Shown: one piece after another, positions 1 through 64,000 of the stretch
How the letters are laid out: each line of letters begins with the position of its first letter
Position numbering within the stretch: the stretch's first letter is position 1
Source of the DNA: Acidimicrobiales bacterium
Lineage (GTDB): Bacteria > Actinomycetota > Acidimicrobiia > Acidimicrobiales > SHLQ01
Length of the DNA stretch: 64,000 nucleotides
NCBI GenBank assembly: GCA_020629635.1
Contig: JAHDCX010000003.1
Span: forward strand, 205,480 to 269,479
Reading direction: 5' to 3'
Notes under the pieces: model-generated
What the model saw: only the letters and a program-made list of their open reading frames with translations
Databases searched by the model: none
Told to the model about the DNA's origin: nothing
Program-made: the position numbers and the translations under genes

Positions 1-1
1 T

Positions 2-630
2 AACGGTCAGCGGCCGCTTGCCGATGCGATCGCCGGTCTCCGGCCGACCCAACACGGCACGATTCGGCTGCGCGGCGAGTCGCTCGACGGGCGTTCCCCT
101 CGGGCTCGGAACGACGCCGGCCTCGCCTACGTTCCAGAGGATCGCATCGGCGTCGGACTCGCACCGCGAATGAACGTCATCGAGAACGCCATGATGCGGG
201 CGTATCGCGCCCTGTCGAAGGGCCCATTCATCGACCGTCGTGCGGCCACACGACACGCCGACGACCTCGTCGAGCGTTACCGGGTCAAGGTCGCCAAGCT
301 CCAGAATCCGATGGCCGGCCTGTCGGGAGGCAATCTGCAACGCCTTCTCGTCGGTCGCGAACTCGACGTCTCCCCCGCCGTCGTCATCGCTGCACAACCC
401 ACCCGGGGCCTCGACGTTCAGGGCGTCGCCGCAATCCAACAGATCCTTCTCGAGCAGGCGGCCAGCGATGCCGGGATTCTGCTGATCAGCGAGGACCTCG
501 AAGAGCTCTTCGCCCTCAGCGATCGCATCCTCGTGATGCACGAAGGATCCATCGCCGGCGTCTTTGACCCCGACACTGCCTCACGAGCGGACGTCGGTGC
601 GGCGATGGCGGGATCTCGAACGGCCGCCAC

Positions 631-634
<4 letters not shown>
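2..634 (+). CDS. ABC transporter ATPase, nucleoside/sugar (YufO-like) type, 3' part
   Basis: This is the C-terminal part of a duplicated ATPase of the simple-sugar/nucleoside importer family; the gene starts outside the window. The frame is open from base 2 and begins in the tail of a Walker A-like 'GNGQ' motif of the second nucleotide-binding domain. The ABC signature LSGGNLQ and the Walker B/D-loop segment AAQPTRGLD, typical of YufO-like proteins, follow. It energises import through the two permeases immediately downstream: its TGA stop overlaps the GTG start of the first permease (GTGA). The substrate is not proven. YufO/P/Q and PnrA systems usually carry nucleosides or purines, and the purine and urea genes in this window fit that. 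Confidence 0.9.
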
Positions 635-1691
<1,057 letters not shown>

Positions 1692-1695
<4 letters not shown>

Positions 1696-2624
1696 CCGAA
1701 GAGACCCTGCTCGGACTCATCGTGTCGATCATCGAATTCGGCACACTCCTCTACCTTGCGGCGCTCGGGGAAACGATCGCCGAGCGCGCCGGCGTGCTCA
1801 ATCTCGGAGTCGAGGGAATGATGGCGATGGGTGCGATGTCGGCGTTCTGGGTCGGCGTCGAAACCGGAAGTCCTTGGGCGGCACTGTTGTTCGCCGCGCT
1901 CGTCGGTCTGGGACTGGCACTCGTTCACGGAATCGTGTCGGTGGTGCTGGGGGCCGACCAGGTGGTGAGCGGACTTGCCTTGACGATCCTCGGGCTGGGG
2001 CTCGCCGCCTTCTTGGGCAAGGACCTCGTCATCGAGCGGCCTCGCGCCATCTTCGACCCGGTCGATCTGGGCCCTCTCCGTGATGTTCCGTGGCTCGGTG
2101 AAACGATCTTCTCGATGACTGCGCCGAGCTGGCTGGCACTGTTTCTTGGCGCGCTCACGTGGTTTGTGCTGACACGGACGCGTGCGGGGCTGGCGGTGCG
2201 CGCCGTCGGCGAGAGTGCGCAGACCGCCGACGCTGCCGGCGTCGGGGTCGTCCGAACACGACTCATCGCCGTCGCAATCGGGGGTGCGCTCGCTGGCGCC
2301 TCCGGCGCCTATCTGTCGCTCGCGTTGGCTCCGGGATGGAGCGAGGGCAGCACGGCAGGGCGCGGCTGGATCGCCGTGGCACTGGTCATCTTCGGTGCGT
2401 GGAGGCCCGGACGGGTGCTGCTCGGCAGTGTCCTGTTCGGTGGGCTCATCGCCCTCGAGCCCCGATTGCAGACATTCGGCGTCGAGATCAGTCCGATTCT
2501 GCTCAGCATGTTGCCGTACGTGTTGACGATCGGCGTGCTCGTCCTACTGTCGATCAGATCCCGAAATCGGCCGAGCGCAGCACCTGCCAACATCGGCATC
2601 GCCTATCGCCGAGAAGAACGCTGA
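1692..2624 (+). CDS. ABC transporter permease (YufQ-like, nucleoside/simple sugar)
   Basis: Second permease of the importer, 310 residues. The frame is open far upstream, but the ATG at 1692 is chosen because it overlaps the previous stop (ATGA) and starts the recognisable protein MTEETLLGLIV. Family hallmarks include 'AERAGVLNLGVEGMM' near the N-terminus and 'RAVGESAQTADAAGV' in the cytoplasmic loop that docks on the ATPase. It presumably forms a heterodimeric channel with the upstream permease. Its stop codon directly abuts the stop of the convergent LuxR regulator, so there is no space for a private terminator. Confidence 0.9.
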
Positions 2625-4886
2625 TCAGAGCAGTCCGAGCTCTTCTGCGCGAGCAACGATGCTCTCTCGACCTCGAACGCCGAGCTTGTGTCGAATCGAT
2701 GTGAGGTGCGTCTTCACGGTGTTCTCGGAGACGTGGAGCTGCGCGGCGAGCTCTCGACGGGTGAGACCATGGGGAAGCAGCGTGAGCACGCCGAGCTCAC
2801 GATCGGTGAGTTCGCGTGCACCGATCGGCAGCTCGGTCGCGTCTCGGGCCACGAATCGGATCTCGTTCTCCACGCGCCGAATGCGGCCGCCGAGGTCGGT
2901 CGTTGCGAGTCCGTCGATACGGTGCTTCGCCTCACGAAGCGCACGCCGCGCCTCGTCCTGTCGGCCAAGTTGATGGTGGAGCCGAGCGGACTCGAGCGAG
3001 ATCAGCGCCTCCGCCAGGGGTTCGGGCCGAATCGCCGCCAATCGTCTCGCGTGGCCGAGGGCCGCGTCGGCATCCGCAGGCCGGCCCGTCAGCCGACCAA
3101 CGATCGCGAGCGCGACGTGGGCGAGGATCGGCTGGTGGTGCCGTTCCCCTTCGGGGCCCGAAAGAACGAGCGCCTGGTCAGCGAAGGCCTCAGCGTCGAC
3201 CAGTTCTCCGGCTTCTGCGGCGACCACGGCGAGATACTGATAGCAAAAGCCGACTTCGAGAGTCATGCCGTTGTCGATCGCGATCCCCGCAGCCTGATCG
3301 AGTGAGTCACGCGCCGCCTCGTGATCGCCCCTCCAGAACTGTGCCGCGCCGAGGACCGACGAGGCCGCGCCGTGGCCGGCATCCGCGCGCAGGAAGATCG
3401 CCGATGATTGGTCGACCGGAAGGGCCGCTGCAGCAGCCGTGCCACGAGACGCCTCCGTCAACATCGACTGGATGTCTCCGGCGTGACGAGCCTGGTGGGC
3501 GCGGATCGTCGGCACGTGAACGTCGAGCGCAGCCGCTTCGATCGGAAGCGTTGCCGCCGCTCGGGCGACCTCGATCCATCGGTCGACCTCGACGGCGCGC
3601 CGCTGATTGAGCATCGCCCAGGCCATCAGGAGCCCGACTTCGGTCGACACGCCATCCATGCGCTCGAGCCCCTCCGCCCAGGAACGGATCGTGCCAAAGT
3701 GACCCGCATTGGAGAACGTCACCGAGTTCTCCATGACGAGCTCGCGTGCCCGGTCGGCGTCGCCTGCCACGATCGCATGGTTGATCGCGGAGTCCGCATC
3801 ACCGCGGTTGGCGTACCACTGCGATGCCCGTCGATGCAGGTCGCCCACCATGTCGGGGTGCTCTTCGAGGAGGATCGACCGCAGGTGTTCGGCAAACAAG
3901 GGGTGATAGCGAAAGACCGTCGCTGCATCGTCGAGTGCAGACGTGAACACGCTCGATGCCACGAGATTCCGGAGGACGCGAAGGCTGCCGATCTCGCCGG
4001 TCACGGCATCGCAAAGATCGGGAATCAAGGTCGACACGATGCTGGTCGCGAGAAGAAACGCCCGGACGTCGTCGTCGAGATCCTCCAGGGCCTCAGTCGC
4101 GAGGTATTCGGCGAGGTGGCGGGTGTCGCCAGTGAAGCGTGCGAGTTCGGTGTCAACGTCGGGGTGACCACGCAACGCCAGGCCCGCAAGTGTGCAGCCG
4201 ACGGGCCAGCCCTCAGTTCGCTGCGAGACGGCACGAACCTGAGCGTCCGTGAGCTCGGAGAGGTCGAAGACGCTCGCCAACAGCTCGGCGGTTTCCTCGG
4301 CGTCGAACGCGAGCTCGCGAGTCCGAGCCTCGGACAGACGCCGTTCGCTTCGGAGGCGACCGACCGGAAGTTCGAGGTCGTGCCGAGACACGGCCACGAT
4401 CCGGAGTCCGGTGATGTCGTTTCGGAGCCAGTCGGTGAGCGTGTCGTGAATCTCGGAGTCGCCGATGACGTGAAGGTCGTCGAGCACGAGACAGAGCGGT
4501 TTCTCCGCCTGCTCGACCAATGCTCGGAGGTGAAGTGTGGCCGCGGCGACCGCGGTCGGCCCATCGGACAGAAGGTCATACACTGCGCCGATTCCGGCGA
4601 CGCCCGCCGTCGAGAAGGCCGCCGCAACGTAGGTCCAGAAACGGACGGGTTCGTCATCGGCCGACTCGAGGCCGACCCACGCGGTTGCACCGGGCATCCG
4701 ATCGGTCAGCTGCGCCGCGACCGTGGTCTTTCCGTATCCCGGAGGCGCAACGATTGCGGTGAGGGTTGCGTCTGCGTCGAGCAGCGTGTCGAGCGCCCCG
4801 CGACGAATGACGGTTTCGGCAACTTTCGGCGGCTGCAGTTTGGCCCACAGAAGCGGAATCGGTGGCTGCTCACTCACGTCGACCAT
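2625..4886 (-). CDS. MalT-type LuxR-family ATP-dependent transcriptional regulator
   Basis: Large STAND-type regulator, 753 residues. The N-terminal NTPase domain carries a Walker A (GYGKTT, about residue 50) and a Walker B (LVLDDLH, about residue 138). A long helical TPR-like middle region follows. The C-terminal LuxR helix-turn-helix (about residues 690-750) contains 'LTDRELGVLTLL' and 'SENTVKTHL'. Members of this family bind an inducer in the middle region, oligomerise with ATP and activate transcription. The gene is convergent with the ABC importer, so it need not control it; the inducer and targets cannot be read from sequence. The ATG at 4886 gives the usual N-terminus for the family. 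Confidence 0.9.
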   Translation of the reverse strand: MVDVSEQPPIPLLWAKLQPPKVAETVIRRGALDTLLDADATLTAIVAPPGYGKTTVAAQLTDRMPGATAWVGLESADDEPVRFWTYVAAAFSTAGVAGIGAVYDLLSDGPTAVAAATLHLRALVEQAEKPLCLVLDDLHVIGDSEIHDTLTDWLRNDITGLRIVAVSRHDLELPVGRLRSERRLSEARTRELAFDAEETAELLASVFDLSELTDAQVRAVSQRTEGWPVGCTLAGLALRGHPDVDTELARFTGDTRHLAEYLATEALEDLDDDVRAFLLATSIVSTLIPDLCDAVTGEIGSLRVLRNLVASSVFTSALDDAATVFRYHPLFAEHLRSILLEEHPDMVGDLHRRASQWYANRGDADSAINHAIVAGDADRARELVMENSVTFSNAGHFGTIRSWAEGLERMDGVSTEVGLLMAWAMLNQRRAVEVDRWIEVARAAATLPIEAAALDVHVPTIRAHQARHAGDIQSMLTEASRGTAAAAALPVDQSSAIFLRADAGHGAASSVLGAAQFWRGDHEAARDSLDQAAGIAIDNGMTLEVGFCYQYLAVVAAEAGELVDAEAFADQALVLSGPEGERHHQPILAHVALAIVGRLTGRPADADAALGHARRLAAIRPEPLAEALISLESARLHHQLGRQDEARRALREAKHRIDGLATTDLGGRIRRVENEIRFVARDATELPIGARELTDRELGVLTLLPHGLTRRELAAQLHVSENTVKTHLTSIRHKLGVRGRESIVARAEELGLL

Positions 4887-4943
4887 CGTGGCCGTTTCGC
4901 CGTCGATACGGCATCACCCTCACCGGGATTTCACCCGAGCGAC

Positions 4944-6572
4944 TCAGGCGGCGGAGGGTGAACCCGCGGGCGCAGGCTTTGCTCGACCGCGGCTCTCATC
5001 GAATCGATACGTCGGGTTTCCGGTTCGGCGGCCGTCGATCTTGGCCGAGTACATGGCGGTGTCGGCTCGACGGAGCATGCCGTGGATGTCGTCGCCCGCA
5101 TACATGGCCACACCAATACTCGCGCCCGTGCGCACAACGGCACGTCCGACGTCGACCGGCTGGGTAATGGTCGCGATGATGCGCTTCGCGAGCGCCTCGA
5201 GACCCGCTCGATCGCGGTCCTGGGACACGACGACGAACTCGTCACCGCCGAGGCGGGCCACAAAGCCGGTGCCGGAGACGAGCGGCGCGAGCCGGTCCGC
5301 CATGGTCTGAAGCACGACGTCGCCCGCTTCGTGTCCGTAGGTGTCGTTGATGCCCTTGAACCCGTCCAGATCGAGGAACAGTGTGGCCACGCCCGGCCGC
5401 GGCGTTTCGAGACTCTCCATCAGATAGGAGCGGTTGGGGAGTCCCGTCAACATGTCGTGGTTGGCACGATGATCGAGCTCAGCAGACCACTGTTCGAGCG
5501 CCACGTGGATGTGGATGTTCTCGATCGAGGCGAGCGTGTGCTGCATGAGGGTGCGCAGCGAGTCGATTGCGACGGCATCGGGGGCGATCGGCGAGAACGA
5601 GAACCCGCGCATCGCCACCAACTGCTCGTCGCCGGCACGGCCGACGAGCACGACCTGGCTCACGTAACCGAGATGGTGCAGCCGTTGGAGATCGGTCCGT
5701 TCGGTCTCTCCAACTCCGGCGTGAGCGACACCGCCCTGGTCGAGTGCCGCTCCGATCAGCGGATCGTCCTCGGGCTCCAGCGACCGGGGACTGCCGGCGC
5801 TGTGGACCAGACGCCACGTGTCGCCACGAAGCTCGGACACGTCCGCCCGGTCGAAGCCGAGACGAACAGCGGCGGTCAAGGCCGCATCGAGGACTGCGGC
5901 CGGCGTTCGACCACGGCTCATCGCGTGCACGGCGTGACTGATTCCGCTCAGGTGATGTTTGTGTTCGTCGGCGACTGATCGAGCCCGGTCTGCGTCTGCG
6001 AGACGACGACGGAACTGCGTCGACATGATCGACACCGGCACGGCGACACCGACGACGGCGGCGAGCTGCTGCAGGGCGATGTTGATGACGTCTCCGCTCG
6101 GCGAACCGTCGGAGTTTCCGTTCAGCACGATCACGAGATACACGAGACTGAGACCCGACCACGCGCCGATCGCGCCGCGCATGCCGTATTCGGCGGCGGC
6201 ATCGAGCACGGGCACGAGGAGCAGCATCCATGCGAGCGGTGTGCTCTGGGCGTCCACGAGGGAGATCGCCCCCAACGCCAGCACGGCGTCGACGCCGATC
6301 TGCAGCACTGCGGGCCACTGACGCCCGGCGGTCGGATCCTCGAGAAAGGCGAAGACGGCGTTCCAGACGAGGTTCATTCCGGCAATGAGCCCGAAGCCGA
6401 GGACGGCGTCGGAACCGAGGACGGCGCCGTCCTCGGCAGTCGGACTGAAGATCAAGAAGAGCAGCACGGCGCTCAGCAGGGCGCGCTGCGGCCGAAGTGC
6501 ACGGTCCAATCGCAGCGTGCCGATGCCGCGCTCGACGGTGCCTACACGCCCGCGTGCGCCTCGCTCTCTCAT
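4944..6572 (-). CDS. Membrane diguanylate cyclase (GGDEF), GAF-like middle domain
   Basis: 542-residue protein with about five or six hydrophobic segments in the first 180 residues, a GAF-like middle region and a C-terminal GGDEF domain. The active-site loop is intact (RLGGDEF) and the metal/substrate motif DLDGFKGINDTYGHEAGD is present, so it probably makes cyclic-di-GMP. The usual RxxD inhibitory site just before the GGDEF loop is absent (the segment reads VSGTG), so product inhibition may be missing. It is transcribed leftward, 57 bp before the LuxR regulator and divergent from the sensor-like gene at 6728. The sensed signal is unknown. Confidence 0.9.
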   Translation of the reverse strand: MRERGARGRVGTVERGIGTLRLDRALRPQRALLSAVLLFLIFSPTAEDGAVLGSDAVLGFGLIAGMNLVWNAVFAFLEDPTAGRQWPAVLQIGVDAVLALGAISLVDAQSTPLAWMLLLVPVLDAAAEYGMRGAIGAWSGLSLVYLVIVLNGNSDGSPSGDVINIALQQLAAVVGVAVPVSIMSTQFRRRLADADRARSVADEHKHHLSGISHAVHAMSRGRTPAAVLDAALTAAVRLGFDRADVSELRGDTWRLVHSAGSPRSLEPEDDPLIGAALDQGGVAHAGVGETERTDLQRLHHLGYVSQVVLVGRAGDEQLVAMRGFSFSPIAPDAVAIDSLRTLMQHTLASIENIHIHVALEQWSAELDHRANHDMLTGLPNRSYLMESLETPRPGVATLFLDLDGFKGINDTYGHEAGDVVLQTMADRLAPLVSGTGFVARLGGDEFVVVSQDRDRAGLEALAKRIIATITQPVDVGRAVVRTGASIGVAMYAGDDIHGMLRRADTAMYSAKIDGRRTGNPTYRFDESRGRAKPAPAGSPSAA

Positions 6573-6727
6573 GCAATGGTCGTCGGACCGTGCACGAGGC
6601 GCCTTGATGCACAGATCAGCATTTGGCCCGACGGGGGTACGAATTGAGAAGAACGGCCCAACCGTCGGGATGGTTCACATGGCCCGAATGGCTGTAGCGC
6701 TGAGCGGTTTCGGCCGACAAAGAACAC

Positions 6728-8089
6728 ATGTCAGTGCAAGGTCTCCGTGCGGAGCGAGAACAGCGCCGCCGGGCCCGGCGACGCCGCTCGGTTCTGCTCG
6801 CGCTCGCCGGAGCGGCGACCTTGATTTTCCTCACGATTGGCGTGTTCTCCGTCGCGATCGAGTCTCGGGAGATCGCCGAACGATCCAACCGAGTCCATGC
6901 GCTCGATGAGCTCCTTCGATCGGCGACGATTCTGCGAACTCAGCTCGGATTCGAGCTCGTGCTGCGCGATCTCGACCAGTTCTCTTCGATCGACACTTCG
7001 GTTGCCCAAGCAGCTGCGGCCGTCGATGTCCGCGACGCGTTTGCCGACCTCGAACGCACCAACGAAGCGATCGTGCGCGAGCACGGCGGCCTGAACGACG
7101 CAACCGATGTCGCCGTGCAGACCTTCATCGGCCTCGCCGGTGACTTCTCCGACCCTTCGTTCGTGACCGACGGAACATCGTCGAGGCAGCTCAACGAGAG
7201 TTTCGGGCGTGCGAAGGACCTCGTCGAAAACGAACGTAACCAGGCCATCGCCGACGTGAAGGAGGCCGACGGCCGACTCGAAACACTGAGCACACTGGTG
7301 AGCTTCTTGACGGCATTCGTCATCCCGACCTTCGCGATCGGCCTGTTCCGGCTGCTCTCGCTTCCCGAACGTGAAGTGCTCGAAGCCGAAGCCCGACTGA
7401 CCAAGAGCACCGTGGTCGACGCGTTGCGCCAAGAATTGCTGCTCGGACGACTCCAGTCCCTCGAGGATCGGGTCACCCGCGGGGAGACGCTCCATCCCCA
7501 GTTGATCGTCCGCGATCTCACCGACATCCGCCGACTGCTTCTCACTCTCGAGCGATCGCAACGGTGCCACTTCGAACACGTCGACCTCGGTGAAGCGCTT
7601 GAACCGCTTGCGACCGATCAGGTGGACATCGCCCTCGGACTGCTTCCGCGGGTCTACGTCACCTCCCACGACGCCGGGGTTTGGAGTGACAAAGACGTCC
7701 TGTTGATGCTGATCGAGGCCTTGATTGCCGACTGCCGCCAGCGCGGCGCAGAACTGGTCCGCTGCGAAGTTGCGAACGATGCGACAGACGAGCGTCCGGT
7801 CGCGGAAGAACGCGTACGAATCGTGGTCACGCACGACGGCTCACTTCGTACCTCGTCGGAGTTGACGGTCATCGAATCACAATCGACCGTCGCCGATCGG
7901 TTGGCGCTGCTCGGCGGAGCCGACACGGAGCTCGCGATTGCCCGACACCTCACCGAGGATCTCCAGGGCACGATGTCGATCCGGGAAACCGCCGATGGGC
8001 TTCAAGCGATCGTGCTGGCGCTTCCGGCCTCGGCGGCTCCGAAGCGGGTTCGACGGCGCGGGCTGATCGGCATCGGTGGGCGACGGTGA
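6728..8089 (+). CDS. Degenerate histidine-kinase-like membrane protein
   Basis: 453 residues. An arginine-rich start is followed by a membrane segment (about 20-42), an extracytoplasmic region (about 43-190), a second membrane segment (about 190-212) and a cytoplasmic region. The C-terminal part follows the layout of a kinase ATPase domain: 'LMLIEALIADCRQRG' where the N-box belongs, 'THDG' where a G-box belongs, and a final strand-helix pattern around 'LAIARHLTEDLQGTMSI'. No H-box histidine motif or canonical NxxxN/DxG residues are visible, so it is probably not an active kinase. Its TGA overlaps the GTG of the giant surface protein (GTGA), indicating coupled translation. It could sense or transmit the state of that protein; this is inference. 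Confidence 0.6.
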   Translation: MSVQGLRAEREQRRRARRRRSVLLALAGAATLIFLTIGVFSVAIESREIAERSNRVHALDELLRSATILRTQLGFELVLRDLDQFSSIDTSVAQAAAAVDVRDAFADLERTNEAIVREHGGLNDATDVAVQTFIGLAGDFSDPSFVTDGTSSRQLNESFGRAKDLVENERNQAIADVKEADGRLETLSTLVSFLTAFVIPTFAIGLFRLLSLPEREVLEAEARLTKSTVVDALRQELLLGRLQSLEDRVTRGETLHPQLIVRDLTDIRRLLLTLERSQRCHFEHVDLGEALEPLATDQVDIALGLLPRVYVTSHDAGVWSDKDVLLMLIEALIADCRQRGAELVRCEVANDATDERPVAEERVRIVVTHDGSLRTSSELTVIESQSTVADRLALLGGADTELAIARHLTEDLQGTMSIRETADGLQAIVLALPASAAPKRVRRRGLIGIGGRR

Positions 8090-11000
8090 GAACGCGCCGC
8101 CTCGTCTTTCGTCGTCGGCCGGTCGTCGGCGCACTGTCGATCCTCGCCGGGCTGATCCTCGTGATCAGTCCCGCGTTGTCCGCGCCGCCGTCGGGCGCCG
8201 TCGGTGTTTGGCACTTCGACGAAGGCTCCGGTCTCGTCGCAGCAGATTCCTCCGGGAACGGTTTCGACGGCGCGATCAGCGGCCCGGAATATGCCCCGGG
8301 CCTCTCCCAGACCGGGCTCGACTTTCGGGGTGGCACCAACGAACGGGTGATCATCGACGACGCGATTGGCGGTGAGCTCGACCCGGGAAACGGTGACCTG
8401 ACCCTGAGCCTGTGGATGCGCACGTCGGGTTCTCCCTCCGCTGGTCCTCCGGCTGAATCGTGGGAGCTCGTGGAGAAGCGTGACGTCGGCGGAGACGGCT
8501 ATGAGCTGTACCTCTGGAACAACCTCGGTGGAGCGACGCTGTCGTGGCAGCTGTGGGATGAAGGCTCACCGTGGAACGTCAGCGTCGCTGCTCCGAACGA
8601 CGGCGGGTGGCACCACATCGCTGGCGTCGTCGATGGACCAGACATCACGCTCTACGTCGACGGGTCACCGGTCGGCACGACCACAACCGCCCGAGTCGAC
8701 GTCGATCCCGCCGCGGATCTGGTGCTCGGGTCGGATTCGACCGGCGCAGCCTGGTCGGACTACGAGGGCGACCTCGATGAGCTGCGGATCTACCCCCGAG
8801 CTCTGACGCCGGAGGAGATCGGCGATCTTGCGACGGCGACGGCGATCGTGAACTCGACCGCAGACGCGGACGATCTCCTCGCCGGCGACGGTGTGTGTGA
8901 CACCGGCGCAACGATCGTGGGCGGAGACCGCGAGTGCACTCTCCGGGCTGCCCTCTCCGAGGCCAATGCCTCAGCACTCGTCGACGCGATCAACTTCGAC
9001 ATTCCCACCTCGGACGCAGGGCACGATCCGGTCGCTGGCGTTTGGACCTTCGCACCGGCGAGCGTCTACCCGGCGATCTCCGAAGCTGTCGTCATCGACG
9101 GCCACACCCAGTCTGGAGCGACGCCGCCGACGGTCGCCTGGCCCGCACCGATGGATGGGTCCATCTCGCTCGAGATCCTCGGTGGTCTTGGCGGAAACAC
9201 GGCGCCGATCGGGCTGCACCTGAGCGCGAGCGCCGTGGGTACCGAGATTCGGGGCGTGGCGATTGGCGGCTTCTCCGGTCACGGTGTCGTCGTCGATGCC
9301 GACGATGCCGTCGTAACCCATGTGCATTCGGGTGTCCGAGCCGACGGCACGACACCTGCCGCCAATGGTGTCGGTATCACGGTGCGCGCCGGTGGGGCAC
9401 GCATCGGTGGACCTACGGCTGCGGATCGTGTCGTCGTCAGCGGAAATCTCCTCGCCGGCATCGAATTACCGTCCGCCCGAGCCAGCAACGTCATCGACGG
9501 AACGTTCGTCGGCCTGGCGAAGGACGGCGTCACCGTTGTCCCGAACGGCGATCACGGCATCGAGATCTCGGACACCGAGACCGCGGCCATCGGCGTAGTC
9601 GGCAACACGATCGCCGGTCACGCCGCCGGAGAGGTCACCCTCATCAGCGCCCGGGGGGCCCGCATCGAAAACAATCTGATCGGCGTCGCCCACGACGGCA
9701 CGGCCCTCGGGGGGAACGACGGTATCCAGATCACGAACTCGTCCACGTCGAGTGTCGTCACCGGCAACACCATTGCCTCCCTGGCCGGAGCCGGGGTGAC
9801 GATCACCTCCGCCTCCTCTGTCGACAACGCCGTGGTCAGCAACTCCATCCACGGCAACGGCGGATTGGGGATCGACATCGATGCGATTGGGCCACTCCCC
9901 AACGATTCCGGCGATGTCGACGCCGGACCAAACGGCCTCCAGAACCACCCGACGATCACGTCCGCCACGGCGATCGGCGGCATCCTCACGGTCGCGTTCG
10001 AGCTCGACACCGAGGCGGGCGACGTGGCTGTCGAGGTGTACTCCAACCCGGACGGCGCCGATCCATCCGGATTCGGTGAGGGCCAGACCCTTCTCGGCAC
10101 TCGGACCATCAGCCATGGCGGAGCGGGCCCGGAACCGCATCAGGTGAGCGTGTCCGGCACGGTTGGCGACATCATCTCGCTCACGGCAACCAGGCTCGAT
10201 GCGCTGGCCGCGCCACAGTCCACATCGGAGTTCTCGCCGGTCGTCGTCGCCACCGCCGGAACCTGCACCGACACCGACAACGACGGTCTCTGCGACTTCG
10301 AAGAAGACGCCAACCTGGACGGCGACAACGACCCCTCGACAAGTCCTGGACCGGACACGGACGGCGACACGACACCCGACTGGCTGGACCCGATCAACAC
10401 GGTCGGCTACGACTGCGGCGCCGACCAGGCCGTGATCCCGGCGACGGAGTGTGGCGCACTGGTCCGCATCTTCGAAGACACCAACGGCGTCGGATGGGTG
10501 GACAGCACCCGGTGGATCACTTCGGAGCCGGATCGATGGTTCGGGGTCACCGTCGATGGCGGCTTCGTGACCGGGCTCGAACTACCGGCAAACGGACTGA
10601 TCGGCTCCTTGCCCGACGAGATCGCGAACCTGCCCAACCTCACGACGCTCGATCTCGGTGACAACTCGTTGACCGGCGACCTGCCGGATGGCGTCGCATC
10701 CATGACTGGTCTCGAGATCCTCGACCTCGGCGGCAACAGCTTCACCCCGGATGTGATCCCAGCATGGACGGAGACGCTGACGAATCTCACTGTCCTCGAT
10801 CTTTCGGGTACCGGTCGCGTGGGGCCGATCCCCGCGGGCCTGGATCAGCTCACGAGCCTCGTGGAGCTCCGGCTCGGCGACAACGATCTCGACGGTCCGA
10901 TCCCCGACGAACTGGCCGCCCTGACCCAGTTGGTGGTCCTCGACCTCGGTGGCAACGATTTCGAACCGGGGCCCATCCCGTCTTGGCTCTCGGATCGCAC

Positions 11001-14000
11001 CTCGATCCGCGTGATCGACCTCGAATCGACGAGCCGGACCGGAACCATCCCGTCGGTGTTCGGGACCTTCGCCGACCTCGAAGCACTGCGGCTGGCCGAC
11101 AACGAGCTTCGTGGCCCAGTCCCCGAAGAACTCCACACCATTCCGGCGGGCCTCACCGTCGTGAGCCTGGACGGGAACAACTGCCTGCTTGCCGGCCCGA
11201 ACGCACTTCGTTCGTACCTCGACACCATCGATCCCGATTGGCAACTCGGGTGTGGCGACAGCGACGGCGACGGGCTCTGGGACTCTGACGAAGACGCGAA
11301 CGTCGACGGCGACTTCGACGCGACGACGAACCGCGGCCACAACACCGACGGAGACGCAAACGCCGACGCCTTCGACGCCAACGACGACGGCGACGGGCTG
11401 TTGACGGCGGCAGAGAACCCGGACCCGAATGGGGACGGGTCGTCGCTCGACGCCCTCGACGCCGACCGTGATGGACAGAGCGACCACATCGACCTGGTGA
11501 CCGCACCGGCGTCGACGCCGATCGAGACCGAGCGACGCATCGCCGGCGACACCGGAGACTTGGCATCCGCACCGGCGCTCGGCGATCGATTCGGGGCGTC
11601 CGTGACGCCCATCGGCGACCTCAATGGTGACGGCGTCATCGACCTCGCCGTCGGGGCCCCCGGCACCGACGACGGCGGCATCAACCGCGGAAGCGTCCAC
11701 ATCCTCCTGATGAACGCAGACGGGTCAGTCGCTGGTCAGACCGTGATCAACGACTCTGCCGGAGGGCTCCTCAACACCATTCCCAGCCAGTCGGCGTTCG
11801 GCGCGGCGCTCGCCTCCCCCGGCGACCTCGACCACGACGGCACGGTCGACCTCATCGTCGGCGCTCCGGGCCATTCGGTCGCGGGACCCGAACGAGGGGC
11901 GATCTACGTGCTCTACCTGAACCCGGACGGATCGGTCGCCAGAGACGTCCTCATCGCCGACGGCGCAGGACTGCCGGTCAACCTGAACGACGGCGACCGC
12001 TTCGGCTCCGCGCTTGCGACGACACGCGACCTCGACGGCAACGGCGGTCCCGAAGTCCTCGTCGGCGCTCCGGGAAGTGACGACGGAGGTGTCGACAAGG
12101 GCGCCGTCCACGTGCTCGAGCTCCGTTTCGACGGGCGCGTCGCAGCGACGACGATGATCGCCGAGTCGACCGACCTTCCCGGCGCCGTCGCTGATGGGGA
12201 CGAGTTCGGACACTCGGTCGCCGTCGTCGGCGATCTCGATGGCGACGGTCGCGAAGACGTGGCGATCGGTGCACCGGGTGCAGACGATGGAGGCCCCAAC
12301 CGAGGCGCCATCCACATGATCAGCCTGGACGCCGCGATCGATGCCGTCCCAGTTGCGCGGATCTCCGACACCAGCGGCGGCCTGACGACAGCCCTCGCGG
12401 ACGAGCTTCGGTTCGCCAGCTCGCTCGGCGCCGTCGGCGACGTCGACCGCGACGGCGTTCCCGACCTCCTGGTCGGCGCGCCCGACGCAGATCTCAACGG
12501 AACCGAACGAGGCGGGGCGATTCTCGTGCTCCTCTCCTCCAACGGCGAAGCGCGGGGCGAGCAGATCATCGGCTCCGGTTTCGGCGGACTCCTGGACCCC
12601 CTCGACGACGGGGACCGATTCGCCTCGGCGATCCGAGGAATCGGTGACCTCGACGGCGACGGAACGTTGACGCTCGCCGTCGGCGCCGACGGGGACTCCG
12701 ACGATGCGCCGACCGCCGGCGCGCTGTGGATTCTCGATCTCGACGTTGCGTCATCCGTGATCGTGAACTCGACGGCGGACGGGCCGGACGACACGCCAGG
12801 AGACGGCGTCTGCGACACCGGCGGAACGAACTCCTCAGGCGAAATCGAATGCACGCTTCGTGCTGCGCTCGAAGAAGCGAACGCCTCGACGAGTGTCGAG
12901 ACCGTCGAGTTCGAGATTCCGACGAACGACCCCGGGTACACCGGCAACCATTGGACGATCCGGCCCGACACGCCGCTTCCGACGATCGTGCGTCCGGTCG
13001 CCATCCTGGGCGAAACACAGACGGGTTCGGTTTGTGCCGCGGATGGCAACCACACGCTCACGATCTATCTGAACGGTGGCGCCGCCGGCGCCGCACCCGT
13101 CCTCGACATTGCGGCAGGCGACTCGCTGATCAGTGGCGTCGCCGTCGCCAACTCGCCGTCGCGCGGGATCGACCTCGACTCGAGTGACAATCAGGTGCGT
13201 TGTGCATTCGTCGGCATCCGCCCCGATCTCGGAGGCACCCCCGAAACGCTGCGCGGTATCCGGGTCAACGGAGACCGTAACCTCATCGGCGGTGGCGAAC
13301 CCGGCGACATGAACATCATCACCGTCGAGGGCGAGGACGGGGTCTTTGTTGGAGGCACGTCCGCCGACACGGTGATCACTGGCAACCGAATCGGCACCGA
13401 CCCGACGGGTGCGGTCGATCTCAGTCTCCAAGGGACGGGCGTGCGTATCGGTGCGTCGGCTGCCCGGACCACGATCGAGGACAACCTCGTGAGCGGTAAC
13501 CGTCTCACCGCGATCCACGTCCAGACCACGTCCACCGACACCGGGGTCATCCGAAACAACCTCATCGGCCCGGCAGCCGATGGAACGTCGGCGATACGCA
13601 ACGGTTGGGATGGCATCAGTGTCCACGACGGAACCGGCCTCCTGATCGGCGATGTCGACCCCGCGCTCGGAAACACCATCGCGTACAACAACGGCGACGG
13701 CATTCACGTGACGACGACGGCGCTCGGCGACGCCGTGATTCTCGGCAACTCGATCCACAGCAACAATCGCCTCGGCATCGACGTGGGCGTCGATGGCGTC
13801 ACCGCGAACGTCGACGGCGACAGCATCGTCGATCATCCGACGATTCTCTCCGCCGAGGCCTCCGGCGGCCTCATCACCCTGGTCGTCGAGCTCACGGGCG
13901 AGGCGGGCGACCGCCGTATCGAAGGGCACCGAATTCTGGTGCCGGACGGTTCGGGTCATGGAGAGGGACGTGTCCCGATCTCCAACACGACGGTGAGCCA

Positions 14001-17000
14001 TCCAGGCGGTAGTCAAGAACTCCTCCTGCTGATTCCAGGAAGCCCCGGCGATGTGGTGACACTCACCGCGACGACGGTCGACACCCTCGGCGACTTTGGG
14101 TCGACGTCGGAGTTCTCGAACGCCTACACGGCAACGGCGGGCACGACGGCACTGGTCAACTCGACGAACGACGGCAGCGACCTCGTCCCTGGCGACGACC
14201 GGTGTGACACGGGCGGAACGAACGCCGAAGGATTCCCCGAGTGCACGTTGCGAGCAGCGCTCGAAGAAACCGGCGCAGCGGCAAGCACGCTCGAGGCCGT
14301 CGAGTTCGCCATTCCGACCATCGACAGTGGGTACGACTCCACGACCGGCGTGTGGACGATCGACATCGGTTCGACCCTTGTCAATACCGGTGCGATGTCC
14401 ATCGACGGCTCGACCCAACAGGGCTTCCGACCAAACACCAACCCCGCACTCCAGTCCTTCAATGGCCAACCCGTCATCCACGTTGACGGCTCGGCGATGA
14501 CCGTCGGAAGCGTGCTCGACGTGCGGTACCCCGTGGCGATTTCCGACCTGATCGTGTCCGACAGCCCCGAGTTCGGGATCCGCCTTCGCCAGGACGCCGT
14601 GGGTTCGAGCGTCACCGGAAGTTGGATCGGACTTCGGCCGGACGGGACGACCGCAGGGCCCACCGCATGGACGAACCTCGGCGTGAACGCTTCAGACGTC
14701 ACGATCGGCGGAACCCTCCCCGAGGACCGCAACGTCCTGGCCTCCGGAGGACAGGGCGTCCGGTTGCTGTCTTCCACCCCGACCGGCATCGAGATCGAAG
14801 GCAACCTCATCGGCGTCGACGTGACAGGCGTTGCGGCGCTCGGCCATGACGACGGCGGCATCGACACCAACGGGATCACCGACGTGACGATCGTCGACAA
14901 CATCGTTGGCGCCAGTCGCGGCGTAGCCGCAGTACTCGTCGACGGGTCGGCCGGCGTCACCGTGCAGAACAACTGGATCGGTATTGGCGCAGACGGCCAG
15001 GCCGCCATCCCGAACGTGGTCGGTATCCGTGTGGTCGACTCGGTCAAGGTCGCCGTCACCCGAAACACGATCGCGGCACAGACCTCCGACGGGGTCCAGA
15101 TCGAGAACTCGATCGCCGCACTGTCCGCCAACCGAATTGGTCGCAACGGTCTCGACCAACCAGCCGGCAACGGCGGCCACGGAGTACTTCTCGACCGTTC
15201 TCCAGATTCGACGATCGGCGGGCTGAACCCCGGCGCAGCGAACGTCATCGGCCACAGCGGCGAGGACGGTGTCTCGGTCATCGGCGGAGGCGCCATTCTG
15301 GGCAATGTGATCGCGGACAGTGGAGATCTGGCGATCGACTGGAACAACGACGGGGTCACCACCAACGACTCCCCCGACGTCGACGGCGTGACCAACCATC
15401 CCGTCATTCGCACGCTCAACCTGTCGGGCACCAACGCAACGGCTGAGTTTGATCTCGACGCTCCGGCGGGCTCCTATCGCATCGAGTTCTTCGTCAACTC
15501 AACGATCGACCCATCGGGCCACGGCGAAGCAGAACGCTTCGAGACGACGATCGACATCGTCCATCCCGGCGGCGGTGAGCAGGCATTCACCCACGTCTTC
15601 ACTGCCGCTCCCGGAGATCTCGTCAGCGCAACCGCCACACCGCTCGACCTCATCACCGGACCCGGTTCGACGTCGGAGTTGTCCGCCACGGTCCGAACCA
15701 ATCGAGCCCCCGTGTTCGATGGTGCCGTGGGAACCCGCACCGATCCTGAGAGCGGTTCGGTCGACATTCCCATGCCCGCAACCGACCTCGATGGCGACAC
15801 GCTCACCTGGCAGGCAGTGGACCTCCCACCCGGGCTCTCGATCGACACGGCGACCGGACGAATCACCGGAACGGTCTCGCCGACAGGCGCCGCCGGTTCG
15901 CCCTACTCGACCCTCGTGACCGTGTCGGATGGACGTGGTGGCGAAGATGTCGACACGTGGCTCTGGGTCATCACCGACGTCAATCGGCCACCAACGATCG
16001 ACCCGATCCTCGATCAGACGATCGACGAGCTGACGACGCTCGCGTTCACCGCTTCCGCAAGCGACCCCGACCTGCCGGCGAACACGGTCACGTTCAGCTC
16101 TGCCGATCTCCCGCCGGGAGCGACGCTCGATCCTGGGACCGGAGCCTTCTCCTGGACGCCGACCGAGCTCCACGGCCCGGGCTCGTTCACCGTGACCATC
16201 CGAGCGACAGACAACGGTTCGCCGACGCTCTCGGACGAAACGTCATTCACGATCACCGTGAACGAGGTGAACACCGATCCCATGGTCTCACCGATCGGAC
16301 CGCAGCTGTCGGGTGAGGGATCCACCGTGTCCATCTCGCCGGTCGTGGTGGACCCGGACGTGCCGGTCAACACCCTCACCTGGTCGGCGATGGGGCTCCC
16401 GCCTGGCCTGGCGATCGACACCACCACCGGCGAGATCTCCGGCACCGTGGACAACACCGCCGGCGCTGGATCGCCCTACACGGTCGTCATCTCTGTGGAC
16501 GATGGCGTCGGTGGTTCGGCCTCCGAGACGGTGGCCTGGACCATCACCAACACGAACCAGAACCCGACGATCGATCCGATCGACAGCCAGGTCGTCGACG
16601 AAGGCGACACCGTCACGTTCGTCGTGATCGCCCGCGATCCCGACCTTCCCCCCGACAACCTCACCCTCAGCGCCGCGGACCTTCCCGCCGGAGCCACCTT
16701 TGATCCGACGACAGGCGTCTTCGAGTGGGTGACGTCGGAGATCGACGGGCCGTCGACGACGGTCATCACCGTCACGGCGACCGACGACGGTACCCCGAAC
16801 CTTGCCGCCTCTCGGCCGGTGTCGGTCACGGTGAACGAGGTCAACACCGACCCGGTCCTCGCTGCGATCGAACCCGCCCCCGGCGATGGGCTCCCAGGCG
16901 GAGGCGGTGCGGGCGCCTCCGATGCGTTCCTCGTCCCGGAGGGCACGACGTTCTCCGTCACACCGACGGTGACCGACGTCGACCTGCCAAGCAACACCAT

Positions 17001-19347
17001 GACCTTCAGCGCGCTGGGTCTCCCGGACACCGCGACCCTCGACACCTCGACGGGCGAGATCACCTGGACCCCCGACGAGGCCGCCGCACCGTCGACTCAC
17101 GAAGTCACGCTCACGGTCACCGACGACGCCAACGGCACGTCCTCGCAGAGCTTCACCGTCGTCGGCACCGAAGTGAACGCCGATCCAACGATCGGCGTGG
17201 TCCCGGACGCCACGATCAACGAGTTCGAGACCCTCACCGTTGCGTTCTCCGCGATCGACCCGGATCTCCCCACCCAGACGCTCACGTTCTCGGCGCTCGA
17301 CCTACCGCTCGGCGCGGCGGTCGATCCGGACACCGGCGAGTTCGAGTGGACTCCGGGCGAAGGCGACGGACAGAGCCAGTTCTCGATTACCGCAATCGTC
17401 AGCGATGACTCCGGCGGCTCGGATGAGACGACGTTCACCGTCACGGTCAACGAGATCAATGAACCGCCGTCGATCGAGACCACCGAAGCCATCGAAACGA
17501 CGGAGGACGACCAGATCTCGATCACCCTGCTCGGCACCGACGTCGACCTTCCCGCAGATCCGCTCGCCTGGTCGGCGAACGGACTCCCTCCCGGCTTGGC
17601 TCTGGATCCTTCGACGGGCGTCGTCAGCGGACGGCTCCCCTTCGACGCGTCGGACAACTCGCCCTACCTCGTCGAGATCTCCTTGGCGGACGGGCGCGGC
17701 GGCGTGGACACCGTGGAGATCGAGTGGACCGTGGCCAACAAGAACCGTGGGCCGGTCATCAACACCGTCCCTGCACAGACCATCGACGAGGGCACGTCGT
17801 TGCGGCTCCCGGTCATCGCCACCGATCCCGACGGCGACCTCCTGTCCTACACCCTCGCCGGGCAACCCGCCGGCGCACTGATCGACACGGTGACGGGCGA
17901 GATCCGCTGGTCGCCCGGAGAGGCACAAGGTCCCGGAACCTTCACCTTCGACGTCATCGTCCGCGACGTCCGCAGCGATGCGATCGCCGCCCAGACCCCG
18001 GTACGAATCACCGTGCGCGAGGTCAACCGTCGTCCTTCACTCGCTGCGGTGGCAGACGGCCTTCGAGGTGCGGTCGACACGCTGTTCACGCTCGGCATGG
18101 CGGCATCGGATCCGGACCGACCCGACAACACGCTTCGATTCCGACTGGTCGACGGGCCGCCCGGCGCGAGCGTCGATCCCATCACCGGTCTCGTCAGCTG
18201 GCGACCGAGCGACGACTATGGCAATCGCACCGCGGCGATGACCGTGGAGGTCACCGACAACGGAAGCCCTGCCCGCACCGACCGACGCACCTTCTCGATC
18301 TTCGTCGAGGTCCCACCGCTCGCGTTCGTGGCGCCAGTGGCACGTGGCGACTCCGAACAGGTCATCTTCGGGCAGACGGCGATCTTCTCGGTGCTGAACA
18401 ACGACGACGGAGAGGGACTCCGCATCATCGAGGTCACCGACCCCGCCAACGCTCGGGTGTCGATCGTCCGTGACGGACAACAGATCGCGTTCTTCCCGGA
18501 CCAGGGCTTCTCCGGCCAGACGACGTTCACCTACACCGTCCAGAACGCTGACGGGATCGTCAGCACCCCGACGTCGGTGACCGTGTTCGTCGGTACACCA
18601 AACGTGGTGGCCAACGACGATCAGTTCCGCACGATCGAGAACGTCGAGGGGATCTTCGACGTGCTCGAGAACGACGTCTTCGACACGGACGTCACGATCG
18701 AGCTCGGCCGAGCGGTGAACGGATCGATCGAGAAGACCAACGATGGAAAGGTCCGGTACACCCCGGATCGGGGATTCGTGGGCACCGACCAATTCACGTA
18801 CACGATCACCGACGACTTCGGCTCCTTCCAGGTCGCCACGGTGACGATCGAGGTCAGCGAAGAGGTCCTCACCGACGCCGCCATTGAACTCCTCGAGGTC
18901 GACACTCCCGAGCCGAGTGAGGAAATCGTCCCGTCGGAGGGATCCGACGAAGGATCGATCGCTGCGTCACCGATCCAGATCGGCGAGTTCACCTCGGCAT
19001 TCGCTGGCACCGTGTCCTCGCTCGATGTCCCACCCGCGATGGTCATGGGCGCCGGAATGTGGATGATCCTGTTCGGGATCGCGGTGACCTGGTTCATGCC
19101 TGGTGGTGCGGTCATGGTCGTCAACAACGTGTCTCGCGGAAACCAGATCGCCGTTCAGACGCGCGGGGGCGAGACCGACGAACGGTTCGAGATCCGACAC
19201 GACGCCGACATGATCTGGTCGACCGGACGCAGTCGCCGACGGCGTGGCCGTCGTTTCCGACGCATCGAAACCCCGAGTGGGCCCGGCTACGTCGACGAGA
19301 AGCAGCTCGTCGAGATGAACGAGGCCTATCTCGAGAGCGAGGGTTGA
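8086..19347 (+). CDS. Giant multidomain surface protein (LamG, CSLREA, beta-helix, LRR, FG-GAP, Ig/cadherin-like)
   Basis: 3,753 residues, GTG start overlapping the upstream stop. Order by approximate residue: signal peptide (1-33); LamG/concanavalin-like domain (38-245); CSLREA motif (about 254) and a parallel beta-helix (to about 660); thrombospondin-type-3 Ca-binding repeats (726-772); leucine-rich repeats (819-1025); more Asp-rich repeats (1056-1139); FG-GAP/integrin-like propeller repeats (1159-1559); a second and a third CSLREA plus beta-helix (about 1560-1905 and 2022-2432); about ten putative-Ig/cadherin-like repeats with 'PPGLSIDTATGRI'-type motifs (2539-3412); two VCBS/cadherin-like domains (to 3595); one membrane segment (about 3650-3672); and a basic cytoplasmic tail of about 80 residues. 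It is probably a C-terminally anchored adhesin or polysaccharide-binding surface protein. Function is inferred from domains. Confidence 0.85.
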   Translation: MRTRRLVFRRRPVVGALSILAGLILVISPALSAPPSGAVGVWHFDEGSGLVAADSSGNGFDGAISGPEYAPGLSQTGLDFRGGTNERVIIDDAIGGELDPGNGDLTLSLWMRTSGSPSAGPPAESWELVEKRDVGGDGYELYLWNNLGGATLSWQLWDEGSPWNVSVAAPNDGGWHHIAGVVDGPDITLYVDGSPVGTTTTARVDVDPAADLVLGSDSTGAAWSDYEGDLDELRIYPRALTPEEIGDLATATAIVNSTADADDLLAGDGVCDTGATIVGGDRECTLRAALSEANASALVDAINFDIPTSDAGHDPVAGVWTFAPASVYPAISEAVVIDGHTQSGATPPTVAWPAPMDGSISLEILGGLGGNTAPIGLHLSASAVGTEIRGVAIGGFSGHGVVVDADDAVVTHVHSGVRADGTTPAANGVGITVRAGGARIGGPTAADRVVVSGNLLAGIELPSARASNVIDGTFVGLAKDGVTVVPNGDHGIEISDTETAAIGVVGNTIAGHAAGEVTLISARGARIENNLIGVAHDGTALGGNDGIQITNSSTSSVVTGNTIASLAGAGVTITSASSVDNAVVSNSIHGNGGLGIDIDAIGPLPNDSGDVDAGPNGLQNHPTITSATAIGGILTVAFELDTEAGDVAVEVYSNPDGADPSGFGEGQTLLGTRTISHGGAGPEPHQVSVSGTVGDIISLTATRLDALAAPQSTSEFSPVVVATAGTCTDTDNDGLCDFEEDANLDGDNDPSTSPGPDTDGDTTPDWLDPINTVGYDCGADQAVIPATECGALVRIFEDTNGVGWVDSTRWITSEPDRWFGVTVDGGFVTGLELPANGLIGSLPDEIANLPNLTTLDLGDNSLTGDLPDGVASMTGLEILDLGGNSFTPDVIPAWTETLTNLTVLDLSGTGRVGPIPAGLDQLTSLVELRLGDNDLDGPIPDELAALTQLVVLDLGGNDFEPGPIPSWLSDRTSIRVIDLESTSRTGTIPSVFGTFADLEALRLADNELRGPVPEELHTIPAGLTVVSLDGNNCLLAGPNALRSYLDTIDPDWQLGCGDSDGDGLWDSDEDANVDGDFDATTNRGHNTDGDANADAFDANDDGDGLLTAAENPDPNGDGSSLDALDADRDGQSDHIDLVTAPASTPIETERRIAGDTGDLASAPALGDRFGASVTPIGDLNGDGVIDLAVGAPGTDDGGINRGSVHILLMNADGSVAGQTVINDSAGGLLNTIPSQSAFGAALASPGDLDHDGTVDLIVGAPGHSVAGPERGAIYVLYLNPDGSVARDVLIADGAGLPVNLNDGDRFGSALATTRDLDGNGGPEVLVGAPGSDDGGVDKGAVHVLELRFDGRVAATTMIAESTDLPGAVADGDEFGHSVAVVGDLDGDGREDVAIGAPGADDGGPNRGAIHMISLDAAIDAVPVARISDTSGGLTTALADELRFASSLGAVGDVDRDGVPDLLVGAPDADLNGTERGGAILVLLSSNGEARGEQIIGSGFGGLLDPLDDGDRFASAIRGIGDLDGDGTLTLAVGADGDSDDAPTAGALWILDLDVASSVIVNSTADGPDDTPGDGVCDTGGTNSSGEIECTLRAALEEANASTSVETVEFEIPTNDPGYTGNHWTIRPDTPLPTIVRPVAILGETQTGSVCAADGNHTLTIYLNGGAAGAAPVLDIAAGDSLISGVAVANSPSRGIDLDSSDNQVRCAFVGIRPDLGGTPETLRGIRVNGDRNLIGGGEPGDMNIITVEGEDGVFVGGTSADTVITGNRIGTDPTGAVDLSLQGTGVRIGASAARTTIEDNLVSGNRLTAIHVQTTSTDTGVIRNNLIGPAADGTSAIRNGWDGISVHDGTGLLIGDVDPALGNTIAYNNGDGIHVTTTALGDAVILGNSIHSNNRLGIDVGVDGVTANVDGDSIVDHPTILSAEASGGLITLVVELTGEAGDRRIEGHRILVPDGSGHGEGRVPISNTTVSHPGGSQELLLLIPGSPGDVVTLTATTVDTLGDFGSTSEFSNAYTATAGTTALVNSTNDGSDLVPGDDRCDTGGTNAEGFPECTLRAALEETGAAASTLEAVEFAIPTIDSGYDSTTGVWTIDIGSTLVNTGAMSIDGSTQQGFRPNTNPALQSFNGQPVIHVDGSAMTVGSVLDVRYPVAISDLIVSDSPEFGIRLRQDAVGSSVTGSWIGLRPDGTTAGPTAWTNLGVNASDVTIGGTLPEDRNVLASGGQGVRLLSSTPTGIEIEGNLIGVDVTGVAALGHDDGGIDTNGITDVTIVDNIVGASRGVAAVLVDGSAGVTVQNNWIGIGADGQAAIPNVVGIRVVDSVKVAVTRNTIAAQTSDGVQIENSIAALSANRIGRNGLDQPAGNGGHGVLLDRSPDSTIGGLNPGAANVIGHSGEDGVSVIGGGAILGNVIADSGDLAIDWNNDGVTTNDSPDVDGVTNHPVIRTLNLSGTNATAEFDLDAPAGSYRIEFFVNSTIDPSGHGEAERFETTIDIVHPGGGEQAFTHVFTAAPGDLVSATATPLDLITGPGSTSELSATVRTNRAPVFDGAVGTRTDPESGSVDIPMPATDLDGDTLTWQAVDLPPGLSIDTATGRITGTVSPTGAAGSPYSTLVTVSDGRGGEDVDTWLWVITDVNRPPTIDPILDQTIDELTTLAFTASASDPDLPANTVTFSSADLPPGATLDPGTGAFSWTPTELHGPGSFTVTIRATDNGSPTLSDETSFTITVNEVNTDPMVSPIGPQLSGEGSTVSISPVVVDPDVPVNTLTWSAMGLPPGLAIDTTTGEISGTVDNTAGAGSPYTVVISVDDGVGGSASETVAWTITNTNQNPTIDPIDSQVVDEGDTVTFVVIARDPDLPPDNLTLSAADLPAGATFDPTTGVFEWVTSEIDGPSTTVITVTATDDGTPNLAASRPVSVTVNEVNTDPVLAAIEPAPGDGLPGGGGAGASDAFLVPEGTTFSVTPTVTDVDLPSNTMTFSALGLPDTATLDTSTGEITWTPDEAAAPSTHEVTLTVTDDANGTSSQSFTVVGTEVNADPTIGVVPDATINEFETLTVAFSAIDPDLPTQTLTFSALDLPLGAAVDPDTGEFEWTPGEGDGQSQFSITAIVSDDSGGSDETTFTVTVNEINEPPSIETTEAIETTEDDQISITLLGTDVDLPADPLAWSANGLPPGLALDPSTGVVSGRLPFDASDNSPYLVEISLADGRGGVDTVEIEWTVANKNRGPVINTVPAQTIDEGTSLRLPVIATDPDGDLLSYTLAGQPAGALIDTVTGEIRWSPGEAQGPGTFTFDVIVRDVRSDAIAAQTPVRITVREVNRRPSLAAVADGLRGAVDTLFTLGMAASDPDRPDNTLRFRLVDGPPGASVDPITGLVSWRPSDDYGNRTAAMTVEVTDNGSPARTDRRTFSIFVEVPPLAFVAPVARGDSEQVIFGQTAIFSVLNNDDGEGLRIIEVTDPANARVSIVRDGQQIAFFPDQGFSGQTTFTYTVQNADGIVSTPTSVTVFVGTPNVVANDDQFRTIENVEGIFDVLENDVFDTDVTIELGRAVNGSIEKTNDGKVRYTPDRGFVGTDQFTYTITDDFGSFQVATVTIEVSEEVLTDAAIELLEVDTPEPSEEIVPSEGSDEGSIAASPIQIGEFTSAFAGTVSSLDVPPAMVMGAGMWMILFGIAVTWFMPGGAVMVVNNVSRGNQIAVQTRGGETDERFEIRHDADMIWSTGRSRRRRGRRFRRIETPSGPGYVDEKQLVEMNEAYLESEG

Positions 19348-20048
19348 TCGAGGGTGGTCCGCTGGCGCACGCCCGGCGCCAGCCCGACATCCATCATCCA
19401 GCGGGACGGCTCGATTTCGACGTGATCACCCGCCTTGGGATCCTCCGTGGCCGCCACCTCTACCGAAGTCGCCAGGCGGCGAAACGAACCAACGCCGGCC
19501 GGAACCAGGGTCGAGCCGACCGGATCGCCGATCCGGTGACCGGTCGCCACGACGGCTCTGCCATCGCGTTCGACGCGCAGCGTGCTGTCGACGATCCCGC
19601 TGTCTTCGCCGTGCCGGCCCAACACCGTCACCTCACGACCGACGAATCGACCGCTGCCGGACACCTCGATGGTCGAGGTCACGACATGCTCGGACCCACG
19701 AACGGAGATGGACGGTTGCGGACACCAGGCCAGCGACGCACCGTCGCCCACGATCATCCGAACTCGGAGCCGCGAGGCACCATCGCGGGGTAGGAGCATC
19801 GACGCGGCGACCGTCGATACCCGGAGCTCGGCCCCATCCCCGACGCGGATGTCCACCGAGAGATCGTCACCGCCGAGCGGCCCCGCCGATCCACCGACGA
19901 GCATCACCCCGGCGTGGGTTGACCGAAAGAGCAGTGGTGGATCCGAACGAATGGTCGTCAGGCTGGTGCTCGAGCCGACCCGTTCGGCGATCAGGACGGC
20001 GCGGGCGCGCACGAGGAGAACCAGGCGTCGTGTTGGGCGTCGAGCCAC
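19326..20048 (-). CDS. ureD: Urease accessory protein UreD (UreH)
   Basis: Last gene of the urease operon. UreD binds apo-urease and acts as the platform for UreF-UreG during nickel insertion. The protein is divergent but has the family pattern: '[21 protein letters not shown]' near the N-terminus, a central beta-rich core and the order-conserved position after ureG. Two starts are possible. The ATG at 20048 gives 240 residues and overlaps ureG by 58 bp; a GTG at 20012 gives 228 residues and a 22-bp overlap. The 3' end overlaps the convergent giant gene by 22 bp. Confidence 0.8.
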
Positions 20049-20680
20049 CGGACGATTTCGTCCACGCCGTCCGGGCTCGTGACCGACGTGGCGACGACCG
20101 GCCGATCGCCCCGAACCGCCGTTGCGTCGCGCACCATCTGCGCCACGTCGGATCCCACGTGTCGGGCAAGGTCCACCTTGTTGATGACCAGGAGATCGGC
20201 GCTGGCGATGCCCGGACCCCCCTTGCGGGGAATGTCGTCGCCGCCGGCCGTGTCGATCACGAAAATCTGCCGGTCGACCAGGGCTCGGCTGAAGATTGCC
20301 GTGAGGTTGTCACCCCCGGATTCGACCAACGTGAGATCGACAGCATCGAGGTCGGTTTCGAGCGTTTCGATCGCCTCGAGATTGGCACTGATGTCATCGC
20401 GGATCGCGGTGTGCGGACAACAGCCGGTCTCCACGGCAACGATCCGACGTTCCTCCAGTACCTGTTCTCGTCGCAGCGCCTCGGCGTCCTCGGTCGTGAA
20501 GATGTCGTTGGTGACGACGGCGACGGAACGGCGGCTGGCGATCGATCGACACAACGCGGCGACGAGCGAAGTCTTGCCCGACCCGACCGGTCCGCCGATC
20601 CCGACTCGCAGCGCCCGCGACCCCGGTTCGGCGTCGGGCACGGTCCCGAGGCGGTCGTGACCGATGGCGATTTCATGCAT
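19991..20680 (-). CDS. ureG: Urease accessory GTPase UreG
   Basis: 229-residue SIMIBI-class GTPase that delivers nickel to urease. Visible motifs are the P-loop GPVGSGKT (about residue 32), the metal-binding CPH signature in '[13 protein letters not shown]', 'VESGGDNL', '[17 protein letters not shown]' and the base-recognition NKVD. The N-terminal extension before the P-loop is short, without a His-rich nickel store. It lies 18 bp after ureF and overlaps ureD, in the actinobacterial order F-G-D. Confidence 0.96.
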
Positions 20681-20698
20681 CTCGTCTCTCCCTGGTTC

Positions 20699-21379
20699 TC
20701 ATGAACGAAACATCCGGATGTCCCATCGACGGTGGGACTCGGCGAGCAGATCGACCAACGGGTTCGACCGACTCGGGAGGTCCGCGAGGTCGAGACCACT
20801 CCATCGCTGCGGGTCGCAGAGCGAACCGATCCGATCGTGTTGGCTCACCACGAGCCTGGCCGCAAGCGACGGGTCGAACCCATGAAGCCGAATCGCCGCG
20901 GTCGCGACGCCCGAGATCAGATGATGGAGGTGAATCGTCGCCGCATCGACGCCAGACACGCCCCAGCTCCCCGCAGTCACGGCGAACCCGACGGCGAGGT
21001 GTGGATGAGCGACGTCACGGGCCAGCTCGGTGATGCGCCCGACCGGATCACGCAGCGCGCCGATCCGAATCCATTGGCGCCCTTGAGATCGTGAGGCCAT
21101 CCGTTGCGCCGGTGAACAGATCCTTGCGTGGAGCTCAGCGTCGGCGCGGGCGATGAAGTCCGCATCGGCGTCGCCGGCAGCGATCTCCTCGACGATGCGA
21201 CCAACAAACGCCGCCTCGGAGGCTCCCGACGTCGCCAGGCGGAGCTCGACGAAGTCGAGCACATCGTGCTCCTCGGGCTCGGAGACCAGCGAGGTGATCG
21301 ACTCCCAACCGCCCGAATGCGCGTGTCCCCCAGTCGGCAGTCGACCGTCGGCCAGCAACAACACTCCGGGATCGACCAC
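20699..21379 (-). CDS. ureF: Urease accessory protein UreF
   Basis: 226 residues from a GTG start two bases after the ureC stop. UreF is an all-helical protein that joins UreD to UreG and gates the GTPase. The N-terminal sequence 'LLLADGRLPTGGHAHSGGWE' is the family hallmark, and 'GVSGVDAATIHLHHLISGVATAAIRL' fits the conserved C-terminal helices. The close spacing to ureC and ureG indicates one transcript. Confidence 0.92.
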   Translation of the reverse strand: MVDPGVLLLADGRLPTGGHAHSGGWESITSLVSEPEEHDVLDFVELRLATSGASEAAFVGRIVEEIAAGDADADFIARADAELHARICSPAQRMASRSQGRQWIRIGALRDPVGRITELARDVAHPHLAVGFAVTAGSWGVSGVDAATIHLHHLISGVATAAIRLHGFDPSLAARLVVSQHDRIGSLCDPQRWSGLDLADLPSRSNPLVDLLAESHRRWDIRMFRS

Positions 21380-21381
21380 GG

Positions 21382-23091
21382 TCAGAACAAGAAGTAGCGC
21401 TGCGCCATCGGGAGCTCGGCAGCGGGCGCCTCGGTCATGACTTCACCGTCGACCGTGACCGTGAAGGAATCGGCGTCGACCGTGATGTCGGGCATCGCCG
21501 TGTTGTTGATCATGTCGGCCTTGCCGGTCTTGCGGGTGTCGCCGACCGGGGCGACCAGTCGGCCGAGGTCGACCATGTCGAGCAGACCGGCGTCGAGCGC
21601 TGCGGGCGCCACCCACGTCATCGAGGTTCGCCGAGCAGCCTTGGGGGCCGAACCGAACATGCGTCGTGGCAGTTCGGGCTGCGGCGTCGGTATGGACGCA
21701 TTGGCGTCGCCCATCTGCGCCAAGGCGATCATGCCTCCCTTCACCACGACATGGGGCCGAACCCCGAAAAAGCGGGGGTCCCACAGAACGAGGTCGGCGA
21801 GTTTGCCGACCTCGACGGATCCGACGTCGCCGGCCAGTCCGTGGGCGACCGCCGGGCAGATCGTGTACTTGGCGACGTACCGTTTCGCCCGGACGTTGTC
21901 TGCTTCCCCGTCTCCGGGGAGCGACCCACGCCGACGCTTCATGACGTGCGCGGTCTGCCAGGTCCGCATGACGACCTCGCCGATCCGTCCCATCGCCTGT
22001 GAGTCCGAGCCGATCATCGAGATCGCCCCGAGGTCGTGGAGCACGTCCTCCGCAGCGATCGTCGACGGTCGAATTCGGCTCTCCGCGAACGCCAGGTCCT
22101 CGGGGACCGACGGGTTGAGGTGATGGCACACCATCAACATGTCCAGGTGCTCGGCGACCGTGTTCACCGTGTGTGGCCGGGTGGGGTTGGTGGACGACGG
22201 AAGAATGTTCGGCTCCGACGCGACGGTGATGATGTCCGGCGCATGTCCGCCCCCAGCACCTTCGGTGTGGAAGGTGTGGATGGACCGGCCCGCGATGGCG
22301 TTCAGTGTGGAGTCGACGTACCCGGCTTCGTTGAGCGTGTCGGTGTGTATGGCGACCTGGATGCCAGAAGCATCGGCGACCCGCAGACAGGCGTCGATCG
22401 CGGCGGGGGTCGTCCCCCAGTCCTCGTGGAGCTTGAAGCCGGCGGCGCCCGCGGTCACCTGCTCCCAGAGGGCCTCCTCGGAAACCGTGTTGCCCTTCGC
22501 GAACAATGCGACGTTGATCGGTTCGTCGTCGAGGGCCTCGAGCATGCGATGCAGGTTCCAGGGTCCGGGAGTGACCGTGGTCGCTTTGGTTCCCTCGGCC
22601 GGCCCGGTACCGCCGCCCAGAATTGTCGTGATGCCGCTGGCGAGTGCCTCGTCGAGCAGCTGCGGACAGATCAGATGCACGTGCGAGTCGACGGCGCCGG
22701 CGGTGAGGATCCTTCCGTTGCCGCTGAGGATCTCCGTCGATGGGCCGATCACGAGTGCGGGGTCGATGCCATCGGAGGTCTCGGGGTTTCCCGCACGACC
22801 GATCCCGACGATGCGCCCGTCGCGGACGCCGACGTCGGCTTTGACGACACCCCAGTGATCGAGGATCACTGCACCGGTGATCACGAGATCGGGCGCGCCG
22901 TCGGCGCGGGTGACCCGTGACTGCCCCATCGATTCTCGGATGACTTTTCCGCCGCCGAACACCGCTTCGTCGCCGCCGACGCACGCATCGTCTTCGACTT
23001 CGATCAGCAGGTTCGTGTCGGCGAGGCGCACCCGGTCACCGGTCGTCGGCCCATAGAGGGCTCGGTACGACTCGCGATCAATCGTCGCCAT
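21382..23091 (-). CDS. ureC: Urease alpha (catalytic) subunit UreC
   Basis: 569-residue catalytic subunit that hydrolyses urea to ammonia and carbamate at a dinickel centre. The frame is open upstream, but the start is the ATG at 23091 ([19 protein letters not shown]), which gives the family length and a 14-bp overlap with ureB. All active-site signatures are visible: HxH in 'DSHVHLICP', the carbamylated lysine in 'GFKLHEDWG', the ligand histidines in 'AIHTDTLNE' and '[13 protein letters not shown]', the catalytic flap histidine in 'MVCHHLNP' and the ligand Asp in 'GSDSQAMGR'. It should therefore be an active enzyme once nickel is loaded. Confidence 0.98.
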
Positions 23092-23395
23092 CGAGCAGAC
23101 CTCCAATCGCTCCCCGGAGGCCGGCGACGATGCGGTCGCCAGCGAGCGGCACCAGCGCCACCGTTCGCTCGATACCCGGCTCGAAGCGCACCGCGGTCCC
23201 CGCCGCAATATCGAGTCGATGACCTCGAGCGGCGTCACGGTCGAAGTCGAGCACCGGGTTCGCCTCGGCGAAGTGATAGTGCGATCCGACCTGGATCGGC
23301 CGGTCCCCGAGATTGGCGACAACGAGGTCGAGCCGAGCACGCCCGACGTTGATCTCCACCGGATCGTCCGGACCGATGATCTCTCCGGGCCTCAT
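23078..23395 (-). CDS. ureB: Urease beta subunit UreB
   Basis: 105-residue structural subunit. The ATG at 23395 overlaps the ureA stop (ATGA) and yields the classic N-terminus [16 protein letters not shown], although the frame is open upstream. The conserved block '[28 protein letters not shown]' and '[13 protein letters not shown]' confirm the family. Separate ureA and ureB genes, rather than the fused form of Helicobacter, are usual in actinobacteria. Confidence 0.97.
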
Positions 23396-23694
23396 GCGAT
23401 CGGCGAGTGGAGCGTGACCAGCTTGGTCCCGTCGGGAAAGGTCGCCTCGACCTGCACTTCGCGGACCAGATCCGCGACCCCGTCCATCACGTCCTCGCGG
23501 GTGAGCACGCTGCGCCCTTCTTCCATGAGGTCGACCACCGAGCGGCCATCTCGCGCCCGCTCCCAGACCCACGAGGTGAGCACGGCAACCGCCTCGGGGT
23601 GGTTCAGACGAAGCCCGCGCGCCCGGCGAGCGTGCGCGACTTCGGCCGCAACATGAACGAGCAGCCGCTCCTGCTCATGGGGTGAGAGGTGCAT
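23392..23694 (-). CDS. ureA: Urease gamma subunit UreA
   Basis: 100-residue subunit, first gene of the operon ureA-B-C-F-G-D. The sequence shows the family pattern [20 protein letters not shown], '[24 protein letters not shown]' and a C-terminus with '[21 protein letters not shown]'. The promoter region (23695-23805) is shared with the divergent channel gene and contains a GTTTC-N6-GTTTC repeat pair 42-57 bp upstream of this start. No urea or nickel transporter gene lies in the window. Confidence 0.97.
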
Positions 23695-23735
23695 GGCGTG
23701 ACGCTAGTTCGACGTCTCAATCTTCCGCATCTTGG

Positions 23736-23751
23736 GTTTCGCCGATGTTTC
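23736..23751. promoter_or_regulatory. GTTTC-N6-GTTTC repeat pair, putative nitrogen-regulator site upstream of ureA
   Basis: Two GTTTC pentamers spaced 11 bp start-to-start (23736 and 23747). Read on the ureA strand they are GAAAC-N6-GAAAC, ending 42 bp before the ureA ATG. The same pentamer in the same spacing occurs upstream of the first amt gene. This resembles the GAAAC half-sites of actinobacterial GlnR boxes. It sits in the region shared with the K+ channel gene at 23806, so either gene could be the target. Confidence 0.45.
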
Positions 23752-23805
23752 GCCCGCTCTGGGCAGTGGCCTCGGAGACGGGGGCTCGCGATCTAGGCTC
23801 GTCCG

Positions 23806-24822
23806 GTGGCCCGAACGGACCTGGTCGAACTCCCGAGCACCCCCCGCCTTCCCGTGGCCGCCGTCGCACGACGGATCGGCCTCGCCGTCGGCCTCGTCCT
23901 CTTCGTCACGCTCGTGGTCCGACTTGGGCGTGACGGCTATGCGGACTCAACCGGCGACCCCATCGGTGTTCTCGACGCCCTGTACTACGCGTCGGTGACC
24001 GTCACGACCACCGGCTACGGCGACATCACAGCGGTGAGCTCGTCCGCCAGGGCAGCCACCATCTTGTTGATCACCCCGGCAAGGATCCTCTTCTTGATCC
24101 TCGTCGTGTCGACGACCGTCGAGGTCCTGACCGAGCAGTCGCGGGATCTCGTCCTCAAACGACGTTGGAGGAAACGCGTGAAAGACCACATCGTTGTGTG
24201 CGGATACGGGTCGACCGGCCAGGCGGCCGTCGCCGACCTGGTTCGCCGAGGCATCGATCCGTCCGAGATCGTCGCCGTCGACGAATCGCGCGAGTCGATA
24301 CGGCTCGCGACGAGCCACGGTCTCGTCGGCATCGTCGGCGACGCCACCCGGACCGAGGTGCTCGAACAGGCCGCGATCTCCTCGGCCCGATCGGTGATCG
24401 TGGCACCAAATCGAGACGACACCGCCGTGCTGATCACCCTCACCGTCCGAGAGCACAACACGCGGGCGCATCTGGTCGCGGGGGGACGCGAGCAGGAGAA
24501 CCTTCACCTCCTCCGACAGGGAGGCGCCGACGAGGTCATCGACGCGACGGCGGCCGTGGGCCGAATGTTGGGCCTGGGAACAAAGGCGCCGGCTGCGGTT
24601 CGGGTGCTCGACGAGCTGCTCGACGCCGGCGAGGGTCTCGAGCTGGTGCAGATGACCTGCCCCGACGGTGGCCCCGACTCGATTCCGGAGTCCGCGCACC
24701 TCATCGCCGTCATTCGTGATGGCTCCCGCCTCGCACCCGCAGCCACCGTCAAGGCGAATATTCGGCCCGGGGACCAGCTCGTCTTGTTCCGCGAGTCGAC
24801 GACGGCCGAGAAGACCGACTGA
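23806..24822 (+). CDS. Potassium channel with RCK (TrkA-N/TrkA-C) domains
   Basis: 338-residue ligand-gated K+ channel subunit of the ion-channel-2/KTN type. One membrane helix (about 25-42) is followed by a pore loop with the K+ selectivity filter TTTGYGD (about residue 68) and a second helix (about 85-108). A cytoplasmic RCK domain follows, with the nucleotide fold 'VVCGYGSTGQAAVADL' (about residue 127), and then a TrkA-C domain near the C-terminus ('ESAHLIAVIRDG', 'IRPGDQLVLF'). GTG start. It is likely involved in potassium flux or osmoregulation at the inner membrane. It is followed 11 bp later by a lipoprotein gene. Confidence 0.9.
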   Translation: MARTDLVELPSTPRLPVAAVARRIGLAVGLVLFVTLVVRLGRDGYADSTGDPIGVLDALYYASVTVTTTGYGDITAVSSSARAATILLITPARILFLILVVSTTVEVLTEQSRDLVLKRRWRKRVKDHIVVCGYGSTGQAAVADLVRRGIDPSEIVAVDESRESIRLATSHGLVGIVGDATRTEVLEQAAISSARSVIVAPNRDDTAVLITLTVREHNTRAHLVAGGREQENLHLLRQGGADEVIDATAAVGRMLGLGTKAPAAVRVLDELLDAGEGLELVQMTCPDGGPDSIPESAHLIAVIRDGSRLAPAATVKANIRPGDQLVLFRESTTAEKTD

Positions 24823-24832
24823 GTACGGGGCC

Positions 24833-25714
24833 ATGCTCGTCCGATCCCGCCTGATCGGCGGCGCGGTGGCGGTGGTCATCGTCACGGCGGTCATCGTCAC
24901 GGCGTGCGGTTCGACCGACTCGTCGAGGGCATCCTCGGAGATCGGCCTCGGACTCGACGTCGACGGTGTGGAGCAGGAAGACGACGATCGCCCGGGCATC
25001 GACTCCGCCGATCAGCGTCCGATCACGACAACCACCGAGGCCACGACGGCTCCGGAGGCCGACACGGCCACGACCACGACCACCGTCGAGACCGACTCGT
25101 CGACGCTTGTCGCCACGGCGCGAGATCACGTCGAGTGGCTCGAACCCTTCGACGAACCCGATGGACGGCCGATGATTCTGCCCTACGGCATGCCGAATCC
25201 CCATCAGTTCGGCGGTCCGCTCACGCTGATGGTGGTGTCGGGGGCTGCGGGCGACGAGTGGGTCGAGGTGCAGCTGCCCGTGCGACCGAACGGGCGGACC
25301 GGTTGGATCCGAACGTCGGACTACACGTTCAGCGAGACGCGACGTCGCGCAGAGGTCGACCTGGGGTCGGGTCGGGTCGCCATCTACGAGGGCGACGATC
25401 TTCTTGCGTCATCGGATGCCGCCGTCGGCGCCGAGGAGACGCCAACCCCGCTCGGCACGTTCTCCGTGACCGCCAAGCGGCCCTCGTTGCCCGAGGAGAC
25501 CTGGCTCGGACCGTGGGCGATCGTGTTGTCCGGATACAGCGAGGTGCTCGAGAGCTTCAGCGGTGGCGAGCCGGTCATTGCGATTCATGGAACCGATCAG
25601 CCGGAGCTGCTCGGCGAGGCGATCACATTCGGGTGCGTTCGGGTCCCCAACGACGTCGTGACGTTCCTGGCCGAGCATCTTCCGCTCGGTGCGCCGGTCG
25701 AGATCAGCGTTTGA
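24833..25714 (+). CDS. L,D-transpeptidase (YkuD) lipoprotein
   Basis: 293 residues. The ATG at 24833 is preferred over the upstream open frame because it gives a lipoprotein signal peptide ending in the lipobox VTAC (Cys about residue 25). A Thr-rich linker (about 60-90) and an SH3-like segment ('WVEVQLPVRPNGRTGWI') precede the YkuD domain (about 170-293). The catalytic motif appears as 'IHGTD ... FGCVRVPN', with the nucleophilic Cys and the upstream His in place. Such enzymes cross-link peptidoglycan or attach proteins to it outside the membrane. The gene is convergent with the xanthine-dehydrogenase-type gene, overlapping it by 11 bp. Confidence 0.88.
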   Translation: MLVRSRLIGGAVAVVIVTAVIVTACGSTDSSRASSEIGLGLDVDGVEQEDDDRPGIDSADQRPITTTTEATTAPEADTATTTTTVETDSSTLVATARDHVEWLEPFDEPDGRPMILPYGMPNPHQFGGPLTLMVVSGAAGDEWVEVQLPVRPNGRTGWIRTSDYTFSETRRRAEVDLGSGRVAIYEGDDLLASSDAAVGAEETPTPLGTFSVTAKRPSLPEETWLGPWAIVLSGYSEVLESFSGGEPVIAIHGTDQPELLGEAITFGCVRVPNDVVTFLAEHLPLGAPVEISV

Positions 25715-27959
25715 CGGTCGCGAACTCGCGCAGTCCGGCCAGCACGCGGCTCGGCGTGAGCGGGAACTGATCGAACCAGACGCCGGTTGCGTCGTGCACC
25801 GCGGCGATCACTGCTGGCGCGTAGGTGATGTAGGGCATCTCCGCGACACCGCGTGCCCCCCATGGCCCGTTAGGGTCGCCGAGTTCGAGGATCACGCTGT
25901 CGACGGTCTCGGGCACGTCGCCGATTCCGGGCACGAGGTATCCGCTGAATCTCGGGTTGAGAATGTGCCCGTCCTCGACGACGAGGTTTTCGCTGAGCAC
26001 GTAGCCGTGTGCCTGGACGACCGCCCCTTCGATCTGCCCGCGGACCAGGCGGGGGTTGATCGCGCGACCGACGTCGTGCGTGCTGATCACACGATCGACC
26101 CGGACGTGTCCGGTCGTCGTGTCGACCGACACCTCGACCACCTGCGCCATGTAGCCGTAGCAGAAGTTGGGTTGACCAGCGCCGGTCTCAGGATCGAGCA
26201 CCTCCGTCGGCGGCGGGGTGTAGCGGAATCGACCAATCGCCGGGCGCTCGCCGTCGCGCCATGCCTTTTCGGCTTCTTCCGCGGCGCCGAGGATGGCGTT
26301 CCCCGCCATGAAGGTCATCCGCGACGCGGACACCGATCCAGAGTCCCCGGTTGTGGCCGTGTCGGCGAAATGACCCCGCACCGCATCTGCGTCGACCCCG
26401 GTGGCTTCTGCCGCCATTTGCACGAAGGCCTGGTGGGCCCCCTGACCGACCTCTGACCCACCGTGGAAGAGGTCGACCTCACTCGGCTCGATGGCGTCAT
26501 CGTCGCCGTGCAGGTGGATCTCCGCCTCGCAGCGCTCGGGAAAGCCGAAGCTGAAGCCCACGTTCTTGAAGCCGCACGCCACTCCCCGACCGCGACGAAC
26601 CGCGGCGGCCGGTGGCAGTGTGGCCACGGGGGAGAACGGGGCTACGGGACGCAGTGGTTGGGTCCAGTGCGCCCGTTCCACGCACGTGTCGAGCACCTCA
26701 GGGATGGTGACGCCAGCGGGGAATTCGGCGCCGGTGACACCAATGCTTCCCTCGTCGATCAAGTTTCGCCGACGGAGCTCGACCGGATCGATGCCGATCG
26801 CTTCGGCGAGCTTGTTCATCTGGCTTTCAGCAACGAACGCACCCTGAGGTCCGCCGAAGCCTCGAAACGCGCCACCGGGAACGGTGTTGGTGTAGATCGC
26901 GCTCGAATCGATGTGCACGTTTGGGATCTCGTACGGGCCCGCAACGCTGAGGTGCGCATTGCCGAGCACCTTGTTGGACGTGTAGTTGTACGCGCCGGCG
27001 TCGAGCTCGACCTCGGCTTCGAGCGCAGTGATCCGCCCGTCGGCGGTCGCGCCGAGGCGGGCGCGGATTCGACCGCGGTGGCGTTTGTGGTGACCGACGA
27101 TCGACTCCTCCCGGGACCACCGGGTGTGGACCGGGCGGTCGACACCAAGCACCGCGACCTTGCGTGCGGCGAGCGCCATCAGGATCTGGAGCGTCATGTC
27201 CTCTTTTCCGCCGAAGGCTCCGCCGACGGCCGCGTAGACGACTCGAACGGCGTCGTCGGCTTCGTGCTCGTCGAGTCCGAGGGCATGGGCGATCTGTTGT
27301 TGATCCTCCCAGGCCCATTGACCGCCGGTCTCGACGGTGATCCGCCCGCTCTCCTCGACCCACGCATTGGCCGCTTCGGTCTGCAGATAGGCGTGTTCCT
27401 GATGGGGGACCTCGTAGGTGCCTTCGACGATGACCGCCGCTTCCTCCCATCCGGCGGCGAGGTCACCCTTGCGAATTCGAAGCTGGTGGTAGCGATTCGA
27501 GGCGACCTCATCGTGCACGAGGGTGGCGTCGTCGAGCGCGGTGTCGAGGTCGCCAACGATGGGGAGTTCCTCCCATTCCGCGCGGATCGCCGCAGCACCG
27601 GCGACGCCGGCTGCCTTCGTCTCTGCGACGACGACGGCGACCTTGTCGGCCTCCCATCGAGAGATGGTCGGGTCCACGAGCGAGCGGCCGGTGTGATCCA
27701 ACCCGAGCAGAACGGGCTGATCGAACATGGTCAGGCCGTATTCGTTGACCGGGACGTCGGCGGCGGTCACGACCGTGACGACGCCTTCCACGTCGAGCGC
27801 CGGGGCGACGTCGAGTGCGAGCAGCCTTGCGTGCGGCTTCCCCGAGAAGACGACTTCGGCCCACAGCGCGTTGGCCGGCACCCGATCCTCGGCGTAGGCC
27901 GCAGAACCGTCTGTCTTCGCTGCGGCGTCGAGACGCACCGAACGGGCTCCGACGCTCAT
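25704..27959 (-). CDS. Xanthine dehydrogenase family, molybdopterin-binding subunit
   Basis: 751-residue large subunit of a molybdenum hydroxylase. The ATG at 27959 (MSVGARSVRLDAAAKTDG) overlaps the preceding gene by 4 bp (ATGA). Family motifs are 'GGAFGGKED', 'WSREESIVGHH', 'GAFRGFGGPQG', 'GGSEVGQGAHQ' and the C-terminal 'GARGVAEMPYITYAP', whose Glu corresponds to the catalytic base of this family. The Arg in FRGFGGPQ and the Glu in the REE segment match positions used for purine binding in xanthine dehydrogenase, so hypoxanthine/xanthine oxidation is plausible. Related hydroxylases act on other N-heterocycles, and exact substrate is not established. Confidence 0.88.
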   Translation of the reverse strand: MSVGARSVRLDAAAKTDGSAAYAEDRVPANALWAEVVFSGKPHARLLALDVAPALDVEGVVTVVTAADVPVNEYGLTMFDQPVLLGLDHTGRSLVDPTISRWEADKVAVVVAETKAAGVAGAAAIRAEWEELPIVGDLDTALDDATLVHDEVASNRYHQLRIRKGDLAAGWEEAAVIVEGTYEVPHQEHAYLQTEAANAWVEESGRITVETGGQWAWEDQQQIAHALGLDEHEADDAVRVVYAAVGGAFGGKEDMTLQILMALAARKVAVLGVDRPVHTRWSREESIVGHHKRHRGRIRARLGATADGRITALEAEVELDAGAYNYTSNKVLGNAHLSVAGPYEIPNVHIDSSAIYTNTVPGGAFRGFGGPQGAFVAESQMNKLAEAIGIDPVELRRRNLIDEGSIGVTGAEFPAGVTIPEVLDTCVERAHWTQPLRPVAPFSPVATLPPAAAVRRGRGVACGFKNVGFSFGFPERCEAEIHLHGDDDAIEPSEVDLFHGGSEVGQGAHQAFVQMAAEATGVDADAVRGHFADTATTGDSGSVSASRMTFMAGNAILGAAEEAEKAWRDGERPAIGRFRYTPPPTEVLDPETGAGQPNFCYGYMAQVVEVSVDTTTGHVRVDRVISTHDVGRAINPRLVRGQIEGAVVQAHGYVLSENLVVEDGHILNPRFSGYLVPGIGDVPETVDSVILELGDPNGPWGARGVAEMPYITYAPAVIAAVHDATGVWFDQFPLTPSRVLAGLREFATVKR

Positions 27960-29437
27960 GATCGACCCCCGCGTTCGCTCGCGTCCCGAACCGCGTCGAA
28001 CATCGGGTAGTACCCCGTGCAGCGACAGAGGTTCCCGGAGAGTCCGGTGCGAATCTGGTCGTCGCTGGGCTGCGGACATTCCTCGAGGAGGCGAGACGCC
28101 GCGACCACGAAACCGGGGATGCAGAAGCCGCACTGGACGGCGAATGCGTCGACGAACCCCGCCTGCACGGCGCTCGGGTCGGCGCCGTCGGCGAGGCCCT
28201 CGACGGTCGAGACGTCGGCACCCGACGCCTGTGCCGCGGTCACCAGACACGACATGACCGCATCACCGTCGAGCAGGACGGTGCACGCTCCGCACTCGCC
28301 CTCGGCGCACCCCTCCTTGGTTCCGGTCCGACCGGCGGCGCGAAGCCACTCGAGCAGCGTTGTACCGGACTCGTTGCGACGAACGACCTCGCCGTCGACA
28401 CGGATCGAAACCATCGCCTCCGTATCGAGTCGTTCGGGAGCGTCGAGGCTCGGTCGGGCGCCGCGACCAAGCGTCGGCGTTTCTTGCGGGACGTCGACGA
28501 CCGTGTCGTCGACGATTGCGGTCAGTGCTCGGACGAGGAGGGCCTCGACGACCTCGCGTCGATAGGTGGCGGTGGCACGAAGATCGTCGATCGGCGCGAT
28601 GCCATCCGCCGCAGCACGCGCTGCTGCAGCGATGGTGCCGGAATCGAGGGGGCGGCCGGCGAGGGCGGCCTCTGCCTCGCGAGCCCGAACGACGGTTGGT
28701 GCCACCGATCCGACGGCAATCCGAGCCTGGGCGACCTTGTCGTCGTCTCTGGTCACGACCACGCCCGCGTGGACGACACTGATCGCCTGAGCCCGTCGGA
28801 GTCCCAGCTTGACCCAGATCCCGTGAGTCCCGGCCACGGGTAGGGGAACGAGAATGGCCTCGATGAGCTCGCCCGGAGCAAGGGCCGTGCGTCGCACGCC
28901 CCGGAAGAAGTCCTCGATCGCGACCTCGCGGCGACGCAGCTCACCGTCCGGCGCGAGAGACACCAGCCGAAGACTGGCGTCGAGCGCCACGAGCGCGGAG
29001 ATCGAGTCATTGGCGGGGCTCGCCGTTGCCAGATTGCCAGCGAGCGTCGCGCGGTTTCTGAGCTGCGGAGAGCCGATCTCGGCACAGGCCTGAACCAGCA
29101 CCGGAAGGTCGTCTCGAAGCCGGGAGTGCCGGACCACATCCGCGTGGGTGACCGACGCCCCGATCTCGATGTGGGGGCCAACCCAATCGATCGAGTCGAG
29201 GCCCGCGACCGCGGTCAGGTCGACAACGTCGACGGCTTCGCCGGCATCCGTGCGGGCCAGGTCCAAGAGCAGGTCGGTGCCACCGGCAAGCGGTCGACGG
29301 GTCGGATCCTCGGCGAGCAGCGCCAGGGCATCACGAAGCCGTGTCGGTCGATGGACGGTGGCGATCGCCCGGCCCGGACGTTGGACGTGGTGACGTTCCA
29401 CCCTGTGCAGTGTCGTCGATGCGACCCTCGTGTTCAA
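27956..29437 (-). CDS. FAD-binding / [2Fe-2S] fusion subunit of xanthine-dehydrogenase-type enzyme
   Basis: 493-residue electron-transfer subunit combining two domains that are usually separate proteins. The N-terminal FAD domain (about 27-300) has 'PLAGGTDLLLDLAR' and 'GSPQLRNRATLAGNLATASPAND'. The C-terminal ferredoxin domain (about 340-493) has the plant-type cluster motif 'CAEGECGACTV' and the second cluster motifs 'CGFCIPG' and 'CRCTGY'. The order is FAD then Fe-S, the reverse of eukaryotic xanthine dehydrogenase. It passes electrons from the molybdenum centre of the overlapping downstream gene to FAD and on to NAD+ or another acceptor. The ATG at 29437 leaves a leader of about 25 residues; a shorter start is possible. 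Confidence 0.88.
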   Translation of the reverse strand: MNTRVASTTLHRVERHHVQRPGRAIATVHRPTRLRDALALLAEDPTRRPLAGGTDLLLDLARTDAGEAVDVVDLTAVAGLDSIDWVGPHIEIGASVTHADVVRHSRLRDDLPVLVQACAEIGSPQLRNRATLAGNLATASPANDSISALVALDASLRLVSLAPDGELRRREVAIEDFFRGVRRTALAPGELIEAILVPLPVAGTHGIWVKLGLRRAQAISVVHAGVVVTRDDDKVAQARIAVGSVAPTVVRAREAEAALAGRPLDSGTIAAAARAAADGIAPIDDLRATATYRREVVEALLVRALTAIVDDTVVDVPQETPTLGRGARPSLDAPERLDTEAMVSIRVDGEVVRRNESGTTLLEWLRAAGRTGTKEGCAEGECGACTVLLDGDAVMSCLVTAAQASGADVSTVEGLADGADPSAVQAGFVDAFAVQCGFCIPGFVVAASRLLEECPQPSDDQIRTGLSGNLCRCTGYYPMFDAVRDASERGGRS

Positions 29438-29486
29438 CGACGGTCGACGTTGTTCATGGAGCGCTCACGGAACGATCGCGCCGTGG

Positions 29487-29840
29487 TCAGCAGCCGAGTT
29501 CGGTCCGCGCGGCCCGAAGTTCGTCGCGATCGGCGACCCACTCGATCCGGGTGTCGCGATTGGCCCGACCGGTCCACGTGCTGGCGTTGCGATGTTCGAT
29601 TCGCTCGTCGAGCAGGTTCGTCCAGGCGGCTCGCCACGACGGGCAGTCGTTGACGACGAGCACGTCGGCATTGATGTCTTCGAACGTCTCCTCGACCGAT
29701 CCACCGAGCTGACTGAGCGCGCCGACCGAGGCCATCGAGATGAGCGTCAGCAGCAGCGCGTACTCCACGAGACCGGCGCCGCGGTCGTCATCGCGACGCA
29801 GACGAGTTTGAGTCCTGTTCCCACCGGTAACCATGCCCAT
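29487..29840 (-). CDS. Flp-type pilin-like protein, orphan
   Basis: About 117 residues. After a basic leader rich in Arg, Asp and Gly (RLRRDDDRGAG) comes the Flp-pilin signature 'GLVEYALLLTLISMASVGALSQL', with the Glu five residues after the predicted Gly cleavage site. An unusually long soluble tail of about 75 residues with two cysteines follows. Start is uncertain (ATG at 29840 or 29834). Such proteins are processed by TadV-type peptidases and assembled by Tad machinery, none of which is in this window. Two 13-bp direct repeats lie just upstream. Confidence 0.7.
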   Translation of the reverse strand: MGMVTGGNRTQTRLRRDDDRGAGLVEYALLLTLISMASVGALSQLGGSVEETFEDINADVLVVNDCPSWRAAWTNLLDERIEHRNASTWTGRANRDTRIEWVADRDELRAARTELGC

Positions 29841-29876
29841 GACGATCGACACGTTTTGCCCACCGCCACAGAGCCG

Positions 29877-29910
29877 TTCGGCCCAGAGCGGTTGCCCTTC
29901 GGCCCAGAGC
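29877..29910. repeat. Two 13-bp direct repeats, 21 bp apart, upstream of the pilin gene
   Basis: The sequence ttcggcccagagc occurs at 29877-29889 and 29898-29910, a start-to-start distance of 21 bp or two DNA turns. It lies between the end of the PLP-enzyme gene (29915) and the start of the pilin gene (29840), so it is placed to be a regulator site for the pilin. It could also be a neutral small duplication. Confidence 0.4.
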
Positions 29911-29914
29911 AATT

Positions 29915-31012
29915 TCACCCAGTCCGGTCGACTCCCGTGAAGATCACTGCGCCACGTTCCCGATTCGCCGGCGCGTGATGGACCAGTCCCGCGAGCCCGG
30001 CGGTGCCCGTCGTGCAGACCGGAACGGCCGTGTGCGACCGGGCGAGGCGGTGAGCCTCGACCACCACGGGTTCGGGGACCACGATCGGTTCGCCGCCCGT
30101 CGCGTGGGTTCGCTCGAGCAACGGCAACCAGTCGTAAGTGACATCGTCGAGGATCCCCGTTGCGATGCTGGTCGGTTCGGTCTCCCACGCCCACATGAAG
30201 CGCTCGGGTTCTGCCGCGGCTCCGACGAAGTCGAAGTCCGGGGCGAGCAGGTCCCAGGCACGACGCAGTGGCGCGCATCCCTCGGCTTGGACGGGATGGA
30301 GTCGCGCCTCGGGAAGCGCAAGCGAGACCGCTGTCGCGAGCGCGCCACCGCCCACCTGGATCCACAACGAGTCGATCGACGACACCTGTTCGGCGAGCTC
30401 CCAACCCAGGGTCCGACCACCGTCGAACGTGGTCGGGGTGTCGGTGCCCTGAACGCTGAACGGCTGAGCGCCACGGTCGACCGCCTCGCGGAAGCGAAGA
30501 TACGCAGGATCCCCGACTTCGTCCGGATGCCGCTCGCAATGGCGAACGTTCGCCCCGAGGTCGTCGAGGGCCGTCACCACGCTGCGCTCCGCCCAGGTGG
30601 GAACGAAGACGTCGATCGGACGCTCGAGCGCGGCCGCAATCACCCCAGCCGCAAGGGCCGCGTTCCCGCAGCTCGCGATCGCAAGCGGAGCCACCGGATC
30701 GGCATCCTCACGATCGAGGTCGTGGAGGGCCAGGTGAATGGCCACGCCAAAGAGATGGCGGGCCTTGTGGGACCCACCGACGTTGCCGGCGTCCGCCTTG
30801 ATCACGAGATCGATGTCGATCCCGGCCGCCTCCGCAAGCTCCGAGCCATCAACGACCGGGGTCGTTCGAAAACCGGCACCCCACACTGCGGCGACGCGTT
30901 CGTCGAGCCCGCTCACGATCTCGACGAAGCGTGCGTCGCTCAGATGCCCGTCGGTGACGGCACGATAGGAGTCGAGCCGATGCCGGTACCGAACGAAGGG
31001 ATTCGGATCCAT
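29915..31012 (-). CDS. PLP-dependent fold-type II enzyme (threonine synthase/dehydratase-like)
   Basis: 365 residues. The PLP lysine is in 'NVGGSHKARHL' (about residue 83) and the phosphate-binding glycine loop is probably 'VGGGALA' (about residue 220), typical of the tryptophan-synthase-beta superfamily. 'IASCGNAALAAGVIAAAL' resembles the substrate-carboxylate loop (SxGN) of threonine synthases, dehydratases and cysteine synthases. Substrate cannot be decided from sequence. It is followed by the pilin gene 75 bp downstream and preceded by the broken PhoX-type gene. Confidence 0.78.
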   Translation of the reverse strand: MDPNPFVRYRHRLDSYRAVTDGHLSDARFVEIVSGLDERVAAVWGAGFRTTPVVDGSELAEAAGIDIDLVIKADAGNVGGSHKARHLFGVAIHLALHDLDREDADPVAPLAIASCGNAALAAGVIAAALERPIDVFVPTWAERSVVTALDDLGANVRHCERHPDEVGDPAYLRFREAVDRGAQPFSVQGTDTPTTFDGGRTLGWELAEQVSSIDSLWIQVGGGALATAVSLALPEARLHPVQAEGCAPLRRAWDLLAPDFDFVGAAAEPERFMWAWETEPTSIATGILDDVTYDWLPLLERTHATGGEPIVVPEPVVVEAHRLARSHTAVPVCTTGTAGLAGLVHHAPANRERGAVIFTGVDRTG

Positions 31013-31055
31013 CCGGCGAGGGTAGACGACCGGGGTCGACGCGGTGATCGAAGCG

Positions 31056-32744
31056 TCACGTACCGATCATCTGGCCGTCCACTCGTCGAATCATCACGGT
31101 GGCGGGCCGTGGCCGGCCCGCTCCCTCGCCGTCGGGCCAGGTGGATGTTTCGGTCGGGTTCTCGGCCATGCCACTGTCGCCGGGGTGCTGAATGTTGATG
31201 AACATGGTCGCCAGGTCAGGCGTGAACGCCACACCCGTGACTTCACAATCGACCGGGCCGACAGCGAAACGCCGAATCTCACCGGTCGACAGGTCGCAGG
31301 CAAGCATCTGATTGTTCGATCCATCGGGTTGTCCGCCGTCGGTCTGAATCCATATGGTCCCGCGCCGGTCGATGACCAGCCCGTCCGGCGAACCGAAGGC
31401 GTCCTCAGGATCGACGGTCGACCCGTCGGAACCGTCACCTGCTCCGGCGAGCACGAAGAAGTCCCAGGTGAAGGTGGTGGCGCCGGCGTCGTGTTCGTCG
31501 TCGAGAAGCCGAATGATGTGGCCCATGCGGTTCTCGACTCGCGGGTTGGCGACGTTCGCCTCGGTCCGACGACTGTTGTTGGTGCAGGTGAAGAACATCT
31601 CCCCCGTCTCGGGATGCACCGCGGTCCATCCGGGTCGGTCCATCGCTGTCGCCCCGAGAAGGTCCGCGGCGAGTCGCGCCTTGATCAGCACATCGCCCTG
31701 GTCGGCGAAGCCGTTCGCTTCGGTCAGCGGGCCGTGTCCATGGACGAGCGGAAGCCAGTTGCCCACGGCCCCTCGAGAAACTCGGCGACGTACAACGTCC
31801 CGGCTGCGAGCGGATTGCGGCCGGCGGCACGAGCGGACTTCCAGTCCTCGGCACCGACGAACTTGTACAGATAGTCGAAGCGTTGGTCGTCGCCCTTGTA
31901 GCAGACGGCGGCGCCGTTGGCTGCGGTCCCAAACGCAGCACCCTCGTGCTTGAAGCGACCGAGCGCCGTGTGCTTGATCGGGGTCGACTGCGGGTCCATC
32001 GGATCGATTTCAACGATCCAACCGTGACGGTTCGGCTCCTGAGGAGTGAGATCGGCGCGGAATCGATCGTCCGTCGTCGCCCACCAGTATCCAAAGCCCC
32101 GCCCCCCGACGCCGTATCGCTCGTTGATCGCATACTGTTCGCCGCTGATTCCCTCGGCTTGACCGTCGGTTTCTTCCCAGAAGTAGCCGTTGAAGTTCTC
32201 TTCGCAGGTGATGTAGGTCCCCCAGGGGGTCACGCCATTGCCACAGTTGTTCCAGGTGCCGATCGGCGTCGTGCCGTCGGGGTCGGTATCGGTCTGGAGC
32301 AGGCGATGTCCGGCCGCAGTCCGATCCGTGAACTCGGTCCGAGACCACCACGGAGGGGGAAGTACGCAATTCCGTCGTGTCCCATGCCGAACTGATGGAA
32401 CTGCTCCGCCGCGGTGTTCGACGCGTCATCCTTGAACGCGGGTCCATTCGGGACGATCGGGTCGCCCCACGGGATGATCGCCTGCGTGTAGTAGCCCTCG
32501 GGAACCGTGACGGTGTCGTCGCTGTTGGTGTCGATCGCCTTGAAGCTGATCAGGCTGCGGGCCCCCGACGAGAACCCTCCGAGGTGCTGGGGTGCAAGCG
32601 TTGGTTCGGCGGCGCCGGCCTGTCCAGCCATGAAGGGCGAGGCCGCCAAGAATGCGCCAGCCCCCATCAGCCACCTCGAAGGACGGTTCTCCGACCCATC
32701 TCGGCGGCCATCACCTCTTCGAGCGTCTCCCCAGTCGTGTGCAT
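31056..32744 (-). pseudogene. PhoX-family (DUF839) phosphatase, broken by three frameshifts and an internal deletion
   Basis: Homology runs through three reading frames. The ATG at 32744, with GAGGAG six bases upstream, starts a protein with a Tat signal (GRRTVLRGG). That frame stops at 32667, while the signal's hydrophobic core (LMGAGAFLAAS) continues one frame over. Near 32350 the frame changes again, between 'HDGIAYFPL' and 'RTEFTDRTAAGHRLLQTD'. The NHEY-containing segment of roughly 70-80 residues that normally lies between these parts in PhoX proteins is missing. Near 31765 a G-run (gaggggcc) is one base short: 'YVAEFLEG' resumes as 'VGNWLPLVHGHGPLT' in the next frame. The C-terminus (to 31056) is intact. 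Each shift is the equivalent of one lost base. Functional PhoX is a Tat-exported, Ca-dependent phosphatase for phosphate scavenging; this copy should not make an active enzyme. Confidence 0.8.
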
Positions 32745-32845
32745 CACGTTCTCCTCGTTGTCGTAGCGCCACTGACACTTCTCTGCGGAAATGACCCGAC
32801 GGTGAACAGCAGGTTCGGCGCGCGAAAACTCCTGCGAACATCGTC

Positions 32846-33829
32846 GTGTCACACACCGCTGCTAGAACTCTCGATGTGGGCGATGACGACTTTGCGTTCG
32901 AGGACAGCACGGCGGAGCCGACCCTGTACGAGGTGTCGGGCGAGCGGCCCCACGACGGCGCCGACACCGTGCTGGACGACACCGTCGCGCCACCGCACGG
33001 CGGTCCTCCGCCGTACGTGTCGCCCTCGAGCGCGTCGACGTTTCGTTCCTGTCAGCGCCGCTGGGAGTTCCGCTACATCGATCGGTTGCCGGATCCCGCC
33101 GGCGAGGCGGCGCTCGCGGGCACGTTCGCGCACCTCGTCCTCGAATTGCTGCTCCAACGACCGAGCGAGGAGCGCACGGTCTCGGTGGCCCGCGACATCG
33201 CTTCGGCCGAGTGGCCGAACATGTCCGAGGACCCCGATTTCGTCGCGCTCGGGCTCGACGATGAGGCGCAACGCCGGTTCCGCTGGTTGGCGTGGACGGC
33301 GATCGAGGGGTTGTGGGCACTGGAGCAACCCGAGACGGTCGACGTCGTTGCGACGGAGCGGGCCATCGACACGATGCTCGGCAACGTGCCGTTTCGGGGC
33401 ATCGTCGACCGCCTCGAACGAGAAGACGGCCTGATCGTGTCGGACTACAAGTCCGGTCGAGCCCCCTCTGCACGATTTCGGGAGGGCCGCCTCGAGCAGG
33501 TGTTGCTGTACGCCGCAGCGATCGAGGCCGACACCGGCGAACGACCCACGCACGCTCGCCTGCTCTACCTCGGTCAGGAAACGATCGACGTCGAGGTCAC
33601 CCCGGATCGTCTCGAGTCGGCGATCGGGGCGCTCGACGACACCTGGAACACGATGGAGCAGGTGGTCGGCGCCGGGGTGTTCGAGGCGACGCCTGGGCCC
33701 TTGTGCGGGTGGTGCCCGTACGCCGATCGCTGCCCGGAGGGGCTCGACGAGCTCGCCCGACGCCACAGCAGCGGACGCATCCGAGCGTCGGCGCCGAGTC
33801 TCCGGTTCCTGCACGCTGCGCCGGCCTGA
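32846..33829 (+). CDS. PD-(D/E)XK nuclease, RecB/AddB-type with probable 4Fe-4S cluster
   Basis: 327 residues. A variable acidic N-terminus (1-55) precedes a RecB-family nuclease domain. The core shows 'FRGIVDRLE ... GLIVSDYKSG', the conserved Asp and DxK catalytic elements (about residues 190-210), followed by 'LEQVLLYAAAIE', the usual QxxxY helix. Cysteines at 'FRSCQRRWE' (about residue 69) and 'CGWCPYADRCPEG' (about residues 287-296) match the four-Cys iron-sulfur staple of AddB/Cas4-like nucleases. It stands alone, divergent from the PhoX remnant, with no helicase or cas genes nearby. Probable role is DNA repair or processing. Confidence 0.85.
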   Translation: MSHTAARTLDVGDDDFAFEDSTAEPTLYEVSGERPHDGADTVLDDTVAPPHGGPPPYVSPSSASTFRSCQRRWEFRYIDRLPDPAGEAALAGTFAHLVLELLLQRPSEERTVSVARDIASAEWPNMSEDPDFVALGLDDEAQRRFRWLAWTAIEGLWALEQPETVDVVATERAIDTMLGNVPFRGIVDRLEREDGLIVSDYKSGRAPSARFREGRLEQVLLYAAAIEADTGERPTHARLLYLGQETIDVEVTPDRLESAIGALDDTWNTMEQVVGAGVFEATPGPLCGWCPYADRCPEGLDELARRHSSGRIRASAPSLRFLHAAPA

Positions 33830-33907
33830 CCGAGTCGGTGACCTCGGGTGGTCGGTGGGCCACGGGGCCCACCGACAGCGCCGCCGTGGTCCGGTACGAT
33901 CGCGACC

Positions 33908-34738
33908 ATGAGCGCGGATCCACTCCCCGCGACGACGGCCGATGCGGGACGGACGGTCGAGCGTGTCCCACCGGCCCTGACGCGACGTTCGACGCCGCCG
34001 GTCGACCATCTGTTTCAGACGATCGTGGATGCCTCGTTCGACCTCATCGAGGAGCTCGGCACCATCGACATGTCGATCTACCTTCATGTCCCGCACGACG
34101 ATCAGCCGCTGCTGTTCGCCCGCAGTCCGGACCTGGGGATGCTGTCACCGTCGGAGAACTTCCGGTTGATGCACACGATCACGATGCTCTCCAACGGCCG
34201 CAAGCCGGTCGCCGCGTTTCGGCACGGCGAACTCTCCGGTCACTACGTCCGAACGACCGGCGCACACTCGGACGGCTTGTTCGTGTTCGGCCCGATTCAG
34301 GGCTCCGCCGAAGCTGAGCGCATTTCGGCCGTCACGGTTGCGTTTGCGCGCGTGCTTCATCAGTTTCATCTCGACGACACCGACGGCGACGTCCCGGGCC
34401 ATTCTCCCGACGCGATGACTCCGCAACTGACCGTGTCGACGACCGAGGATCGCACCGACGTCGATGCCGTGGCCGTCCGTTCCGACGGGGTGTCGTCGAT
34501 CACCGGGACCGGCTCGGCTGCCCGACCCGAAGACGCGGTCGGCAAGGCCGTCGTGAACGCGCTCGCCCCGACGTGGGAGTTCGACGAGATCCGCACGATC
34601 GACGTCGGGATGCGTTCGGCGGTGCTCGCCGTGCTCCGTGACGACCGCGCCATCCTTCAGCTCGGTTTGGCGATCTCGTCCGGTGATGTTCTGCAGACAG
34701 CGGCCCTCGCAACACGCCGGGCGATCGTCGACGCGTAA
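33908..34738 (+). CDS. Hypothetical protein, two-lobed, soluble
   Basis: 276 residues from the ATG at 33908; the frame is open upstream but that part looks non-coding. No signal peptide or membrane segment is visible. The N-terminal half ('DHLFQTIVDASFDLIEELGTIDMSIYLHV') and the C-terminal half ('TEDRTDVDAVAVRSDGVSSITGTGSA', 'MRSAVLAVLRDDRAILQLGLA') both look like alpha/beta domains of signalling or chaperone-like type, but I do not recognise a family. It lies downstream of the nuclease gene on the same strand and convergent with another unknown gene. Confidence 0.65.
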   Translation: MSADPLPATTADAGRTVERVPPALTRRSTPPVDHLFQTIVDASFDLIEELGTIDMSIYLHVPHDDQPLLFARSPDLGMLSPSENFRLMHTITMLSNGRKPVAAFRHGELSGHYVRTTGAHSDGLFVFGPIQGSAEAERISAVTVAFARVLHQFHLDDTDGDVPGHSPDAMTPQLTVSTTEDRTDVDAVAVRSDGVSSITGTGSAARPEDAVGKAVVNALAPTWEFDEIRTIDVGMRSAVLAVLRDDRAILQLGLAISSGDVLQTAALATRRAIVDA

Positions 34739-34750
34739 GGGCAGCCCGAC

Positions 34751-35917
34751 TCAGGCGTCCGAAGGCGTCGCCGAATCACCCCAGGCAGCGCGGGCGGCGA
34801 GCCCAAGGATGGCGCTGGCGTCCTGTGTGGTCTGGCCGGTTTCGTCGAGCACGCCACCGATCTCGAACGCATAGAGCGTGCGCTCGAGTGCCCAGGCGAC
34901 GAGTGCCCGATCCGTCTTGGGAATCGTGGTCGTCACCACGCTCGAGCGGTTGATCATGGTGACGAGGGTGTCGCCATCAATGGCGGTGCCCGGCGCGCTG
35001 ACGGCGATGCCCGAAATGGCCCCGACCCAATCCGCGGGTTCGAGCCAGGCGATCGCTTCGGCCTCGTCGGCTGGGTGCACGTCGAGATTGCGAGGGGCGA
35101 GATACGCCCCGATCATCGCTGCCGCATCGTCGGAGCACGCAACGGCCTCGAGCGTCCAGATGTCGGGGTCTCCGGTGGCGCGACGCTCGTCGATTGACGC
35201 GGCGATCTCGCCCAGGACTCGGCGCTGGGTCGTCGGCTCGAGCGGAATCGTCCGCTCGATGATCGACCGCGCCCATGCGTCGGCTCCGGGGTCGCGGGCG
35301 AGATCGAGCGGCTCTGTGGGGTCGTTCGCCGTGACGCCGACCTGGACGCCGAGGCGACGTTGGAGGAGTGGCCCATTGGCGCTGGACGCGTCGTCGAGTC
35401 CGAAGCGGAGCTCTGCGAGCACGTCAGCGATGCGTGGTTCGTCGATCGACTCGACGGACACTGCGCTCGTCGGATCTCCAAGAATCGCCTCGGCGAGGCC
35501 GGGCGGGCCGATCGTCGCCGCAACGACGACTCCTGCGTCGACGGTGAGGGTGAGATCGTGTTGCGCCCCACTGGCGGCTTCGTATTCGAGGATGATCGCC
35601 GCGTTCGTGCCGCCGTCACGGACGCGGTGGGCGTCCACGAGCACGTGCGTGTCAACGTCGCTACCCCACGCACGCCCGGAGAGCCGGTCACGATCAACGG
35701 CCCGACCTGGATCGGCCATCAATTCGATCAGGTGGGCGGCGACGTCGTTCAGCCCAACGACTTGGACCGGATCGATCTCGCCATCGGCGAGGGTCTGCCA
35801 GTCGGCGAACGCCCCTGAGGCCCACGCTTCGGCGCTCGCGGCGTCTTCGCAGTGGTCGACGAACACGGCCGACGAGACCAGTTCGTCGACGAAGCGTTGC
35901 AGGATCGGATTGGCCAT
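34751..35917 (-). CDS. Hypothetical protein, soluble, unknown family
   Basis: 388 residues, acidic and alanine-rich, with no signal peptide, membrane segment or recognisable catalytic motif. Coding is supported by the length, the amino-acid composition and a clean ATG at 35917 placed 25 bp from the divergent mutM. It is convergent with the previous unknown gene, with a 12-bp gap. Confidence 0.65.
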   Translation of the reverse strand: MANPILQRFVDELVSSAVFVDHCEDAASAEAWASGAFADWQTLADGEIDPVQVVGLNDVAAHLIELMADPGRAVDRDRLSGRAWGSDVDTHVLVDAHRVRDGGTNAAIILEYEAASGAQHDLTLTVDAGVVVAATIGPPGLAEAILGDPTSAVSVESIDEPRIADVLAELRFGLDDASSANGPLLQRRLGVQVGVTANDPTEPLDLARDPGADAWARSIIERTIPLEPTTQRRVLGEIAASIDERRATGDPDIWTLEAVACSDDAAAMIGAYLAPRNLDVHPADEAEAIAWLEPADWVGAISGIAVSAPGTAIDGDTLVTMINRSSVVTTTIPKTDRALVAWALERTLYAFEIGGVLDETGQTTQDASAILGLAARAAWGDSATPSDA

Positions 35918-35942
35918 CGTCGGGCGAGGTTAGCGTGGCGGG

Positions 35943-36761
35943 ATGCCCGAGCTTCCCGAGGTCGAGACCATCCGGCGTGGCCTCGAACCCCGTGTTCGGG
36001 GGGCGACCATCGACGCTGTCGACGCCCACCCGTCACCGAAGTTCGCACCGGCGCTCGACGCTGCGGGTACGTCCATCCGTGGCATCGATCGTCGTGGCAA
36101 ATATCTGTTGTTCGACCTCGACGGCGAGCTCGAACTCGTGGCACATCTCGGAATGACCGGGTCGTTTCGAGTTGACCCGGCATCCACTCCAGTCGATCAC
36201 ACGGCCGCCGGCCCGCACGTCCGAGCCGTATGGGGATTGGCCGACGGGCGTCGACTCGTGTTCCGCGACATTCGCCGGTTCGGACGACTCGCGGTCGTTC
36301 CGCGCGGCGAGTACGGATCGATTGCGACGCTCTCGCGTATGGGCCCCGAGCCTTTCGACCCGGCCTTCGATGGGGCGCATCTCCACCGGTCGCTGCGCTC
36401 GACGTCTCGGGCCGTCAAGACGGCGTTGCTCTCGCAGCGACCGGTTGCGGGAGTCGGGAACATCTACGCCGACGAGGCGCTCTTTCGGGCCGGCATCGAT
36501 CCGCGCTCGCGTCGGGTGGGCCGGGCCCGGTGTGACCGACTCGTCGAAACCATCGTCGAGGTCCTCCAGGCCGGCATCGACAACGGCGGCACGACGTTGC
36601 GCGACTACGTGGATGCGCAGGGCGCCGAGGGAAGCAATCAGGACACGCTGCTCGTGTATGGCCGAGGGGGCGAACCGTGCGTGCACTGCGGCAAATCGCT
36701 CTCGACGTGCACGATCGATGCCAGAACGACCACGTTCTGCGCGACCTGTCAGCGTCGGTAA
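35943..36761 (+). CDS. mutM: Formamidopyrimidine-DNA glycosylase (MutM/Fpg)
   Basis: 272-residue base-excision repair glycosylase/AP lyase that removes 8-oxoguanine and related lesions. The N-terminal catalytic proline and glutamate are in MPELPEVE, the DNA-binding lysine is in 'DRRGKYLLFDL', and the helix-two-turn-helix has 'VAGVGNIYADEALFRAGI'. The C-terminal zinc finger is complete ('CVHCGKSLSTC ... FCATCQR'). Length and motifs are canonical. It begins 25 bp from the divergent unknown gene and is followed by the sigma-like gene. Confidence 0.96.
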   Translation: MPELPEVETIRRGLEPRVRGATIDAVDAHPSPKFAPALDAAGTSIRGIDRRGKYLLFDLDGELELVAHLGMTGSFRVDPASTPVDHTAAGPHVRAVWGLADGRRLVFRDIRRFGRLAVVPRGEYGSIATLSRMGPEPFDPAFDGAHLHRSLRSTSRAVKTALLSQRPVAGVGNIYADEALFRAGIDPRSRRVGRARCDRLVETIVEVLQAGIDNGGTTLRDYVDAQGAEGSNQDTLLVYGRGGEPCVHCGKSLSTCTIDARTTTFCATCQRR

Positions 36762-36826
36762 CGACACCGAGCCGATGGCGACTATCCTGCCGTCGACGTC
36801 TGCGTGTGCTGGAAGGAGCGATCGCC

Positions 36827-37666
36827 GTGACGGAGGCTGATCCCGCGGGCACGCTCGAACGGCTGGGCACGTTCCCTCCGGTCACCGCGACCGACTGGCG
36901 GAACATGTTTCCGGGCCAACCGACGCCGGTGAACCCCGAGGCCGCGCAAATGGTCTATGACATCGCGTGGTTCCTCGTGAAGGACGTCACCGCGGCTGCC
37001 TACATCACCGTGGTCACGTTCAAGGTCGCGTTGAGTCGACTCGATGACCTTCCGGAGCCATCCGCGTACACCGCATGGCTGGCGGTGATCACGACCAACG
37101 AGGCGCACCGCTACCTCGAGGAATCGCCGACGCGTCGGCTCACGAGCGCGCTGATGCCCACCGGATCCGAACGCGAGGCGCTGTTTCTGGCCGACACGCT
37201 GGCCGAGATGCGAGCCGATCACAAGCTCGCGATTCTCCTGCGCTACCGCTACAACGTGCCACCGGCGGTCATCACGTTGGCGCTCGACATGCGCCCCCGA
37301 AAGCTCGCTCGGCTCTTCGTGGCCGCTCGCGAATCCTTCGCAAAGAACAGTTCGCTCCCGCCCGCGATGCTCGCCGTGGCCACACCGCCGCGTACCCGCC
37401 AGCTCCCGAGCAACGTGGAAGCGTATGGCAAACGGGATCTGCGCCCGTCCGTTCTGGGCTACCCGTGGCTTCCATCGGGATTCCCGGGCCTTCCCGAGCG
37501 TGAGGAGCGGCGGGCCAAGTGGCTGACTGCGGTGGCGACCGTCGTGTTGCTCGTTGCCCTCGGGATCATCATCACTCGACCGTGGGGTGCGGCCCGGCCA
37601 ACACTGAACGAGGCTCCAGTTGCCGACGACAACACGCCGGGTGAAATACTCGACGACGATGGCTGA
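36827..37666 (+). CDS. Membrane-anchored ECF-sigma-like protein
   Basis: 279 residues. The GTG at 36827 is chosen because GGAAGGAG lies just upstream; the frame is open earlier. Residues about 35-105 resemble sigma region 2 ('VYDIAWFLVKDVTAAAYITVVTFKVALSRL', 'AYTAWLAVITTNEAHRYL'). Residues about 125-170 resemble region 4 ('TLAEMRADHKLAILLRYRYN ... RKLARLFVAARESF'). A membrane helix follows at about 228-246, with a short acidic tail. The helix-turn-helix is weak, and a membrane tail is unusual for a sigma factor, so it may be a regulator that lost promoter recognition. Its stop overlaps the DUF3048 gene by 8 bp. Confidence 0.6.
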   Translation: MTEADPAGTLERLGTFPPVTATDWRNMFPGQPTPVNPEAAQMVYDIAWFLVKDVTAAAYITVVTFKVALSRLDDLPEPSAYTAWLAVITTNEAHRYLEESPTRRLTSALMPTGSEREALFLADTLAEMRADHKLAILLRYRYNVPPAVITLALDMRPRKLARLFVAARESFAKNSSLPPAMLAVATPPRTRQLPSNVEAYGKRDLRPSVLGYPWLPSGFPGLPEREERRAKWLTAVATVVLLVALGIIITRPWGAARPTLNEAPVADDNTPGEILDDDG

Positions 37667-39209
37667 TTCCTCTCCGACGGCGCTGCGCTCTCGCGTCGCC
37701 ACGGCGTTCGTGGCGATGGCCGTGTTGGCTGCGGCTGCGATGGTGGCCTCGACGGCGGCGACCGCCGAAGCCCACGGTGCAACGGCGACCGTGTTCCAAA
37801 CGCAGACCGACCTCGAGCGTCTCGAAGCGCGTTCGGCCGAATTGCAGACCCTCATCGCCGACACAGAGATTGCGATCGACGAACTCGAGACCGAACGGTC
37901 GGTACGACTCGTGGACATCGACACCTTCAGCGCCGCGATCGAAGGCACCGCCGATGCGCTCGAGCGCCTGGCTGCCGCCCGGGTCGAACCAGCCCGCACG
38001 AGAATCGCGCTCGCGGTCGAACGTTTCGTCAACGGCGACCCGGCGACCGACGCGTTCGCGCGAGAGCTTCAGCAGCTGGACCGTGATGACGGGCCTCTTC
38101 AACAGCAACAGGTGCTCGGCTCGGTCGTTGACGCGGCAAACGCCGAAGTCGCGAGAATCGATGACGAGATCAACTCGCTCGCCGACACGGTCCCCGAGCT
38201 CCGCACGGGTCGAACCGAGGCAGCGGATCGGGTGACGGCGATCGACGCCGCCCTGCTCGAGCTGCGGTTCGTGCTCGACGAGGCCCGCGGCGAGCTCGCG
38301 GCGGTCGAAGAGGACCTCGATTGGTACCGTCGGGCGGACTCACGAAGCGTGCTGACCGGCCGAGACCTCACCGCCGGAAACGAACGCCCGGCACTCGTCG
38401 TGAAGATCGACAACGTGTCCCGGGCTCGTCCTCAGGCCGGGATCAACGATGCCGACATCGTGTTCGTCGAGCTGGTCGAGGGTGGCTCCACTCGCTATGC
38501 GGCCGTCTTCCACTCCGAAGACCCGACGGTGATCGGTCCGGTCCGGTCGATGCGGACGACCGACATCAATCTGCTGCGCATGTTGAACCGCCCCTTGTTT
38601 GCGAACTCGGGCGGCAATCAGGGGACGACACGTGCCGTGAACGCGTCGGATCTCGTGAACATCGGACACGCAACAGGAGCCGGCGGCGCCTACTACCGGA
38701 ACAATTCCCGTCCGGCGCCGCACAACCTGTTCACTTCCACGGATGCCCTGCGTCGATCGAGCTCGGCGGGCGGTGCGCCGCCACAGATCTTCACGATCCG
38801 CCGTCCGGACACGTCGCTGCCCAACGCGGCCCGGTCGAGCCAGGGCGTCGATGTCGCCTACCGGAGCACGTCGGTGAGCTACCGGTGGAACGGATCTGGC
38901 TGGGAGCGGTCTCAGGACGGTCGTGGCACGGTCGACACGGCGGGCGTCCGGACGGCGCCGGAGACGGTCGTCGTGCAGTTCACCGAGTACGGAACGAGCG
39001 CGGCGGACGTCAACTCGCCGGAGGCCATCGCCGTCGGCGGAGGAGTCGCCTGGATCTTCACCGAGGGCGTCGTCATCGAGGGCAGGTGGGACAAGCCGTC
39101 CGCAACCTCGGTGACCGTGTACACCGATGCGAACGGAGCCCCGGTCGAATTGCTGCCGGGTCGGGTGTGGGTCGAACTGCCGCGGCCCGGTGGCGCCACA
39201 CTGCGGTAG
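37659..39209 (+). CDS. DUF3048-domain exported protein with coiled-coil N-terminus
   Basis: 516 residues. The ATG at 37659 overlaps the preceding gene. A signal peptide or anchor (about 12-35) is followed by a long helical, coiled-coil region (about 45-215; Glu/Ala/Leu-rich heptad-like). The DUF3048 domain begins near 'ERPALVVKIDNVSRARPQAGINDADIVFVELVEGGSTRYAAVFHS' (about residue 245) and runs to the end. DUF3048 proteins (YerB-like) are extracytoplasmic and of unknown biochemical function, often linked to the cell envelope. Coupling to the membrane sigma-like protein suggests a shared envelope role. The stop codon lies in the first unit of a 20-bp tandem repeat. Confidence 0.85.
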   Translation: MADSSPTALRSRVATAFVAMAVLAAAAMVASTAATAEAHGATATVFQTQTDLERLEARSAELQTLIADTEIAIDELETERSVRLVDIDTFSAAIEGTADALERLAAARVEPARTRIALAVERFVNGDPATDAFARELQQLDRDDGPLQQQQVLGSVVDAANAEVARIDDEINSLADTVPELRTGRTEAADRVTAIDAALLELRFVLDEARGELAAVEEDLDWYRRADSRSVLTGRDLTAGNERPALVVKIDNVSRARPQAGINDADIVFVELVEGGSTRYAAVFHSEDPTVIGPVRSMRTTDINLLRMLNRPLFANSGGNQGTTRAVNASDLVNIGHATGAGGAYYRNNSRPAPHNLFTSTDALRRSSSAGGAPPQIFTIRRPDTSLPNAARSSQGVDVAYRSTSVSYRWNGSGWERSQDGRGTVDTAGVRTAPETVVVQFTEYGTSAADVNSPEAIAVGGGVAWIFTEGVVIEGRWDKPSATSVTVYTDANGAPVELLPGRVWVELPRPGGATLR

Positions 39210-39269
39210 CAGCGAGAACACTGCGGTAGCAGCGAGAACACTGCGGTAGCAGCGAGAACACTGCGGTAG
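39199..39269. repeat. 20-bp tandem repeat, 3.5 copies, carrying the stop codon of the DUF3048 gene
   Basis: The unit cactgcggtagcagcgagaa is repeated exactly at 39199, 39219 and 39239, followed by 11 bases of a fourth copy. The first unit includes the last codons and TAG stop of the DUF3048 gene. It fills the gap to the convergent septum-formation gene and forms no strong hairpin. It looks like a recent slippage expansion. Confidence 0.95.
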
Positions 39270-39274
39270 ACGCG

Positions 39275-39913
39275 TCAGGTGCCGACGGCGGTTCCCTGGT
39301 TCCGCACGGTCCCCGTGATCAGCGTCGTTTCATCGACATGGCCGACGAGGCATTGCACGGTCCGGTCGCCTTCGTCCCAACTGCTCTCGACCGGTACGAA
39401 CGTCCAGACCGCCCAGTCGCTCCGAACCGAATCGCCAACGAAGAGGGCGAGCTGTTCGCTGCACCACTCGTCGCCGAGCTCGAACGTCTCATCGATCCCT
39501 GGGTAGGGCATCCCGGACATGTCGAACCACAGCGAGTCGGTCACGGCAAACACCTCCATCGCATGAGGCTCGGCACAGTCGACCACGGGCACGAACAAAA
39601 CCTCGAGAAACTCCCCGTCGTCGTCGCCAAACCAGTCACGAACGCACTGGCCAGCATCGAGACTGGTGACGAGCGAGGTGTTGTCGACGAAGCGGGCGAT
39701 CATGATGCCAGTCGCCGCGAACGAGACGATCACGAGCAGAAGCACGATGGAAATCGCTCGTTTCGCCCGGCCGTCGAGCGGTTCGGAGACCGCAGGTTCG
39801 TCTGACGAATGGTCCGGGACCTCGCCCATCACGAGGGGAGGCGGAAGCGGAGGCAGCGTTGTGCCACGAGTATTCACATCGGTGAAATCGGCATTTCGAG
39901 GAGACTCCCCCAT
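39275..39913 (-). CDS. Septum-formation-domain membrane protein
   Basis: 212 residues from the ATG at 39913; an upstream ATG at 39970 would add 19 residues but crowds the divergent gene. An N-terminal proline/acid-rich cytoplasmic part precedes one membrane helix ('AISIVLLLVIVSFAATGIMIARF', about residues 68-90). The external domain has 'SLDAGQCV', 'VPVVDCAEPHAMEVFAVTD', 'WCSEQLALFVGD' and 'VQCLVG'. This Cys-containing pattern matches the actinobacterial septum-formation family, whose biochemical role is not well defined. Confidence 0.8.
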   Translation of the reverse strand: MGESPRNADFTDVNTRGTTLPPLPPPLVMGEVPDHSSDEPAVSEPLDGRAKRAISIVLLLVIVSFAATGIMIARFVDNTSLVTSLDAGQCVRDWFGDDDGEFLEVLFVPVVDCAEPHAMEVFAVTDSLWFDMSGMPYPGIDETFELGDEWCSEQLALFVGDSVRSDWAVWTFVPVESSWDEGDRTVQCLVGHVDETTLITGTVRNQGTAVGT

Positions 39914-39977
39914 GGGCGGTCCGACCCATGAGTCGCTTGGGTCGACTCGGCGGTGTGAACTGCGCCACACTTTCGTG

Positions 39978-41306
39978 ATGGCTGCTCGTATCTCCCCCGG
40001 GTCGTTCGCTCCGGGACGAAACCTCCGTCATCAACGCGGCGACGCGACCCCCGAATGGGCCCTCGCCGGTGGCCCCAACCATCATCTCGAGCTCGGTCCG
40101 GGTCCGCTCGCGGTCGCCGAATGGGAGTCGGCGGGGTTGACGCTCCCGGATCTCGAGGCGATTCGTCGACATCGCCTCCACCGCGTTCGGACGACGTTGG
40201 AGGAGTTCGGCTACGACGGCGTCCTGGTGATGGACCCGATGAACATCCGCTACATCACCGACACCACGAACATGCAGCTGTGGGTGATGCACAATGCGGC
40301 GCGCTACGCCTTCATGAGTGCGGATGGGCACGTCGTGCTCTGGGACTACGACGGGTGTGAGTTCCTCGCCGCCCATCATGACCACGTGAGCGAGGTCCGT
40401 CCGGCGATCGGCTCGACGTACTTCCTGGCCGGTGACCGCTTCGGGGAGATCGCCCAACGGTGGGCAGACGACGTCGCCGAGGTGATTCGTGAGCACTGTG
40501 GCGATGACGCCCGGGTTGCGGTCGATCAGGTCAACTGGCTCGAGGGTCAGGCCTTGTCGGGTCATGGCGTCCGAATCGAGCGTGGCCAGCAGCTGATGGA
40601 GCTCGCTCGCGTGATCAAGTGCGACGACGAGATCGCGGCGCTGCGCTGTGCTGGCCATGCCTGCGTCGAGACGATGCGCGAGATGCGAGAGTCCGCCGAG
40701 CCCGGGATGACGGAGAAGGACATCTGGGCGATGTTGCATGCGGGCAACATTCGCCGAGGCGGCGAGTGGATCGAGACGCAGATTCTCGCGTCCGGTCCTC
40801 GGACGAACCCGTGGTTCCAGGAAGCGTCCGCTCGGGTCGTCGAGAACGGAGACATGCTCGCCTACGACACGGATCTCGTCGGCGCGTACGGCATGTGCGT
40901 CGACATCAGCCGAAGCTGGGTGATCGGCGATCGACCACCAACGGCCGAACAGAGCCGGGTCCATGGTCTCGCCCTCAAGCAGATCGAGACGAACATCGAG
41001 CTGCTGCGGGCCGGAGTCACCGTCGAAGAATTGACCTTCAAGTCCTGGTACCCACCGGACACGGAGTATCGGCACTACTCGTGCCTGTTCCATGGGGTTG
41101 GGCAATGCGATGAGTACCCCGAGGTGTATTTCCCTCCGGCATGGGATGACTGGGGCATCGACTGCACCCTGGAGCCGGGAATGGTGATGACCGTGGAGAG
41201 CTACGTCGGGCCGCGCTCAGGCGGCGAGGGCGTCAAGCTCGAAGAACAGGTCGTCATCACCGACGACGGGTATGAACTGCTTGCGCACTATCCGTTGGAC
41301 TTGTGA
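39978..41306 (+). CDS. dddP: DddP-like DMSP lyase (M24 metallopeptidase fold)
   Basis: 442 residues from the ATG at 39978, the length of known DddP proteins (about 445). M24 fold without peptidase context. Conserved stretches that recall DddP are 'MDPMNIRYITDTTNMQLW', 'LHAGNIRRGGEWIETQILASGPRTNPWFQE' and 'YDTDLVGAYGMCVDISRSW'. The six metal ligands of DddP are all present with matching spacing: Asp297, Asp299, Asp309, His372, Glu407 and Glu422. DddP cleaves dimethylsulfoniopropionate to DMS and acrylate in the cytoplasm of marine bacteria. No DMSP transporter or acrylate genes adjoin it. A generic Xaa-Pro-peptidase-like role remains possible. Confidence 0.78.
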   Translation: MAARISPGSFAPGRNLRHQRGDATPEWALAGGPNHHLELGPGPLAVAEWESAGLTLPDLEAIRRHRLHRVRTTLEEFGYDGVLVMDPMNIRYITDTTNMQLWVMHNAARYAFMSADGHVVLWDYDGCEFLAAHHDHVSEVRPAIGSTYFLAGDRFGEIAQRWADDVAEVIREHCGDDARVAVDQVNWLEGQALSGHGVRIERGQQLMELARVIKCDDEIAALRCAGHACVETMREMRESAEPGMTEKDIWAMLHAGNIRRGGEWIETQILASGPRTNPWFQEASARVVENGDMLAYDTDLVGAYGMCVDISRSWVIGDRPPTAEQSRVHGLALKQIETNIELLRAGVTVEELTFKSWYPPDTEYRHYSCLFHGVGQCDEYPEVYFPPAWDDWGIDCTLEPGMVMTVESYVGPRSGGEGVKLEEQVVITDDGYELLAHYPLDL

Positions 41307-41307
41307 C

Positions 41308-41339
41308 CTCGCCGCACGCCGGGGTCGGCGTGCGGCGAG
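41308..41339. terminator. 13-bp perfect hairpin, bidirectional terminator
   Basis: Arms ctcgccgcacgcc (41308-41320) and its exact complement (41327-41339) with a 6-base loop, placed between the convergent stops of the DddP-like gene and the small helical-protein gene. There is no clear U-tract, as is common in high-GC actinobacteria. Confidence 0.75.
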
Positions 41340-41351
41340 TCACCGTGTGAA

Positions 41352-41528
41352 TTACTCGCCGCCCTGACCGGGGATCTTGTCGGTGAGCTCGCTGGCCTTC
41401 TCGGTGGCCTCGTCGATCTTCTCGGTGACGGCTTCGCCACCAGGAACCTTGCCGGCCATGTCCTTCGCCTGCTCAGCGAGGCCTTCGGCCTTGTCCTTCA
41501 TCTCGTTGACCTTGTCGAACATACCCAT
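41352..41528 (-). CDS. Small helical protein (58 aa), Rv0909/MT0933-antitoxin-like or stress protein
   Basis: 58 residues, Lys/Glu/Ala-rich and amphipathic helical throughout (MGMFDKVNEMKDKAEGLAEQ..., ending in TDKIPGQGGE). The start is fixed by a strong ribosome-binding site: GGAGGT seven bases before the ATG at 41528. Small proteins of this composition are annotated in actinobacteria as CsbD-like stress proteins or MT0933-type antitoxins. No toxin partner is visible beside it, so I do not assign a function. Confidence 0.75.
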   Translation of the reverse strand: MGMFDKVNEMKDKAEGLAEQAKDMAGKVPGGEAVTEKIDEATEKASELTDKIPGQGGE

Positions 41529-41599
41529 GGTTGTTACCTCCGGGGAATGGATGTGTGGGTGTATGACGCTGACCGGCTGAGCCGAGTCGCGACCCGACA

Positions 41600-42484
41600 C
41601 TACTCGGCAGGTGCGAGCGACGACCTGAGCGCGCCGACGGCACCGATCGCCTCGGCGAGGGCCTCAGGGGCCACGAGCAGATTGACGGCGACCTCGTCCG
41701 CGCCGGCGTCCCGGTAGCGGGCGAGCCCGGCGGCGACCTCGTCGATCGAGCCGATGAGGCACATGTCGGCCGCTTCGGACGCGCCTTCTCGCTCCATCAC
41801 GGCCCGATACGAGGGCAGCTGGGGGTAGATCGCGAGGAGCCGATTGACGCGGGAGCGTGCTGCGTCGACATCGTCGGTGATCACGACCGGGACGCCCGCG
41901 ACCACGCGGCCGCCAACGCAGCCCGGCCGGATGTGCGACTCGATCGTGGTCGGCCCCGTCATCCAGGTGATCGTGCCCGACGTGCGCTCGGCGGCAAGCG
42001 CAAGCATCCGCGGACCGAGCGCAGCGAGCATGACGTCAGGCGCCTCGGACGGGACGTCAATCATCGTCGAATGGCTGACCCAGGTACCGCTGGTCTCGAC
42101 CGCCTGGTGCTCAAGCAGTGGCAGCAGGGCGTCGAGGTACTCGACGAATCGACTGTACGGCTTGTCCCAGGGCAACCCCCACCGAGCCGTGACGACGGGT
42201 TCGTGGTTCACGCCGATGCCGAGCGTCAGGCGTCCACCGCTGATCTGATTCACGGTCCGGGCCTGCTGGGCCATCGTCTGGGGCAGCATCGTTTGCATCG
42301 CCATCACCGACGTGCCGAGCCCGATGTCGGGGACACGACTCGCCACCACACCGAGGGTCACCATCGTGTCGGCGTTCATGACCTGAGGCATCCAGAAGCG
42401 GTCAAACCCTGCCGCACGAGCGGCCTCCGCGTGATCGACCGCCTCGGCGACGATGGTGGGCGAGTCGAACAGTGAAAGCAACAT
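41600..42484 (-). CDS. LLM-class (probably F420-dependent) oxidoreductase
   Basis: 294-residue TIM-barrel protein of the luciferase-like monooxygenase family. The ATG at 42484 begins MLLSLFDSPTIVAEAVDHAEAARAAGFDRFWMPQ, the usual N-terminus; the upstream extension is non-coding. 'GRLTLGIGVNHEPVV' corresponds to the family's cofactor-phosphate region. In actinobacteria most such proteins use coenzyme F420. The substrate is unknown. It is divergent from a methyltransferase gene 78 bp away. Confidence 0.87.
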   Translation of the reverse strand: MLLSLFDSPTIVAEAVDHAEAARAAGFDRFWMPQVMNADTMVTLGVVASRVPDIGLGTSVMAMQTMLPQTMAQQARTVNQISGGRLTLGIGVNHEPVVTARWGLPWDKPYSRFVEYLDALLPLLEHQAVETSGTWVSHSTMIDVPSEAPDVMLAALGPRMLALAAERTSGTITWMTGPTTIESHIRPGCVGGRVVAGVPVVITDDVDAARSRVNRLLAIYPQLPSYRAVMEREGASEAADMCLIGSIDEVAAGLARYRDAGADEVAVNLLVAPEALAEAIGAVGALRSSLAPAE

Positions 42485-42562
42485 GGACTGATGATCCCAC
42501 TCCGGCGCCGGCGGCGTCGAGGCCTGACCAGCGCGGATACCAGGACGAATATCATCGGGCGA

Positions 42563-43135
42563 ATGTCGGACGCACAACGATGGGACGAGCGCTGGTCAGC
42601 GGTTGCCGAGCCCGGCGACATCGTCGCCCCACCGCTCCTCGAGCGGCTGACGCCAGCAAAAACCACCTCCCCACGCACCGTCGACCTCGCCTGCGGCCTC
42701 GGCGACGCCGGACTCACGCTTGCCGCGCGTGGCCACCAGGTCACGTTCGTCGACGTCAGCCAGCAGGCGCTCGACATCGTCGACCGGCGCGCCACCCAAC
42801 GGGGACTCGACATCGAGCTCCGCTGCATCGACCTCGCCTCGACCAGCCCTCCGGCGGGGCCGTGGGACGTCGCCGTCCTCCTCCACTACCTCGACCGCCC
42901 GCTGCTCGGCCAACTGCGTTCGGTGATGGCTGCCGAGGGTCGGCTCGCCTGCGCCATCGCGACGACGACCAATCTCGAGCGCCACGAACGGCCGAGCAGG
43001 CGGTTCCTCCTCGAGCCCGACGAACTTCCGGCGCTTCTCGGGTCGGGATGGGTGATCGAGCATCACGATGAGCAGTGGCGAGCCAACGACGCGCACGAGG
43101 CCTGGCTCGTGGCCAGAGCCAGCGATTCAGTCTGA
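42563..43135 (+). CDS. SAM-dependent methyltransferase
   Basis: 190 residues from the ATG at 42563 (MSDAQRWDERW). Motif I is 'TVDLACGLGDAGLTLAARGHQVTFVDVS', followed by an acidic residue at the ribose position and 'GPWDVAVLLHYLDRPLLGQL', the pattern of small class I methyltransferases of the TehB/thiopurine type. The substrate is not identifiable. The 3' end overlaps the convergent isochorismate synthase gene by 9 bp. Confidence 0.85.
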   Translation: MSDAQRWDERWSAVAEPGDIVAPPLLERLTPAKTTSPRTVDLACGLGDAGLTLAARGHQVTFVDVSQQALDIVDRRATQRGLDIELRCIDLASTSPPAGPWDVAVLLHYLDRPLLGQLRSVMAAEGRLACAIATTTNLERHERPSRRFLLEPDELPALLGSGWVIEHHDEQWRANDAHEAWLVARASDSV

Positions 43136-44347
43136 ACGAGCGACGCCGGGCGCGAGCAGCGTGCCCAACATGGCGCCGAACTTCGCCTGCGTTTCGGCGA
43201 GCTCGGCGTCGAGATCGCTTTCGGCAACGACCCCGACTCCCGCCCACACCGTTGCGCGTTCTCCCGCGATCGAGGCGGTCCGGACCGACACGGCGAAGGC
43301 ACCGTTTCCGTCGCTGTCGAACCACCCGGCAGGTCCGGCATAGGCACCGCGATCCACCCCCTCGAGTTCGGCGATCGCGGCGAGCGCATCGCCTTGCGGC
43401 GCGCCGGCGACAGCCGGTGTCGGATGCACCGCAGAGACGAGATCGATGACCGACGCCGCGGGTTCGCTCAGAACCCCTTCGACGCGGGTCCCGAGGTGAT
43501 GCACATTCTCCATCGAGAGCACGGTGGGTGCGGGCTCGGCGTCGACATACGAGCAGAAGGGCAGGAGCTCGGCGAGAAGCCAATCGATGGTGATGCGATG
43601 CTCGATCTGATCCTTGCCCGACGCGAGCAACTCATCGAGCCGCTCGCGGTCGAGGTCGGGGTCCGCGGCACGTGCTGCGGTGCCCGCAAGCGGATGGGCA
43701 AAGACCGAACGACCCGTTCGTCCGACCAGTAGCTCGGGGCTCGCGCCGACGAGTCCGTCGATGTGGAACACCTGCGCGGCAGAGAATCGTGCTCGGAGCG
43801 ATCGGATGATGGGAGCGATGGGCCAAGGCCGGTCTGCTGTCAGCTCGAGCGACCGGGCGCACACCACTTTGCGAAGGGCACCAGAACGTACCCGGCCCCG
43901 TCCGACCGCGACGACGTCGTCGAGCCAGGCCCGTGCTGGGTGGTGCATCGTCATGTCGGCGACCGCGACGGGCTCGATCCGGGTCTCGACCTGGCGCTCC
44001 ACGAGTCCGATGAGCTCACGATCGCTCATGGACCCCTCCACCCAACGACCGTTGGCGTCCTCGCCCACGATCAGGTCGGGAACGAGCACCGACATCGTCG
44101 GAGCGTCGGCAAACGACATGGCGACAAAGCCGCGATCCGTGCCGCCGGCGTCGCGCACGGCATCGGCGGCCGCGGCGCCGTCGTGGCGGTCGACCTCGAC
44201 GCGATGCACCGACCCGAGCGAGACGAGCGAATGCTGCGAATCTGCCCAGAAACAACCCGTGTCGTCCACGAGGTCGAGGAGATCGACGTCGTGGAGCGCG
44301 GCGGGCGTCGGGCGTCTGGTCACCCCGCCGAGCGTACGAGGCGCCAC
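43127..44347 (-). CDS. menF: Isochorismate synthase (MenF/EntC family)
   Basis: About 406 residues (a GTG at 44323 would give 398). The C-terminal chorismate-binding domain shows 'GKDQIEHRITIDWLLAELLPFC', 'VHHLGTRVEG', 'VHPTPAVAGAPQGDALAAI' and 'DRGAYAGPAGWFDSDGNGAFAVSVRTA'. These hold the Mg- and chorismate-binding glutamates and the GxAG loop of isochorismate synthases. It probably feeds menaquinone biosynthesis, because no siderophore genes are near; the rest of the men pathway is outside the window. Confidence 0.88.
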   Translation of the reverse strand: MAPRTLGGVTRRPTPAALHDVDLLDLVDDTGCFWADSQHSLVSLGSVHRVEVDRHDGAAAADAVRDAGGTDRGFVAMSFADAPTMSVLVPDLIVGEDANGRWVEGSMSDRELIGLVERQVETRIEPVAVADMTMHHPARAWLDDVVAVGRGRVRSGALRKVVCARSLELTADRPWPIAPIIRSLRARFSAAQVFHIDGLVGASPELLVGRTGRSVFAHPLAGTAARAADPDLDRERLDELLASGKDQIEHRITIDWLLAELLPFCSYVDAEPAPTVLSMENVHHLGTRVEGVLSEPAASVIDLVSAVHPTPAVAGAPQGDALAAIAELEGVDRGAYAGPAGWFDSDGNGAFAVSVRTASIAGERATVWAGVGVVAESDLDAELAETQAKFGAMLGTLLAPGVARSD

Positions 44348-44357
44348 ACTGGAATGA

Positions 44358-44816
44358 GTGAGGTATCGACGAAAGCTGTCGGTTGCGGCCGGTGTGGACG
44401 CCGTCGTTGCGGCGCTCTCCGATCTGTCGTCGTACCCCGAGTGGAATGACCTGGTCGCCGACGCCGAGCCGACGTCGGCGATCGCCGACGACCCTGGCCC
44501 CGCCTGGTCGACGACGCTTCGGGCACGGGTCGGACCGTTCGCACGGGCGAAGCGGCTCCGATTCGTTCGAGAGCTCGAGATCAGCGACGGCTCGACGTCG
44601 ATCTGTTTCCGGCGGCGGGAGGTGGACGGTCGAGACCATGCGGCGTGGGTGATGCGCAGTGACGTGTCGACGGGTCAGGCGGGCCAGACCGACGTCGTGC
44701 TCGAGTTGTCCTACGACGGCGAGCTCTGGAGCAGTGCCCTGGATCCGGTGCTCTCCGCGGCGATCAGTCGCTCCACTCGTCGCTTGCCTCAGTATTTGGC
44801 CGATCAGCCGGGCTGA
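44358..44816 (+). CDS. SRPBCC (polyketide-cyclase/START-like) protein
   Basis: 152 residues, GTG start, 10 bp from the divergent menF start. The N-terminal 'VDAVVAALSDLSSYPEWNDLVADAE' is the first helix pair of the SRPBCC ligand-binding fold, and the C-terminal helix has 'LSAAISRSTRRLPQYL'. These proteins bind or shuttle hydrophobic ligands. No specific role can be given. Confidence 0.75.
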   Translation: MRYRRKLSVAAGVDAVVAALSDLSSYPEWNDLVADAEPTSAIADDPGPAWSTTLRARVGPFARAKRLRFVRELEISDGSTSICFRRREVDGRDHAAWVMRSDVSTGQAGQTDVVLELSYDGELWSSALDPVLSAAISRSTRRLPQYLADQPG

Positions 44817-44834
44817 CGAAGGACGGTCGCCGTC

Positions 44835-45326
44835 TCAGATCAGTGCCGTGAGCGCCCACGCCGCCCAGAGGACGATCATCACGAATCCCATGGCGAACTG
44901 AACGAGCGCGCTCCAGCCGAATCCCTTCGCGGTGGCGAGCGTGGCGCGCCGGGCTTCGTGCCAGTCCCCTTTGTCGAGGTACTCCGCTCCGAGCACACCG
45001 CCGAGCGCACCGAGCGGGAGACCGAAGACCGGGATGATGAAGAACCCGGCGATTGCCCCGACGATCATGAAGACCTGTGAGGATCCCGCGGCTCCGGATT
45101 GGGCGGCGGCGTTGCGGGGGATGACGATCCCGACGACGACGCTGGCTGCGGTGATCACGGTGAGCACGACCATCACGGTGATCCCGAAAGCGTTCCAGCC
45201 GACGACGAAGCCGTGTGCGAGGGCAGCGACCCAGATCAGTCCAAGTCCGGGAATGATCGGCACCAGCACACCGACCAGCCCGATGACCATGACGGTGCCG
45301 GCGAGGAGAGTGACGGCCAGATCCAC
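44835..45326 (-). CDS. DUF456 membrane protein
   Basis: 163 residues with about five membrane segments. Family hallmarks are 'GLVGVLVPIIPGLGLIWVAALAHGF' and the Gly-rich 'FFIIPVFGLPLGALGGVLGAEYL'. DUF456 is a widespread integral membrane family without known function. The start is separated from the thiD stop (45336) by 9 bp, so it is probably co-transcribed with thiD and the CopC-like gene. Confidence 0.88.
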   Translation of the reverse strand: MDLAVTLLAGTVMVIGLVGVLVPIIPGLGLIWVAALAHGFVVGWNAFGITVMVVLTVITAASVVVGIVIPRNAAAQSGAAGSSQVFMIVGAIAGFFIIPVFGLPLGALGGVLGAEYLDKGDWHEARRATLATAKGFGWSALVQFAMGFVMIVLWAAWALTALI

Positions 45327-45335
45327 GCGCCGACG

Positions 45336-46163
45336 TTAGCTCTCGTCAGGGACCGTGCCGCCATCGTCGTCGCTCGGGCGCACGTGACGGATCGGCCCCT
45401 GGCCTCGCCCGAGCCGCCAGGAGGCGGCCGCCTCGATGGCGGCGTGAACGTGCTCGCCCGCCCCATGTATCGCCGACTCGACCGTCTGCCCGCGGGCGAG
45501 ACGCGCCGTTGCGGTTGCGGCGAAGGAGCAGCCGCTGCCGTGCACGTTGCGGGTCATCACGCGGCGTCGCTCGATGATCTGAGGCTCGTCTCGGCCGACG
45601 CACCAGGCGTCGAGCACGACGTCGCCATCCAACCAGCCGGTCACGACCGTCGCGCCGGGTCCGAGCTCGGCGATCGCCCCGCACGCCGCCATCAGCGACC
45701 TTCGATCGACGATGTCGATCCCGGACAGCAACCGGGCCTCACCCACGTTCGGCGTGCACAGTGTGGCCCGCGCGAGCAGCTCGCAGCGGGTGTGTTCGAC
45801 GAGGGGCTCGCCGAACATCGGCTCGCCTCGGCGGTTCACCAGGACGGGATCGACGACCAATCGGGGGTGGGCGCCGACCCGATCGACGACGAGCTCGGAA
45901 ACGGCGAGGCGCCCGAGCATGCCGGTCTTGACGGCAGCGACGTCGAAGTCGTCGCAGAGGGCGTCGATCTGTTCGGCGATGTTGTCGACGGGGACCTGAT
46001 GTGCGGAGCGGATCTCGGCGGTGTTCTGGGCGGTCACGACCGTCAGCGCGAACACCCCGTGAACGCCTGCCTCGGCGAACGAATGGAGATCGGCTGCCAG
46101 ACCTGCTGACCCGCCCGAGTCTGAGCCGGCGATCGACATCGCCACCGGTGGGCTGGCGGACAC
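45336..46163 (-). CDS. thiD: Hydroxymethylpyrimidine (phosphate) kinase ThiD
   Basis: 275 residues. The GTG at 46163 is chosen because AGGAGG lies four bases upstream on the minus strand. The ribokinase-fold signatures are 'MSIAGSDSGGSAGLAADLHSFAEAGVHGV', 'AVKTGMLG', 'VVDPVLVNRRGEPM', 'CTPNVGEARLL' and the anion-hole motif 'VHGSGCSFAATATARLARG'. It phosphorylates the pyrimidine moiety in thiamine biosynthesis. No other thi genes are in the window. Confidence 0.92.
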   Translation of the reverse strand: MSASPPVAMSIAGSDSGGSAGLAADLHSFAEAGVHGVFALTVVTAQNTAEIRSAHQVPVDNIAEQIDALCDDFDVAAVKTGMLGRLAVSELVVDRVGAHPRLVVDPVLVNRRGEPMFGEPLVEHTRCELLARATLCTPNVGEARLLSGIDIVDRRSLMAACGAIAELGPGATVVTGWLDGDVVLDAWCVGRDEPQIIERRRVMTRNVHGSGCSFAATATARLARGQTVESAIHGAGEHVHAAIEAAASWRLGRGQGPIRHVRPSDDDGGTVPDES

Positions 46164-46171
46164 CGCCCCTC

Positions 46172-46669
46172 CTAGGTCCGCTTGGGAGCGAAGAACAGCG
46201 CCAACGCGCCGACGATCAACGCGATCCCGCCGAGCAGCACCCAGTTGGGACCGCTCGACCGCTCGATCAGCGATGCGAGACGCCCCTCGGCGTCGGGGTC
46301 GAAGACGAACTGGAACCGCGACGTCTGGGTGTCGCCGTCGGCGGCGAGCTCGGTGTGTTCGACCACGTAGGTGCCGGGCATGGTCAGGGGCTCGAACTCG
46401 ACGGAGGTCACCAGTCCACTCGGCGAGAGTTCGGTCTCCCCGACCGGGAGCGGTGCGTCGTCGGGCCCGAAGAGCAGCGTCTCTCCTTCGGACACGGGAA
46501 CCCAGAACAAGATGTCGACGTGGCTCACCGAGCCGCCGAGCACCTGCCCCACCTCGGGGGCGCGTTGGCGCACCTCGGAATGTGCGTTGGCCGCGGACGC
46601 GAACAGGAGGGACGAGACGGCGATGACGAGCGTCGCGCACACGACGCGGTCTACTCGGCGAACGCGCAT
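46172..46669 (-). CDS. CopC-domain exported protein with C-terminal membrane anchor
   Basis: 165 residues. The signal peptide (about 1-29) ends in ANAHSEV, placing a histidine at the mature N-terminus as in CopC copper-binding proteins. The beta-sandwich has 'SVSHVDILFWVP' and 'PGTYVVEHTELAADGDTQTSRFQFVF'. A C-terminal membrane helix ('WVLLGGIALIVGALALFF') anchors it, followed by a basic tail. Probable periplasmic copper binding or delivery. It precedes thiD by 8 bp, an unrelated neighbour. Confidence 0.82.
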   Translation of the reverse strand: MRVRRVDRVVCATLVIAVSSLLFASAANAHSEVRQRAPEVGQVLGGSVSHVDILFWVPVSEGETLLFGPDDAPLPVGETELSPSGLVTSVEFEPLTMPGTYVVEHTELAADGDTQTSRFQFVFDPDAEGRLASLIERSSGPNWVLLGGIALIVGALALFFAPKRT

Positions 46670-46702
46670 GGCGTCACGATACCGGGGCGGCTCCCGCGGC
46701 GA

Positions 46703-47323
46703 TCAGCGGCTGCGGAACACGCAGTAGTGGACGTCGATGCCCTGGTACTCCTCGTGCCCGGGCAGGTACGGCATTGGGTCGGAGATGTCGAGGATGTCCC
46801 AGGTGCCGTCGGCCGCGAGCGCGTCGAACGCAGCCTGGGTCTCGCGCGCCTCGAACAGATCGGTTCGCTGCGTCAGCAGGATCGGCGAGCCTGGGGCGAC
46901 GATGCGGGCGAACTCGCGACACACCTCCTCCACGTCGGCGAGATAGGTCATCACCCCGACGCACACGAGCGACCCGGAGTCGAACGGCGTCGGTGGCGCG
47001 TTGAAGTCTGCGGTGTGGACGGCCCGGTAGGTCTGCGCGGTCGAGGCGATGCGAAGTGACGCCTCGGACACGTCGGCGCCCTCGACGTGTCGCCACCCGA
47101 GATCGCCGAGGGCCTTGCCGACGAGGCCGGTGCCGCAGCCGACGTCGAGCAGCCGATCGTTCGACGGATCTGCGAGCCCGGCCATCCGCTGGGCCGCAAC
47201 GGCTGGAGCCTCGTAGCCATAGCCCTCGATCTCCCCGTCGTAGGCCGGAGCCCAGTCGTCGTAGAGGGCTCGGATGGTGGCGGTGTCGCTGGCGTATTGC
47301 CCGGAGAGATTCTCGCGGGCCAT
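46703..47323 (-). CDS. SAM-dependent methyltransferase (UbiE/WBSCR27-like)
   Basis: 206 residues from the ATG at 47323 (MARENLSGQYAS), which avoids overlap with the upstream aldolase gene; an in-frame ATG at 47377 would overlap it by 38 bp. The substrate-cap segment 'ATIRALYDDWAPAYDGEIEGYGYEAP' and motif I 'LLDVGCGTGLVGKALGDLG' are followed by 'VEGADVSEASLRIA'. It is typical of methyltransferase-11 domain proteins. Substrate unknown. Confidence 0.85.
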   Translation of the reverse strand: MARENLSGQYASDTATIRALYDDWAPAYDGEIEGYGYEAPAVAAQRMAGLADPSNDRLLDVGCGTGLVGKALGDLGWRHVEGADVSEASLRIASTAQTYRAVHTADFNAPPTPFDSGSLVCVGVMTYLADVEEVCREFARIVAPGSPILLTQRTDLFEARETQAAFDALAADGTWDILDISDPMPYLPGHEEYQGIDVHYCVFRSR

Positions 47324-47339
47324 CAGGGTCGTTCCGACA

Positions 47340-48122
47340 TCAGTAGCCACCGCCGCCAGCGTCGTCGACCCCGACACCTCGGCCCACGGCCAACGACTCG
47401 ACGAGGTTGAGTCGCATGGCGGCGAGGTCGCTCTGGACCGTCACCATCTTGAATCCTCGGTCGAACCGGTCGTGAATGATCTCGGGATTTCCGTGGATCC
47501 CGGCATACACACCGTGGGCGGCGCAACGTGCGGCGATGTGATCGAGCGCCTCGACGAAGGGCGGGTCTTCCTTCGCCCGACCAAGGCCCATCGAGACGGA
47601 CAGATCCATCGGGCCGACGTAGATGGCATCAATCCCGTCGATGGAGAGGATCTCGTCGATGTTCTCGACGGCCTGGATCGTTTCGATCATCGGAATCATG
47701 AGGACGTGGTCGTTTGCGATCTCGGGGTAGTCCGGATCCTCGAGCGGTTGCACCCGGATCGGGCCCGACGATCGCCCGCCCTTCGGGTGGTAGTAGCCGC
47801 GCTCGATGACGGCTTCGGCTTCGGCGCGGCTGTTGACCATGGGCACGATGACCGCCATTGCGCCCGCATCGAGGACCTTGCCGATGATCCCGGGTTCGTT
47901 CCAGGGCACTCGAACGGTCGCCGTGGTCGTGCTGAGGTTGATCGCCTGGAGCATCGGCACGATCGTCGAGTAGTCGACGAGGCCGTGTTGCATGTCGATG
48001 CACGTGTAGTCGAAGCCGACGCGGGCGGCGACTTCGGCGGTGATGCTCGATGGCGACGACAGCCAACATCCGATCGAGCGTTCGTTGGCCTGAAGACGAT
48101 CTCGGAGGGGGTTCTGGCGCAT
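47340..48122 (-). CDS. HpcH/HpaI-family aldolase (class II, metal-dependent)
   Basis: 260 residues from the ATG at 48122; the open frame continues upstream without coding character. Family motifs are 'CWLSSPSSITAEVAARVGFDYTCIDMQHG', 'VRVPWNEPGIIGKVLDAGAMAVIVPMVNS', 'LMIPMIET' (metal-binding Glu) and 'IDAIYVGPMDLSVSMG'. It resembles 2-keto-3-deoxy-sugar-acid or hydroxyketoacid aldolases that yield pyruvate or glyoxylate. It is divergent from the 2-oxoglutarate oxygenase gene and the two may share an operator at 48173. Confidence 0.88.
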   Translation of the reverse strand: MRQNPLRDRLQANERSIGCWLSSPSSITAEVAARVGFDYTCIDMQHGLVDYSTIVPMLQAINLSTTTATVRVPWNEPGIIGKVLDAGAMAVIVPMVNSRAEAEAVIERGYYHPKGGRSSGPIRVQPLEDPDYPEIANDHVLMIPMIETIQAVENIDEILSIDGIDAIYVGPMDLSVSMGLGRAKEDPPFVEALDHIAARCAAHGVYAGIHGNPEIIHDRFDRGFKMVTVQSDLAAMRLNLVESLAVGRGVGVDDAGGGGY

Positions 48123-48172
48123 GGTCGTGCACGCTAGTGCGTGACTCGATTTCGTCTGGCAGACTTTGCGAT

Positions 48173-48186
48173 TGAACGCTCGTTCA
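48173..48186. promoter_or_regulatory. TetR-type palindromic operator candidate
   Basis: TGAACG-CT-CGTTCA, perfect 6-bp arms with a 2-bp centre. It lies in the 81-bp region between the divergent HpcH aldolase (start 48122) and oxygenase (start 48204) genes, 17 bp upstream of the oxygenase ATG. The form resembles operators of TetR-family repressors; no regulator gene is adjacent. Confidence 0.45.
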
Positions 48187-48203
48187 GTCGCTGGGGGTTC
48201 TCC

Positions 48204-49319
48204 ATGACCGATGTCCTCACACTTCATGCGATCGAGGGTTCCCCTCGGCTTCGCGTCGACGGAGGCGGACGCAGCCAGGTCCTGCATCCGCATTGGCTCC
48301 GCGAACGGACCGAAGAGGCCGACGCGATCGACCAGGGCAACAAACAGCGCCTCTTCGCGCCCGCCGAGCTGGCCCCCGACCTGCATCCGACGGAGCTCCG
48401 GCCCGAACCCGGAGCGACCGTCGTCGTCTGGAGCGACGGGCACACCCAATCGGTCGACCACGCCATGCTCGCCCGCGATCTCGGTTGGGCGATCGATCCG
48501 AGCGACCCCCCACGTCGCCGCTCGTGGGTGGGACAGCTCGATCCGTTCCCCCGCTTCGAGATGCCAGACGCCACCGACGACGCCGCCATGCGCACTGTGC
48601 TCGAAGCCTTCTGGACGTTCGGTTTCGCCATCCTGACCGACACGGCGACCGAGCCGGGCTCGCTCGACTCGATTGCGTCACAGTTCGGCGAGATCCGTGA
48701 CACCAACTTCGGGCGACTGTTCGACGTGTTCACCAAGCCCGATCCGGTCGATCTCGCCTACACACCAATCGAGTTGAAGGCCCACACCGACAATCCCTAC
48801 CGGGCGCCCGTACCGGGCATTCAGTTCTTGCACTGCCTCGTCAACGACTCCTCTGGTGGCGAGTCGACGCTCGTCGACGGCCTCGCGGCCTACGAAGAAC
48901 TCGGGCAGATCGATCCGGAGGGTCGGGCGGTCCTTGCGGGCACACCGGTCACCTTCCGCTACGAGTTCGGGACCGAACGCATGCAGGCTCGGGCGTCGAT
49001 CTTCGAGACCGACGCGGCTGGCGAGTTCGTCGGCATCCGCAATTCCGATCGGCTCGACTTCGTCGATCCGGTCGATGCCGACACGCTCGACGTGTTCTAC
49101 CGAGCCCGCCGAACCCTTCGGGAGTTGCTCGACCAACCCGGACGCCGCGCCCAGTTCTTGCTCGAACCCGGGCACGTCATGATGATGGACAACCGGCGTC
49201 TCCTCCACGGACGAACCGCGTACTCCCTGACGGAGGGGCATCGCCACCTCCAGGGCTGCTACATCGATCACGACGGCCCGGATCAGGGCTGGCGGGCGAT
49301 CGCCGCACGCGCGTCGTAG
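48204..49319 (+). CDS. Gamma-butyrobetaine-hydroxylase-type 2-oxoglutarate/Fe(II) oxygenase
   Basis: 371 residues from the ATG at 48204. An N-terminal DUF971-like domain (about 1-90; 'LRVDGGGRSQVLHPHWLRERTEEADAID') precedes a TauD-type catalytic domain. Iron ligands are visible as the HxD in 'KAHTDNPYR' and the distal His in 'MDNRRLLHGRTAY', whose Arg is placed to bind 2-oxoglutarate. This domain pair is that of gamma-butyrobetaine and trimethyllysine hydroxylases (carnitine synthesis or degradation), but the bacterial substrate is uncertain. An upstream in-frame GTG at 48141 is less likely because the operator-like palindrome lies between. Confidence 0.85.
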   Translation: MTDVLTLHAIEGSPRLRVDGGGRSQVLHPHWLRERTEEADAIDQGNKQRLFAPAELAPDLHPTELRPEPGATVVVWSDGHTQSVDHAMLARDLGWAIDPSDPPRRRSWVGQLDPFPRFEMPDATDDAAMRTVLEAFWTFGFAILTDTATEPGSLDSIASQFGEIRDTNFGRLFDVFTKPDPVDLAYTPIELKAHTDNPYRAPVPGIQFLHCLVNDSSGGESTLVDGLAAYEELGQIDPEGRAVLAGTPVTFRYEFGTERMQARASIFETDAAGEFVGIRNSDRLDFVDPVDADTLDVFYRARRTLRELLDQPGRRAQFLLEPGHVMMMDNRRLLHGRTAYSLTEGHRHLQGCYIDHDGPDQGWRAIAARAS

Positions 49320-49357
49320 ATCGACCTGTCCGTGCGCCTCCGTGACATCATCGATGC

Positions 49358-49915
49358 ATGACGAAGGGGCGGACGGTGGCGGCCGCAGCAGTCCTCGTTG
49401 CGGGACTGCTCGGCGCGCTCATCTGGTCGGGCTACCCGCGTGGCGTCGGCCCCGGCTGGGTCAGCAACAACGGGTGGCAGCTTGACGCCATGAGCATCGA
49501 CGGCACCACTCTCACGGTCTCGACGAACTTTGGGGGCGTGGCGTCGGGGTGTACGCGGTTCGAGGAGTGGACGTGGAGCGAGTCGGACGATCGGGTCGAC
49601 ATCGAAGCGAGACTCTGGCAAGCGATCGCTCCCCAAGCCTGCACCAGCGATGGCGCGTTCGAGTCGTTGACCATCCAGCTCGAACAACCGCTCGGCAATC
49701 GTGACCTGACTGGTTGCGGAGAACCAGAGTGTCTCCCGACGGTCGCCCGTGCAGGACTGTTCGTGATCAACTCATTCGACGCCAACGATCAAGGGGTGCG
49801 GCGATCGTGTCCGCACCGAGCGGTGGTGCCGTTCTCGTCCACCTCTCGCCCGACGGATCCCGACAGATCCCGGATCTCGATGCGACCCATGGGACGCCGA
49901 GCCGGGTTCGGCTGA
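49358..49915 (+). CDS. N-terminal part of a membrane-anchored PQQ-propeller protein (frameshifted)
   Basis: 185 residues as read. Residues 1-24 are a membrane anchor or signal. An external domain follows with paired cysteines ('ASGCTRFEEW', 'QACTSDG', 'GCGEPEC'). Up to about residue 147 ('ARAGLFVINSFDANDQG') the composition is normal. After that the frame reads as Arg/Ser/Pro-rich shadow to its stop, while sensible sequence continues in the neighbouring frame ('AAIVSAPSGGAVLVHLSPDG'). One base appears to be missing in a G-run near 49796. With it restored, this and the next entry would be one protein of about 460 residues. Confidence 0.7.
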   Translation: MTKGRTVAAAAVLVAGLLGALIWSGYPRGVGPGWVSNNGWQLDAMSIDGTTLTVSTNFGGVASGCTRFEEWTWSESDDRVDIEARLWQAIAPQACTSDGAFESLTIQLEQPLGNRDLTGCGEPECLPTVARAGLFVINSFDANDQGVRRSCPHRAVVPFSSTSRPTDPDRSRISMRPMGRRAGFG

Positions 49916-50739
49916 CCAACGAGGTCGGCGTCGTGCAGTTCGATCGAAGCGTCGTCGCGACCGACCCGTCACTCGAAAGCGAATGGTGGGAGACGGAGGG
50001 GTTCGTCGTGGGCGTCGATCACGATCACGTGTACCTCTGTGCGCCTGCATCCGGCGGCGAAGCCGAAGAGGAGACCGGGTCGATCGCAGCCCTCGCCCCA
50101 GACACCGGCGTGCGTGCCTGGACGGCCGACGGCCCGTGCACCCAACCGGTCCGGCACGGCGAGCTGCTCACGTTCGTCACCCACGACCCCGCAGTCGACG
50201 GCGGCCATCTCGTCTTCACCCTCGATGCGTCGAGCGGCGCCGAGCGTTCGAGGCGCGTCCTCGACGATGGCATCGACGACAGCGTCATCGGAATCGACGC
50301 TGTCGTTGCCCTCGGCGATCAGACGGTCGCCACGGGCGTCCAGTCCGATGTGATCGTGTTCGACAGCCAGGGTGCCGAAGCCGCTCGGTACCCGTGGCGA
50401 ACCGGAACGCCGCTCGCGGGCATCGCCGACGTCCTCTTCATCGACCAGGCTCCTGGTCTCCTCGCCCTCGACGTGGACCGCCAGGCCGACATCTGGTCGA
50501 CGGACAGCGCGAGCGCTCTGGCCATCGACGACGCCGTGTTCGAGCTCAACGCGGCCGACGGCGTTGTCGCCCGGCTCGAACCGTCGACGGGCAATGTGCT
50601 GTGGCAGGCCGAGGTTGGCCTCACGAATTCGTTCCGCGCCGCGGTCAGCGACGATGTGGTCTACGTGGCAACCAATCTCGCCGTCATCGCGATCGACGTC
50701 GGAAGCGGTGACGTCCTGTGGGTGGAGCCGCTCGGCTGA
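49807..50739 (+). CDS. PQQ-like beta-propeller domain, C-terminal part of the frameshifted gene
   Basis: 310 residues if started at the GTG at 49807. Several PQQ/WD-like blades are visible ('VVGVDHDHVYLCAP ... SIAALAPDTGVRAWTADG', 'GVVARLEPSTGNVLWQAEVG', 'VVYVATNLAVIAIDVGSGDVLWVEPLG'). These form an extracytoplasmic propeller that is generally a scaffold or binding domain. It has no signal peptide of its own, supporting its being the continuation of the preceding reading frame. If the sequence is correct, translation from the internal GTG would leave it in the cytoplasm. Confidence 0.72.
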   Translation: MSAPSGGAVLVHLSPDGSRQIPDLDATHGTPSRVRLTNEVGVVQFDRSVVATDPSLESEWWETEGFVVGVDHDHVYLCAPASGGEAEEETGSIAALAPDTGVRAWTADGPCTQPVRHGELLTFVTHDPAVDGGHLVFTLDASSGAERSRRVLDDGIDDSVIGIDAVVALGDQTVATGVQSDVIVFDSQGAEAARYPWRTGTPLAGIADVLFIDQAPGLLALDVDRQADIWSTDSASALAIDDAVFELNAADGVVARLEPSTGNVLWQAEVGLTNSFRAAVSDDVVYVATNLAVIAIDVGSGDVLWVEPLG

Positions 50740-50749
50740 CGCCCGCCGC

Positions 50750-51238
50750 TCAGGCGGCGATCTGTGTCGGAAACAGCAACGTGACGTCGGCCTGACCGTC
50801 GAGCACGAGATCGCATTCTCCGGGCATCGAGATGACGCGGACGGTGCGGTTCGTGGCCTGGAATCGATCGACGATGTCACGAAATCGAGCTGATCCGCTC
50901 ACGATGACCAACTCGTCAAACGTCCCGGAGCCGTGCTGGGCGAGGAACTGGTCGGCGAGGAGGCAATCGTCGTGGGTGCCGGGTTGTTCGATGACGAGCG
51001 CAGCGCCGGGGAACAGTTCCGATGCCGCCCATGCCAACTCGACCGGCGTGCCGACGAGATAGCGATCTCCCTCTCGGCGCGCCTCGGCCATCGTTTTCAC
51101 GATCACCGATCGTGCGGCGAGTTCTGTGGGTTCGATCGCGCCGACCGCATCGGTGATCAGGCTCGACAAGTCGACGACGACCAACTTCGACGTGGCCGCC
51201 CGCCGACGGTCCACCGGGCGCAGTGCTGGTGTTTCCAT
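50750..51238 (-). CDS. Hypothetical PIN/NYN-like protein
   Basis: 162 residues. 'KLVVVDLSSLITDAVG' near the N-terminus and 'DELVIVSGSARFRDIVDRFQATNRTVRVISMPGECDLVLDGQADVTLLF' have the Asp placement and strand-helix alternation of NYN/PIN nuclease folds, with 'GTHDDCLLADQFLAQH' in the middle. The assignment is tentative. It is divergent from the first amt gene, and its start codon overlaps a further GTTTC-N6-GTTCC sequence (51231-51246). Confidence 0.55.
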   Translation of the reverse strand: METPALRPVDRRRAATSKLVVVDLSSLITDAVGAIEPTELAARSVIVKTMAEARREGDRYLVGTPVELAWAASELFPGAALVIEQPGTHDDCLLADQFLAQHGSGTFDELVIVSGSARFRDIVDRFQATNRTVRVISMPGECDLVLDGQADVTLLFPTQIAA

Positions 51239-51291
51239 GGGGTTCCATCGGCCAAAACACTGACGATTCGATGGCGGGAGTCGCCGGATTT

Positions 51292-51349
51292 GTGTCGGGG
51301 GTGTTTCGTCGTGTGTCGGGCGTGTTTCGGGAAGTTTCTTCCGCGTTTC
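51292..51349. promoter_or_regulatory. Array of six GTGTC/GTTTC direct repeats upstream of amt
   Basis: Pentamers begin at 51292 (GTGTC), 51303 (GTTTC), 51313 (GTGTC), 51324 (GTTTC), 51334 (GTTTC) and 51345 (GTTTC), i.e. 11-10-11-10-11 bp apart, in phase with the DNA helix. Part of this is an 18-bp near-exact repeat (51291-51308 and 51312-51329). The array ends 142 bp before the amt ATG. Helically phased tandem repeats are the binding mode of OmpR-family regulators, and the complement GAAAC matches the GlnR-box half-site, so nitrogen control by a GlnR-like protein is a reasonable inference. Confidence 0.6.
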
Positions 51350-51490
51350 GCAGTGGTGAACGTCGCCCGCGGGACTTCAACACCGGGAATCGGCCGCGCC
51401 ATCGTCATGTCCAGGCGCCTCAATGCTGCGGCGCCACCCAACATCGACCCGGTGACGGACTGGGTCCACTTTGCTCGTAGGAGGGCAGGA

Positions 51491-52903
51491 ATGAAACGGA
51501 AGCTTCTGGGTGGTGCAGCGGTCACGCTCGCCGCACTTGCGATCACGGAACCGGCTGCAGCGCAGTCGATCGCCGACATCGAGCGCGGGACCGCAGAAGG
51601 CAACGACCTTCTGAACATGGTCGTGCTCGACAACATCTTCATCTTCTTCGCGGGCGTGCTCGTCCTGTTCATGCAGGCCGGCTTCGCCATGGTCGAAGCG
51701 GGCTTCACCGAGGCGAAGAACTCGGCGAACATCATGATGAAGAACATCATGGACGCCTGCGTGGGCATGTTGTTCTTCGGCCTCATCGGCTGGAACATCG
51801 CCTACTCTGGTGCGAGCTTCTTCGGCATCGCCGAGGGCCCCTTCGCCGGAATCTTCGGCGTCGCCGGCATGAGCGACCTCAACCCCGCCGACGTTGCGGA
51901 CTACCCGTTGGCCGTGCCGGTCGACTGGTTCTTCCAGGCGGCCTTCGCTGCGGCAGCGGCGACCATCGTGTCGGGCGCCGTCGCCGGCCGTACCCAGTTC
52001 AAGGGCTACCTCCTCTACTCGATCGTGATCACCGCCGTGATCTACCCGGTCGTCGTCAACTGGCAGTGGGGCGGCGGATGGCTGTCCGAGATGGGCTTCG
52101 TCGACTTCGCTGGCTCAGGTCTCGTCCACATGACCGGCGGTGTCGCCGCACTCATGGGTGCGATCGTCATCGGTCCTCGCATCGGCAAGTTCGGTCCCGA
52201 CGGCAAGCCCCGCACGATCAATGGCCACAGCATCCCGCTCGCCATGCTCGGTGTGTTCATCCTCTTCATCGGTTGGTTCGGCTTCAACCCCGGCTCCGAG
52301 CTCCAGGCAGACATGGCCGTCCCGTACGTGGCCGTCCTCACCGCCTTCGCCGCCGCAAGCGGTGGCTTCGCAGCGATGTTCACCTCGTGGGCCGTCATGG
52401 GTAAGCCTGACGTCGGCATGGCCGGCAACGGCATGCTCGCGGGCCTCGTCGCCATCTGCTCGGGCATCGGCAACTTCAACAGCGTCTGGACGCTTGTGAC
52501 CGGCGCCATCGCTGGCGTCATCGTCGTCTTCTCGATCCGTGCGGTCGAGTCGGCCAAGATCGACGACCCCGTCGGAGCCTTCTCGGTGCACGGCGTGTGC
52601 GGCTTCTGGGGCCTCGTGGCCACGGGCCTGTTCGCCACGACGTCCTCGCCGGTCGACAACTCGGGCGGCGGCCTCCTCACCGACGGAAGCGCCAGCCTCC
52701 TCATCGATCAGGTCGTCGGCGGCGTGGCGATCTTCGTCTTCGTGGCCATCGCGTCGGGTGCACTCTTCGCCGGGCTCAAGGCCGCTGGCCTCCTCCGGGT
52801 GTCCGAGGAAGAAGAGCTTGCCGGCCTCGACCTGTCCGAGCACGGTGCACCGGGCTACGACATGGGCATCGAGCAGACGGCATCGACCACGGTGCTCAGC
52901 TGA
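51491..52903 (+). CDS. amt: Ammonium transporter Amt (first copy)
   Basis: 470 residues. The ATG at 51491 has AGGAGG eight bases upstream and gives a cleavable signal peptide (AAAQSIAD, about residue 25). An 11-helix Amt core follows: 'GFAMVEAGFTEAKNSANIMMKN', the first pore histidine in 'HMTGGVAALMGAIVIGPRIG', 'GWFGFNPGSEL' and the second pore histidine in 'SVHGVCGFWG'. The C-terminal tail 'RVSEEEELAGLDLSEHG' is the regulatory segment of Amt proteins. It imports ammonium. No glnK is adjacent, unlike many amt loci. The gene is followed by two hairpins and then a second, diverged amt. Confidence 0.95.
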   Translation: MKRKLLGGAAVTLAALAITEPAAAQSIADIERGTAEGNDLLNMVVLDNIFIFFAGVLVLFMQAGFAMVEAGFTEAKNSANIMMKNIMDACVGMLFFGLIGWNIAYSGASFFGIAEGPFAGIFGVAGMSDLNPADVADYPLAVPVDWFFQAAFAAAAATIVSGAVAGRTQFKGYLLYSIVITAVIYPVVVNWQWGGGWLSEMGFVDFAGSGLVHMTGGVAALMGAIVIGPRIGKFGPDGKPRTINGHSIPLAMLGVFILFIGWFGFNPGSELQADMAVPYVAVLTAFAAASGGFAAMFTSWAVMGKPDVGMAGNGMLAGLVAICSGIGNFNSVWTLVTGAIAGVIVVFSIRAVESAKIDDPVGAFSVHGVCGFWGLVATGLFATTSSPVDNSGGGLLTDGSASLLIDQVVGGVAIFVFVAIASGALFAGLKAAGLLRVSEEEELAGLDLSEHGAPGYDMGIEQTASTTVLS

Positions 52904-52932
52904 TCACCAACTGAATCCGGCTCCGGCCGGCA

Positions 52933-52980
52933 GGGGTGGAGACGGGAGCGACTCCCACAACAGCTTCCCGTCTCCACCCC
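52933..52980. terminator. 15-bp perfect hairpin after amt
   Basis: Arms ggggtggagacggga (52933-52947) and the exact complement (52966-52980) with an 18-base loop, 30 bp after the first amt stop. No T-run follows, so it may act as a 3' stabilising structure together with the hairpin directly downstream. Confidence 0.7.
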
Positions 52981-52995
52981 GAACAAACCCAAACG

Positions 52996-53040
52996 GAAAT
53001 GCCGAGTGCTGTCATCCGGGCACTCGGCATTTCTCGTTTT
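52996..53040 (+). terminator. Rho-independent terminator after amt
   Basis: 14-bp perfect stem: gaaatgccgagtgc (52996-53009) pairs with 53020-53033, 10-base loop, followed by a T-rich tract (tcgtttt). This is the clearest intrinsic terminator in the window. It separates the two amt genes into independent transcripts. Confidence 0.9.
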
Positions 53041-53084
53041 GTAAACAGCAGATGAACACGCACGCCCCGGATCGGCAAACCGGT

Positions 53085-53108
53085 GACCGCACATGATTCG
53101 GTGCGGTC
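53085..53108. promoter_or_regulatory. 8-bp inverted repeat upstream of second amt
   Basis: GACCGCAC at 53085-53092 and its complement GTGCGGTC at 53101-53108 with an 8-bp spacer, 40 bp before the ATG. The position suits an operator of a dimeric regulator. It is different from the GTTTC array of the first amt gene. Regulator unknown. Confidence 0.35.
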
Positions 53109-53147
53109 TGACAATTTGACCAACCTCGACCAAAGGAGTGGGAGCCG

Positions 53148-54332
53148 ATGGAGGGTGGAGATATCGCGTGGATGCTGATCAGCATCGCGCTCGTCGTGTT
53201 CATGGTGCCGGGACTGGCGCTGTTCTACGGCGGAATGGTGCGGGCGAAGAACGTCGGCAACATGTTGATGATGAACATGGCGAGCATCGCCATCGTGCCG
53301 ATCCTGTGGGTGCTGTTCACCTACTCGCTCGGCAACGAGGGTGACGGACCACTGCTGGGTGGCCTCGACAAGGTGGGCCTCGACGGCATGGAAGGCACCG
53401 ACCTCATCGGCGTTGCCTTCTTGATGACGTTCGCCGCGATCACCCCAGCACTGATCTCGGGCGCAGTGGCCGACCGGATGAAGTTCTCGTCGTGGTGTGC
53501 GTTCCTGACGCTGTGGTCGATCGTCGTCTACACACCGGTGACCTACTGGGTGTACACGGGTTGGCATCACGCCGATCTCAGCCCGGCAGCGCTCGACTTC
53601 GCCGGCGGAACCGCGATCCACATCAACGCCGGCGTGGCGGCGCTCGCCGTGGCGCTCGTGCTCGGACCGCGTACCGGTCTCGGCAAGGACGACATGTCGC
53701 CGCACAACCTCTCGCTGCTGTTGATCGGCACCGGGATCTTGTGGTTCGGCTGGTTCGGCTTCAACGGTGGCTCGGCGCTCGCCGCCAACGGTCAGGCCGC
53801 TCAGGCGGTCATCAACACCTTCGTCGCCGGCTCCGCGGGCATGGTCGGATGGGTCGGCATCGAGTGGTTGCGCGACGGCAAGGCGACCATTCTGGGCACC
53901 GCCTCGGGGCTGGTGGCCGGTCTCGTGGCGATCACGCCAGCGGCAGGATTCGTGTCGACGCTCAGCTCGATCGTGTTCGGGCTCGTCGCCGGTGTCGCGT
54001 GCTACTTCGCCATCAAGCTGAAGGATCGGCTCGGCTACGACGACTCACTCGACGTGGTCGGCATCCATGGTGTCGGCGGCATCGCTGGTGGCCTGTTGCT
54101 CGGCCTGTTCGCCCAGGAGCACGTGGGTGGCCAGGACGGGTTGTTGTTCGGTGAGCCCGGATTCCTCGTCAGCCAGATCATCGCCATGGGGTCCGTCATC
54201 ATCTTCTCGTTCGTGGCGACCTATGCGATCGCCAAGGTGCTCGACGGCGTAATGGGACTCCGGGTGAGCGAAGCGGAAGAATTCGAAGGCCTGGATGCCA
54301 GCATCCACGGCGAGGCCGTCTACACGGACTGA
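53148..54332 (+). CDS. amt: Ammonium transporter Amt (second copy)
   Basis: 394 residues with 11 predicted membrane helices and a good ribosome-binding site (AAAGGAG before the ATG). The start 'IAWMLISIALVVFMVPGLALFYGGMVRAKNV' is the typical N-terminal helix without a signal peptide. The twin pore histidines are in 'AIHINAGVAALAVALVLGPR' and 'VVGIHGVGGIAGG'. It is clearly diverged from the first copy (shorter loops, different N-terminus), so it is not a recent duplicate. It probably differs in affinity or regulation and is separately transcribed. Confidence 0.95.
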   Translation: MEGGDIAWMLISIALVVFMVPGLALFYGGMVRAKNVGNMLMMNMASIAIVPILWVLFTYSLGNEGDGPLLGGLDKVGLDGMEGTDLIGVAFLMTFAAITPALISGAVADRMKFSSWCAFLTLWSIVVYTPVTYWVYTGWHHADLSPAALDFAGGTAIHINAGVAALAVALVLGPRTGLGKDDMSPHNLSLLLIGTGILWFGWFGFNGGSALAANGQAAQAVINTFVAGSAGMVGWVGIEWLRDGKATILGTASGLVAGLVAITPAAGFVSTLSSIVFGLVAGVACYFAIKLKDRLGYDDSLDVVGIHGVGGIAGGLLLGLFAQEHVGGQDGLLFGEPGFLVSQIIAMGSVIIFSFVATYAIAKVLDGVMGLRVSEAEEFEGLDASIHGEAVYTD

Positions 54333-54367
54333 TCGAATGGGCGGTCGACCTCGGTCGGCCGCCCCGA

Positions 54368-56044
54368 TCAACTCCCGTGGTGGCGGACGGCGCGACCCTG
54401 GGCGTAGAAGCCGGAGCGGTCGAGCTTGCGATCGAGCCGCTTCAGGAGCCAGAGGTCGCGTTCGGTGTCGACCCCGGTGTGGATGACGTCGAAGCCGACG
54501 ACGTCGGCGGCGGCGTACACCGCACGACACACCGCTTCTGCCGCGCGACCGTCTTCGCCGCTCAACAGGTTCTGGTGCAACTTCACACCGTCGAAGGGGA
54601 AGGCGTGGAGCGTTCGGAACGAGCCGAGGTGCACGCCGAAGTCGTCCAACACCACGGAGGCGCCAGCCTCGCGCAGCGACTGAAGGCTTGCGGCCACGTC
54701 GGGGCCTCCGGCGCCGACGGCGCCTTCGCTGACCTCGACCATCAACTGCCCGGCGTCGCCTGATTCACGAAGCAGATCGACCACCCAGGCGGTGGCGTGT
54801 GGATCGCGCAGCGTCGACCCCGAGATGTTGAGCGAGGTGCGCAGACCGCTTCGTGCCTCGCGGCGCTCGTACTCGGCATGGCTGAGCGCAAACCGGATGA
54901 GCGCCCGTTCGATCTCGCCGGAACGACCGATGCGTTCGGCCGCTTCGAGGAACTCGTGTGACTCGACGAGCCCTCGTTCGGGGTGCATCCAGCGCACCCT
55001 GGCCTCGGCAGCGACGACGTCGCCGCTCGGCAGCGCCACGATGGGCTCGAGGCCAGTGTTGAGTCGGTTGTTCTCGAGCGCTGACTGGAGCTGTTCGATG
55101 AGGCGGCGCTTGGCAACGACGCCCTCCTCGAGTGCCTTGTCGTAGCTCGCACGACCTCCGTTTCCGCGTTCCTTTGCGGCCTGGAGCGCGGTGGATGCGT
55201 TGGCGAGGAGCGCCCGAGTGTTCTCGGCGTGGGTTCGTTCGGCGATGCCCGCGGATGCGGTGATCGTGAGTTCGGTCGAGTCGAAGTGGAACGGCGCGTT
55301 GATCCGCTGCTGGAGACGTGCAGCAACGTGGTCGGCCACGTCGAGGGTCATGCCCGGCAGGTAGATGGCGAACTGATCACCACCGATTCGGGCGAGCGTG
55401 TCCACGCTCCGAAGTGCACCACCGAGTCGGTGGCGAACCGACTGGAGCACGGTGTCTCCCGCTTCGAAACTGAGCGTGTCGTTGACGACGCCGAGGCCGT
55501 CGATGCCGAGAAAGATGACGGAGGCCACAAGCGCGTTGTTCGAGAACTCCATGTCGAGAAGCGAGAGGAACGAATCCCGGTTGAGGGCGCCGGTGAGGGT
55601 GTCGATGCCGCCCGTCGGGGTCACGAGCGCGACCGGAGTCGGACCCGACCGTCGCTCTCTGGCGACCAGGACGAGATCGAGCAGTGATCCGGCTGCCGCC
55701 ATCGGTTGTTCGATCTCGGCGGCGTCGAAGGGCGCGCCGTTGCGGGCGATCACGAGTACGGCGTTCATCGTCGGAATCCGCAGTCGATGCACCTCGATGG
55801 CATCGCCCTCGGCGAGGGTGAAGGAGGGGCGTTCGGAGTCTGCGATCCGAACCAGGTCGGCTTCTCGTTCGTCGCCGGTGAGGCCGTGGTCCGCGACCAC
55901 TTCGTCGTCTTTGACGAGCCACGCCCGAGACGCACCGACCTGGCCCGAAAGGGCCATCACGATGTCGTCGGCGTTGGACGCTCGGAAGGGTTCGAGTCCG
56001 GCGAGAACACCGGTCCAGTCGTTGGTGACGTGCACGTTCATCAC
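54368..56044 (-). CDS. GGDEF-EAL protein with degenerate active sites
   Basis: 558 residues: an N-terminal GAF-like region (about 1-150), a GGDEF-type domain (about 160-320) and an EAL-type domain (about 330-550). The GGDEF loop reads GGDQF, and the EAL signature reads EARVRW instead of EALVRW. The DDFG motif is present ('VVLDDFGVHLG'), but the later catalytic Lys region is altered (KLHQ) and the final Glu motif is 'IHTGVD'. It probably neither makes nor degrades cyclic-di-GMP and may be a c-di-GMP or protein-binding regulator. No membrane segment. Convergent with the second amt gene. Confidence 0.85.
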   Translation of the reverse strand: MMNVHVTNDWTGVLAGLEPFRASNADDIVMALSGQVGASRAWLVKDDEVVADHGLTGDEREADLVRIADSERPSFTLAEGDAIEVHRLRIPTMNAVLVIARNGAPFDAAEIEQPMAAAGSLLDLVLVARERRSGPTPVALVTPTGGIDTLTGALNRDSFLSLLDMEFSNNALVASVIFLGIDGLGVVNDTLSFEAGDTVLQSVRHRLGGALRSVDTLARIGGDQFAIYLPGMTLDVADHVAARLQQRINAPFHFDSTELTITASAGIAERTHAENTRALLANASTALQAAKERGNGGRASYDKALEEGVVAKRRLIEQLQSALENNRLNTGLEPIVALPSGDVVAAEARVRWMHPERGLVESHEFLEAAERIGRSGEIERALIRFALSHAEYERREARSGLRTSLNISGSTLRDPHATAWVVDLLRESGDAGQLMVEVSEGAVGAGGPDVAASLQSLREAGASVVLDDFGVHLGSFRTLHAFPFDGVKLHQNLLSGEDGRAAEAVCRAVYAAADVVGFDVIHTGVDTERDLWLLKRLDRKLDRSGFYAQGRAVRHHGS

Positions 56045-56138
56045 AACCTGCCATTCGGCACGATGCGGGTGACCCGGAATGGTCCGTTGGGCTTACTTCG
56101 CCGGCCCCACCGCAGGTGGTCGTCGACGGATCGTCAGC

Positions 56139-56330
56139 TCAGCGCTCGAGCAGGATCGCCTGTTTTGGACAGCGAACGGCCGCCTCTTCGACCGCAGCGT
56201 GCAGCGCCGCGGGCGGCTCTGCCTCGATCACGTAGAGCAGATCATCGTCACGGATCTCGAAGACGTCCGGGGCGAGGTCCTCACACATTCCGTTGGACTC
56301 GCAGAGGTTCTCATCGACGGTGACGCGCAC
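56139..56330 (-). CDS. [3Fe-4S]-type ferredoxin
   Basis: 63 residues from the GTG at 56330 (a GTG at 56348 would add six residues). It starts VRVTVDENLCESNGMCEDLAPDVFEI and ends CPKQAILLE. Three cysteines are visible in CxxxxxC...CP, with the central position of the first motif not Cys, which is the pattern of single-cluster 3Fe-4S ferredoxins that feed cytochromes P450. No P450 or reductase gene is adjacent. Confidence 0.85.
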   Translation of the reverse strand: MRVTVDENLCESNGMCEDLAPDVFEIRDDDLLYVIEAEPPAALHAAVEEAAVRCPKQAILLER

Positions 56331-56583
56331 AGTCCCGGAACCTACCACGGGCGGGCTGTCACCGATTCGTGTGACCCATTTCCGTGTTTCTGCGGCGTTT
56401 TGGGGCGGGGCGACGACGAATTGGTGCCACCGCTCCCTATGGTGGAGGGTCGCATCCGAGGTTCAGGTGGGCCGCTGCACGATCGGCAGGTCCGAGCCCC
56501 CGAGATCGGAAGTGGACGAAGAAAAGCTGAGCCGAGTGGGTCAGCGTCCACACTCTGCACGCGTATTTCGAAGGGACATGCTC

Positions 56584-56913
56584 ATGGCAAAGCAACGAAC
56601 CACATTCGCAAAACTGCAGCGTGAGCGGGCAAAGGCTGCGAAGAAGGCGGAGAAGCAGGCCGCTCGCATCCAGGGCCGACATGGCGCCCCCGTCACAACC
56701 GAAGAGCCCGAGATCGACGAGACCCCCGAGATCGATGAGGTCGACCTCGATTCGATGAGCACCGTCGAGCGACTCTTTGCCGGCAAGGGCCGACTCTCCG
56801 CCCCCGAGCTGATGGCGATGACCGAGAAAATTCAGCGGATGCATCAGCGTGGCGAGCTGAGCGACGACGAGCTCGAAGACGCAAAGCTCGAGCTTCTCGA
56901 GCGCATCGAGTAA
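56584..56913 (+). CDS. SHOCT-domain small protein
   Basis: 109 residues from the ATG at 56584 (AAGGGA upstream; an ATG at 56578 is too close to it). The first 35 residues are strongly basic and Lys/Ala-rich, the middle is acidic (EEPEIDETPEIDEVDLD), and the C-terminal about 28 residues ('MTEKIQRMHQRGELSDDELEDAKLELLERI') form a SHOCT domain, a short oligomerisation motif. Probably nucleoid- or membrane-surface-associated, but function is unknown. The stop codon lies in a 21-bp duplication. Confidence 0.75.
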   Translation: MAKQRTTFAKLQRERAKAAKKAEKQAARIQGRHGAPVTTEEPEIDETPEIDEVDLDSMSTVERLFAGKGRLSAPELMAMTEKIQRMHQRGELSDDELEDAKLELLERIE

Positions 56914-56946
56914 CCGCTCGAGCGTATCGAGTAACCGCTCGAGCGG
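56905..56946. terminator. 21-bp duplication of the gene end that forms a terminator hairpin
   Basis: The 21-bp unit starting atcgagtaaccgctcgagcg occurs at 56905-56925 and 56926-56946 (last base differs) and includes the TAA stop. Because each unit holds the palindrome cgctcgagcg, the two copies pair as an 11-bp stem (56914-56924 with 56936-56946) around an 11-base loop, exactly between the convergent SHOCT and thioesterase stops. Confidence 0.75.
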
Positions 56947-57759
56947 TCAGCGGGTGACGAATGGTGACCCGTCGATTCGGTAGCCGAGCAGACTTTGCGT
57001 CGCGATGGCGATCTGACCCTCACGGTCGCTCAGAAGCGTGACGCCGAGACCGGTCCCTTGGGGACCGACGTGGGTGTGGGCGTCGAGTGCGACCCATTCG
57101 CCGACGAGCTCGCGATGGATCGAGACGGCGAGGTTTGCGTTGATCAGCCCGAACGTCGACGTCGGCCCGTACACGGCACTGATGCCGGAGCCGAAGTCTG
57201 CGGCCGCGCAGACTCGTTCGAGTGGGGTCGGCGACTGACCTTCGACGATGTCGACCCGAAGTCGCATCCAGTCGACGGCGGGCCCTGGGGTCCGGAAGGA
57301 CCCTTCGGTGAATCGATGCTCAACGGCATTGCGGTGATAGGTCGTCACGTCGCCGCTCGCCCATCGTGGTGCCTCGACGGGTCGCAAGTCGTCGGGGGCG
57401 TCCGGTCGGCGGGTCGACGCCGCCGGCGATTCGGGCGGGTCGAGTTCGGCCGTCCGAAGCACGAGTGCCTCTGAGCGGGCAACGACATCGTCGTCGGCGA
57501 TCAGCTCGGACTCGACTCGTGCGACTCGGCCACTGACACGACGGCGAAGCGACCGGGCGCGCAGTGGACGAAGCGGCACGGGTCGGACGAGTTGGATCTC
57601 GATGAAGGAGACGAACTCGCGCTCCTCGACGTGGGGTTCGGTGAGGTGGGCGAGCAGCGCGCTGGGCGGGCCTCCGTGTTGGGCATCGGGCCGCCACGGG
57701 CCGCGAGTGAACTCGCTCGGGATCCATTCGTCACCCTCGTGGGCAAACAGTGCGGTCAT
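56947..57759 (-). CDS. Acyl-CoA thioesterase-like (double hotdog) protein
   Basis: 270 residues from the ATG at 57759, which overlaps the preceding stop (ATGA). It has the two-hotdog layout of TesB/4HBT_3 proteins: 'GPWRPDAQHGGPPSALLAHLTE' (about 20-40), 'VSFIEIQLVRPVPLRPLRARS' and, in the second half, 'GLINANLAVSIHRELVGEWVALDAHTHVGPQGTGLGVTLLSDREGQIA'. Probable hydrolysis of acyl-CoA. It is coupled to a GHMP kinase gene, an unusual partner. Confidence 0.82.
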   Translation of the reverse strand: MTALFAHEGDEWIPSEFTRGPWRPDAQHGGPPSALLAHLTEPHVEEREFVSFIEIQLVRPVPLRPLRARSLRRRVSGRVARVESELIADDDVVARSEALVLRTAELDPPESPAASTRRPDAPDDLRPVEAPRWASGDVTTYHRNAVEHRFTEGSFRTPGPAVDWMRLRVDIVEGQSPTPLERVCAAADFGSGISAVYGPTSTFGLINANLAVSIHRELVGEWVALDAHTHVGPQGTGLGVTLLSDREGQIAIATQSLLGYRIDGSPFVTR

Positions 57760-58652
57760 ACGGGTTCCTCGCGTTGCCAGGTCAGGATCTGGTGGCCATC
57801 TCTCGCCATCGCATCGACGAAGATCTCCCCCGCCTTGGGGAGTACGCCAACGATCGCTCCCCCGCTGCCCGCAGAGTTGGCGCTGGCGCCATGTGCCCTG
57901 GCTGCGGCGACGAGCGAGGCGTGTCGGGGGTCGAGCGTCATCATGGACGCCCGAAGGTCGTAGGTGGCATTGATCGCCTCTTTGAGGTCGTGGACCGAGT
58001 GCGAAACGATGGCCTCTCGGGCTCGCCGAGCGCAATCGGCAGAGCGGTGCATGGCGTCACGAAGCGCACCCGCCGACTCGGCAGCCATTCGCTGGCGCAG
58101 GTCGGCGTGGACGACGCCCGACGGTTCGGGGGATTCGGTCCAGGCGACGAAGAACGGGATCCGGCTCGTATCGACAGGGGTGACCACGACGTCGGCCGCG
58201 GCGGGGCCCTCGAAGCTCATGAGACAGTCTCGTCCGTGTGACTGGACGATCTGGTCTTGCCACCCTCCGGGGATCGCGAGATCGACCCGTTCGATGCGAT
58301 GCGCCAGTGTTGCGACGTCGGTGACCGCCATCTCGACCCCCACGAAGGCATTGACGGCGCGGATCGTGGCGATGACGAGGGCACTCGATCCGGCGAGGCC
58401 GACAGATCTCGGGATCGAGGTCTCGCTGTGGGCGCGGAGTTGGCGGATCGAAGGGTCGCCGTGATGATCCGCGAGTGCGGCGAGGGTCGCGTCGACGATC
58501 GGCACGGTTGCACGGGGCCCGTGTTCGTTGACTGTGACCTCCGCGGCGAGGTCTTCCACCATCACCGACAGGACGGCCCCCAAGTAGCCATCCGAGGGGT
58601 TGCCGGCGATCGCCGCACGAGCCGGGACACGGGCGGTGGCGGAGCGTTGCAC
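57756..58652 (-). CDS. GHMP-family sugar kinase (glucuronokinase-like)
   Basis: 298 residues. The N-terminal 'ARVPARAAIAGNPSDGYLGAVLSV' resembles glucuronokinase/galactokinase-type substrate loops. The ATP-binding GHMP motif is 'SVGLAGSSALVIATI' (about residue 86), and the C-terminal motif is 'HGASANSAGSGGAIVGVLP'. It probably phosphorylates the C1 of a sugar or uronic acid, with substrate uncertain. It lies upstream of and overlaps the thioesterase gene, and is separated from glgP by a terminator. Confidence 0.82.
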   Translation of the reverse strand: MQRSATARVPARAAIAGNPSDGYLGAVLSVMVEDLAAEVTVNEHGPRATVPIVDATLAALADHHGDPSIRQLRAHSETSIPRSVGLAGSSALVIATIRAVNAFVGVEMAVTDVATLAHRIERVDLAIPGGWQDQIVQSHGRDCLMSFEGPAAADVVVTPVDTSRIPFFVAWTESPEPSGVVHADLRQRMAAESAGALRDAMHRSADCARRAREAIVSHSVHDLKEAINATYDLRASMMTLDPRHASLVAAARAHGASANSAGSGGAIVGVLPKAGEIFVDAMARDGHQILTWQREEPV

Positions 58653-58675
58653 GTCGCCGACGATAGTTGCCGGGC

Positions 58676-58723
58676 GAAAAAGAAAGGTGGCCTGCCCCGT
58701 GGCGGCGGAACCCGGGGCAGGCC
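58676..58723 (-). terminator. Intrinsic terminator of the glgP transcript
   Basis: 11-bp perfect stem ggcctgccccg (58689-58699) with 58713-58723, 13-base loop. On the minus strand it is followed by cctttctttttcg (58676-58688), a genuine U-tract. It lies in the 297-bp gap between glgP (stop 58950) and the GHMP kinase start (58652). The rest of that gap shows only a weak hairpin near 58771-58794 and no gene. Confidence 0.85.
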
Positions 58724-58949
58724 TCCGTCGAAACGGGGGCGGCGGAACCCCGAGTTGTCTCGACGGTCATGACACGGAGCTTGCTCTGTGTCACGGATGG
58801 TCACGGTCGGTGGTCTCCGGCCGTATCACCTCACTATAGACACGGCCCGATCGAATTTCGTGAGTTCGAGGGCCGTGATTTGTTCCACATCGTGGAATTG
58901 TTCCATCAAATGATTTGACGAAAACCCGCGCTGGGGTCGTGGCATGGAC

Positions 58950-61481
58950 CTACTTGGCCCAGGTGAGGCAGTCGAGCGCCGTGAAATGCCCGAGCTCGTC
59001 GTGGCGGGGAACCACCCGAACGGCGATGCCATGGCGGCCCGTCGTGGTGGGTCGAACCGTCACCCGATGGGTTGCCGTGCCGTCGGGTTCGGCGTCGACA
59101 GAGGTGGCCGCTACGACTTCGGGGGCGACGAGCGAGGCCTCCATGTCGACTGGTCCGTGCAGGATCTGCACCTCGAGGTCGGACTGGCGAAGCCGGCCCG
59201 CGTCGACAATGACGTCGACCCGGGTCGCCAGGCCCCCGAGATCCTCGGATTGGCTCTGTACGACATCGAGCACCGCAACCGAGTCCCAGCCAGAGCGGAT
59301 CCGGTCCTTCCATTCTGCGAGGTCCCCGGGGATCGACGAGAGGTCACGGTGCACGTGGGCGGCGCGCTCGGCGAGCGGCGCGTAGTACTCGGTCACGTAG
59401 TCGCGAACCATCCGGGTCGACTCGACGGCCGGCCCGAGTCGGACGATCGAGTTGCGCATCATGGTCGTCCAACCCGGGGGAAGGATGGAGCCGTCATCGC
59501 CGTAGAACGACGGAACGACGTCGTCCTCGAGCACGCGGAACAACGTTCGGGATTCGTGGGTGTCGCGGGCCTCGACGTCGTCGATCCACCAGGCGGTCGG
59601 GATGGCGAATCCGAGGTCGTGGGCGTACATCTCCGCCCACCAGCCGTCGAGGATCGAGAGATTCAGGCCGCCGTTGTAGACCACCTTCATGCCTGAGGTC
59701 CCGCACGCCTCCATGGGCTGGCGAGGCGTGTTCAGCCAGACGTCGACCCCCTGGTACAAGAAGCGGCCGACTTCGATGTCGTAGTCGTCGAGGTAGACGA
59801 ACCGGGTTCGGTTGCGGGCGTCGAGGGCGAACTGCGCGACCTGCTGAAGAATGCGCTTTCCGGGCTCGTCGGCAGGGTGGGCCTTGCCGGCGAAGATGAA
59901 TTGGACCGGCCGTTCCGGGTCGCGCATGAGGTCGCGCAGACGCCCCTCGTTCTGCAGGAGCAGGTTCGCCCGCTTGTAGGTGGCGAACCGTCGGGCGAAC
60001 CCGATCGTCAACACGTTCGGGTCGAGGATCTCGTTCGCCCATTCGGCCTCGGGCGCAGAGACCCCCTTGGCGATCAGCGATCGGCGGACCCGATCGCGGG
60101 CGAACTGCACGAGTCGGTCACGGCCGGCCGCCCGAATCGAGCGGAGCTGCTCGTCGGAGACGTCCTCGATCGACGACCAACGCTCCGGTTCGGCTTCGCT
60201 CCAGTCCGAGCCGATGTGGCGTTCGAAGAGATCGTCCATCTCGCGCATCACCCACGTCCGAGCGTTGACCCCATTCGTGACGGATCCGATCGGTACCTCG
60301 TCGACGGGAAGGTCCGGCCACAGGGACTGGAACATCGAACGGGACACGTCGCCGTGGAGTTTGGCGACACCGTTGCTGGCGTGGGCGAGCCGGAGGCCGA
60401 GCACCGCCATGTTGAGCTCTTGGCCCGCGGGTGAGCCGGGCTCGTGACCCATCGCCATGAAGTCGTCGAGGGTGATCCCCACCTCCCCGCACCAACCGGA
60501 GAAGTAGCGGTCGATCAGCTCCCGCGGGAACCGGTCGATGCCCGCCGGGACGGGGGTGTGGGTCGTGAACAGCGTGGCGGGCCGAATGGCTTCGAGCGCG
60601 GCACGAAAGTCGAGTCCGTGCTCGTTCATCATCACCCGAATGCGTTCGAGCGCCGAGAACGCGGCGTGGCCCTCGTTCATGTGGAAGACCTGCGGTGCGT
60701 AGCCGAGGTGCTCGAGCAGTCGGACACCACCGATGCCGAGGACGAGCTCCTGGCGAATGCGTTGCTCCTTGTCGCCTCCGTACAGTCGATCGGTGATCAG
60801 CCGATCCGAGGCGAGGTTCTCCTCGACATCGGTGTCGAGCAGATAGAGCGGTACCCGTCCGACTCGCGCTTCCCACGCACGGGCATGGACCACCACGTCG
60901 CCGATCTCGACCGGGACCCGGACGCCCGGGATCTCCCGCAGCGACATCTGCTCCGGGTCGAGGTCGGGGAAGAACTCTCGCTGCCAGCCCGAATGGTCCA
61001 GGCTCTGGGTGAAGTAGCCGTGGCGGTACTTGAGTCCGATGCCGACGAGCGGCACGCCCAACTCGTTGGCCGCCTTGAGGTGGTCGCCCGCAAGGATGCC
61101 GAGCCCACCCGAATACTGCGGGAGGGCCTTCGCAATGCCGAACTCGGCCGAGAAGTAGGCGACCGACTGCAGGTGGCCGTGTTGATGTAGCTGGAACCAG
61201 CGGGGCATGGCGAGCGATCGCTCGAGCGAGTCCCGGAGCTCGGTCGCCTGCGCGACATACGACGGGTCCGACGCCAGGGCAACGAGACGTTCCTGGGGTG
61301 CCGCGTACAGCGTCCCGATCGGGTCGAGCGTTTCGCCTCCGCGTCGATCTTCTCGGAGCCGGGCGAACAACGACTGCACACGAGGGTCGCTCAACCAGCC
61401 GAGGTTCATGGCGATGTCGTGGAGAGGCTGCAGGGCCTCGGGCAGGTTGGCCCGCACGACGTAGGTGCGAATTGCCTTCAT
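58950..61481 (-). CDS. glgP: Alpha-glucan (glycogen/maltodextrin) phosphorylase
   Basis: 843 residues from the ATG at 61481 (MKAIRTYVVRANLPEAL), the standard N-terminus of this actinobacterial GlgP form; the frame is open upstream. It releases glucose-1-phosphate from glycogen or maltodextrins using PLP. The Schiff-base lysine is in 'EACGTSGMKVVYNGGLN' and other family motifs are 'SAEFGIAKALPQYSGGLGILAGDHLKAA', 'HMNEGHAAF', 'FTTHTPVPAGIDRF' and 'TIGFARRFATYKRANLL'. It belongs to the shorter DUF3417-containing type, in which the N-terminal domain differs from muscle phosphorylase. It ends at a terminator at 58689. Confidence 0.94.
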   Translation of the reverse strand: MKAIRTYVVRANLPEALQPLHDIAMNLGWLSDPRVQSLFARLREDRRGGETLDPIGTLYAAPQERLVALASDPSYVAQATELRDSLERSLAMPRWFQLHQHGHLQSVAYFSAEFGIAKALPQYSGGLGILAGDHLKAANELGVPLVGIGLKYRHGYFTQSLDHSGWQREFFPDLDPEQMSLREIPGVRVPVEIGDVVVHARAWEARVGRVPLYLLDTDVEENLASDRLITDRLYGGDKEQRIRQELVLGIGGVRLLEHLGYAPQVFHMNEGHAAFSALERIRVMMNEHGLDFRAALEAIRPATLFTTHTPVPAGIDRFPRELIDRYFSGWCGEVGITLDDFMAMGHEPGSPAGQELNMAVLGLRLAHASNGVAKLHGDVSRSMFQSLWPDLPVDEVPIGSVTNGVNARTWVMREMDDLFERHIGSDWSEAEPERWSSIEDVSDEQLRSIRAAGRDRLVQFARDRVRRSLIAKGVSAPEAEWANEILDPNVLTIGFARRFATYKRANLLLQNEGRLRDLMRDPERPVQFIFAGKAHPADEPGKRILQQVAQFALDARNRTRFVYLDDYDIEVGRFLYQGVDVWLNTPRQPMEACGTSGMKVVYNGGLNLSILDGWWAEMYAHDLGFAIPTAWWIDDVEARDTHESRTLFRVLEDDVVPSFYGDDGSILPPGWTTMMRNSIVRLGPAVESTRMVRDYVTEYYAPLAERAAHVHRDLSSIPGDLAEWKDRIRSGWDSVAVLDVVQSQSEDLGGLATRVDVIVDAGRLRQSDLEVQILHGPVDMEASLVAPEVVAATSVDAEPDGTATHRVTVRPTTTGRHGIAVRVVPRHDELGHFTALDCLTWAK

Positions 61482-61652
61482 GAGCACGTCCTGGTTCGGC
61501 GAAAGATCACTGTCCGTGGCCACATCGGCAGGGGATGCGGGGGCCTGAGTTGCGAGGACACGCGTGATCCCTGAGCCGCCGCCCGCGTGACCGTACGCTA
61601 TCGCCAGCACGTGGCGACGACGAAATTCCCGGTTACGATGTGGCGCCTCAGC

Positions 61653-61725
61653 GGGGGTGTAGCTCAGTTGGTAGAGCGCCTCGGTCGCATCGAGGAGGCC
61701 AGGGGTTCAACTCCCCTCACCTCCA
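61653..61725 (+). tRNA. tRNA-Ala (anticodon CGC)
   Basis: Complete cloverleaf by hand folding: acceptor gggggtg pairs with cacctcc, including the G3-U70 pair that identifies alanine tRNAs. D-arm is tagctcagttggtagagc, anticodon stem cctcg/cgagg with loop gtcgcat (anticodon cgc, reading GCG), T-arm agggg-ttcaact-cccct and discriminator A. CCA is not fully encoded (accg follows). A -10-like TACGAT lies about 13 bp upstream. Confidence 0.96.
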
Positions 61726-61738
61726 CCGCTTTCCCCAC

Positions 61739-61799
61739 GATTGGGGTCAAGTCTTTCCAATAGACAACTGTTGTCTATTGGAAAGACTTGACCCCAATC
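61739..61799. repeat. 61-bp perfect palindrome beside tRNA-Ala, REPIN/RAYT-like
   Basis: A 30-base arm (61739-61768, beginning gattggggtcaag) and its exact complement (61770-61799, ending cttgaccccaatc) surround a single T. Six further bases pair with one bulge, and accccaat recurs at 61806-61813. There is no T-run. The arm ends 'ggggtcaag...cttgacccc' resemble the REP-like elements mobilised by IS200-type (Y1) tyrosine transposases, but no transposase is in the window. It could also terminate the tRNA transcript. Confidence 0.85.
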
Positions 61800-61830
61800 T
61801 GTGGGACCCCAATGTGCGGACCAATAAGCG

Positions 61831-62247
61831 TCAGGGGCGGGGGCCGGGGCGGACCATCGGGCGTTCGGGCTCGAGCACGGGGCCAAGGGTGACCGCAGGG
61901 CGGCCGCTGTCGTCCTGGGGGCGTTCGATCTGCCACACGGCCCACGCGTAGGCGATGAGTGCGAGGTCGATGATCAGGTGCACCGACCAGAGCAGGCTCC
62001 ACGCTCGGGCGAGAACCAGGGTGGTGACTGCAGCAAGCGCCAACCCTCCCAAGACCTCTCGCCGACGGCGACGAGCCATGACGGCGCTCTGAGGCGTCGC
62101 GAGCGGCCCCGGAGGGCGTTGGATCGACGACATCTGCGGGATGCCCGAGCCACCGAAGCCGTGTCCGGCCATGAACCGATCACGGCCCCAGGCCCACAAC
62201 CAGCCAGCCCATGCCAGCCCGATCAGCAGTACGACAAGAAAAGTCAC
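61831..62247 (-). CDS. SepX/GlpR-like small membrane protein
   Basis: 138 residues: an N-terminal membrane helix ('MTFLVVLLIGLAWAGWLWAW'), a short linker with 'SAVMARRRRREVLGGLALAAVTTLVLA' leading into a second helix, a third helix ('VHLIIDLALIAYAWAVWQI') and a proline-rich cytoplasmic tail. The ARRRRR-plus-paired-helix layout and the position beside moa/moe genes match the actinobacterial SepX/GlpR family, which helps organise FtsZ in Streptomyces. The assignment rests on layout and context. Confidence 0.6.
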   Translation of the reverse strand: MTFLVVLLIGLAWAGWLWAWGRDRFMAGHGFGGSGIPQMSSIQRPPGPLATPQSAVMARRRRREVLGGLALAAVTTLVLARAWSLLWSVHLIIDLALIAYAWAVWQIERPQDDSGRPAVTLGPVLEPERPMVRPGPRP

Positions 62248-62309
62248 TGTTGGGGATCTCCACCCGTGTTGCGCCAGGAACGGTCGACAACGTTACCGGT
62301 GGATGTCGA

Positions 62310-62813
62310 TCAGGTGACGGACTCGCGATCCGAACTTCTGTGATACACGCCACTTGCGCCGCCGGTCTTCTCCCACAAGGCGATTTCGCTGATCGTCATG
62401 GCCTTGTCGAGCGACTTGCACATGTCATAGATCGTGAGCGCGGCGACCGAACACGCCGTCAGCGCTTCCATCTCGACGCCGGTGCGTCCGACCGTCTCGA
62501 CGCTCGCCTCGATGTCGATCCGGTCGTCCCCGATCTCGAAGTTGACCGTGACGGCGCCGATCAGCAGCGGATGGCACAGCGGAATGAGATCGCTCGTGCG
62601 TTTGGCTGCCTGGATGCCCGCCACGCGGGCCACGCTCAACACATCGCCTTTGGCGATCGCGCCTCGCGCCACGGCATCGGCCGTGTCGGGAGTCATCGTC
62701 ACGACGCCTCTGGCCATCGCCCGACGATGCGTCGGCTCTTTCGGCGTGACGTCGACCATACGAGCCCGGCCGAGTGGATCGAGGTGCGTGAAGCCCTCGT
62801 GCGATGACGTCAT
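62310..62813 (-). CDS. moaC: Cyclic pyranopterin monophosphate synthase MoaC
   Basis: 167 residues. MoaC completes the first step of molybdenum cofactor biosynthesis together with MoaA. Visible motifs are 'MVDVTPKEPTHRRAMARG', 'KGDVLSVARVAGIQAAKRTSDLIPLCHPL' and 'ETVGRTGVEMEALTACSVAALTIYDMCKSLDKAM', which hold the active-site Lys, His and Asp/Glu residues. It starts 3 bp after the moaA stop, so the two are co-transcribed. Confidence 0.96.
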   Translation of the reverse strand: MTSSHEGFTHLDPLGRARMVDVTPKEPTHRRAMARGVVTMTPDTADAVARGAIAKGDVLSVARVAGIQAAKRTSDLIPLCHPLLIGAVTVNFEIGDDRIDIEASVETVGRTGVEMEALTACSVAALTIYDMCKSLDKAMTISEIALWEKTGGASGVYHRSSDRESVT

Positions 62814-62816
62814 CGA

Positions 62817-63794
62817 TCAGCCTCCGATTTGGCTCATGTTGCGTTTGGGCCGGATGAAGTGCACATCGTCGATCCCGTGGCCCGCCCACTTGCGGCCGAC
62901 CGAGCCCTCGATGATGCGAGCGAGGTCGTCGTCGCTGGCACCGGCACGCATTGCGTCTCGGAGGCTGTCGTCGGTGACGGCAAACAGACAGTTCCGGAAC
63001 GTGCCGTCCGCGGTGAGTCGGATTCGGTCGCAGCTGTCGCAGAACTTCTCGGTCACGGTCGCGATGACCCCGATCTCACCACCACCGTCGCGGTAGCGAT
63101 AGCGAGTCGCCGGAGCCGACGTGCGTTGGACGGCGTCGATCGGGAAGCGGGCATCGATCGTGTCGATCACTCGTTGGAGCGGCACGACCTTGTCGTGGCC
63201 CCATTGTTCGTCCGCATCGAGCGGCATGAACTCGATGAACCGGACGATCACGCCCCTGTCTCGACCGAACTCGGCGAAGTCGAGGATCTCGTCGTCGTTG
63301 ATCCCGTTCATCAGCACGCAGTTGATCTTGACCGGATCGAACCCGGCCTCCAGCGCTGCATCGATGCCGTCGAGGACCCGGTGCAGGTCGTCTCGCCGCG
63401 TCAGTTCGATGAAGCGTTCGCGATCGAGCGAGTCGAGGCTGATGTTCAGCCGTTTCAGCCCAGCCTTCTTGAGGTCCTCGGCCACGAGGCGGAGGGTCGC
63501 CCCGTTGGTGGTCATCGCCAAGTCGACGTCGAGCGCGGCGAGTCGGGCGACGAGATCCGGGAGGTTGGCTCGCACCGTCGGCTCGCCGCCGGTGAGGCGA
63601 ATGCTGTCGACGTCGTAGCGCTCGACGAGCAGCCGCGCGATGCGTTCGATCTCCTCGAAACGAAGGATCGAATCACGGGGCATCCAGGTCATGCCCTCTT
63701 CGGGCATGCAGTACTGGCAGCGGAAGTTGCAGCGATCCGTGATCGCGATTCGGAGATCACGATGCACTCGCCCGAACGAGTCGACCAGCTCCAT
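62817..63794 (-). CDS. moaA: GTP 3',8-cyclase MoaA (radical SAM)
   Basis: 325 residues from the ATG at 63794 (MELVDSFGRVHRDLRIAITDRC). The radical-SAM cluster is CNFRCQYC, the second cluster is in 'FCDSCDRIRLTADGTFRNCLF', and the C-terminus ends in the double glycine (IGG) required for activity in this family. It converts GTP to the first pterin precursor of molybdenum cofactor. The cofactor would serve the xanthine-dehydrogenase-type enzyme at 25.7-29.4 kb. Divergent from moeA (79-bp gap, no molybdenum-cofactor riboswitch recognised). Confidence 0.97.
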   Translation of the reverse strand: MELVDSFGRVHRDLRIAITDRCNFRCQYCMPEEGMTWMPRDSILRFEEIERIARLLVERYDVDSIRLTGGEPTVRANLPDLVARLAALDVDLAMTTNGATLRLVAEDLKKAGLKRLNISLDSLDRERFIELTRRDDLHRVLDGIDAALEAGFDPVKINCVLMNGINDDEILDFAEFGRDRGVIVRFIEFMPLDADEQWGHDKVVPLQRVIDTIDARFPIDAVQRTSAPATRYRYRDGGGEIGVIATVTEKFCDSCDRIRLTADGTFRNCLFAVTDDSLRDAMRAGASDDDLARIIEGSVGRKWAGHGIDDVHFIRPKRNMSQIGG

Positions 63795-63873
63795 GGCACA
63801 AGGGTATGGGGCCAACGCACGTTCGGGCCACCGGAGCCCGCCCCAATCAAGAGCGACCTCGTAGCCTGCGTGC

Positions 63874-64000
63874 ATGATCCCTCTCGAGGACGCCCGAACC
63901 CATGTGCTCGACCGGTGCGTAGCGCTTGCGACCGAGACGATCGCCATCGACGACGCGCTCGGCCTCGTTCTGGTCGAACCCGTCCGCTCGACCGGACCGA
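63874..64000 (+). CDS. moeA: Molybdopterin molybdenumtransferase MoeA, 5' part
   Basis: Only the first 42 codons are in the window, starting at the ATG at 63874. MIPLEDARTHVLDRC followed by 'IAIDDALGLVLVEPVRS' matches the N-terminus of MoeA, the enzyme that inserts molybdate into molybdopterin-AMP. Its position divergent from moaA supports the call. Confidence 0.85.
   Translation, partial: MIPLEDARTHVLDRCVALATETIAIDDALGLVLVEPVRSTGP

Follow-up and report, generated by a model that had tools for sequence, protein, structure and literature searches.

A DddP-like M24 metalloenzyme of an Acidimicrobiales bacterium lies beside the clade of characterised DMSP lyases and most likely serves N-methylated betaine breakdown

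The window analysed here, a 64,000-nucleotide stretch of an Acidimicrobiales genome, contains an intact open reading frame (39978–41306, + strand; ATG at 39978, stop codon ending at 41306) for a DddP-like M24 protein of 442 residues. A sequence-only reading had taken the product for a DddP-like DMSP lyase; it is a DddP-like M24 protein with the metal ligands and the putative catalytic pair, but it is not a member of the DddP family, since it scores 488 bits against a threshold of 600 and falls outside the DddP clade. We regard it as a dinuclear-metal enzyme of the creatinase/prolidase fold, from a clade that adjoins the characterised DMSP lyases without including them, whose role is most likely the breakdown of N-methylated, betaine-type compounds. 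N-methylated zwitterions are the likeliest substrates because the enzymes linked to the relatives of the gene belong to types that take methyl groups off nitrogen. DddP-type chemistry is plausible for the protein, as the aligned ligands and Tyr/Asp pair are kept.

Pfam assigns two domains to the protein, Peptidase_M24 (PF00557, 5.5e-30) and Creatinase_N (PF01321, 5.7e-07). All six metal ligands of DddP are present with the family spacing, as had been noticed from the sequence, and they align with those of the solved DddPs. D297, D299 and D309 (codons within 40866–40904, +) correspond to D295, D297 and D307 of RlDddP and RdDddP, and E407 and E422 (41196–41243, +) to E406 and E421 of RdDddP. The remaining ligand, H372, lies between Y367 and D378 (41076–41111, +), and these three residues match H371, Y366 and D377 of RlDddP, Y367 and D378 being the retained counterparts of the proposed catalytic pair. 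In RdDddP the ligands are assigned as D295, D297, D307, H371, E406 and E421, and Tyr366 and Asp377 are the proposed catalytic residues (PMC4108388). The long DddP signature is likewise present, as RRGGEWIETQILASGPRTNPWFQE (R259–E282; 40752–40823, +, computed from the start codon), with Q268 departing from the R of the DddP clade. These marks are real but do not discriminate between a lyase and its relatives, because the same residues occur in relatives encoded beside betaine genes; ligands and signature were rejected as proof of a lyase on that ground.

A sequence search of the PDB gave RlDddP (4rzy, E = 1.7e-116) and RdDddP (4b28, E = 9e-116) as the best solved relatives, the window protein being 45% identical to the solved DddPs. 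An AlphaFold model (mean pLDDT 88.7, 44 aligned sequences) matched the same two enzymes in Foldseek with E of about 3e-50 and TM scores of 0.87–0.89, and matched peptidases, the ectoine hydrolase DoeA and creatinase with TM scores of about 0.6–0.7 by query length. Neither the PDB sequence search nor the fold search can split a lyase from a relative, because all non-DddP solved structures are distant. The window protein resembles the DddPs (RlDddP, 4rzy/4s00/4s01; RdDddP, 4b28; family model NF043017) in fold, in the six ligands, in the Tyr/Asp pair and in most of the signature, whereas it differs in clade, in family score, at 13 clade-fixed positions and in the gene neighbourhoods found among its relatives.

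That the protein is an ordinary M24 Xaa-Pro dipeptidase or aminopeptidase, as its two Pfam domains and the annotation of several relatives as 'Xaa-Pro peptidase family protein' might suggest, is highly improbable given that DddPs are its nearest solved relatives (E about 1e-116) and Xaa-Pro peptidases reach only 5e-20. In the alignment its Q281 pairs with a His of the peptidase-like paralog L004, at a position that we take to be the place of the peptidase His. It also keeps D299, a ligand that is not conserved in methionine aminopeptidases (PMC4108388), and RlDddP itself shows no Val-Pro cleavage (PMC5395565).

Against NF043017 the window protein scores 487.9 bits (E = 2.6e-146), below the equivalog cut-off of 600. 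Across its class, 42 of 395 genomes have a match at E 1e-80 and none of the 395 reaches the cut-off. Among the 55 genomes or records behind the sampled loci 21 score above 600; 24 of the 55 were chosen for the DddP clade, and 20 of these pass while the other four have best scores of 579–594. Copies placed in branches other than DddP all score 527 bits or less in these 55. A Roseibium MAG (G464) carries both kinds, a 783-bit DddP, assigned by score and not by tree, together with an MttB-linked copy (L093) that scores 503 bits; the two types therefore need not be interchangeable.

For the phylogeny, 155 extracted proteins were reduced to 142 by removal of identical ends and, with three references added and the window's own duplicate taken out, gave 144 rows. 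A first quick tree used 110 of these, 34 near-duplicates having been dropped by hand; a second used 69, hand-picked to span the groups, with the long branches L003, L004, L029, L068 and L130 excluded. A tree with characterised DddPs and their relatives had been proposed in the sequence-only reading as a check on the lyase assignment, and it goes against that assignment. The DddP rows of the 69-row tree form one side of a branch (100/100; recovered in 100% of 200 bootstrap trees) that does not include the window protein, which groups with 32 other rows from Acidimicrobiia, one Chloroflexota and a few Proteobacteria (100/98). Roseibium/Ahrensia rows make up a third branch (99/97). The tree does not fix how the three branches are ordered; a sister relation between the window's branch and DddP is therefore conceivable. 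The 110-row tree has the same outline, but L124 falls outside the DddP group. The tree covers the characterised bacterial DddPs; fungal DddPs and Oceanimonas DddP2 are absent from it.

When 23 window-clade and 27 DddP-clade rows, hand-chosen, were compared, 13 positions were fixed differently (85% or more in both): 36, 42, 110, 143, 162, 268, 284, 285, 296, 307, 359, 376 and 405. Position 268 is Q in 23/23 window-clade rows and R in 27/27 DddP-clade rows, and other window/DddP pairs are Y296/F, M307/C, Q376/L and T405/C. Several of these sites are close to the active-site residues in sequence: 296 is beside D297, 307 is two before D309, the clade-specific Q376 is between H372 and D378 and two before the latter, 405 is two before E407, and 284–285 come just after E282 of the signature. 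Judged by this adjacency, the clade-fixed positions may shape or line the pocket. Placement outside the DddP clade with loss of substrate-pocket residues had been named beforehand as what would tell against a lyase; the placement and 13 fixed differences were found, but the ligands and the putative catalytic Tyr/Asp are kept.

Five plasmid-borne relatives annotated as Xaa-Pro peptidase (L068–L072; hosts Rhizobium, Paraburkholderia, Pseudomonas MPC6, Terrarubrum and Parasedimentitalea) have the same ligands and Tyr/Asp pair as the window protein. Each adjoins one or more genes for a BCCT carrier, a betaine-homocysteine methyltransferase, a member of the trimethylamine methyltransferase family, a Rieske oxygenase or a 4-hydroxyproline epimerase. 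The betaine-neighbourhood clade (Rhizobium, Paraburkholderia, Pseudomonas MPC6 and Terrarubrum plasmids) differs from the window protein in sequence (39–45% identity), in score (371–440 bits) and in that the DddP model matches only from about position 46–50.

Gene clustering and family scans of the flanks of the relatives found an MTTB-family methyltransferase (MttB) and a protein of 800–850 residues with DAO plus GCV_T domains that is dimethylglycine-dehydrogenase-like (DMGDH-like); further flanking families are a GbcA-like Rieske oxygenase, an IclR regulator, a sarcosine-oxidase-like DAO protein and a class-V aminotransferase. Counted by locus, with related genomes not independent of each other, a DMGDH-like gene lies immediately upstream on the same strand (within 350 nt) in 5/30 loci of the window clade, 8/9 of the f54 clade (Acidimicrobiales), 0/5 of other Acidimicrobiia, 5/12 of Roseibium/Ahrensia, 3/6 of the gamma/Chloroflexota group, 1/5 of the betaine plasmids, 0/1 for L130 and 3/32 of the DddP clade, and MttB lies upstream within 4.5 kb in 5/27, 8/9, 0/5, 5/11, 3/6, 1/5, 0/1 and 0/27, respectively. 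Four loci (L161, L168, L086 and L090) are included although ORF calling missed or merged the gene, which was found by tblastn; in L090 and L091 MttB adjoins on the opposite strand and is not counted as upstream. The DddP-clade copies that also sit after a DMGDH-like gene are L138, L146 and L148. At least one gene of the N-methyl-catabolism set (MttB, DMGDH-like at over 50% identity, GbcA-like Rieske, DAO, class-V aminotransferase) is found in the fetched flank of 15/31 window-clade loci.

The full MttB–DMGDH–M24 run has carriers in two phyla, Actinomycetota and Pseudomonadota, and the f54 run also has a formaldehyde-dehydrogenase-like ADH and an enolase-superfamily protein. We found no report of this arrangement in the literature searched. 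Operon copies of this kind (L087, L089, L094, L097, L098 and L127; Acidimicrobiales, Roseibium and Gammaproteobacteria) belong to the window's branch or a neighbouring one. The window gene differs from them in standing alone: no MttB, DMGDH-like or other N-methyl-catabolism gene occurs within about 11 kb on either side, and its neighbours, such as a divergent gene for a Septum_form-domain protein (39278–39970, −) and a downstream gene for a luciferase-like monooxygenase (41603–42577, −), are unrelated context outside the system and include no DMSP or betaine gene.

The orthologous partners are on other contigs of the host genome. The MttB ortholog (58%) is at C4:23000–24484, and the DMGDH-like ortholog is represented by a 71% match at the end of contig C8, with a further piece (65%) at the beginning of C4. 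Co-occurrence was scored in 98 relatives, with an M24 ortholog defined by 440 bits or more, a rule that gives 21/98 and excludes G024 (367 bits) and the paralogs of G002 and G081; the other thresholds were E 1e-150 for the DMGDH-like gene, 585 bits or more for MttB, E 1e-90 for a DmdA-like gene and the family cut-off for AcuI. Kinship was handled by leaving out the window's family, and MAG completeness varies, with which reservations the DMGDH-like ortholog occurs in 19/21 genomes with the M24 gene versus 6/77 without (outside the family 5/5 versus 5/74, Fisher 1.1e-5) and the MttB ortholog in 19/21 versus 3/77 (outside 5/5 versus 3/74, Fisher 2.5e-6). DmdA-like genes give 19/21 versus 3/77 (outside 5/5 versus 2/74), and AcuI over its cut-off 17/21 versus 13/77 (outside 3/5 versus 10/74). 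The profile ties the M24 gene to methyl-onium catabolism, but betaines and DMSP would both be compatible with it; because the DmdA-like gene follows the M24 gene as closely as the MttB gene does, a role in DMSP use keeps a place among the readings.

A working DMSP lyase would convert DMSP to DMS and acrylate, with AcuI handling acryloyl-CoA and the DmdA-like proteins forming the demethylation arm. We hold this to be possible though rather unlikely. It accords with the retention of every ligand and of the putative catalytic pair, with the closer fold match to DddP than to peptidases, with the DmdA-like co-occurrence and with the gene content of the host, which has AcuI above its cut-off and three DmdA-like genes (L196:8317–9426, L197:8894–10045 and G000:C4:18476–19564) at 371–404 bits, the DMSP demethylase cut-off being 410. 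Its main difficulties are the family score and placement of the protein and the clade-fixed changes near the ligands and the putative catalytic Asp. The operons of relatives, moreover, encode amine demethylases; DAO-type domains are oxidases of C–N bonds, with no obvious part to play in sulfonium breakdown. The AcuI correlation is weak outside the family, and DmdA-like matches are under their cut-off everywhere except in G081. In G034 and G087 the DmdA-like gene adjoins the DMGDH-like gene, so some DmdA-like matches may belong to the same pathway. AcuI as proof of DMSP use was rejected as weak, the controls Escherichia coli and Bacillus subtilis matching too.

The strongest counterpoint to a betaine role comes from the Fusarium DddP, which produces DMS when expressed in E. 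coli although it shares just 32% identity with RdDddP (PMC4108388), so that low identity by itself is compatible with lyase activity; the Oceanimonas DddP2 is likewise divergent, and efficient (PMC10989825). Also against our preferred reading are the lone copy in the window, the 25/30 window-clade loci that have no directly adjacent DMGDH-like gene, the tracking by DmdA-like genes and the presence of AcuI.

Operon content also bears on a third proposal, in which the enzyme is an amide or amidine hydrolase acting on an N-methylated amino acid, creatinase- or ectoine-hydrolase-like, upstream of the demethylases. DoeA and creatinase, whose substrates are small zwitterions, have the same pita-bread fold (Foldseek ranks 16 and 34), and creatine breakdown likewise uses demethylases of the sarcosine-oxidase type, which occur in the same operons as the M24 relatives. 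The identity over the Foldseek alignment is 16–19%, however, and DoeA is distant in sequence (44 bits); we consider such a hydrolase improbable.

For a betaine-type role, the favoured reading, the M24 enzyme would act with the MttB-family methyltransferase and the DMGDH-like demethylase encoded elsewhere in the genome. By analogy with the mechanism proposed for DddP, the two metals would bind a zwitterionic onium substrate through its carboxylate, with D378 as the base and Y367 as a helper. Rather than DMSP, the substrate would be a quaternary amino acid or one already partly demethylated; DMSP could be a weak side substrate at most.

One locus, L082 (3–9260), which carries the second M24 copy of a congener of the window's organism, suggests a homoserine-derived substrate. 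Its co-directional run encodes a DMGDH-like protein, a DAO protein, a ThrB-like (homoserine-kinase-like) protein, the threonine synthase ThrC, the glycine C-acetyltransferase Kbl, the threonine dehydrogenase Tdh and, last, the M24 protein, and the last three genes overlap by 4 bases. A betaine built on homoserine, for example trimethylhomoserine, which forms the head group in betaine lipids of algae, would be consistent with these ThrB, ThrC, Kbl and Tdh homologues. More speculatively, and with considerable doubt, the 'DddP' clade in Acidimicrobiia, Chloroflexota and some Proteobacteria might be a new enzyme of methylated-amino-acid breakdown, possibly releasing homoserine from a homoserine-derived betaine.

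The gene dddP is used as a marker of DMS production, and surveys count it in Acidimicrobiia, Actinobacteria and Anaerolineae. Predicted dddP has already been published for Acidimicrobiia, in 2020, when it was found in MAGs of Acidimicrobiia and Anaerolineae at E 1e-50 plus trees with non-functional outgroups (PMC7494906), and again in 2026 (PMC13280387); homologues have also been counted at 40% identity, E 1e-55 and 70% coverage (PMC12904073). The window protein would pass either set of cut-offs. The examined parts of PMC13360808 and PMC12596276 name no actinobacterial DddP. The RlDddP mechanism and a Km of 17 mM are described in PMC5395565, and DddPs also cleave DMSOP (PMC10686828). Should the clade do something else, the DMS potential of Acidimicrobiia, Actinobacteria and Anaerolineae would be over-counted, and if its members are methylated-amino-acid enzymes, published dddP counts would measure use of betaines or betaine lipids, not DMS. 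Should it make DMS, it would be an actinobacterial lineage of DddP-type lyases and a candidate family for the DMSP-cleaving (Ddd+) Actinobacteria reported in 2018 to lack known ddd genes (PMC6309047). On its sequence alone, the window gene should not be counted as that of a DMS producer.

The host genome (4.45 Mb, 37 contigs, 96.5% complete) is actinobacterial, in agreement with the sequence-only reading: the closest copies in named genomes (69–75%) are from Acidimicrobiales MAGs. Orthologs are present in 10 of the 11 genomes of the window's genus, its own included, the nine others at 61–75% identity; the eleventh (G002) has a paralog only. The copy in an Ilumatobacter MAG (L080) is at 61%. 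A 64% copy (L076) in a MAG labelled Granulosicoccaceae (Gammaproteobacteria) falls inside the actinobacterial clade, by gene transfer or through a mislabelled bin. None of 26 pattern matches on viral contigs encodes a relative.

The window's own genome has two more DddP-like paralogs, at 40% and 36% identity, and the latter (L003) has the same ligands and Tyr/Asp pair as the window protein. The paralog L002/L153 (L153:7240–10068, contig C3 of the host genome) is convergent with an enolase-superfamily gene resembling cis-3-hydroxy-L-proline dehydratase (470 of 500 bits). In genomes of the class, DddP-like genes occur in tandem pairs at L046, L050, L051 and L053, and some of these tandem copies have His in place of Q281. 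L027 and the second copy of L061 are divergent, with Asn replacing both Y367 and D378 and the ligands kept. The sole tRNA gene found in the window is for tRNA-Ala (CGC), at 61653–61727.

Follow-up and report, generated by a model that had tools for sequence, protein, structure and literature searches.

We found that the direct repeats upstream of amt1, an ammonium transporter gene in a 64,000-nucleotide stretch of an Acidimicrobiales bacterium genome (hereafter the window), are probably a multi-site operator for the OmpR-family regulator GlnR, which would control amt1 through class I-like activation of its promoter from upstream. An operator of this kind is already known, and what is new is its inverted, displaced and spacing-conserved arrangement. 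Control by GlnR has been described in Streptomyces, mycobacteria and their relatives, and other OmpR-family regulators, such as MtrA and PhoP, recognise related repeats. For Acidimicrobiia, a literature search in a limited library returned no paper on GlnR binding sites. The conservation of the core of the array, its specificity to amt, its match to the GlnR box and a GlnR homologue encoded in the same genome together make a GlnR-type operator on amt, as the original prediction had proposed, a well-supported reading of the sequence.

Half-sites upstream of amt1

Six pentamers had been predicted ahead of the transporter gene, and all six were recovered at the predicted coordinates, four of them reading GTTTC and two GTGTC on the plus strand, with the predicted spacing of 11-10-11-10-11 bp (Table 1). 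A seventh in-phase unit, GTGAAC, had been overlooked and lies 11 bp past the last GTTTC. In a phased scan, the array starting at 51292 obtained the best score in the window (28 of 30), far above the chance expectation; 20 second-order Markov versions of all 64 kb reached at best 17-20. Across the whole genome (4.45 Mb, 37 contigs), GTTTC-N5/6-GTTTC has four matches and its reversed control none; two of these matches overlap in the amt1 array and one precedes ureA. On the minus strand, the core reads gTTCAC-N6-GAAAC-N6-GAAAC, which fits the GlnR box consensus gTnAC-n6-GaAAC, usually found on the coding strand (PMC10704036).

A further predicted pair, GTTTC-N6-GTTCC at 51231, is present in the window but is not seen in relatives that retain the neighbouring gene; it covers the start codon region of that minus-strand gene (50750-51238) and we attribute it to chance. 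The product of the neighbouring gene matches the NYN domain only weakly (E = 0.04).

Table 1. Features of the amt1 upstream region and of the ureA site, in positions of the window
Feature	Position	Strand	Remark
Half-site GACAC (GTGTC on +), unit 7	51292..51296	-	units counted from GTGAAC
Half-site GAAAC (GTTTC on +), unit 6	51303..51307	-	
Half-site GACAC (GTGTC on +), unit 5	51313..51317	-	
Half-site GAAAC (GTTTC on +), unit 4	51324..51328	-	
Half-site GAAAC (GTTTC on +), unit 3	51334..51338	-	in conserved core
Half-site GAAAC (GTTTC on +), unit 2	51345..51349	-	in conserved core
Half-site GTTCAC (GTGAAC on +), unit 1	51356..51361	-	gTnAC-like, 11 bp from unit 2
CATCGT, candidate -10 element of amt1	51400..51405	+	CAnnnT at 44 bp
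22-nt hairpin GGCGCCTCAATGCTGCGGCGCC	51414..51435	+	putatively covarying stem, loop conserved within genus
amt1, ammonium transporter	51491..52903	+	PF00909, TIGR00836
GAAAC-N6-GAAAC pair	23736..23751	-	42 bp before ureA (urease gamma; 23694, -)

Conservation within the genus and specificity to amt

All ten same-genus genomes that contain DNA upstream of amt, the window's genome included, keep the array before the gene; in the eleventh genus genome, G004, the contig starts at amt. Two near-identical species pairs (G007/G010 and G006/G008) reduce these ten loci to about eight independent ones. GTGAAC is the most conserved unit in the alignment of the ten amt upstream regions, being invariant in 10/10, and the two GTTTC units that adjoin it are nearly invariant. 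Counted from GTGAAC, the lattice across relatives runs 11, 11, 9-10, 11, 10, 11 bp and is not strictly alternating, and most species carry further half-sites upstream on the same lattice, at 32-33, 43-44, 53-54 and 64-65 bp.

The core pattern is not randomly scattered and is almost confined to amt. Among the 11 genus genomes, GTTWC-N6-GTTKC-N6-GTGAAC has 12 matches (0 for the reversed control), of which 10 lie before amt1, one per genome, one before amt2 of G009 and one elsewhere in G006. The gene upstream of the array varies, being NYN-like in the window and dioxygenase-like in G002, G003, G007 and G010, and the persistence of the array despite this differing neighbour indicates that it belongs to amt.

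A GlnR homologue and other OmpR-type regulators

An OmpR-type DNA-binding domain was detected above the Pfam cut-off in 23 proteins of the genome and below it in one more, and among these roughly 23 proteins there is one clear GlnR homologue (C28:51542-52216). Its three best PDB matches are 8hig, 8hih and 8hml, which we take to be GlnR structures, the match table itself giving OmpR-family regulators. In the reverse comparison against 8hig, the candidate ranks first among the OmpR-type proteins of the genome (135 bits, the next reaching 99.8), and its GGxRTVDVHxRRLRxKLG stretch matches; the Pfam model GlnR_1st scores below its cut-off (E = 0.064). The gene lies directly downstream of glnA on contig C28, with glnII divergent, the glnA-glnR order is also found in the relatives read, and an orthologue is present in every genus genome at 68-72% identity. 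The candidate sites are located at nitrogen genes: the array precedes amt1 at ten loci and also amt2 of G009, and in the window ureA has a GAAAC pair ahead of it.

More than 20 other OmpR-type proteins are encoded in the genome, and a PhoP- or MtrA-like one might bind the array instead, linking ammonium uptake to the phosphate or envelope state, which we consider unlikely. The promoter-proximal unit, GTTCAC(C) on the minus strand, resembles one PHO-box unit, and a GTTCAC-N5-GTTCAC element that we take to be PHO-box-like (12 matches in the genus, 1 for the control) precedes pstS-like genes, identified from sequence by eye, in G000, G006 and G008 (L244, L245, L253). Similar GTTAAC/GTGAAC pairs are found before glnA, and in S. 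coelicolor amtB PhoP protects a stretch among the GlnR boxes (PMC10704036). However, the amt array contains a single GTTCAC unit, where a PHO box comprises at least two GTTCAC-type 11-bp direct repeats, and its remaining units are GAAAC and GACAC, of the GlnR b-site type. Furthermore, amt loci throughout the order carry box-type sequences with GAAAC, and GlnR is found there too. The element before the pstS-like genes is a different motif, which makes binding of the amt array by a PhoP-type regulator less likely. By analogy with S. coelicolor amtB, joint control of amt by GlnR and PhoP is possible.

Orientation of the array and promoter geometry

The array is inverted relative to amt throughout the genus, which had gone unnoticed in the original prediction. 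At 10/10 same-genus loci, an invariant CAnnnT lies exactly 44 bp from the G of GTGAAC without a gap, across a 38-bp spacer of only about 57% mean column identity, and CAnnnT has a frequency of 1.8% per position in the amt upstream regions. The arrangement is repeated before amt2 of G009 (CATTAT, 44 bp from GTGAAC), where the spacer is identical to that of G009 amt1 at only 13 of 38 positions. We infer from this fixed spacing that CAnnnT is the -10 element of amt1; against this assignment, it is a poor element compared with TAnnnT, and no conserved -35 was found at the ten genus loci. The canonical arrangement AC-N6-GAAAC-N10-TAnnnT was also searched for in the genus and gave nine matches, about as many as the controls, and is therefore not enriched.

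On this geometry, the array would end near -51 and point away from the gene, which suggests action from upstream of the -35 position, in a class I-like manner, unlike canonical GlnR boxes, which overlap it. Under nitrogen limitation, GlnR would bind head-to-tail along one face of the DNA, at GTTCAC-N6-GAAAC-N6-GAAAC and the extra upstream sites, and the bound protein would recruit RNA polymerase to the promoter with the -10 element CATCGT at 51400. The extra half-sites may make the response stronger or faster, an effect reported for S. coelicolor amtB, in which a third box speeds activation (PMC5826061).

An array that points away from amt, with a divergent NYN-like gene beginning 54 bp beyond it in the window's genome, might also be expected if it drove an antisense or divergent transcript, or if GlnR bound there to repress or fine-tune amt1, and GlnR does repress some of its targets (PMC5826061). 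We consider both variants very unlikely. No antisense or divergent minus-strand promoter at the canonical spacing was found, as none of the ten loci has a TAnnnT 8-12 bp from a minus-strand half-site; the array persists in G002, G003, G007 and G010, which lack the divergent gene; the fixed 44-bp link is on the amt side; and regulators bound at -51 and upstream more usually activate than repress. Neutral local duplication with no regulatory role, to which two 21-bp copies that are 81% alike might point, is already contradicted by conservation and hardly tenable, with a core that is specific to amt and was kept at ten loci while the spacer following it diverged, although duplication may account for part of the array, as the likeness of the two copies suggests.

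Comparison with other families and with described GlnR promoters

In most related Acidimicrobiales families, the boxes before amt are in coding-strand orientation. Using the strict score, GAAAC lies exactly 10 bp before TAnnnT at 10 of 19 outgroup loci and at 0 of 10 genus loci, and the outgroup amt loci contain no GAAAC-TAnnnT match at other spacings from 6 to 15. The canonical amt promoters of other families of the order (L041, L043, L046, L049, L051, L057, L058) are like those of the genus in their box sequences, in the amt gene and in GlnR, whereas their coding-strand boxes abut the promoter and the genus array is inverted and displaced. Inversion also occurs once outside the genus: at the outgroup locus L054 (G021), an amt paralogue is preceded by an inverted core, although CAnnnT is missing at +44.

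The original prediction had described the array as longer than the usual 2-4 half-sites; its six half-sites do not exceed what is known, as S. coelicolor amtB also has six, a count described as the highest for a single promoter (PMC5826061). That promoter (boxes a3-b3, a1-b1, a2-b2) shares with the array at least six half-sites in a phase of about 11 bp, GAAAC b-sites and GlnR; its a2 site is at the -35 position (PMC5826061), whereas the array here is inverted and displaced upstream. Direct repeats one helical turn apart are also shared with the four-site promoter of the GlnR activation complex (Shi et al. 2023), in which GlnR is arranged head-to-tail (per PMC10704036), but here the sites are more numerous, their orientation is opposite and no -35 contact is expected. 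Indeed, nearly all GlnR targets described so far have the other orientation. A listed exception is SCO0888 of S. coelicolor, with a GlnR box on the non-coding strand (PMC10704036), which is inverted as here but is a single case, in contrast to a multi-site array with genus-wide spacing. A coding-strand box abutting the -35 is usual for GlnR though not obligatory, and the array departs from this by its inversion and by its distance of 44 bp to the candidate -10; given the known exception, the inversion is no bar to counting the array among GlnR boxes and makes it a variant of them.

Homologous amt genes with the same regulator, whose operator abuts the promoter in most families and is inverted and displaced in one genus, constitute a natural experiment. 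If confirmed, this would mean that a head-to-tail OmpR-family activator can be reversed and yet serve the same gene, and the reversal would bear on how GlnR contacts RNA polymerase.

A conserved hairpin after the candidate -10 element

In the window, the CAnnnT element is followed after 8 nt by a hairpin (Table 1). The hairpin has the loop AGCGTY, is found at the same position in L030-L037 and is genus-specific, and the mRNA would carry it at its 5' end should the -10 be at 51400. Among nine distinct sequences, 91.7% of the pair cells of the stem are paired and three pairs change on both sides, with a covariation score reached by 0 of 500 shuffles, which ignore relatedness and are drawn from few sequences; we regard the covariation of the stem as suggestive. 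A covariance model recovered a single strong copy in each genome, in every case ahead of amt1 (nine genomes; G001 weak), and since it was built from the same sequences, the informative point is that no other strong copy appeared. An Rfam search gave no credible family match for the hairpin. By eye, the hairpin is absent at amt2 of G009, indicating that it is not part of the promoter. We tentatively suggest that GlnR of this genus activates amt from an inverted, fixed-distance array upstream of the -35, as a second mode of activation beside the canonical one that overlaps the -35, and that the conserved 5' stem-loop of the resulting mRNA affects its stability or translation.

Additionally, a terminator-like hairpin lies between amt1 and amt2 at 52995-53040 (GCCGAGTGC...GCACTCGGC then CTCGTTTT), which suggests that amt2 probably has its own promoter.

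Other candidate sites in the genome

The GAAAC pair before ureA, whose orientation is the same as that of the gene, is a possible second target; ureA is present in only three genus genomes, and the phasing of the pair is not clearly kept in G008 and G010. Genome-wide, the single box KTNAC-N6-GAAAC has 27 matches and its control 9, a threefold excess, but this search was of little use, as most matches fall inside genes, with one in 16S rRNA (by eye). The useful matches are only those at a glutamine-synthetase-like gene on C23 and in the nadE/glnII region, where a GTTAC-N6-GAAAC box (L166:1487-1516; G000:C28 ~48854) lies between glnII and a nadE-like gene, inverted relative to the latter. Finally, a conserved GTTAAC/GTGAAC, N5, GTGAAC element is found before glnA across the order (L143:1628-1657 in the glnII/glnA intergenic region; L173-L200), and could represent either GlnR a-sites or a PHO-box-like element.
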